A stretch of DNA of 21,469 nt from a virus. Location of the stretch: positions 1 to 21,469 of the IMG/VR virus record IMGVR_UViG_3300025141_000917; one strand, 5' to 3'. The notes under the pieces were generated by a model. The model was not told the origin of the DNA and searched no databases. It worked only from the letters and a program-made list of their open reading frames with translations. The position numbers were made by a program, and so were the translations under genes. Of this stretch, positions 1 through 21,469 are shown piece by piece (the first letter of the stretch is position 1; each line of letters starts with the position of its first letter).

Positions 1-1143
1 TCTTCACTATTAGAAGAAGCGATTGTAGACGCTAAAGCCCTCAAGGATGCCGCATTGAAAAATGCGGAAAATGTTGTATTGGAGAAGTATGCCGCCGAAG
101 TGAAGGGCGCGCTCGACACTCTCCTAGAGCAGGATTTAGATTTAGGGCTTGGTACTGAAAGCGGAGAAGGCACCCCCGATGAAGATTTAATGGAGTTTGC
201 CAAAGAGGTTCCTTATGGTCACCAGAACGAAGAGTTGGATGCTCCCGAAGAAATTATTGAAATCGATTTTAATGAACTGAAGGCGCGCCTTGAAGAAGAT
301 GACGAAGTGGTAGAGGGCGACGAAATGATTGATGCCACCGCCATGGCCGATGATATCGCTCTAGAATTAGAAGAGGCTCAAACTGGCGTGAGTGATGTCG
401 ACTCCCCCGCAGCCGCAGGTCTCACCGGCGCAGACCAAGTAAATCAGGAAGAGGATGACGCAGAGGACAAGGACGCCGAAACCCGCGCAGCACCCTCATC
501 GATGTCCCCAGAAGAAGATGATGATTTTAACCTTACTGAAGAGATGATTAATGACTTGATTGAGGAGCTTGTGGTTGATATGACCCCGCGCCCGCAGGGA
601 TGGTCATCCCTTAACTCTGCCGACAATAGCGTTGAACAAGCAAACAACGACGCTATGGCAGCTGCCCAAGCGGCCCACCTCGACGAAGACGAAGAGGAAC
701 TAGAAGAGGAGTCTACTGCACCAGATGTGGTGCCAGATGTGACACTCTATGAGACAAAGATCTCAGAACTTACAGAATCAACAAAAGAGCTACATGCTCT
801 TTTGACTGAAGCCAAGACTCAACTGACTCAGTTGAACTTGGCAAACGCCAAGCTTGTTTATCAAAACAAGGCTTTGAATAGCGCCTCCTTGAATGAGCGA
901 CAAAAACAACAAATTGTCGAAGCTGTTCAATCTGCCAATTCTGTTGAAGAAGCGAACATGATTTTTGAAACAATTCAAAACGCAGTGAACGGAGCGCGGA
1001 ATGATCGCCGCCGCCCAGAAACACTTCGTGAAGCTGTTACAAGACCTACATCGCTTTTACTCAACTCTAAGAAAAACAACGAGGCAACACACGATCCTAA
1101 AATGGATCGTATGCTGCGTTTAGCAGGTTTGAATAATAAATGA
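1..1143 (+). CDS. 22: Prohead core scaffold protein, gp22-like (5' end outside window)
   Basis: The frame is open from base 1, so the start lies upstream; the TTG at 55 is probably an internal leucine. 380 residues are visible, already longer than T4 gp22 (about 270). The first 240 residues are very acidic and low in complexity. From about residue 250 (base 748) a coiled-coil-like stretch leads into NLANAKLVYQNKAL (from residue 279) and LNERQKQQIVEAV, a pattern I associate with T4-type scaffolds. The last residues, DRMLRLAGLNNK, match the usual LAGL-type scaffold tail. Known role of the family: it forms the core on which the gp23 shell assembles and is then degraded by the gp21 protease. The capsid gene follows after 35 nt, as in T4. 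The acidic N-terminal part could be fused to further upstream sequence, such as a protease, which cannot be seen here. Confidence 0.8.
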   Translation, partial: SSLLEEAIVDAKALKDAALKNAENVVLEKYAAEVKGALDTLLEQDLDLGLGTESGEGTPDEDLMEFAKEVPYGHQNEELDAPEEIIEIDFNELKARLEEDDEVVEGDEMIDATAMADDIALELEEAQTGVSDVDSPAAAGLTGADQVNQEEDDAEDKDAETRAAPSSMSPEEDDDFNLTEEMINDLIEELVVDMTPRPQGWSSLNSADNSVEQANNDAMAAAQAAHLDEDEEELEEESTAPDVVPDVTLYETKISELTESTKELHALLTEAKTQLTQLNLANAKLVYQNKALNSASLNERQKQQIVEAVQSANSVEEANMIFETIQNAVNGARNDRRRPETLREAVTRPTSLLLNSKKNNEATHDPKMDRMLRLAGLNNK

Positions 1144-1163
1144 CATTCAATTATTACAATTAT

Positions 1164-1170
1164 AAGGAGG
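1164..1170 (+). promoter_or_regulatory. Strong Shine-Dalgarno site of the capsid gene
   Basis: AAGGAGG lies 8 nt before the ATG at 1179. It is the best match to the anti-Shine-Dalgarno sequence in the window and fits a gene needing very high expression. It fixes the capsid start. Confidence 0.85.
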
Positions 1171-1178
1171 TTTTATAA

Positions 1179-2957
1179 ATGTCTATTGTACAGAAATTAA
1201 CAGAAGGCATCGTTAATCGTGACCTTTCTTCAGAAGGCGCTGCTCTCATTGCAAAGTGGGAACAGACCGGTCTTTTGGAGGGTCTTGGTTCCGATGATTC
1301 TAAGAACGGTATGGCTCGATTGCTTGAAAATCAGGCAAAAGAGCTGCTCCGTGAGGCCAGTAGTATGGCCGTTGGTGGAGATGTTGAGGGCTTTGCTGCC
1401 GTCGCGTTCCCGCTCGTTCGCCGTGTATTCGGCTCCCTGATCGCTAATGAACTCGTTAGCGTTCAGCCGATGAGTCTCCCCTCGGGACTTATCTTCTTCC
1501 TCGACTTCACCTATGGCGGTGTTGTTCAGGATACTAGTAGTGCCCGTCTCGGATTCGAGGTTGGTAAATCAGTGTATGGTGGTGGAGCAGTTGCGAGCCA
1601 GATCACCGGCGGTGTAAACCTGTCCGGTCATGATGGCGAAGATGCTGCTGGTGCGTATAACTTACGTAACGGCTATTCTTCTCCGACGGGAAGTGGGATT
1701 GCAACGACTCCCGCATGCGCTATCTCTGGTAACATTGATGGTGGGGGCGCTGTTGGTGACAACGCGCTTTCCAATGGTTGGACATCCGCCATTGGTGGAG
1801 ACGGCCTTTCGGCACAGTATATCAGTGCTCAGATTCTCAAGTATGATCCGGATCTTACGTCCGGTTCGAGTTTCGCAGTTCTGACACAGGATATGTCTGG
1901 TAACCAGTTTAACTACGACGATCTAGTCGGCCTCGACCTTGTGTTCACGGGTACGGACGCTACTGACGGCAACGTCGTTTGCGTACGCCGCCTGTCATCG
2001 CTGAGTCGTTCTGCTGATCTTTCGACCGTGTCTGACACCGTCGTTCGAATCGTTGCGGTTGGAACAGGTTCCGCGGCTGCCATCGCGGCTGCTGTGGATA
2101 ACGCTACCATTACGTGTCCTATCGTGGATAACTTCCAGGGTAACACGACGGGTAATCCGATTGGTGCGGTCCTGCCGACAACCACATGGGGACTGGAGAA
2201 TAACCAGAACATCCCCGAGATCGACATCAAGGTCGATTCCGTGGCCGTCACTGCCATGACCAAGAAGCTCAAGGCCAAGTGGACCCCAGAGTTAGGACAG
2301 GATCTTAACGCTTACCACAACCTTGACGCTGAGGTTGAGCTGACTCAGATTCTTTCTGAGCAGATTGCTCTTGAAATTGATCAGGAGATCCTTGAGGACC
2401 TCGTTAAGGGTTCTTCGGCCGGTGTTCGTTACTGGTCGCGCAACCCGGGCGATTTCCTTAATCGTACAACTGGTGCTGCTAACGCTGCGCCGGAGTTCAC
2501 CGGTAACGTGTCGGAGTGGTATGAGACCCTCGTTGAGACCATCAACGATGTCTCTGCTCTGATCCACCGTAAGACTCTGCGTGGTGCCGCTAACTTTGTG
2601 GTGTGTTCACCTGAAGTTGCTAACCTGCTTGAGTTCACTGCTGGCTTCCGTGCCAACGTGACTGCAGATAGCGACCGTGGTGACATTGGTGCCGTTAAGG
2701 TTGGTTCGCTTTCGAAGAAGTTCGACGTTCTCGTCGATCCTTACTTCCCGCGTAACATCATCCTTGTTGGACGACGCGGAAGTAGCTTCCTTGAGAGTGG
2801 CTATGTGTATGCACCTTATGTGCCGCTGCAGACCACACCTACGATCTTCGGTGTTGAAGACTTCGTGCCTCGCAAGGGCGTGATGACCCGATACGCCAAG
2901 AAGATGGTGCGTCCTGATATGTATGGTTTAGTTGTCATTAAGGCTCTGAACGAATAA
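1179..2957 (+). CDS. 23: Major capsid protein, gp23-like
   Basis: 592 residues (T4 gp23 has 521). Hallmarks of the T4 capsid family are FPLVRRVFGSLIANELVSVQ followed by PMSLPSG at about residues 77-103, and near the C-terminus YVYAPYVPLQTTPTIFG and RKGVMTRYAKKMV. It forms the HK97-fold hexamers of the head shell. A likely maturation site is LLRE/A at residues 59/60, close to the T4 gp23 cleavage after Glu65; the gp21-type protease itself would lie outside the window. Residues about 130-320 are rich in Gly, Ala, Ser and Asp and look like an insertion domain on the outer face; this is an inference. Codon use is more uniform than in the neighbours, with many GGT, CGT, GTT and AAC codons, as expected for the most abundant protein. 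A strong RBS precedes it and a hairpin terminator follows. Confidence 0.93.
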   Translation: MSIVQKLTEGIVNRDLSSEGAALIAKWEQTGLLEGLGSDDSKNGMARLLENQAKELLREASSMAVGGDVEGFAAVAFPLVRRVFGSLIANELVSVQPMSLPSGLIFFLDFTYGGVVQDTSSARLGFEVGKSVYGGGAVASQITGGVNLSGHDGEDAAGAYNLRNGYSSPTGSGIATTPACAISGNIDGGGAVGDNALSNGWTSAIGGDGLSAQYISAQILKYDPDLTSGSSFAVLTQDMSGNQFNYDDLVGLDLVFTGTDATDGNVVCVRRLSSLSRSADLSTVSDTVVRIVAVGTGSAAAIAAAVDNATITCPIVDNFQGNTTGNPIGAVLPTTTWGLENNQNIPEIDIKVDSVAVTAMTKKLKAKWTPELGQDLNAYHNLDAEVELTQILSEQIALEIDQEILEDLVKGSSAGVRYWSRNPGDFLNRTTGAANAAPEFTGNVSEWYETLVETINDVSALIHRKTLRGAANFVVCSPEVANLLEFTAGFRANVTADSDRGDIGAVKVGSLSKKFDVLVDPYFPRNIILVGRRGSSFLESGYVYAPYVPLQTTPTIFGVEDFVPRKGVMTRYAKKMVRPDMYGLVVIKALNE

Positions 2958-2982
2958 TATAACTGACGTAGGTCAAATTAAT

Positions 2983-3014
2983 GAAAGCCCCATCTCTTTT
3001 GAGGTGGGGCTTTC
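2983..3014 (+). terminator. Rho-independent-type terminator after the capsid gene
   Basis: A 14-bp stem (one G-T wobble) spans 2983-2996 and 3001-3014 with a TTTT loop; the core is AAAGCCCC paired with GGGGCTTT. The trailing T tract is short (the stem ends in CTTTC, then TATTTA). It sits 25 nt after the capsid stop, where T4-type phages commonly end the abundant capsid transcript. Confidence 0.8.
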
Positions 3015-3020
3015 TATTTA
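3014..3020 (+). promoter_or_regulatory. Possible late promoter element CTATTTA
   Basis: CTATTTA lies just after the terminator and 27 nt before the ATG at 3048. The same heptamer occurs in the spacers before the sheath gene (5293) and the small gene at 10091 (10067). It resembles the T4 late element TATAAATA only loosely. This is inferred from recurrence alone. Confidence 0.25.
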
Positions 3021-3047
3021 GTAATGGACAAATAGAGGATCTCTTTA

Positions 3048-4316
3048 ATGGCTATACCCAAACTTAACCCTGCATCTACCTCAAATTCTAATGTGCTCCC
3101 AGTTACTGGTAGTACAGACAATGTCGCCACAACACTCCCTTTTGGAATCTATGCAGCGTCTACTGCGTTTGTGTCTGGCGCCTCCGATCAAGTATCATAT
3201 ACTTATAAAAAGCTGGGAGGAGACGTCCTCGACATCGAATTAACTGAAGGGAACGTCTATGCTGCTTACGAAGAGGCTGTTTTAGAATATTCTTATTTAG
3301 TAAATCTACACCAAACTAAAAATTCACTTTCGAATTACCTTGGAGCTGCCACTGCGTCCTTTGATCAGGACGGTCAGATTATCTCTGGGGATTCATTATC
3401 AGGCTCCAATGTAGAACTCAAGTATCCTAGGTTTAATTACGGGTACGTTCGACGTATTTCGGAAGGCCTAGCAACAGAAGCAGGTTTTGGAGGTCTCACT
3501 CCCATCTACTCAGCTTCGGTCAAGACAATTCCCGGCAGACAAGATTATGATCTACAGACTTTAATTTCTGGATCGTCCGCGTTGAGCGCTTCGGTTCCGT
3601 ATTTTGGAAAAGTACAAGACAAGAGAGTGATCATTCGTAAAGTATTTTTTAAAACCCCTCGGGCTATGTGGAGATTTTATGGATATTACGGAGGCTTCTC
3701 AGTGGTGGGGAATATGCGCACGTATGGACAGTATGCAGATGATTCAACTTTTGAAATAGTCCCCACATGGCAGAACAAACTTCAGGCCATGGCCTATGAA
3801 GATGCTTTGTGGACAAGAATTTCACACTATTCTTATGAAATTAAAGACAATATGTTAAGACTATTTCCAAACCCCGACTCTACAAGCCCTGCGAACTTTT
3901 GGATACAGTTTTCTATTGATCAGGAATATGAGCCATGGCAGGAAACTGGCCGCGGCGCAGACGGCGTCTCGGGAATTAACAACCTTAATACGGTACCTTT
4001 TAATAATCTACCATATGAGAGTATTAATTCTATTGGAAAGCAGTGGATTCGTCGGTTTGCGCTAGCATTGACCAAGGAAATGCTGGGTCAGATTCGAGGT
4101 AAGTTTAGCACCGTCCCGATTCCAGGCGAAAGTGTAACACTTAACGGTGCCGACCTGCTAGGACAGGCTGCTACTGAACAGGCTGCCTTGCGCGATGAGC
4201 TAAAATCGATCCTCGACGAAATAACTTATGAAAAGCTAGCGATGCAGGACTCTTCTATGCAAGATGCGGCCGAAAAGGTGCTGGTCAATGTTCCAGCTGG
4301 CATCTACGTAGGATAG
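3048..4316 (+). CDS. 13: Neck protein, gp13-like
   Basis: 422 residues (T4 gp13 about 309). Two blocks recall the T4 gp13 family. Residues 54-86 read KLGGDVLDIELTEGNVYAAY and continue EEAVLEYSYLVN, the pattern 'LG-hydrophobic-ELT ... A.eeAl.eY'. Residues about 333-372 contain WIRRFALALTKEMLGQIRGK, then PIPGESVTLNGADLL, comparable to the gp13 LPGGVTLNG segment. The known role of gp13 is to cap the filled head below the portal and form the docking surface for the tail. The start is supported by AGAGGA at 3034-3039. The next gene begins 10 nt after the stop, so the two neck genes are probably co-translated. No separate gp14-like gene lies between gp13-like and gp15-like, so the extra length here may cover part of that role; this last point is speculation. 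Confidence 0.65.
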   Translation: MAIPKLNPASTSNSNVLPVTGSTDNVATTLPFGIYAASTAFVSGASDQVSYTYKKLGGDVLDIELTEGNVYAAYEEAVLEYSYLVNLHQTKNSLSNYLGAATASFDQDGQIISGDSLSGSNVELKYPRFNYGYVRRISEGLATEAGFGGLTPIYSASVKTIPGRQDYDLQTLISGSSALSASVPYFGKVQDKRVIIRKVFFKTPRAMWRFYGYYGGFSVVGNMRTYGQYADDSTFEIVPTWQNKLQAMAYEDALWTRISHYSYEIKDNMLRLFPNPDSTSPANFWIQFSIDQEYEPWQETGRGADGVSGINNLNTVPFNNLPYESINSIGKQWIRRFALALTKEMLGQIRGKFSTVPIPGESVTLNGADLLGQAATEQAALRDELKSILDEITYEKLAMQDSSMQDAAEKVLVNVPAGIYVG

Positions 4317-4326
4317 GGGACCCGCA

Positions 4327-5271
4327 ATGGCTCGCAGTAAGCGTACACAGGCTCAAATTGAAAACAAAGAGGCCCAGAAATATGATTATGTGGGGGATAA
4401 AAAAGTTGCATCCCACCTACATGAGATAGAACTGGCGCCTTCTACTCTTGAAACCATCGATGGCGCAATGATGAACTTTGTAAACGAAGGCCTAAACCTT
4501 TCGGTGACCCGAAATGATGGATTTGAGAAAGTTCCAGTCTTGTGGGTTACTGCGGAGCGCGCATATCAGATTAAACACAACAAAGATTTGAGAGATTCAG
4601 AAGAAACCCTTGTTTTGCCTTTAATCACCGTCAACCGGTCGTCGGTAGTAAAGGACCCAGACTTTAGAGGGACGGTCTATGCCAATCTTTACCCCGAACC
4701 GGACGCAGCAGGGGGAACAATCACCTTAGCTCGTACAATTAATCAAAAGAAGACAGCAGAGTTTCAGAATGCTTATGCTAATCGAATGTATGGGACAGGC
4801 AAGAACGTTGCGAGTAAGATGAAAAACACAAACAAGCGAAATATGTCAACTCAGCGTGTTGTATATGAGACCATCACAATGCCACTCCCTGTTTGGGTAA
4901 AGGCCACCTATGAGGTTTCTCTGCGCGCCGAATACCAACAGCAAATGAACACTCTTATTACTCCATTCTTTACCATTGCCGGTAATTCAAGGATGCCAGA
5001 GAGAATTGAAAATGAGGGTCATGCCTACGAGGCATTTATTGATGGAAGCTTCGCCGATAACGCGAATAAAGCCGATATTGCGATGACCCAGCGCAACTAT
5101 GAAACCATTATTACAATAGAGGTACTGGGATACTTAGTGGGAGAGGGCCCAAATCAGGAAAAACCCAAGATTGTTAGACGGCAGAGTCCGGTAGAATTTA
5201 AATTTTCTCGTGAAAGGACAATCGTGGGAGATATACCCCGTAATATTAAAGGTGGATTTTATAAAGAATAG
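4327..5271 (+). CDS. 15: Tail terminator / sheath stabiliser, gp15-like
   Basis: 314 residues (T4 gp15 has 272). Three segments line up by eye with T4 gp15: KVPVLWVTAERAY (residues about 68-80, T4 IRVPITYASKEHF), the region around residue 195 with TYEVSLRAEYQQQMNTLITP followed by FF (T4 YELSIFTRYEDDMFQIVEQI), and RNYETIITIEVLGYLVG at about 256-272 (T4 RRIEWSLTFEVNGWMYPP). The family forms a hexameric ring that stops tube and sheath polymerisation and joins the tail to the neck. The N-terminus is lysine- and glutamine-rich. It follows the gp13-like gene by 10 nt, with AGGGGA upstream as RBS. The gp15 role fits its place directly before the sheath gene. Confidence 0.75.
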   Translation: MARSKRTQAQIENKEAQKYDYVGDKKVASHLHEIELAPSTLETIDGAMMNFVNEGLNLSVTRNDGFEKVPVLWVTAERAYQIKHNKDLRDSEETLVLPLITVNRSSVVKDPDFRGTVYANLYPEPDAAGGTITLARTINQKKTAEFQNAYANRMYGTGKNVASKMKNTNKRNMSTQRVVYETITMPLPVWVKATYEVSLRAEYQQQMNTLITPFFTIAGNSRMPERIENEGHAYEAFIDGSFADNANKADIAMTQRNYETIITIEVLGYLVGEGPNQEKPKIVRRQSPVEFKFSRERTIVGDIPRNIKGGFYKE

Positions 5272-5292
5272 TTCTGTTAGGATTGTGTAAGA

Positions 5293-5299
5293 CTATTTA
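5293..5299 (+). promoter_or_regulatory. Possible late promoter element CTATTTA
   Basis: Second copy of CTATTTA, 41 nt before the sheath ATG, in the 69-nt spacer 5272-5340. The spacer also holds the RBS GAGAGGAG. The promoter role is inferred only from recurrence in three spacers. Confidence 0.25.
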
Positions 5300-5340
5300 A
5301 CTTTGAAGATTTAGTTACTTGCGAGAGGAGAACGTAACAC

Positions 5341-8217
5341 ATGTCAGTAAAAAAATATAGATTCGTATCACCCGGTGTTTTTGTCAACGAGATCGACAAC
5401 TCACAGGTCCCCGCTTCTCCGGCCGGGATTGGACCAATTATCATTGGTCGGGCAGAAAAGGGCCCCGCCCTTCGCCCCGTTACCGTAAATTCTTTCGAAG
5501 AATTTGTACAGGTATTTGGTACACCCGCACCGGGCGGAGTGACCAGCGGCCGTGCCGGCGATGTTTGGAGAAAAGGCAATGATAAGACTGCAGCCACTTA
5601 TGGCATGTATGCGGCGCAGGCATATCTTAAAAATAGCTCTCCTCTAACCTTCGTCCGCCTCCTAGGAGCCCAGACAACCGCTGATGGCGGCCCTGTAGCT
5701 GCCAGTGACGGTGAGGGCGGCTGGAACATGACCAACGCTTATGGTCTTGTGGTGTTTAACTCTGCGTCCAATAATCAGGTTACGGGCGCACTAGCTGCTA
5801 TCTTCTATGGTGGCTCCACAGCCACTTTTGAATTAACAGGCACTCTCATGGCCGCCGACAATCACACTTCTGGTCCTAGCGGATCAGGTATGGCCATTCA
5901 GGGCGCGGATGTGGTCGTTGCGAACGTAAATAACGCTAATCAGTTCAAGCTGGTCGTCGGAAATTACAGAGGAACAGCCAACCTTACTACTACCTTTAAC
6001 TTTACTGAAGGCGATTCTCGCTATATCCGAAAGGTTTTCAATACTAACCCGCAAATGACAAATTCGTCACTGATGGGCTCTGGTGAGACTCAGCTTAATT
6101 ACTTCTTGGGCGAGACATTTGATCGCCACCTGAAGTCTAACATCACAAATGGCACCTCTGCCGCAATTGTGAAGCTTTATAACACAGGCTCCAGCCTCGG
6201 CGGCGCCGACTTTAATGGCGGACTAAACGGAGCACAGACTCCTCCGATTATCGGCTGCCGTCTTGACCCGACTGACGAACCTATCGATCTATTCACTGTT
6301 CACGCTCTCGAAGAGCCAGGTGATTGGACTAACCGAAACCTTAAGATTTCCATTCAAGACATTAAGCGCCCAACGGGCAATAGCGATGATTATGGAACCT
6401 TTACCCTTGTTGTACGACAGCTAAGTGATTCCGACAATGTTGTTAAGGTGGTCGAACAGTTTAACGAGTGTGATCTCAACCCTGAATCGGCCAACTTTAT
6501 TGCCCGACGAATTGGCGACAAGTATCGCGAGTGGGTTGAATCCGAGCGCCGATACATTGAGCGTGGAAACTACAGGAGCAATTCTAGTTATATTCGTGTG
6601 AAGGCGGCAAGCATGGTGGAAGGCGGATTAGCCAATGCGTCCCTCCTTCCCTTCGGCTTCCGCGGAATGGTCAAGTACTCCGATGAGTTGATCACGGGAA
6701 TCAGTGGCTCCCGAGCCGGAAACTGGGTCACAGGCTCAGACGACGCCGCGATGAAGGCAGCCATCAAGGCCAAGCATAATAATTCAAATGTTAACTCGGT
6801 GTTTATCTGGGCCGATGCGGTTACATCCGCGTCAGTGGCATATCCTGCCCCCGAACTTCGTATCAGCGCTTCGAGCGGTGATTTAAGTAACAACGGTGAT
6901 GCATACTTCGGCTTCCAGACCTCTCAGGGCGCCGGAAGTACCGTTTTCGATCACTCAACAATTGATCTATGCCGCCCCCGTGGTGGTGAGATTGGAGCTA
7001 TGTTTGCGGTCGGTTCACAAATGGACCGATCGGTTGTCTTTACGCTTGATGATGTTGCTGGTAACACCAACGGACTTGGTAACGGTGTCTGGATTAGCGG
7101 ATCTCACAGCTCTGCTAGCGCAGCCGCCAGTTTCACGTACCTCAGTGGTGCAGTGAGCGGCGTCCTTGACGCCGGCTTCGACCGCTTCAGCGTTCCGATG
7201 TACGGCGGCTTTGATGGCGTCAACATCACAGAGATGGATCCCTTCAACAGCAGCACACGCGCAGCATGCCTGCCTACGACGGCCACTGACAAGACGAGCT
7301 ACTCTTTCAACACCTACAATCGCGTCATCGATGCAATCGCAGACCCCGAGGTTGTTGAGATGAACCTCGCATCGGCACCGGGCCTCACAAATAGCGGACT
7401 TACTACAAAGTTGGTCCGTACATGTGAAGATCGCGCCGACGCACTGGCGGTCATTGATCTGCCTTACGGTTACACGCCTCGTGAGTCGAGTGTTGTAAGC
7501 AATCCGCGACAAAACCTTGCTAGCACGATTCGATCCAACATTAACGATTTGAGAGATCGAGGACTCAACTCTTCTTATGGTTGTACTTTCTACCCGTGGG
7601 TTCGAGCACGAGACACCATTAACGGAACTTTCGTGTGGGTGCCTCCTTCTGTCGCAGCAATTGGAACATTCTCCAGCTCACAGAAGAAGACTCAGGTATG
7701 GTTTGCCCCCGCTGGCTTCAACCGCGGCGGACTCTCTGAGGGCTCAGCTGGAATCCCCGTTACAGATGTTGCACACGCCTTGCGCCGCAAGGACCGTGAC
7801 GACCTCTACGCGTCCAACATTAACCCAATTGCTAAGTTCCCCGCAGAAGGTATTGTGATCTTCGGTCAGAAGACACTTCAGACAACTCCGTCTGCACTGG
7901 ACCGCATTAACGTGCGACGACTGATGATCTTCGTGAAGAAGCGCATCTCGCAGATGGCAACGACGATCCTTTTCGATCCGAATGTTAAGACCACATGGAA
8001 GCGATTCACCTCGATGGTTGAACCGTTCCTCAGTGAGGTTAAGGCTCAGTTTGGTCTTTCGGATTATAAGTTGATTTTGGATGATACAACTACGACACCC
8101 GAGTTGGTTGATAGAAATATCATGTATGCACAGATCTTCTTGAAGCCCACCCGAGCAATTGAGTTCATTGCAATTGACTTCAATATTACACGAACGGGAG
8201 CATCTTTCGACGATTAG
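5341..8217 (+). CDS. 18: Contractile tail sheath protein, gp18-like
   Basis: 958 residues, about 300 more than T4 gp18 (659). The N-terminus has the sheath signature SPGVFVNEIDNSQVP followed by GIGPIIIGRAEKGP and FEEFVQVFG (residues 10-60). The conserved C-terminal core runs from about residue 690: ASNINPIAKFPAEGIVIFGQ (about residues 824-843), RINVRRLMIFVKKRI, then DNA-distal motifs ending NIMYAQIFLKPTRAIEF. Subunits surround the tube and shorten on infection to drive it through the cell envelope. The extra length falls in the middle (about residues 100-650), where sheath proteins carry surface-exposed domains, so these are probably decoration domains. The RBS GAGAGGAG precedes the ATG. Codon use in the 3' half resembles the capsid gene, in keeping with high expression. 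Confidence 0.93.
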   Translation: MSVKKYRFVSPGVFVNEIDNSQVPASPAGIGPIIIGRAEKGPALRPVTVNSFEEFVQVFGTPAPGGVTSGRAGDVWRKGNDKTAATYGMYAAQAYLKNSSPLTFVRLLGAQTTADGGPVAASDGEGGWNMTNAYGLVVFNSASNNQVTGALAAIFYGGSTATFELTGTLMAADNHTSGPSGSGMAIQGADVVVANVNNANQFKLVVGNYRGTANLTTTFNFTEGDSRYIRKVFNTNPQMTNSSLMGSGETQLNYFLGETFDRHLKSNITNGTSAAIVKLYNTGSSLGGADFNGGLNGAQTPPIIGCRLDPTDEPIDLFTVHALEEPGDWTNRNLKISIQDIKRPTGNSDDYGTFTLVVRQLSDSDNVVKVVEQFNECDLNPESANFIARRIGDKYREWVESERRYIERGNYRSNSSYIRVKAASMVEGGLANASLLPFGFRGMVKYSDELITGISGSRAGNWVTGSDDAAMKAAIKAKHNNSNVNSVFIWADAVTSASVAYPAPELRISASSGDLSNNGDAYFGFQTSQGAGSTVFDHSTIDLCRPRGGEIGAMFAVGSQMDRSVVFTLDDVAGNTNGLGNGVWISGSHSSASAAASFTYLSGAVSGVLDAGFDRFSVPMYGGFDGVNITEMDPFNSSTRAACLPTTATDKTSYSFNTYNRVIDAIADPEVVEMNLASAPGLTNSGLTTKLVRTCEDRADALAVIDLPYGYTPRESSVVSNPRQNLASTIRSNINDLRDRGLNSSYGCTFYPWVRARDTINGTFVWVPPSVAAIGTFSSSQKKTQVWFAPAGFNRGGLSEGSAGIPVTDVAHALRRKDRDDLYASNINPIAKFPAEGIVIFGQKTLQTTPSALDRINVRRLMIFVKKRISQMATTILFDPNVKTTWKRFTSMVEPFLSEVKAQFGLSDYKLILDDTTTTPELVDRNIMYAQIFLKPTRAIEFIAIDFNITRTGASFDD

Positions 8218-8248
8218 AAAATAATGTGGGCGGTTTGTTCCCCTCACA

Positions 8249-8258
8249 CTATATAATA
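8249..8258 (+). promoter_or_regulatory. Possible late promoter element CTATATAATA
   Basis: CTATATAATA lies 25 nt before the tube-protein ATG. T4-type late initiation would place the RNA start near 8264, giving a short leader that still contains the RBS AGGAG at 8270-8274. The same decamer recurs at 19104. No -35 element is needed for a T4-type late promoter. The role is inferred. Confidence 0.35.
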
Positions 8259-8283
8259 TAAGGATTATGAGGAGAATTATATA

Positions 8284-8943
8284 ATGCCAAACATGTTCTG
8301 GAGTCAAGCCGCGGCAGAGCCGAAAAGACAACATAGATTTTTATTGGAGCTGCCCCTTTTAGGAGTTGCAACCGGAGGAGTGACGGGCCCATACGAGAAG
8401 TATCTGGCCAAGACGGTTTCCAAGCCTTCTTACACTCTAGGCGTGACAGAGCACAAGTTCCTTGGCAACACTTTTCATTATCCCGGCGCTGTTACGTGGG
8501 ACGAGGTTTCTGCAACACTTGTAAACTCTATTAATCCCAACGGAGATGAGATTCTTTATGAGGCTCTCTATGCATGCGGTTACCATGATCCCGAAGATCT
8601 AGAAGGATTTTTCTTGAACACTGGAAACAGTTCTCCCGGCACCCCCAACAAGGTTAATTCCTTGGGCGCACTCGGAAAGGTTCAGATTACTGAACTAAAC
8701 GGAGAAGGTCTTGAAATCGACCGCTGGGTTCTTAACAATGCTTTCATTACAAGCGTTAAATTTGGTGATTTAGATTATAGTGGTGAAGATTTACTTAATA
8801 TTGATCTGACTTTCAGGTATGATTGGGCTACGTATCAGACATTAACCGACTACGTCCCCGGCATGACTGGAGACGCACTGAGTGATTCTAACAATGATCC
8901 AATGCCTATAGCTCCCCGCGTAGGCGCCAGAGGGTCGTCGTAG
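8284..8943 (+). CDS. 19: Tail tube protein, gp19-like
   Basis: 219 residues (T4 gp19 has 163). The N-terminal RHRFLLELPLL-type strand (residues 15-26) and the block at about residues 133-183, with KVQITELNGEGLEIDRW, ITSVKFGDLDYSGEDL and NIDLTFRYDWA, match the tail-tube family. The latter pattern, 'W.l..afi..v.fg.ldys.edl..i.lt.ryDwA', is characteristic. Hexameric rings stack on the tape measure to make the inner tube through which DNA passes. It follows the sheath gene as in T4 (18 then 19). The spacer of 66 nt carries a promoter-like element and the RBS AGGAG. The C-terminal tail after residue 185 is longer than in T4 and is Gly/Asp/Pro-rich. Confidence 0.9.
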   Translation: MPNMFWSQAAAEPKRQHRFLLELPLLGVATGGVTGPYEKYLAKTVSKPSYTLGVTEHKFLGNTFHYPGAVTWDEVSATLVNSINPNGDEILYEALYACGYHDPEDLEGFFLNTGNSSPGTPNKVNSLGALGKVQITELNGEGLEIDRWVLNNAFITSVKFGDLDYSGEDLLNIDLTFRYDWATYQTLTDYVPGMTGDALSDSNNDPMPIAPRVGARGSS

Positions 8944-8974
8944 GCCGGTTAACCTTATAGAAAGAAGGTGATTT

Positions 8975-9838
8975 GTGAGTAGAAGAAATAACTTGGAGCG
9001 GCTCGGTGCCGCTGATCAAGATGCACCCACCCCTCCAACGGCGGTTACGCAGCAAGATACGAGCGATATATTTTCGTTCATAACTCCCACAGAGTTTGTT
9101 GACCTCCCCAGTAAGGGGTTGCTGTATCCCGAAGGCCACGCCCTATATCAGACATCGACGGTTGAAATTCGTCATATGACGGCAAAGGAAGAGGATATTT
9201 TAACCTCTGAATCGCTGATCAAGAAGGGGGTTGCACTCGATAGACTAGTACACTCGATTGTGGTTGATAAAAAGATAAGACCAGAAGATCTTCTAATTGG
9301 TGACAAAAATGCTCTGCTGGTCGCAGCCCGCGTGACAGGCTTTGGAAACCTTTATGAGACCAAGATCACTTGTCCCTCGTGTACTAAAGTAACAGACGTC
9401 TCCCTCGACCTTGAGGACCTACAAACTAAAGACTTCGAAGAGCTTCCTGAAAATGTTACCACCACAGATCAGGGAACCTATGTAATCACCCTTCCGGATT
9501 TTAATAATTTAGAAGTAGAGGTGCGACTGCTTACGGGACGCCATGAAAAGTTCCTTATGCAGCAGCGCGAGAAGCGCCGGAAGCTTAAGCTGCCGGACAC
9601 TAATATTACAGACCAATTAACGGCTATTATTGCCAGAGTAAATGAAATTACAGATCCAGCTCTCCTAGCTCAGTTTACTGAGCAGGTGCCAACCCGCGTT
9701 TCTCGACAGATTCGTGCTATTTACGAAGACCTCGTTCCGGATTTAGATATGACGTTTGGCTTTGAGTGTGATAATTGTGGCCACGTGGGTAAGGTAGGCA
9801 TGCCGATTTCGGCAGACTTTTTTTGGCCTGACACATAA
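8975..9838 (+). CDS. 26: Baseplate hub / tail assembly chaperone, gp26-like (T4_baseplate family), zero-frame product
   Basis: 287 residues with a GTG start; AAGGTG at 8965-8970 is the RBS. The order of motifs matches the family that includes T4 gp26: LPSKGLLYPEGH at about residue 44, then EIRHMTAKEEDILTSESLIK, LLIGDKNALLVAARV, and a four-cysteine zinc-type motif made of C133/C136 (CPSC) and C265/C268 (CDNC). The ending ADFFWPDT is also familiar for this family. In T4 gp26 is needed for hub assembly; its place directly before the tape measure fits a tail assembly chaperone. The codons for FFW create a run of seven T at 9818-9824, and a start-less reading frame continues in the +1 frame to 10022 (separate entry). 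The GTG start suggests modest expression. Confidence 0.8.
   Translation: MSRRNNLERLGAADQDAPTPPTAVTQQDTSDIFSFITPTEFVDLPSKGLLYPEGHALYQTSTVEIRHMTAKEEDILTSESLIKKGVALDRLVHSIVVDKKIRPEDLLIGDKNALLVAARVTGFGNLYETKITCPSCTKVTDVSLDLEDLQTKDFEELPENVTTTDQGTYVITLPDFNNLEVEVRLLTGRHEKFLMQQREKRRKLKLPDTNITDQLTAIIARVNEITDPALLAQFTEQVPTRVSRQIRAIYEDLVPDLDMTFGFECDNCGHVGKVGMPISADFFWPDT
9801..9814 (+). other. Small hairpin just upstream of the T7 slippery run
   Basis: TGCCG (9801-9805) and CGGCA (9810-9814) can pair as a 5-bp perfect stem with an ATTT loop, ending 3 nt before the T run at 9818. It lies inside the gp26-like coding region. Hairpins behind a slippery site can alter frameshift efficiency; whether this one does is inference. 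Confidence 0.35.
9818..9824 (+). promoter_or_regulatory. Candidate programmed ribosomal frameshift site (+1 or -2)
   Basis: Seven T in a row, read as TTT TTT TGG in the gp26-like frame. A +1 slip lets the tRNA on TTT at 9821-9823 re-pair with TTT at 9822-9824, so the next codon is GGC at 9825. A -2 slip (re-pairing at 9819-9821) reaches the same frame with one more Phe. The frame thus entered has no stop until 10020-10022. A sequencing error in the homopolymer (true T6) would instead make a simple in-frame fusion. Confidence 0.6.
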
Positions 9839-10022
9839 GTATCAAGAAGCGGTTTACGAAGAGCTATTTGTTCTAAAACACCATGGCGGCTGGTCTATTT
9901 TTGAGGCATACAACCTGCCCACTCAGCTCCGCAGATGGTTTGTCCGGCGCTTGATAAAAGAGTTCGACAAGCAGAATGAAGAAATAGAAAAAGCATCCAA
10001 GGCCAACCGGAAAAAAGGTTAG
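9825..10022 (+). CDS. Frameshift extension of the gp26-like chaperone (GT-like tail domain)
   Basis: 65 codons plus stop, in the +1 frame relative to the gp26-like gene. The frame opens after a TAG at 9795 and contains no ATG and no GTG with an RBS, so it can hardly be translated on its own. It nevertheless reads like a real protein: EAVYEELFVLKHHGGWSIFE, then AYNLPTQLRRWFVRRLIKEF and a charged helical end with KASKANRKK. The pattern 'hEe.f.L.yhGgws..eayn.P..lR.wfv..l' resembles small proteins I associate with the gp26 region of T4-like phages. With a +1 slip at 9821-9824 the fused product would be about 348 residues. By analogy with lambda G/GT, the extension would bind tube subunits while the first part binds the tape measure. 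A homopolymer error is the main alternative. Confidence 0.65.
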   Translation, partial: GLTHKYQEAVYEELFVLKHHGGWSIFEAYNLPTQLRRWFVRRLIKEFDKQNEEIEKASKANRKKG

Positions 10023-10030
10023 CTTTATAG

Positions 10031-10054
10031 AAAGCCGCTCGAAGGAGCGGCTTT
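10031..10054 (+). terminator. Rho-independent terminator after the chaperone gene
   Basis: A perfect 10-bp stem, AAAGCCGCTC (10031-10040) with GAGCGGCTTT (10045-10054), has a GAAG loop and is followed by a T-rich tail (TCTTTTATTCT). It begins 8 nt after the stop of the frameshift extension, which supports that stop being the true gene end. Confidence 0.85.
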
Positions 10055-10066
10055 TCTTTTATTCTA

Positions 10067-10073
10067 CTATTTA
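10067..10073 (+). promoter_or_regulatory. Possible late promoter element CTATTTA
   Basis: Third copy of CTATTTA, placed between the terminator at 10031-10054 and the ATG at 10091, the same arrangement as after the capsid gene. It would restart transcription for the tape-measure unit. Inferred from recurrence and position. Confidence 0.3.
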
Positions 10074-10090
10074 TTGATGAGGTATATCCA

Positions 10091-10435
10091 ATGGAAAAAA
10101 TGGTAATAGACTTAACTGTGGGCTCAGCCGCGGCGAACCTAGAGCTAGAGGAACGACGAGGCCGCGGCCGAACGATTACTTCGTTTGCGGCCAATGTACA
10201 ATCTATGCTTACAGACCTTGTTCTGGCCGGCTTTGATACGCCCGTAAATATACGGGGCACTCAGCGACAAATCGATGCATTTTTTAAGGCACTAAAGGGC
10301 GAGAAGCGCTTTATGGATTCTTATATGAAACATGGCCTAGGAGACAGTCGCACCATGCAGACCCAGCACAAGCTTAACCGTTCCGTTGAAGCTTTCGAAA
10401 CCGAAACAGGCTTAAAGTGGCCCTTTAAAAATTAG
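10091..10435 (+). CDS. Small protein of unknown function between chaperone and tape measure
   Basis: 114 residues, not recognised. Charged and probably soluble: no signal peptide or membrane segment. The first half has an RGRGRTITSF stretch after two short acidic runs; the middle, GFDTPVNIRGTQRQIDAFFK, may form an alpha/beta unit, and the rest is helical (RFMDSYMKHGLG, QTQHKLNRSVEAFE), ending WPFKN. The start is supported by TGAGGT at 10078-10083. It lies between a terminator and the tape measure gene, with 10 nt to the latter, so it is likely translated together with it and may act in tail assembly or be a minor tail component. That role is guessed from position only. Confidence 0.7.
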   Translation: MEKMVIDLTVGSAAANLELEERRGRGRTITSFAANVQSMLTDLVLAGFDTPVNIRGTQRQIDAFFKALKGEKRFMDSYMKHGLGDSRTMQTQHKLNRSVEAFETETGLKWPFKN

Positions 10436-10445
10436 GGGTTGAACA

Positions 10446-13421
10446 ATGTCTGTTTCTGACGCACAAGTTGAAAACCTTATAAAATCATTAGAAAACATAG
10501 CGTCCAAAATGGAAGCCGCCACCGGTGACGCTGCCGGAGGCGCCGGAGGCCGCGCTGCTGATGGGGATGTTTATGGGGATCCCACAGACTCCGCAAAACA
10601 GGCCGAAAGAGCCGCCAAAGCATTTAGGGAGCTCAACAAAGACGTCGAAGTTTCTGGCAGCCAGATGACCGAGTACACCAGAATCCTCGCGGATATGCAG
10701 AACGGTGTCGCCGGCGCGGCCGATGAGATGGCAGACTTTCAGTCGACCCTCAAAAAAGGTGGCGCGAAGTTTGATAAAGCATACGACAATATGTTTAAGC
10801 TCACGGGCGCCGCCGATCAGCTAAACAGTGTGCTCCCCACCAGTAAGCAAGAAATGCTAACATTTGGTACATCCCTGATGAAGAGCGTGAAGAGTGGTGA
10901 GATCTTCGTTAGCATGGCGAAGAAGCTCATCGGCACCATGGTCAATCTTGCTGTCCAAACTGACGCAGCCACCGCCGGCTTTATGAGGATGACGGGCGCC
11001 TTTTCTCAAGGCAACAACCTTACTAATGAATATGCTAAAGTAATTGGGGGAGCCGAGCGCCAACTAGCGCACTTAGGAGCTACTGAGGAAGACGTAGGAA
11101 AAGCAATGGGCTCCCTGTATACCGGATACCAGAACTTTACTAATCTTTCGAAGGACCAGAAAAAGGCACTTACTGCCCAAACCGCTGTCATGGACAAGTT
11201 GGGGATCAGCACGGGCCTTACTGCGCAAATATTCGACACCGCCACCAAATCACTGGGGTTCACTGATGATCAGCTTATAGGCCTCACCGAGGGACTTCAT
11301 GCCACCGCACAGAGTCTGGGCAAATCCACGGCACAGGTCGTAGAAGATTTCGGCGTTGTGTCAAAACAGTTGGCATTTTATGGAACAGACGTCGTTGGCG
11401 TGTTCGAAGACATGCAGAAACAATCAAAGGCAACTGGTTTGTCTATGGGCGAGCTTCTTAGCATTTCAGGAGAAGCTTACGACACATTTGATGGTGCCGC
11501 AGAGAAGGTGGGACGACTGAACGCTATCTTGGGTGGCCCGTACTTAAACTCAATTGATATGCTAAACGCATCCGAATCTGAACGCCTCGAAATGATTACA
11601 GCATCAATGGATGCCAGCGGCCAGATGTTCTCTGAATTAGGAAAGTATGAACAGAAAGCAATTGCGTCTGCTCTGGGAGTTGAGGTTGATGTTGCGAGGC
11701 GCATGTTTGGAGAACTCTCTGCCGCAGAAGAGATGGAGATCAGGCAACAAGAAAAGATGGCGGAAACAGCAGCTAAGGCCCAAAAGGTGATAGATAAGCT
11801 GACGAATGCTTTTTATTCTTTGGTTGTCCGCATCGATTGGCTTGTTGGGATCATGGTGAAGCCAATTGATTGGTTCTCCTCATTCGCCGGATGGCTGAAC
11901 GATGGCTCCAGCGCTATGAAGACATTCGCCAAGTGGCTTCTTAACATTGGGGTCCTCTTCGGCGGACTGTGGGGAATGCTCAAGACTGGAGGCAAAGCGC
12001 TTACTAAGGCCGGCAACGCTGCGGGTTCTCTAGGCCGCGGGATGAGAACTGTAGGCAAGGTTGCCACGAATGTTTTTGGCAAAGGATCCCCAGTTGGCAG
12101 TGCCGTCAACACCGTAAGCAGCGTCAGTACTAAGATGGAGAAGGCCGGATCCATGGCAACGAGAATGGGCCGCTTTATGACAAAGGCAGCGAATTCAATC
12201 GCGAAGCCGTTCCGAATTATGGGCAATGCCATACGTCACCCAATTCAGGCCTTTAAAAGACTTACCGATTTGGCCAAATCACTCCCGAAGTTCCTGCGCA
12301 ATATAAAAATGCCCTCACTAAAAATGCCGGCATGGCTGTCTAATCTTTCCAAATTTAAGATGCCTTCTTTTAAAATGCCCTCCTTAAAGATGCCGGGACT
12401 GTCTAAAGCTAGTGCTGCACTCAAGAACGTGGCGATGGGTTTTAATAAAATTAAAGATACCGTGTCCAAATTTAAGATGCCTTCTTTTAAAATGCCCGGC
12501 CTAGGTAAATCCACGAAGCTTCTCAAGGGCTTCGGCAAAGTACTGGGAGGGTTTGCAAAAGTATTGTATCCGTTAGAACTAGCGTGGCACACAATTATGT
12601 CAATTAAGGATAATTTCAACCTTTTTGGTGACTCTCTCAAAGACGGCGAAGGATTTATAGAAAAAATCCTCGGTGGGATCGGGGCTCTTTTAATCACAAT
12701 CGGCGATGCAGCAGCCCGGGCAACGGATTCTCTGGTTAACTTCGGAGTGTGGATTGCCAACATATTTCTCCCAGAAAATTGGGAGCTGCCAGAACTGAAT
12801 CTCGCAGGCATGATACAAGATTCTCTAGCAAATCTAAATTTTGACTTTATTAATGAAACTTTCGCCTATATGGGCCAGATGATGATTGATGGGATTCTTT
12901 CTATAGTTCCTGGCTGGGCGAAAAAGTGGCTTGGAATCGGCGCCGATGCTAAGACAGAGAAAGCAGAGATAGATGCTGTACAGGGCGCCGAAAACCGCCG
13001 AGCCGAGCGCGAAGGTCGCGAGCCCAAGAAAATCACAGCAGAAGATGTCGATGATGTTGTGATCACTGCCAGCGGAAAAGTGATTAAGCCCAATTCGAAA
13101 GACACCATAATTGCTGCAAAGCCCGGCGGCCCTCTTCTTAAGTCCCAAGAGGAACAGCAAGATGGTCTTGGTCAAATGGCGTCTCTGGCGGCAAAAGCCA
13201 TGAATCCACTCGGCAGTCTGTTCTCTGGAGTTACTGGCGCTGTACAGGACCAGATATTTGGTAAGAAGGGGGGCCCCGAAGGTAAAGGCACCGGTGACGG
13301 TACCCCCAATGTTAAGGTAGATGTGAGTGTTAAAATTGGTGAAAAACAATTAACCGACATCATTATAGAGGCGCTATCTTCACCGGAGGCCGGAAAGGCG
13401 ATATCGCCGTTCCTAAACTAG
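10446..13421 (+). CDS. Tail tape measure protein (functional equivalent of gp29)
   Basis: 991 residues, by far the longest helical protein of the tail block, and placed straight after the chaperone region as tape measures are. Features in order: a charged N-terminus with an Ala/Gly-rich linker (about residues 20-45), long alpha-helical stretches rich in Ala, Lys, Gln and Met, a hydrophobic segment LLNIGVLFGGLWGMLK at about 498-513, a basic Gly/Ala/Lys-rich zone, a KMP repeat at residues 621-684, further hydrophobic segments (ILGGIGALLITIG near 741; FAYMGQMMIDGILSIVPGW near 806), and a soluble C-terminal part ending SPEAGKAISPFLN. Its length should set tail length: at the usual 1.5 Angstrom per residue, roughly 150 nm if all residues count, longer than T4. 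No lysozyme or peptidase motif was seen. Homology to T4 gp29 is not visible by eye, so the call rests on architecture and context. Confidence 0.85.
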   Translation: MSVSDAQVENLIKSLENIASKMEAATGDAAGGAGGRAADGDVYGDPTDSAKQAERAAKAFRELNKDVEVSGSQMTEYTRILADMQNGVAGAADEMADFQSTLKKGGAKFDKAYDNMFKLTGAADQLNSVLPTSKQEMLTFGTSLMKSVKSGEIFVSMAKKLIGTMVNLAVQTDAATAGFMRMTGAFSQGNNLTNEYAKVIGGAERQLAHLGATEEDVGKAMGSLYTGYQNFTNLSKDQKKALTAQTAVMDKLGISTGLTAQIFDTATKSLGFTDDQLIGLTEGLHATAQSLGKSTAQVVEDFGVVSKQLAFYGTDVVGVFEDMQKQSKATGLSMGELLSISGEAYDTFDGAAEKVGRLNAILGGPYLNSIDMLNASESERLEMITASMDASGQMFSELGKYEQKAIASALGVEVDVARRMFGELSAAEEMEIRQQEKMAETAAKAQKVIDKLTNAFYSLVVRIDWLVGIMVKPIDWFSSFAGWLNDGSSAMKTFAKWLLNIGVLFGGLWGMLKTGGKALTKAGNAAGSLGRGMRTVGKVATNVFGKGSPVGSAVNTVSSVSTKMEKAGSMATRMGRFMTKAANSIAKPFRIMGNAIRHPIQAFKRLTDLAKSLPKFLRNIKMPSLKMPAWLSNLSKFKMPSFKMPSLKMPGLSKASAALKNVAMGFNKIKDTVSKFKMPSFKMPGLGKSTKLLKGFGKVLGGFAKVLYPLELAWHTIMSIKDNFNLFGDSLKDGEGFIEKILGGIGALLITIGDAAARATDSLVNFGVWIANIFLPENWELPELNLAGMIQDSLANLNFDFINETFAYMGQMMIDGILSIVPGWAKKWLGIGADAKTEKAEIDAVQGAENRRAEREGREPKKITAEDVDDVVITASGKVIKPNSKDTIIAAKPGGPLLKSQEEQQDGLGQMASLAAKAMNPLGSLFSGVTGAVQDQIFGKKGGPEGKGTGDGTPNVKVDVSVKIGEKQLTDIIIEALSSPEAGKAISPFLN
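12348..12497 (+). repeat. Perfect 33-bp direct repeat inside the tape measure gene
   Basis: The 33 bases at 12348-12380 recur without change at 12465-12497. The copies are 117 nt apart, exactly 39 codons, so unequal recombination between them would delete or add 39 codons in frame. They encode the strongest part of the KMP repeat (SKFKMPSFKMP), which has seven KMP units at residues 621-684, partly with a five-residue period (KMPSF, KMPSL, KMPGL). Confidence 0.9.
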
Positions 13422-13433
13422 AGGTATAAAAAT

Positions 13434-14291
13434 ATGTCCGCACCCGCAGTAAAACAAGGAGATCCTGGATTAATTGGAGATTCATTCTTTCAGGTTCACA
13501 TAACACACTTACCTACGAATAGAACAATCAGTTTCAAAGGCTGGGTAACAGATTTTTCTGATGCGTTCAATTCTACTTGGAATTCGGAAACTGTTTATGG
13601 ACGAATGGATCCACTGGTAACCTTTCAAAACACTGGACGATCAATTACTCTGGGTTTTGATGTCCCCGCGGCCGATGGCCTTGAGGCTGCTGACAATCTT
13701 GCACGCCTAAATCGTCTCGCACAGTTTCTGTACCCCCTGTACTCTTCGGGACCCGATCGCACTATGCAAAATACACTACAGGGCGGCCCCCTTATCGGGC
13801 TTAAGTGGACAAACATGATCGGAAATGCCCATAACGGCGAAAGACTTATCGGGTACTTGTCAGGGTTTACATATTCACCGCAGCTGGAGCATGGCGCATT
13901 TTTCCAAACAGGAGCGTCTACAGATGTGGTCGACACTACCACCACGGAAGGCAAGCAGGAGGGATATGCAACTCGGGACGTTTCAACCTCCTCCGAGCGC
14001 GCTTATGTTCCAAAAGTAGTGAGTGTAAGTTTGGACTTTACTGTCTTACATACCCATTTGACGGGTTGGTATAAGGGAGAGGGCGGCTATACGTTCGGAA
14101 ATTCTGATGTGGATGCTAAGTTTCCCAATGCTCACTTCGTAGTGAACACAGAAACACAATCCCAGCAGGCGGACGTTGGCGGCGGCGACGACGATAGTTA
14201 TGAAAATGTGGGAGAGATACAAAAGAGTAATGAGACTGAAGTACTCTTGCCCAGCGCCGCGATCCGCGCGCTCACCGGGAAGGGGACATAA
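13434..14291 (+). CDS. Baseplate tube cap / initiator-like protein (gp48/gp54-type)
   Basis: 285 residues. The N-terminal two thirds carries a pattern seen in myovirus baseplate proteins: ISFKGWVTDFSDAFNSTWNS, then ETVYGRMDPLVTFQNTGRSI and LGFDVPAADGLEAADNLARL followed by LAQFLYPLYS and a Pro-Leu-Ile-Gly-Leu-Lys strand. The C-terminal part, about residues 160-285, has VSLDFTVLHTHLTGW, then polar and acidic sequence with GGGDDD. T4 proteins gp48 and gp54 sit on top of the hub and nucleate the tube and sheath; a protein at this place in the operon, between tape measure and gp53-like, fits such a role. The assignment to gp48, gp54 or a LysM-linked tube-initiator family is not settled by eye. RBS AGAGG precedes the ATG, 12 nt after the tape measure stop. 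Confidence 0.5.
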   Translation: MSAPAVKQGDPGLIGDSFFQVHITHLPTNRTISFKGWVTDFSDAFNSTWNSETVYGRMDPLVTFQNTGRSITLGFDVPAADGLEAADNLARLNRLAQFLYPLYSSGPDRTMQNTLQGGPLIGLKWTNMIGNAHNGERLIGYLSGFTYSPQLEHGAFFQTGASTDVVDTTTTEGKQEGYATRDVSTSSERAYVPKVVSVSLDFTVLHTHLTGWYKGEGGYTFGNSDVDAKFPNAHFVVNTETQSQQADVGGGDDDSYENVGEIQKSNETEVLLPSAAIRALTGKGT

Positions 14292-14294
14292 GTA

Positions 14295-14636
14295 ATGCCA
14301 AAAAGATACGATAATCGAAGAATTCTTTTGAACAGAGAACCCCTTTATGACAATTATTTTGAAGAACGACACGTTAAATCAATTCGTCAGTACAACTCAG
14401 CAACTATGAGATATCCTACGGCAGATGAATTAAGTCGAATGACCAAAAAAAAGCACATTTGGGGTACCGGTGATCGTTATTATAAGGTCGCTATCGAAAA
14501 CTATGGTTCAGCACAGTATTGGTGGGTGATTGCCTTGTTCAATAAAAAGCCCACGGAAGCTGATATTAAGAATGGCGAAGTAATTTGGATTCCTTTGCCT
14601 TTAGAAAATATACTGAGACTGTATAATAAGGTTTAA
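14295..14636 (+). CDS. 53: LysM-like baseplate wedge protein, gp53-like
   Basis: 113 residues. Residues 56-100 form a LysM-type module: WGTGDRYYKVAIENYGSAQY, then WWVIALFN and PTEADIKNGEVIWIPLP. The order 'GDr.y.vA..nYGs.qYWWvIa.fN..pteaDi..Ge.i.IP' is typical of T4 gp53 and of similar LysM adaptor proteins of other contractile tails. Gp53 links the wedges to the hub in the baseplate. It is shorter than T4 gp53 (196 residues), keeping mainly the LysM part with a basic N-terminal arm (residues 1-50). It starts 3 nt after the preceding stop and ends 3 nt before the next start, so the three baseplate genes are tightly coupled. Confidence 0.75.
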   Translation: MPKRYDNRRILLNREPLYDNYFEERHVKSIRQYNSATMRYPTADELSRMTKKKHIWGTGDRYYKVAIENYGSAQYWWVIALFNKKPTEADIKNGEVIWIPLPLENILRLYNKV

Positions 14637-14639
14637 CAC

Positions 14640-17600
14640 ATGTCAGTCAGCGAATTCATATGGGGTAATACCGCCTATTATAAAATCGAAATCCATGGCC
14701 CTGTTGTCCAGTCGGACGATGAGTCGGGCGACTCTGGCATTCCAAACACCCGAACTCGCGCAAGAGAAACTGCACTTGAACAACTTCGCTATCTACTAGC
14801 GCCCAACTACTTGTGGGCCGCGTCCCACATATGGTATCCGGAAGAGTTGGAGATTGTAGAGGAGGATTCCGGAGCCATGGCCCAATCGACGGGCCGGTAT
14901 AATGTTGTTTATCGCATCTCTAAGGAAGCTGCAGATGCTGCCGCCCAGCAACCTCATGTTCTTGCGCTCCCCGATGGCGACCCTCGCCCCACGGATACAG
15001 CGCCTGCCGAAGAGGTTGTAACTGGGCAAGAGATAGCTGATGCGTGCCCTGACCGTGCAGCGTTTGCTATTCACGAAGATAAATATAAAGTTACGGTTGT
15101 TCTTAATGATGTTGATTTAGATATAGACTCCACCTTGAACATCGCCAGGATGGAAGCTGAGTTCGAATCGGCTCGCCAAATTGCTGCCAATTTTAATTCT
15201 TCTATTTCGAGCGACCAGATAAGATATCAAAGCGAGGCTCCTTCGGGACACTACGTCGGCCCCCCAGGCCAGCCCGGCGTACGCATTCAAGGGCTTGGTG
15301 CCATCATGCGCGAGGTACCTGAGGGTAGTGGCACACAGTATCAATGTATATCTGGCACGGGACAGGTCGCCTCAACTGGGAAGTTCATTGGATCTTACAG
15401 TGCGCCGGTTTCCGGAGTAACAAATGTAAGTGTGGTGCCCGGCGGGGATGAGGCGGCCGCCGGCGAGGACCCAAGCGAGACTGGACCTGCAGGCGACACC
15501 TCTCAAGATGCGCCCCCCGCCGCACCGCTTGGGGCTGGCGACGCAAACCCCGACGCTCCGCCTGGCGTAGAAGAGCGGGAGGGTAATTATGTAATTACTG
15601 TTATAGTACCGGAGGGCGAAGATCCACAGGAAGTAGCCAAAGACGAGCTAGCCAAATACGTTACTGATTCTTCCCGAGCCCGAGCATCCAATATCAGCGT
15701 TGAGGGCGATCTCGCACAACTGGACTCTTCCCCAGCCGCATCCGGCGATGTTAGTGGGAAAAAAATCCTCATTATGGGAGACAGCCAGTGGCACGGCACC
15801 GCCATGGGCCGTGCAGTAAAAGAGAGCCTTGAGGCCAAGGGGGCCGAGGTCCGCACTCTATGGCAGTACGGAAAAGGCGCTGCTGTCGGAGCGAGTCATT
15901 TCGGGGTTTCTGTCGCCGGCAGCACCGGCAATACAACAGTTAATCCCACTGGACTATTGGGCTCCATGCTCACCAGTTTTCAGCCCAACATCGTTATTAT
16001 AGGTCTAGGCGGAAATGACTCATACGGGTGGAACAATAAAAAGGATAAATATAAAAAAGTATTAGAGGGATGGATTACCGCATTTAAGAACGCTGGCGTC
16101 TCAGAGGTTCGTTGGCTTGGCCCCTCCTTCGCTACGAATATCATGAGCAACGGCCGCTCTTATGATACGATTCGTCAAAAGATACGTGAACATCAGCAGG
16201 AATATTTGTCATCTTCCCCAGTATCCGGTATTCAAACCACATGGACTGATACGGTTTCTATCACTAGAGACCTCGAACGTAAAGAAGATGGGGTGCATTA
16301 TGTAAGCGGCGCCCGTGGCTATGGCGGGTGGGGTACCATCATGACCTCTGATTCAGGTCCGCTAGCGGATCTGATGACAGGCTCTGCGCCCGGCGCCGAG
16401 CGCGTTCAGTTCGCAGTTCCGGCCGGCAACGTGCGGGTGACATCTCAACCCCCCAAGGGCGGAACGGGGTACGAGCCACCCCCAGCTGGAGCCTTCTCGC
16501 CCGGCAAAGAAGGAGAGAAGGGCGAAAAAACTCCGGCAGAAATTAACCTAGAACCTCTTGATTTTCAGTGTGTTTTAATGCAAAACATCCGCCTACTAGC
16601 GGCAGAGCACAAATCCGCGAAATACGATCATACTTGCCGCCTTACTAGTGATAATCCGGGCAATGTGATGTCAATCATCAATCATGGAAATATGACAAAC
16701 GAAGTAAGAGAATTCCTCAGTCTTTGCCCCGAGGTGTATGGAGCACTCGTTCCTTTTCTTAAGATTTGGCGCGTTGAGTATAATGATAAGGGGAAAGTGT
16801 TGAAGAATTCTGACGGCACCCCCAAAGAAAAGGAACTCCGCATTCCTAATTTTGTTGATGAACGAGATGTAGATGACATCCTCGCCGGCAAGAAGAGTAG
16901 AATTTCTGGCGCCGGAATCAAGAGCTTTTCTTGGGAGCTAAAAGGCGTTCAGCCTGCAGAGGTTGACAATAACATTACGGCCAAGTTAGATATATATTTC
17001 CAGTCGGTCGGAGATTTCTTTGGTGGCGCCACACAAGCCGGTGGTAATGTTCCTAATTTCTTAGATTTAATAATTAACTCACCAGCGGTACGAAAGGTAA
17101 AAAACAAAAGCGGCATAGGAAGCCAGTCGCCCAGCAGCAAGCCTCGCAGGTGTGGCACGGGAGCCGCAGCAGCTGGTCAATACGATGGAGCAAATTTTAG
17201 AATTAAAGTTTGTGCGGGCTGGGCCGTACCCGAGGATTTGGAGAGTATGTTCCCCACGACCCCTCCGGCTAAGCTTAAGCTTTTAAGGGAGGCAGTCATG
17301 GCTACTCGGTCTTCGTTGTTTTTGCAGCAGGTGCGGCACAATATTACATTTAATGAAAATGGGTCAATGCTGTTGAGCATCGACTATCATGCCGCTCTCA
17401 CTGGGATGCTCCGTGGCTCTACTGCGGATATATTTGCTGACGGTAAAAATCTTGATGAGATCACGAAGCTCCGCGACGAAAAGAAGGAGCTGGCCAGGCA
17501 ATCGAAAGACCCAGATGCCACCGAGAGCGAGAAAGAGAAACTCGGGGAAGACACCGACCTCTTACTTGAAAAGATTGACGAACTTGAACAGGCCGACAAA

Positions 17601-19088
17601 CTAGAAAAATATCGCAAGCTTCTTAAGGGCCTTTTCGAGAGCGACAAAATTATGATGCTGCAGCCCCCGAGTGAAGAGGTCTATACAAAGGGTGTTGATG
17701 ACATGACTCACGAAGAAAGGGTTGAGTTTGCTACCACACGACAGAGTAAGACTTATCTTACGGAGAACATGGGACTGCGGAAAGGGTCCTTTGAGTCAGA
17801 CACCTTAGAGGCCCTAGAGGACGAGGACTCTTTAGACGATGCCGCAAAGAAGTCTGATAAAAAAGCCAAAAAGAAGTCCAAGAAGGCCACGAAGAAGGCC
17901 AAGAAGGCGAAAAAGACTGTTGACATTCCATTTATGTATTTGGGAGATATCATTGACAACGTAATAGAACAAATTAAGCTTAACAATGCAGAGGAGCTTA
18001 ATTTTAAATTTTTCATGTCTGAGGTAGAGTTGATCGATCCTTTGGTGGCGTACCAAGTTAAAAACTTTGGCGACTTTGCGGCGTGCGGGAATGTAAAAGA
18101 TGCGGTTGTTTTAAGTGCAATGGAGGCCGCCACGCCGGGCGTCACTGTTATGGGATCAGAAGGACTTCTGTTGCAGATGAGCATCGGGGATATCCCCATA
18201 TCTTTAGACGCATTTCAGCAGTGGTTTACAGATAAAGTAATTAAAAAGAGCCTCGATAAATATTATTTTTTAAATTTTATCAAAGACATTGCGTCACAAC
18301 TTATCTCTAATGCCCTTAAGGCTCGGTGTTATGGCAAAAAATATAAATTCTTTCAACGATTCGACGCACAGCCCATTAATTTAGGCCAAGCAAGTTCGTT
18401 GAAATCAAAGACGCGCATAGGGGCCAAAAGTTTAGCCAACTACAAGAGAAAGCTTACATGTGAATCCTCTGCTACCGAAAGCCTTCTGGCTATTGTTTTG
18501 ATGTCAACTGACACTAAGCCCAAATCTTTACAGGGAGACTTTGAGCAGGATCTAGAAAACGGCATCTATCATAATTATATTGGCTCTTCGTGCGGATTAG
18601 TTAAAAAGATTAATTTTAATCGAGAGGACCAGCCCTATCTTCGGGAGTCTAAAATACAAAAACAGGGCGCCTTAGGAGCAGCCCAGTTGAGAGAATTATA
18701 CTCTGTTAATATTGATTTGGTGGGCAACAACCTTTACAGGAATGGGTCCTATATTTATGTTAGCCCTCTCTTGTTGGATACTACGATGGAGGAATTAGAG
18801 TTTTTGGGGCTGCACGGATATTATCTGGTGACGAGCGTGGGATCTGTGCTTACTGAGTCCTCTTTCACGACCAATCTGAAAGCCCTTCACGAAGGTGTGA
18901 AGTTCCCCAACACCAAGCTGGGAACGGATTCGCAACTCCCCGCCCCACCGGCTCCCTCGACTAATCCATTCGATCACGAGGCCGGCAGCGTCGAAATGCT
19001 TAATGCTGCCCGTGCTCTCTCGGGCAAGCCTCCACTCACTCAAGAGGAAGCGGAAGCGGCCGCAGAGAAGCTGATGGAGTTGGTCTAA
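14640..19088 (+). CDS. Giant baseplate hub-like protein with an embedded SGNH hydrolase domain
   Basis: 1482 residues. N-terminal part (1-265): alpha/beta units such as KYKVTVVLNDVDLDIDST (from about 148). Residues about 265-312: Pro/Ala/Asp linker. Residues about 372-575: SGNH/GDSL esterase domain with KILIMGDSQWHG (nucleophile Ser382), IVIIGLGGND (Asn459) and DGVHYVS (Asp550, His553), so Ser, Asp and His are all present. After a second Pro/Gly linker, the C-terminal half (from about 640) looks structural: PEVYGALVPFLKIWRVEYND, VRHNITFNENGSMLLSIDYH, a charged coiled coil near 950-990, a lysine-rich tract at 1070-1092, then SLDAFQQWFTDKVIKKSL and a hydrophobic helix. The ITFNENGSMLLSIDY strand pattern resembles baseplate hub proteins. 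By position it takes the place of the T4 hub (gp27/gp5), with an esterase instead of a lysozyme. The substrate (acetylated surface polysaccharide or peptidoglycan, or lipid) is unknown. SGNH call strong, hub call moderate. Confidence 0.7.
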   Translation: MSVSEFIWGNTAYYKIEIHGPVVQSDDESGDSGIPNTRTRARETALEQLRYLLAPNYLWAASHIWYPEELEIVEEDSGAMAQSTGRYNVVYRISKEAADAAAQQPHVLALPDGDPRPTDTAPAEEVVTGQEIADACPDRAAFAIHEDKYKVTVVLNDVDLDIDSTLNIARMEAEFESARQIAANFNSSISSDQIRYQSEAPSGHYVGPPGQPGVRIQGLGAIMREVPEGSGTQYQCISGTGQVASTGKFIGSYSAPVSGVTNVSVVPGGDEAAAGEDPSETGPAGDTSQDAPPAAPLGAGDANPDAPPGVEEREGNYVITVIVPEGEDPQEVAKDELAKYVTDSSRARASNISVEGDLAQLDSSPAASGDVSGKKILIMGDSQWHGTAMGRAVKESLEAKGAEVRTLWQYGKGAAVGASHFGVSVAGSTGNTTVNPTGLLGSMLTSFQPNIVIIGLGGNDSYGWNNKKDKYKKVLEGWITAFKNAGVSEVRWLGPSFATNIMSNGRSYDTIRQKIREHQQEYLSSSPVSGIQTTWTDTVSITRDLERKEDGVHYVSGARGYGGWGTIMTSDSGPLADLMTGSAPGAERVQFAVPAGNVRVTSQPPKGGTGYEPPPAGAFSPGKEGEKGEKTPAEINLEPLDFQCVLMQNIRLLAAEHKSAKYDHTCRLTSDNPGNVMSIINHGNMTNEVREFLSLCPEVYGALVPFLKIWRVEYNDKGKVLKNSDGTPKEKELRIPNFVDERDVDDILAGKKSRISGAGIKSFSWELKGVQPAEVDNNITAKLDIYFQSVGDFFGGATQAGGNVPNFLDLIINSPAVRKVKNKSGIGSQSPSSKPRRCGTGAAAAGQYDGANFRIKVCAGWAVPEDLESMFPTTPPAKLKLLREAVMATRSSLFLQQVRHNITFNENGSMLLSIDYHAALTGMLRGSTADIFADGKNLDEITKLRDEKKELARQSKDPDATESEKEKLGEDTDLLLEKIDELEQADKLEKYRKLLKGLFESDKIMMLQPPSEEVYTKGVDDMTHEERVEFATTRQSKTYLTENMGLRKGSFESDTLEALEDEDSLDDAAKKSDKKAKKKSKKATKKAKKAKKTVDIPFMYLGDIIDNVIEQIKLNNAEELNFKFFMSEVELIDPLVAYQVKNFGDFAACGNVKDAVVLSAMEAATPGVTVMGSEGLLLQMSIGDIPISLDAFQQWFTDKVIKKSLDKYYFLNFIKDIASQLISNALKARCYGKKYKFFQRFDAQPINLGQASSLKSKTRIGAKSLANYKRKLTCESSATESLLAIVLMSTDTKPKSLQGDFEQDLENGIYHNYIGSSCGLVKKINFNREDQPYLRESKIQKQGALGAAQLRELYSVNIDLVGNNLYRNGSYIYVSPLLLDTTMEELEFLGLHGYYLVTSVGSVLTESSFTTNLKALHEGVKFPNTKLGTDSQLPAPPAPSTNPFDHEAGSVEMLNAARALSGKPPLTQEEAEAAAEKLMELV

Positions 19089-19103
19089 AAAGAGGGCGTA
19101 TCG

Positions 19104-19113
19104 CTATATAATA
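19104..19113 (+). promoter_or_regulatory. Second copy of CTATATAATA
   Basis: Identical to the decamer at 8249-8258, but here it ends only 2 nt before the ATG at 19116. As a late promoter it would start RNA inside the gene or at its first base, so it may serve a leaderless message or simply be chance in AT-rich DNA. Confidence 0.2.
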
Positions 19114-19115
19114 AT

Positions 19116-20405
19116 ATGAGTAGAATAATATTTAATCCCCGAGACCTCACAAACCCACAAGGGAGCAATAGCCTTAGCTCGTTGGGGATGTACTATCAAC
19201 GACTTTTATATAAGGAAGAGATATACCCCCACTATGTGACGCCTCCGTTGGATACGTGGTACGACAAAATGTTTTATGGAAGAGTCGACCGCGAGCAGAA
19301 CACAGTTGCTCCCAAAGAATCCCGGCTTAAGAGTGTTCCGGGCGCCAAAGAAGTTTATGTTTTAAACTTTGTGGCGGATGCCTTCAAGGACTTCTCAGCC
19401 CACATGAAGCAGTCAGCCACGATCGGCGTTTGTGTAAAAAGCGGTAACAGCAGCATTACTAATCCTGTGGCTAAAAAGGGATATCAGCCTTTTGGTATAA
19501 AATACAATGAGTTTTTGGAAGCTAGCTTTTCTGCATATGTCGGGAGCCTCTCGACGACTACTTCTAAAATTACTGATCTGGCATCCTTTACTAAATATTA
19601 CATTATTTTCCTTAAAAAAATTGCTGCCAATTTACCTTTAACTCTCTGCAATTATACTCTTACAAACCATTTTAACACTTTTAATACAGGATTGTCGATT
19701 AGTCTTGCGGACAACCTAGAGCCTGGCGAAGATGCTCCTAAATATGCTGACTTTATTAATGATCCGAATTTCGATTTCTACGTGGCAGCCGCCAAAAAGT
19801 TTGGTTTTACTGTTAACAAAAACATGCCATGGATTCTGACTGCTGACCTTTTTACTAACGCAGGCATGAAATATATTTCACGCTACAGCGATGACGGAGA
19901 GTCTATAACTGACCAAACGTTCTTTGACGCACTGTACACTAAGGTGTGCTATAAGGATATTTATCGTTTACGCCTTTTTATTAAGAATAGCTATGAAACT
20001 TTTGTGGCATATCACCCCTATTATGAGGAGTTTGAACTATCACAGAAATGCAATCAGATGGTACTCAAAACACATAGGCGCCAACAGTTATTGCCAGACA
20101 TTGAAACTATACTTACGGACAAATATATGATAGACTTATATCTCGAACTAAGAAGTCTCGAGGCTGGGAATCCCGTTCAGATTACCACTAAGCTAAAGAC
20201 TGAGTTGGCAAATATATACAGGCTTAAGCCTGATTCCTCTCTCACGGGGCTCGAAAACGCTATAGTCTACATTAATATGATATACCGCGACTATATCTAC
20301 GACGTTACATACCCCTCTCTAAATGAATTTATAAAATTACTTGACAATAACGCCATGGTTGGTACAATAACTACAGCAGCTTCAATTGCGACCGAGCTGT
20401 ATTAA
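19116..20405 (+). CDS. Uncharacterised protein at the end of the structural block
   Basis: 429 residues; family not recognised. Soluble: no signal peptide and no clear membrane helix. Aromatic-rich throughout, e.g. YYQRLLYKEEIYPHYVTPPL near residue 27, then DTWYDKMFYGRVD. A block at about 235-306 looks conserved in character: NMPWILTADLFTNAGMKYIS, then FFDALYTKVCYKDIYRLRLF and NSYETFVAYHPYYEEF. The mostly helical C-terminal part ends NAMVGTITTAASIATELY. It follows the hub-like gene by 27 nt in the same direction, so it is probably a virion or tail assembly protein; nothing in it shows the function. The start has no proper RBS: the nearest purine run, AGAGGG at 19091-19096, lies 19 nt away. 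No alternative in-frame start exists between the previous stop and the ATG. Confidence 0.75.
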   Translation: MSRIIFNPRDLTNPQGSNSLSSLGMYYQRLLYKEEIYPHYVTPPLDTWYDKMFYGRVDREQNTVAPKESRLKSVPGAKEVYVLNFVADAFKDFSAHMKQSATIGVCVKSGNSSITNPVAKKGYQPFGIKYNEFLEASFSAYVGSLSTTTSKITDLASFTKYYIIFLKKIAANLPLTLCNYTLTNHFNTFNTGLSISLADNLEPGEDAPKYADFINDPNFDFYVAAAKKFGFTVNKNMPWILTADLFTNAGMKYISRYSDDGESITDQTFFDALYTKVCYKDIYRLRLFIKNSYETFVAYHPYYEEFELSQKCNQMVLKTHRRQQLLPDIETILTDKYMIDLYLELRSLEAGNPVQITTKLKTELANIYRLKPDSSLTGLENAIVYINMIYRDYIYDVTYPSLNEFIKLLDNNAMVGTITTAASIATELY

Positions 20406-20414
20406 GGAGAGACC

Positions 20415-21469
20415 ATGTCGTTTCAAGTGTTGGATTCTAAATCTGACTGCATTGGGTATTTTGCCGATAATATCATAACCTCAACATCTCAGCTACCAGA
20501 GAGCGGTAGCACGTGGGAGTATTCTCCCCATTTACGTGGTGAGCTGTATGAGCTGGGGCGTATATACAGTGAAGGGGCAACACTTTCAGAGGTATGCCCC
20601 GAAGAATTACGCGAGGAATGGGCAGAGATCAAGAAAACTCTGCGAGCTTGCCTTAAGGCGTTTAATACGGCGAACGTCTCGCTGCATAAAAACTGCCTAT
20701 ATGATGTTCTTCCGGAATATTTTTTGTTCCGGTACCTCAATGTTAAAAATCACATTACCGACCACGCCCTGAGGACGCTTCAGAGGCCTGCAAACTACGA
20801 GCCCATGTATAACCTCGTCAAGATGCTCTCGGACATCAGAGAGCGCACCCTAGACATCGACATAGCCCCTATTGGACACCTTCTTAGTTCGGTACGGGGG
20901 ATGAACTTCCACCGGACGCTTCAAACCGTAAGACACGTATGCGATTATAATCCATGGGGAACCATAACGGGTCGACTGGCGACTAATCCCAACAGCTTCC
21001 CTATCTTAACAATGAACAAGGAGTTCCGTGCGTGTGTTAAACCAAGGAACGACTGGTTGCTTGAGCTAGACTTTAACGCAGCTGAGTTGCGAACGCTGTT
21101 GGCCCTCGCTGGCGTTGAACAACCCCAAAACGACATTCACGACTGGAATGTCAAGAACATTTTCGACGGCAAGCTAACCCGCGCCGAGGCCAAGGTTAAG
21201 ACATTCGCATGGTTGTATTCTAGTAAGGAAAACAAGGACTTAGAGCGCCTATATAACAAGGATTTGGTACGGAATAGGTACTGGGATGGCTTAAAAATTA
21301 CGACGGATTATGGTAGAATAATAGAGAACGTGGACGAGCATCATGCGCTCAACTACATCGTTCAAAGCACCACAATTGATATGGTGCACGAGCAGGCTTA
21401 CAAAGTCTACGAGCTTTTGAAGGGGAGAAAAAGCCACATCGCATTTCTTATTCACGACGCTGTGTATAT
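20415..21469 (+). CDS. Family A DNA polymerase, polymerase domain only (3' end outside window)
   Basis: 351 codons visible. The RBS AAGGAG (20404-20409) overlaps the previous stop, 5 nt before the ATG. Motifs align with Taq/Klenow: TGRLATNPNSFPIL (TGRLSS region), motif A LELDFNAAELR (Asp219, Glu224, Arg226), motif B RAEAKVKTFAWLYS (Arg256, Lys260, Phe264, Tyr268 matching Taq R659, K663, F667, Y671), a Q-containing helix NYIVQSTTIDMVHEQ, and motif C LIHDAVY (His347, Asp348). Only about 218 residues precede motif A, enough for a thumb but not for a 3'-5' exonuclease, so proofreading, if any, must come from another gene, as I recall for phage RM378. Motif C has Ala where Pol I has Glu883, and the glycines after Phe264 and Tyr268 are Ala and Ser. 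Motifs A-B and B-C lie closer than in Taq, so the fingers are compact. The two metal-binding aspartates are kept, so activity is likely. Confidence 0.88.
   Translation, partial: MSFQVLDSKSDCIGYFADNIITSTSQLPESGSTWEYSPHLRGELYELGRIYSEGATLSEVCPEELREEWAEIKKTLRACLKAFNTANVSLHKNCLYDVLPEYFLFRYLNVKNHITDHALRTLQRPANYEPMYNLVKMLSDIRERTLDIDIAPIGHLLSSVRGMNFHRTLQTVRHVCDYNPWGTITGRLATNPNSFPILTMNKEFRACVKPRNDWLLELDFNAAELRTLLALAGVEQPQNDIHDWNVKNIFDGKLTRAEAKVKTFAWLYSSKENKDLERLYNKDLVRNRYWDGLKITTDYGRIIENVDEHHALNYIVQSTTIDMVHEQAYKVYELLKGRKSHIAFLIHDAVY

What the first reader, a model, noticed from the sequence alone, without database searches (positions are those of the whole stretch)
9795..10022. Programmed +1 (or -2) frameshift in a T4-type gp26-like chaperone gene
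Seen: the gp26-like frame ends at 9838, just after TTT TTT TGG within seven T; a second frame, closed by TAG at 9795, runs to 10022 without any usable start codon, yet has clear protein character (HHGGWSIFEAYNLP, LRRWFVRRLIKEF). A good terminator begins 8 nt after its stop. Known: lambda-type tail chaperones G/GT are made by a frameshift before the tape measure gene, mostly by -1, more rarely by +1 or -2. Inferred: the same device operates here in a T4-type system, with a 348-residue fusion product. I know of no frameshift described for T4 gp26 itself.
Basis: partly seen in the sequence, partly recalled or inferred. Interest (0 to 1): 0.8.

Follow-up and report, generated by a model that had tools for sequence, protein, structure and literature searches.

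The report
Phage tail-chaperone gene with +1 frameshift
A marine T4-like phage appears to make two lengths of one tail-building helper protein by having some ribosomes skip one base at a TTT-T site just after a small conserved RNA hairpin; the two-length trick is known in many phages, but the forward skip and the upstream hairpin are a distinct version shared by a large group of T4-like phages.

Summary
Window 8975-9838 encodes a T4 gp26-type tail assembly chaperone (TAC-N; Pfam PF12322). The next 65 codons (9825-10022) lie in the +1 frame, have no usable start and encode its C-terminal extension, giving a 348-residue TAC-NC.

In 162 of 166 distinct related loci the extension is in the same +1 frame. 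It shows protein-type substitutions (73% at third positions). Only the P-site codon plus one base, (T/C)TT_N (mostly TTT_TGG), is always kept. The T7 run is not: T4, T3 and T6 variants occur. This supports +1 re-pairing of peptidyl-tRNA-Phe and argues against -2 shifting or transcriptional slippage.

I also found a short hairpin just upstream of the site (9801-9814 here), selected beyond amino-acid needs. Its pairs differ in sequence and register between phages, and no downstream structure is selected. Hairpins placed there are known to stimulate +1 frameshifting in vitro.

Tail-chaperone frameshifting, and TAC genes of T4-like phages (Vladimirov 2022), are known. Homologues in cyanophages, pelagiphage, KVP40 and phiM12 place the extension in the -1 frame. 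T4 has two separate PF12322 genes, 26 and 51. This is therefore a new variant of a known kind. No frameshift product has been measured.

The parts
8975..9838 (+). TAC-N: gp26-like tail assembly chaperone, 287 aa, 0 frame, TAA at 9836-9838
   Evidence: PF12322 T4_baseplate E=1.1e-15; PHROG 150 E=2.7e-16; AlphaFold model pLDDT 88.7, highest-probability PDB match HK97 tail assembly chaperone 2ob9 (prob 0.44, E 1.3, not significant)
9795..9797 (+). TAG that closes the +1 frame upstream of the slip site; no ATG/GTG/TTG between it and the slip site
9801..9814 (+). Upstream hairpin TGCCG-ATTT-CGGCA; its 3' end is 3 nt before the E-site codon and 6 nt before the slip codon
   Evidence: Synonymous-shuffle z peak -2.5 in the window's clade against controls -0.18 (sd 0.21); strong stem in 82% against 31% simulated; codon-permutation 0/400; covariation 0/500
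9818..9824 (+). T7 run (codons TTT TTT T)
   Evidence: 100 of 117 divergent representatives have T7, the others T3, T4 or T6
9821..9824 (+). Slip tetranucleotide TTT_T: P-site Phe codon 9821-9823, +1 re-pairing on 9822-9824
   Evidence: TTTT in 110, TTTC in 4, CTTT in 2, TTTA in 1 of 117 representatives
9824..9829 (+). TGG CCT: 0-frame A-site codon TGG (Trp); the +1 frame reads GGC CTG (Gly Leu) from 9825
   Evidence: TGG in 109 of 117
9825..10022 (+). TAC-C: C-terminal extension, 65 codons plus TAG, +1 frame
   Evidence: 46 IMG/VR loci encode it; codon-position pattern 22/5/73%; invariant G, L, Y, G, Y, P, R in 16 divergent members
8975..10022 (+). TAC-NC: predicted 348-aa frameshift product (DFF-GLTHK junction)
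10030..10055 (+). Intrinsic-terminator-like hairpin (-19.2 kcal/mol, z -4.4) after the TAC-NC stop
   Evidence: similar element in 20 of 77 relatives, none in the control stretch
8284..8943 (+). Tail tube gene upstream
   Evidence: PHROG 4542 E=7.5e-21
10446..13421 (+). Probable tape measure gene, 991 aa, downstream
   Evidence: Position and size; the syntenic ORFs in Flavobacterium phage immuto and Listeria phage LIS04 are annotated tape measure proteins

Best explanation
The gene encodes the tail assembly chaperone of a T4-like myophage in a short form (TAC-N, 287 aa) and a long form (TAC-NC, 348 aa). Most ribosomes read to the TAA at 9836. A fraction shift +1 when the P site holds TTT (9821-9823) and the A site holds TGG: peptidyl-tRNA-Phe re-pairs with the overlapping TTT at 9822-9824 and reading resumes at GGC, adding 61 residues beyond the shared 287-4 frame. 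A small hairpin that can refold behind the ribosome (9801-9814) probably pushes the ribosome forward, as an SD:anti-SD duplex does at the RF2 +1 site. By analogy with lambda G/GT, the short form would coat the tape measure protein and the rare long form would recruit tail tube subunits. Shown by sequence: conserved frame, conserved slip tetranucleotide, coding selection on the extension, selection for an upstream hairpin. Inferred: that shifting happens and at what rate, the role of the hairpin, and the chaperone function.
For: Same +1 offset in 162 of 166 distinct loci, including phages of Flavobacterium, Microcystis, Listeria and Streptococcus, and in Rhodothermus phage RM378. Only (T/C)TT plus the next base is always kept, while the flanking T run varies: TTC TTT TGG, CTT TTT TGG, TTT CTT TGG, TTT TTT TAC, TTC TTT CGT, TTT TTT CAC, TTT CTA. 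Slip codon TTT in 57 of 58 representatives against 77% TTT elsewhere in the gene. Extension evolves as protein in the +1 frame. 62 of 81 loci have no ATG/GTG/TTG in that frame upstream of the slip site. Upstream hairpin under selection. Only one PF12322 copy in each long relative in which one was detected, so no gp51-like second gene was seen. Synteny tube - TAC - tape measure. An upstream hairpin stimulates +1 frameshifting on 70S ribosomes (PMC6321510).
Against: No proteomic, ribosome-profiling or reporter evidence. The A-site codon TGG is a sense codon; no evidence here that it is slow. The hairpin is clear in the window's clade but weak in the Microcystis/Flavobacterium clade (49% against 35% simulated, maximum 53%) and absent in some +1 users (L008, L006, RM378). 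RNAalifold finds no consensus structure, as expected if the register drifts but not confirming. In the window itself the local fold is no better than synonymous expectation at p = 0.09.
Confidence: 0.87

Rival explanations
1. Stem-loop-assisted transcriptional slippage: RNA polymerase loses one U (or gains two) on the T7 run downstream of the hairpin, and ordinary translation of the edited mRNA makes the fusion.
For: Hairpin followed closely by T7 looks terminator-like. IS1447 uses a stem-loop plus an A run, of which seven are enough (PMC6211511). T7 occurs in 100 of 117 representatives.
Against: Run of only 4 in 7, 6 in 6 and 3 in 4 of 117 representatives, all with the same +1 offset. Several short-run members still have the hairpin (L004 with a 7-bp stem and TTT CTA; L228, L219, L132). 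The run never exceeds seven and keeps the codon register. Slippage does not require the conserved tetranucleotide pattern.
Confidence: 0.07
2. -2 ribosomal frameshift (as in phage Mu), giving DFFFGLTHK with one more Phe.
For: On T7 the P-site tRNA could also re-pair two bases back; same final frame.
Against: In TTC TTT TGG, TTC TTT CGT and TTT CTT TGG the -2 codon is TCT or TTC for the wrong tRNA, yet the offset is unchanged. An upstream duplex next to the E site opposes backward shifts (PMC6321510).
Confidence: 0.03
3. The C-part is a separate small gene started by coupled or non-canonical initiation.
For: L225 and L231 have an ATG just after the TAC-N stop and the C-part in another frame. 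Cyanophage and several other -1 relatives also have an ATG just after the stop. Microcystis phage Mel-JY01 is annotated with two separate genes.
Against: No ATG/GTG/TTG in the window before the conserved core; 60 of 81 relatives lack any start up to +30. The L225/L231 case is derived and goes with loss of the slip site. Conservation starts exactly at the slip site.
Confidence: 0.025
4. Assembly or sequencing error in the homopolymer.
For: T7 runs are error-prone.
Against: An identical independent contig, and the same frame change in 162 loci and several sequenced isolates with different site sequences.
Confidence: 0.005

Closest known systems
Tail assembly chaperones of T4-like phages (T4 gp26 = TAC-N, gp51 = TAC-NC; Vladimirov, Gautam and Davidson 2022, Virology 566:9-15)
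   Same: Same Pfam family PF12322: both T4 genes 26 and 51 match it. N-part shared by a short and a long product. Same place next to tail genes.
   Different: T4 uses two separate genes. Kyanoviridae, KVP40, phiM12, Cr30 and phiW-14 have the extension in the -1 frame at T TTT TTC/T, several with an SD-like GGAGGG about 9 nt upstream. Here the shift is +1 with an upstream hairpin. The paper was not available to me, so I cannot say whether it lists +1 members.
Lambda gpG/gpGT frameshift (Levin 1993; Xu 2004, 2013, 2014)
   Same: Frameshift near the end of a chaperone gene between tube and tape measure genes, giving a minor extended form.
   Different: Lambda uses -1 at GGGAAAG; unrelated sequence; different slip site and stimulator.
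+1 tail-chaperone frameshifts such as haloarchaeal myovirus HSTV-2 (cited in PMC5009743)
   Same: +1 direction in a tail chaperone of a contractile-tailed virus.
   Different: Homology and site were not compared here.
E. coli RF2 (prfB) CUU_UGA with upstream SD
   Same: +1 slip of a P-site tRNA on YUU_U, assisted by a duplex just behind the ribosome.
   Different: Sense codon UGG instead of stop; hairpin instead of SD:anti-SD duplex; no known feedback.
Influenza A PA-X UUU_CGU and Ty1 CUU_AGG_C (from general knowledge)
   Same: P-site UUU or CUU with +1 re-pairing; L008 and L135 have TTT CGT as in PA-X.
   Different: Eukaryotic ribosomes; no homology.

Membership tests
Tail assembly chaperone with N and NC forms (lambda G/GT type) | Gene lies between tail tube and tape measure genes | tested here: met
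   Tube 8284-8943, TAC 8975-10022, probable tape measure 10446-13421; same order in L003 and L006 with annotated tape measure
Tail assembly chaperone with N and NC forms (lambda G/GT type) | Conserved out-of-frame C-terminal extension without its own start | tested here: met
   162 of 166 loci; window has no usable start
Tail assembly chaperone with N and NC forms (lambda G/GT type) | TAC-N fold similar to known chaperones | tested here: inconclusive
   Highest-probability PDB match is HK97 tail assembly chaperone 2ob9 (prob 0.44, TM 0.46 on target), E-value 1.3 not significant
Tail assembly chaperone with N and NC forms (lambda G/GT type) | Both products made in a fixed ratio, absent from the virion, binding tape measure and tube | not testable with these tools
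   Needs proteomics and binding assays
T4-like TAC (gp26/gp51, PF12322) | PF12322 domain in the N-part | tested here: met
   E=1.1e-15, above the gathering score; T4 gp26 and gp51 both match PF12322
T4-like TAC (gp26/gp51, PF12322) | C-part homologous to the long form of T4-like phages | tested here: inconclusive
   Profile of the C-part hits just downstream of PF12322 in KVP40 (E=0.0014) and phiM12 (E=0.01), but not T4 gp51
-1 frameshift TAC group of T4-like phages | Extension in the -1 frame at X XXY YYZ | tested here: not met
   Extension is in the +1 frame; the tree separates -1 and +1 users at 100/100
P-site +1 frameshifting of the RF2/PA-X type | P-site tRNA can re-pair with the overlapping +1 codon | tested here: met
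   TTTT, TTTC, CTTT in 116 of 117 representatives, one TTTA
P-site +1 frameshifting of the RF2/PA-X type | Slow or empty A site (stop or hungry codon) | tested here: inconclusive
   A-site codon mostly UGG, also UAC, CGU, AGU, CAC, CUA; tRNA supply of the host unknown
Upstream-hairpin-stimulated +1 frameshifting | Selected hairpin next to the E site | tested here: met
   Window clade; weaker in the second clade
Upstream-hairpin-stimulated +1 frameshifting | Hairpin raises +1 shifting in an assay | not testable with these tools
   Needs a reporter assay
Stem-loop-mediated transcriptional slippage | Long homopolymer run at every site that uses it | tested here: not met
   17 of 117 representatives have runs of only 3, 4 or 6 with the same offset

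The most novel reading that the evidence does not exclude
A large branch of T4-like phages evolved a forward (+1) tail-chaperone frameshift driven by a co-translationally refolding hairpin behind the ribosome, a natural counterpart of the duplex tested so far in engineered 70S and 80S systems, while the sister branch keeps a -1 shift with a Shine-Dalgarno-like stimulator at the homologous place in the gene.
Probability: 0.5. Interest if true: 0.7.

Novelty: new variant of a known kind. Interest (0 to 1): 0.55.

Why it matters
It completes the picture of how T4-like phages make the two forms of their tail chaperone: two genes (T4), -1 shift (cyanophages and others) or +1 shift (this group), all in one Pfam family. 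It offers a natural test of how elements behind the ribosome set shift direction: SD-like at a distance for -1, hairpin close to the E site for +1. Hundreds of viral contigs carry the N-part (581 relatives matched) and in the records seen the C-part is missing, truncated or annotated as a separate hypothetical protein.

Tried and rejected
Downstream stimulatory structure: no selection signal and ordinary folding energy in the window. Upstream SD-like element close to the slip site: none seen by eye in the +1 group. Fixed-register five-pair hairpin: only 16 of 58 keep all five pairs; replaced by a register-free test. RNAalifold consensus: none. Fusion-protein structure prediction: not accepted by the tool because of the four-letter code; TAC-N alone was modelled instead. 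Profile of the fusion against T4 gp26 and gp51: only weak matches. Genome contigs: one relative only, a MAG contig of Flavobacteriales with the same TTT TTT TGG site. PDB sequence search with the C-part: nothing meaningful. XacN1 (L007): no C-part found. LR756511 (L005): C-part match weak and in another frame, left unexplained. The 2022 Virology paper is not held.

Full report
OBSERVATION. The T run is seven and is the only T run of seven or more in the window. A second IMG/VR contig is identical over 8937-10880, so the run is not an assembly slip. The second frame has no ATG, GTG or TTG before a TTG that lies 130 nt past the slip codon, inside the conserved domain.

IDENTITY. The N-part matches Pfam PF12322 (T4 baseplate, gp26 family) at 1.1e-15 and PHROG 150. 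It lies between a tail tube gene and a 991-residue probable tape measure gene, the place of tail assembly chaperones; in Flavobacterium phage immuto and Listeria phage LIS04 the syntenic downstream gene is annotated as tape measure. T4 has two PF12322 proteins, gp26 and gp51. The literature holds these to be TAC-N and TAC-NC made from separate genes (Vladimirov, Gautam and Davidson 2022, not held here; known to me from its title, from the citing papers PMC10885494 and PMC12846349, and from memory of its abstract). An AlphaFold model of the N-part is confident (pLDDT 88.7). Its best viral matches are T4-like baseplate hub proteins. Its highest-probability PDB match is the HK97 tail assembly chaperone 2ob9, at a non-significant E-value of 1.3.

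CONSERVATION OF THE FRAME. IMG/VR scans with the N-part, the C-part and three distant relatives plus phage records gave 166 distinct loci. In 162 the C-part is in the +1 frame relative to the N-part. They include Flavobacterium phage immuto, Microcystis phage Mel-JY01, Listeria phage LIS04, Streptococcus phage GXN1 and jumbo phage LR756508; Rhodothermus phage RM378 adds another. Between the less diverged pairs, changes in the C-part fall 22:5:73 on codon positions 1:2:3 of the +1 frame, like the N-part in its own frame (15:12:72). 62 of 81 loci have no start codon of the common kind in the +1 frame before the slip site, and 60 have none before +30.

THE SLIP SITE. Among 117 divergent representatives the two codons before the shift and the next codon are TTT TTT TGG (97), TTC TTT TGG (7), TTT TTT TAC (3), CTT TTT TGG (3), TTT CTT TGG (2), and singles with CTA, CGT, AGT or CAC in the A site. 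Thus the T7 run is not required; the last P-site codon and its next base are. This is what +1 re-pairing of one P-site tRNA needs. A -2 shift would need TCT or a mismatched TTC in several of these sites. Transcriptional slippage would have to work on runs of 3 or 4. In the 0 frame the slip Phe codon is TTT in 57 of 58 representatives of the first set, the other being CTT, against 77% TTT among other Phe codons.

UPSTREAM HAIRPIN. In the window TGCCG-ATTT-CGGCA (9801-9814) ends 3 nt before the E-site codon. Replacing codons by synonyms in 24-nt windows along the gene gives a mean folding z of about -2.5 at this place in the window's clade, against -0.18 (sd 0.21) elsewhere; the second clade gives about -1.0 against -0.09 (sd 0.20). 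A strong stem occurs in 82% against 31% in simulations (maximum 44%) in the window's clade, but only 49% against 35% (maximum 53%) in the second. When codons for the same amino acid are exchanged between sequences within each column, which keeps column composition, the observed mean energy is still lower: -6.42 against -4.94 (sd 0.17), 0 of 400, and -4.05 against -3.22 (sd 0.22), 0 of 400. Some control windows also deviate moderately (one of eight at 0 of 200), so shared ancestry adds to these figures. The Thr codon at -12 is ACG in 40 of 48 Thr cases, against 16% in the rest of the gene. Different phages build the hairpin from different sequences and registers: CCGCT/AGCGG in L095 and L042, GGCGTT/AACGCC in L103 and L113, CGCATCC/GGATGCG in L004, GACATCC/GGATGTC in L145. 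Fixed-register covariation is above all 500 shuffles. No downstream structure is selected. An upstream hairpin next to the E site has been shown to stimulate +1 and attenuate -1 frameshifting on 70S and 80S ribosomes, mimicking an SD duplex (PMC6321510).

EVOLUTION. In S-PM2, P-SSM2, HTVC008M, KVP40, phiM12, Cr30 and phiW-14 the C-part follows PF12322 in the -1 frame, at T TTT TTC or T TTT TTT in most, and several cyanophage-type members have GGAGGG about 9 nt upstream and no stable hairpin. Some also have an ATG just after the stop, so a separate start is possible there. A tree of the N-part puts all -1 users and T4 on one side and all +1 users on the other (100/100); some end branches are long. 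L225 and L231, next to Flavobacterium phage immuto inside the +1 clade, have lost the slip site and carry the C-part in another frame with its own ATG: a natural replacement of the frameshift by a second gene. In the ten long relatives and records in which PF12322 was detected it occurs once, so no gp51-like second copy was seen; in four records the Pfam model missed the known copy, so the test is not complete.

MECHANISM. Shown by sequence: frame, slip tetranucleotide, coding selection and upstream hairpin. Inferred: actual shifting and its rate, the role of the hairpin, and the division of labour between the two products by analogy with lambda G and GT.

NOVELTY. The kind (tail-chaperone frameshift) is known, TAC genes of T4-like phages are known, and +1 tail-chaperone shifts are known or inferred elsewhere (PMC5009743). 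What I did not find described in the papers searched is the +1 UUU_UGG site in the PF12322 family and its selected upstream hairpin.

Noticed in passing
L225 1501-2541 and L231 1501-2511: Two relatives lost the slip site (TTC TTG TAT CCT; TTC CTT TGG CCA) and carry the C-part in another frame with an ATG just after the TAC-N stop: frameshift replaced by a separate small gene.
   Followed up: partly
L247, L248, L250, L251, L252, L253, L255, L261-L273: Homologous PF12322 genes of cyanophages, pelagiphage, KVP40, phiM12, Cr30 and phiW-14 have the C-part in the -1 frame, mostly at T TTT TTC/T; many have an SD-like GGAGGG about 9 nt upstream, and several also an ATG just after the stop.
   Followed up: partly
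window 9825-10019: 12 of 16 C-part sequences match Pfam DUF6760 (PF20546) weakly (best 7e-5, below the gathering score). I suspect, from memory only, that this family includes small proteins of extracellular contractile injection systems, which would be a lead for chaperone domains there.
   Followed up: no
window 10030-10055: Strong intrinsic-terminator-like hairpin between the TAC and the genes leading to the tape measure; a similar element in 20 of 77 relatives.
   Followed up: partly
window 10091-10435: 114-residue ORF between TAC-NC and the probable tape measure gene without a Pfam match.
   Followed up: no
L260 (MAG contig WTJH01000026.1): The only relative in the genome collection is a short contig binned as Flavobacteriales with the same TTT TTT TGG site; possibly a phage contig pointing to a Bacteroidota host, but binning is weak evidence.
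   Followed up: no
L005 3181-3424: Jumbo phage LR756511: weak C-part match in another frame than the N-part and no slip site; arrangement unexplained.
   Followed up: no
PMC12846349: The Adele paper gives GTTTTT as the -1 site of TAC genes in Vandenendeviridae and Andersonviridae; poly-T sites at the end of TAC-N genes recur in unrelated myophages.
   Followed up: no

Follow-up and report, generated by a model that had tools for sequence, protein, structure and literature searches.

Why would a T4-superfamily phage carry an SGNH/GDSL hydrolase-like domain inside a large baseplate protein, and on what might it act? The window, by which we mean the whole stretch of 21,469 nucleotides analyzed here (IMG/VR record IMGVR_UViG_3300025141_000917), contains a tail gene cluster from such a phage, with capsid, sheath, tube, gp26-like and gp53-like genes (Table 1), from a source that we take to be marine, going by the IMG/VR sample numbers. 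A sequence-only reading had placed the domain in a baseplate hub, flanked by GC-rich Pro/Gly linkers, as a module suggested to have been gained by recombination and perhaps used in place of, or before, peptidoglycan cleavage. The explanation that we favor, with a probability of roughly 0.45 for the whole, is a PatB/Ape1-like SGNH enzyme acting on O-acetyl esters and carried on an interchangeable arm of a conserved T4-superfamily baseplate protein.

Table 1. Features of the window and of the 1,482-residue protein.
Feature	Position	Strand	Basis
gp23-type major capsid protein (T4 superfamily)	1179..2957	+	PF07068, E 4.3e-73
Tail sheath protein, 958 aa	5341..8217	+	family match
Tail tube protein	8284..8943	+	phrog_4542
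T4 gp26-like baseplate protein	8975..9838	+	PF12322, 58.3 bits
991-aa protein in tape-measure position	10446..13421	+	position and length only
Tail protein, 285 aa, between tape measure and gp53-like gene	13434..14291	+	no family; weak match
gp53-like baseplate wedge protein, 113 aa; synteny marker	14295..14636	+	phrog_7145, E 1.7e-9
1,482-aa baseplate protein, hub candidate, bearer of the SGNH domain	14640..19088	+	3' of gp53-like gene and tail genes
N-terminal region, residues 1-270	14640..15449	+	identity by part
Pro/Gly/Ala-rich linker, residues 271-314, GC 0.73	15450..15581	+	composition
Short conserved segment, residues 315-356, between first linker and SGNH domain	15582..15707	+	
SGNH domain, PatB/DUF459-Ape1 branch (probable), residues 373-583	15756..16388	+	motifs, profiles, predicted fold
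Block I GDS, residues 380-382, putative nucleophile Ser382	15777..15785	+	motif and conservation
Block III GGND, residues 457-460, Asn459	16008..16019	+	motif and conservation
Block V DGVH, residues 550-553, Asp550 and His553	16287..16298	+	aligns to PatB DGIHF
Pro/Gly-rich linker, residues 584-640, GC 0.63	16389..16559	+	composition
Conserved core, residues 639-1425, starts P-x-D-x-Q-C	16554..18914	+	common to 28 relatives

Two features of the surrounding cluster may be recorded here. The sheath is about twice as long as the 496-position phrog_23 profile, whose match spans residues 8 to 956, so that this sheath must contain large extra parts. Downstream, the tail cluster is followed by a 429-aa gene and a family A DNA polymerase gene (20415-21467, cut by the window end), an order found also in contigs L002 and L037.

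Within the 1,482-aa protein, the motif set was located as first described, with the same residue numbering; one further GDS, at residue 30, stands isolated from it. Both linkers are indeed GC-rich compared with the SGNH part (0.51) and the core (0.45), but a 42-residue segment separates the first of them from the domain. Their GC content is close to what their peptides would give under the codon use of the window (0.67 for residues 271 to 314 and 0.59 for residues 584 to 640), and GC3 shows no rise over the SGNH part. Linker composition is thus mostly set by Pro/Gly/Ala-rich peptides, and we discarded it as a sign of recent transfer. Residues 1-135, 136-270 and 315-356 had looked by eye like repeats common to L034 and L037, a resemblance that profile tests did not support. 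The core contains a Lys-rich stretch (17847-17925, approximately residues 1070 to 1095) that is little conserved among relatives.

Fold, family and constraint of the SGNH domain

The domain was modeled with AlphaFold2 from a four-row alignment, giving an SGNH alpha/beta/alpha fold with a mean pLDDT of 76 and a pTM of 0.81; model residues 185 to 195 (549 to 559 of the protein), which hold the Asp and His of DGVH, have a pLDDT of <50. The best VIA-align match was Campylobacter PatB (Z 15.9, rmsd 2.9, 179 aligned residues), and of the seven rows scoring within 1 Z of this match, six were PatB, peptidoglycan O-acetylesterase or Cj0610c (few distinct proteins, some entered repeatedly), the seventh being a Nostoc GDSL lipase. 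In the Foldseek ranking, EstL5 came first, ahead of PatB in second place, and the first 50 hits included several nucleotide-sugar enzymes with lower TM-scores. On this model, residues 373 to 583 almost certainly adopt the SGNH fold.

Family searches with residues 365 to 590 alone gave matches below the curated cut-offs of Lipase_GDSL_2 (E 3.5e-6; 28.1 bits, cut-off 32.9), Lipase_GDSL (E 1.6e-4) and DUF459 (PF04311; E 1.8e-4; 21.4 bits, cut-off 27.2). Other copies of the domain scored 23.1 (L002), 28.9 (L007) and 37.9 bits (L004) against DUF459; the L007 copy exceeded the cut-offs of both DUF459 and Lipase_GDSL, and a six-frame DUF459 search put 1 of 17 records above the cut-off. When the A2 profile was compared with PDB, four sequences had E values of <0.01, namely, two Ape1 and two PatB constructs (E 0.0034 to 0.0063; the name Ape1 is taken from the VIA-align list), followed by TesA at E 0.21, and the PatB alignment extended through the DGxHF block. 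DUF459 is described as the PatB family, the peptidoglycan O-acetyltransferases of Gram-negative bacteria, in a review whose main text does not use the word phage (PMC9487903). The matches point to a place in or near the PatB/Ape1 branch, the window copy being, by its score under the cut-off, a borderline candidate for PF04311. Bacterial loci among the matches look like TesA-type SGNH proteins and were set aside as no closer kin.

Ser382, Asn459, Asp550 and His553 are kept in all three close relatives, together with Gly411 and Gly413, the candidate oxyanion glycines of Block II, and a fourth, cut-off copy keeps GGND and the D..H pair. The SGNH domain of the window is 82% identical to that of L002 and 59% to that of L007, against 67 to 90% and 45 to 89%, respectively, for parts of the core. 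With pN/pS values of 0.15 to 0.37 and synonymous sites near saturation, the domain is, by its sequence variation, under purifying selection. Residues 136 to 270 (15045-15449) are 36% identical to L002 and 69% to L007, while the parts after them are closer to L002, a pattern by which this segment is judged to be a mosaic within the arm. Could the domain be catalytically idle, a glycan-binding or spacer module? The poorly modeled Asp/His loop would fit such a role; the serine, asparagine, aspartate, histidine and Block II glycines, invariant in four full copies at identities down to 59% and with near-saturated synonymous sites, make it improbable. We consider the domain very likely to be an active enzyme, as predicted from these residues and the fold.

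An exchanged N-terminal arm on a constant core

Searches by tblastn against 50,697 phage records gave no match to the whole protein and, for the SGNH part alone, a best E value of 1. In IMG/VR, the SGNH part found three contigs and a core query added a further SGNH-bearing one (L007); the SGNH profile confirmed the domain in all four. The gp53-like neighbor as query gave 37 loci, in 34 of which the downstream ORF could be picked. The window protein was matched by 29 of these 34 ORFs, the other five being cut by the contig end. Three of the 29 (L031, L032 and L033, which correspond to contigs L002, L003 and L007) match it over nearly the full length, and the remaining 26 match only from residue 604 on, weakly so in the distant relative L067. 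Leaving out L067, 28 relatives share the core, whose start is marked by P-x-D-x-Q-C in 29/29 sequences, the window included.

The SGNH domain is present in 3 of these 28 relatives, all of them close kin of the window; in the rest, the front end is unrelated or nearly absent. The 28 arms of >50 aa (window included) fell into clusters of 16, 4 (SGNH), 2, 2, 2, 1 and 1, the last being the short arm of L035, while L036 has <20 residues N-terminal to the core. There are thus six long arm types without a BLAST link to one another, in addition to the short arm and the core-only L036. Four of the 28 arms, from the window and from its three kin, show the SGNH motifs in order. Pfam searches of 31 ORFs (near-copies left out, some ORFs cut) returned a GDSL family in four and DUF459 in one and nothing else, and Lipase_GDSL_2 was found in none of eight SGNH-free records searched whole. 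The idea that proteins of this type generally carry SGNH was therefore rejected. The commonest arm type (16/28, including L042, L045, L051 and L058; residues 1 to approximately 350-620) has no Pfam match.

A tree of the core was built from 23 rows, after removal of 12 sequences: five truncated ORFs, L067 and six that were near-copies or cut copies. On it, all SGNH bearers group together (support 100/100), and their sister group includes the core-only protein along with a short and a different arm; L040 and L042 have sister cores (98/98) with different arms. Because the cores of L031 and L032 are identical, the SGNH bearers amount to three independent sequences, window included, besides L004. 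There is hardly any doubt, as far as sequences can tell, that the N-terminal arm is interchangeable and the SGNH domain one of its forms. By the tree, the module was gained or kept once by the ancestor of the window clade and then constrained. Of the proposal of a gain by recombination, acquisition is borne out by the presence of the domain in 3/28 relatives and its single origin on the tree; the argument from GC content is not.

Place in the baseplate and possible substrate

The core, of approximately 790 residues, would build the baseplate and is probably its hub ring, judging by gene position: in T4, gene 5 directly follows gene 53, and the 1,482-aa gene directly follows the gp53-like gene. 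Among named matches, Microcystis phage Mel-JY01 has the best-matching sheath (31.6%), and there too a gp53-like protein (95.6% by hhalign) is followed by a 671-aa hypothetical protein. Relative G005 has a second cluster with gp25, a 599-aa protein next to gp25 in the position of gp6 and further large baseplate genes, which leaves the hub to be filled and argues against a wedge or peripheral protein with its SGNH arm at the baseplate rim. That alternative, which we regard as unlikely, draws on the nearest assigned neighbor being a wedge protein (phrog_7145) and on the core having no detected homology to gp27, gp5 or any hub. The profile of A7, a 22-row core alignment, showed no link to PDB, NCBIfam or PHROGs and, against 12 whole records, matched only the two clade members, and hhalign showed none between the core and T4 gp27, T4 gp5 or two Mel-JY01 proteins, the 671-aa one included; at such divergence, failure of profile searches is compatible with gp27/gp5 kinship. 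Similarly, a three-row profile of the gp53-like protein did not match T4 gp53, and the core, folded from a three-row alignment, gave a failed model (pLDDT 31). Gp5_OB was found in 0/8 of the relatives' records, an uninformative result, since the search was silent in control genomes too. The hub claim accordingly keeps its support from gene order and lacks a sequence or profile link to a known hub. As for a side fibre or tailspike, with a conserved N-terminal anchor and a variable C-terminal enzyme, the layout is different: in 28/28 relatives, any arm present is N-terminal to the core.

Under our preferred reading, the arm, on flexible Pro/Gly linkers and exchanged between lineages, would reach the envelope during infection, where Ser382-His553-Asp550, with Asn459 and a Block II glycine, may strip O-acetyl groups from an envelope glycan, as the conserved residues and fold suggest. 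The favored substrate would be 6-O-acetyl-MurNAc of peptidoglycan, the weakest step, after which a tail-tip peptidase from the second cluster or host autolysins might open the wall. Peptidoglycan O-acetylation is described as blocking lysozymes and lytic transglycosylases (PMC6174289).

A candidate peptidase exists among the relatives. The second baseplate cluster of G005 encodes a 388-aa protein with a VanY-like (M15) C-terminus (22.0 bits, 24.9 in a six-frame search; cut-off 25). In L004, an SGNH ORF of 41% identity, with its 5' end cut, lies directly 5' of a VanY ORF (41 bits, above the cut-off), followed by ORFs of 347 and 1,823 aa. The VanY (through its N-terminal half), 347-aa and 1,823-aa ORFs match G005 proteins in the same order. 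The same SGNH family thus turns up in two settings, on the core protein and beside a peptidase gene. VanY matched in 2/17 records and had no match in the 21-kb fragment of the window; most records are short fragments, so that absence says little. Regarding this cluster, the 1,823-aa baseplate protein (L004:2974-8442) has an N-terminal peptidoglycan-binding domain (PF01471) and is a homologue of the 1,781-aa protein adjoining gp25 in G005; a run of genes of nucleotide-sugar type, named by look, lies beside the second cluster in G005 (L082:1358-3938).

Given the separate VanY-like (M15) peptidase in the second baseplate cluster of a relative, the SGNH domain would more probably assist wall cleavage than stand in for it. 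Of the two earlier options, action in place of cleavage is weakened by the G005 and L004 peptidases, and action before or alongside it fits better. M15 peptidases cut peptide, not glycan. Deacetylation therefore need not help them directly, which weakens a partnership and leaves peptidoglycan as the substrate at somewhat less than even odds. That a PatB-type enzyme on an interchangeable hub arm edits host peptidoglycan acetylation where the phage injects, in partnership with an M15 spike peptidase and as a virion-borne counter-measure to wall O-acetylation, is a more tentative proposal.

The arm could instead be a surface O-acetylesterase, deacetylating LPS O-antigen or capsule for recognition or disengagement and never acting on peptidoglycan. 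A tested SGNH esterase of a phage, Aristophanes tailspike gp41, was modeled on a peptidoglycan O-acetylesterase, yet deacetylates the K26 capsule (PMC8471582), so substrates cannot be read off an Ape1-like fold. Tail spikes or fibres account for several of the named BFVD fold matches, and the arm differs between lineages, as host-range parts do, with residues 136 to 270 a mosaic. Polarity is nevertheless opposite to that of a fibre, with the conserved part C-terminal and the variable part N-terminal, the SGNH domain is well conserved in the clade (59 to 82%), and, by sequence, PatB and Ape1 are its closest relatives with solved structures. On balance we think a purely surface-glycan role rather unlikely. 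If the preferred reading is true, a virion-borne editor of peptidoglycan O-acetylation would give the phage a direct answer to that block, and a tail-base protein with an exchanged front end and a constant core is a place to seek other unannotated phage envelope tools.

Comparison with known systems

The earlier view that phage SGNH esterases are better known from spikes and fibres is incomplete, since the domain is already described on hub-type proteins of Staphylococcus siphophages. The Tal proteins 80alpha gp59 and phi11 gp44 are reported to carry a C-terminal SGNH domain, a putative enzyme, behind a gp27-like N-terminal part (PMC7048315, PMC4876445), and a review counts phi11 gp44 among virion-associated lysins (PMC5380687). 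Like the window protein, these baseplate-tip proteins combine a structural part with an SGNH/GDSL domain, for which a role on the cell wall is suggested. They belong, however, to siphophages of a Gram-positive host, whereas in the window the domain lies N-terminal to a core without a shown gp27 link, in a contractile T4-superfamily phage.

PatB and Ape1, a peptidoglycan O-acetyltransferase and a peptidoglycan O-acetylesterase, respectively, provide the best PDB profile matches, top fold matches, the DUF459 match and a common DGxHF block. Unlike the phage domain, which lies within a tail protein and whose window copy scores below the DUF459 cut-off, they are bacterial proteins, and PatB acts together with the donor protein PatA, being described as a transferase that needs a donor and not as a hydrolase in vivo (PMC9487903). 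T4 gp5 likewise has a wall-type enzyme module in a baseplate protein encoded after gene 53, although its lysozyme is another enzyme class and the window core showed no link to gp5 in profile comparison. Aristophanes gp41 is, as described, also an SGNH O-acetylesterase carried by a phage, but on a tailspike with an N-terminal virion anchor, a C-terminal enzyme and a capsule substrate.

Literature searches on SGNH/GDSL with baseplate hubs, tail-associated lysins, myovirus baseplates and marine phage tails, with most subscription journals outside their scope, found, among the papers listed, no SGNH domain on a T4-superfamily baseplate protein. This comparison suggests that SGNH on hub-type phage proteins is already known, from Staphylococcus phages, and that the window protein differs from these in its T4-superfamily setting and the N-terminal placement of the domain.
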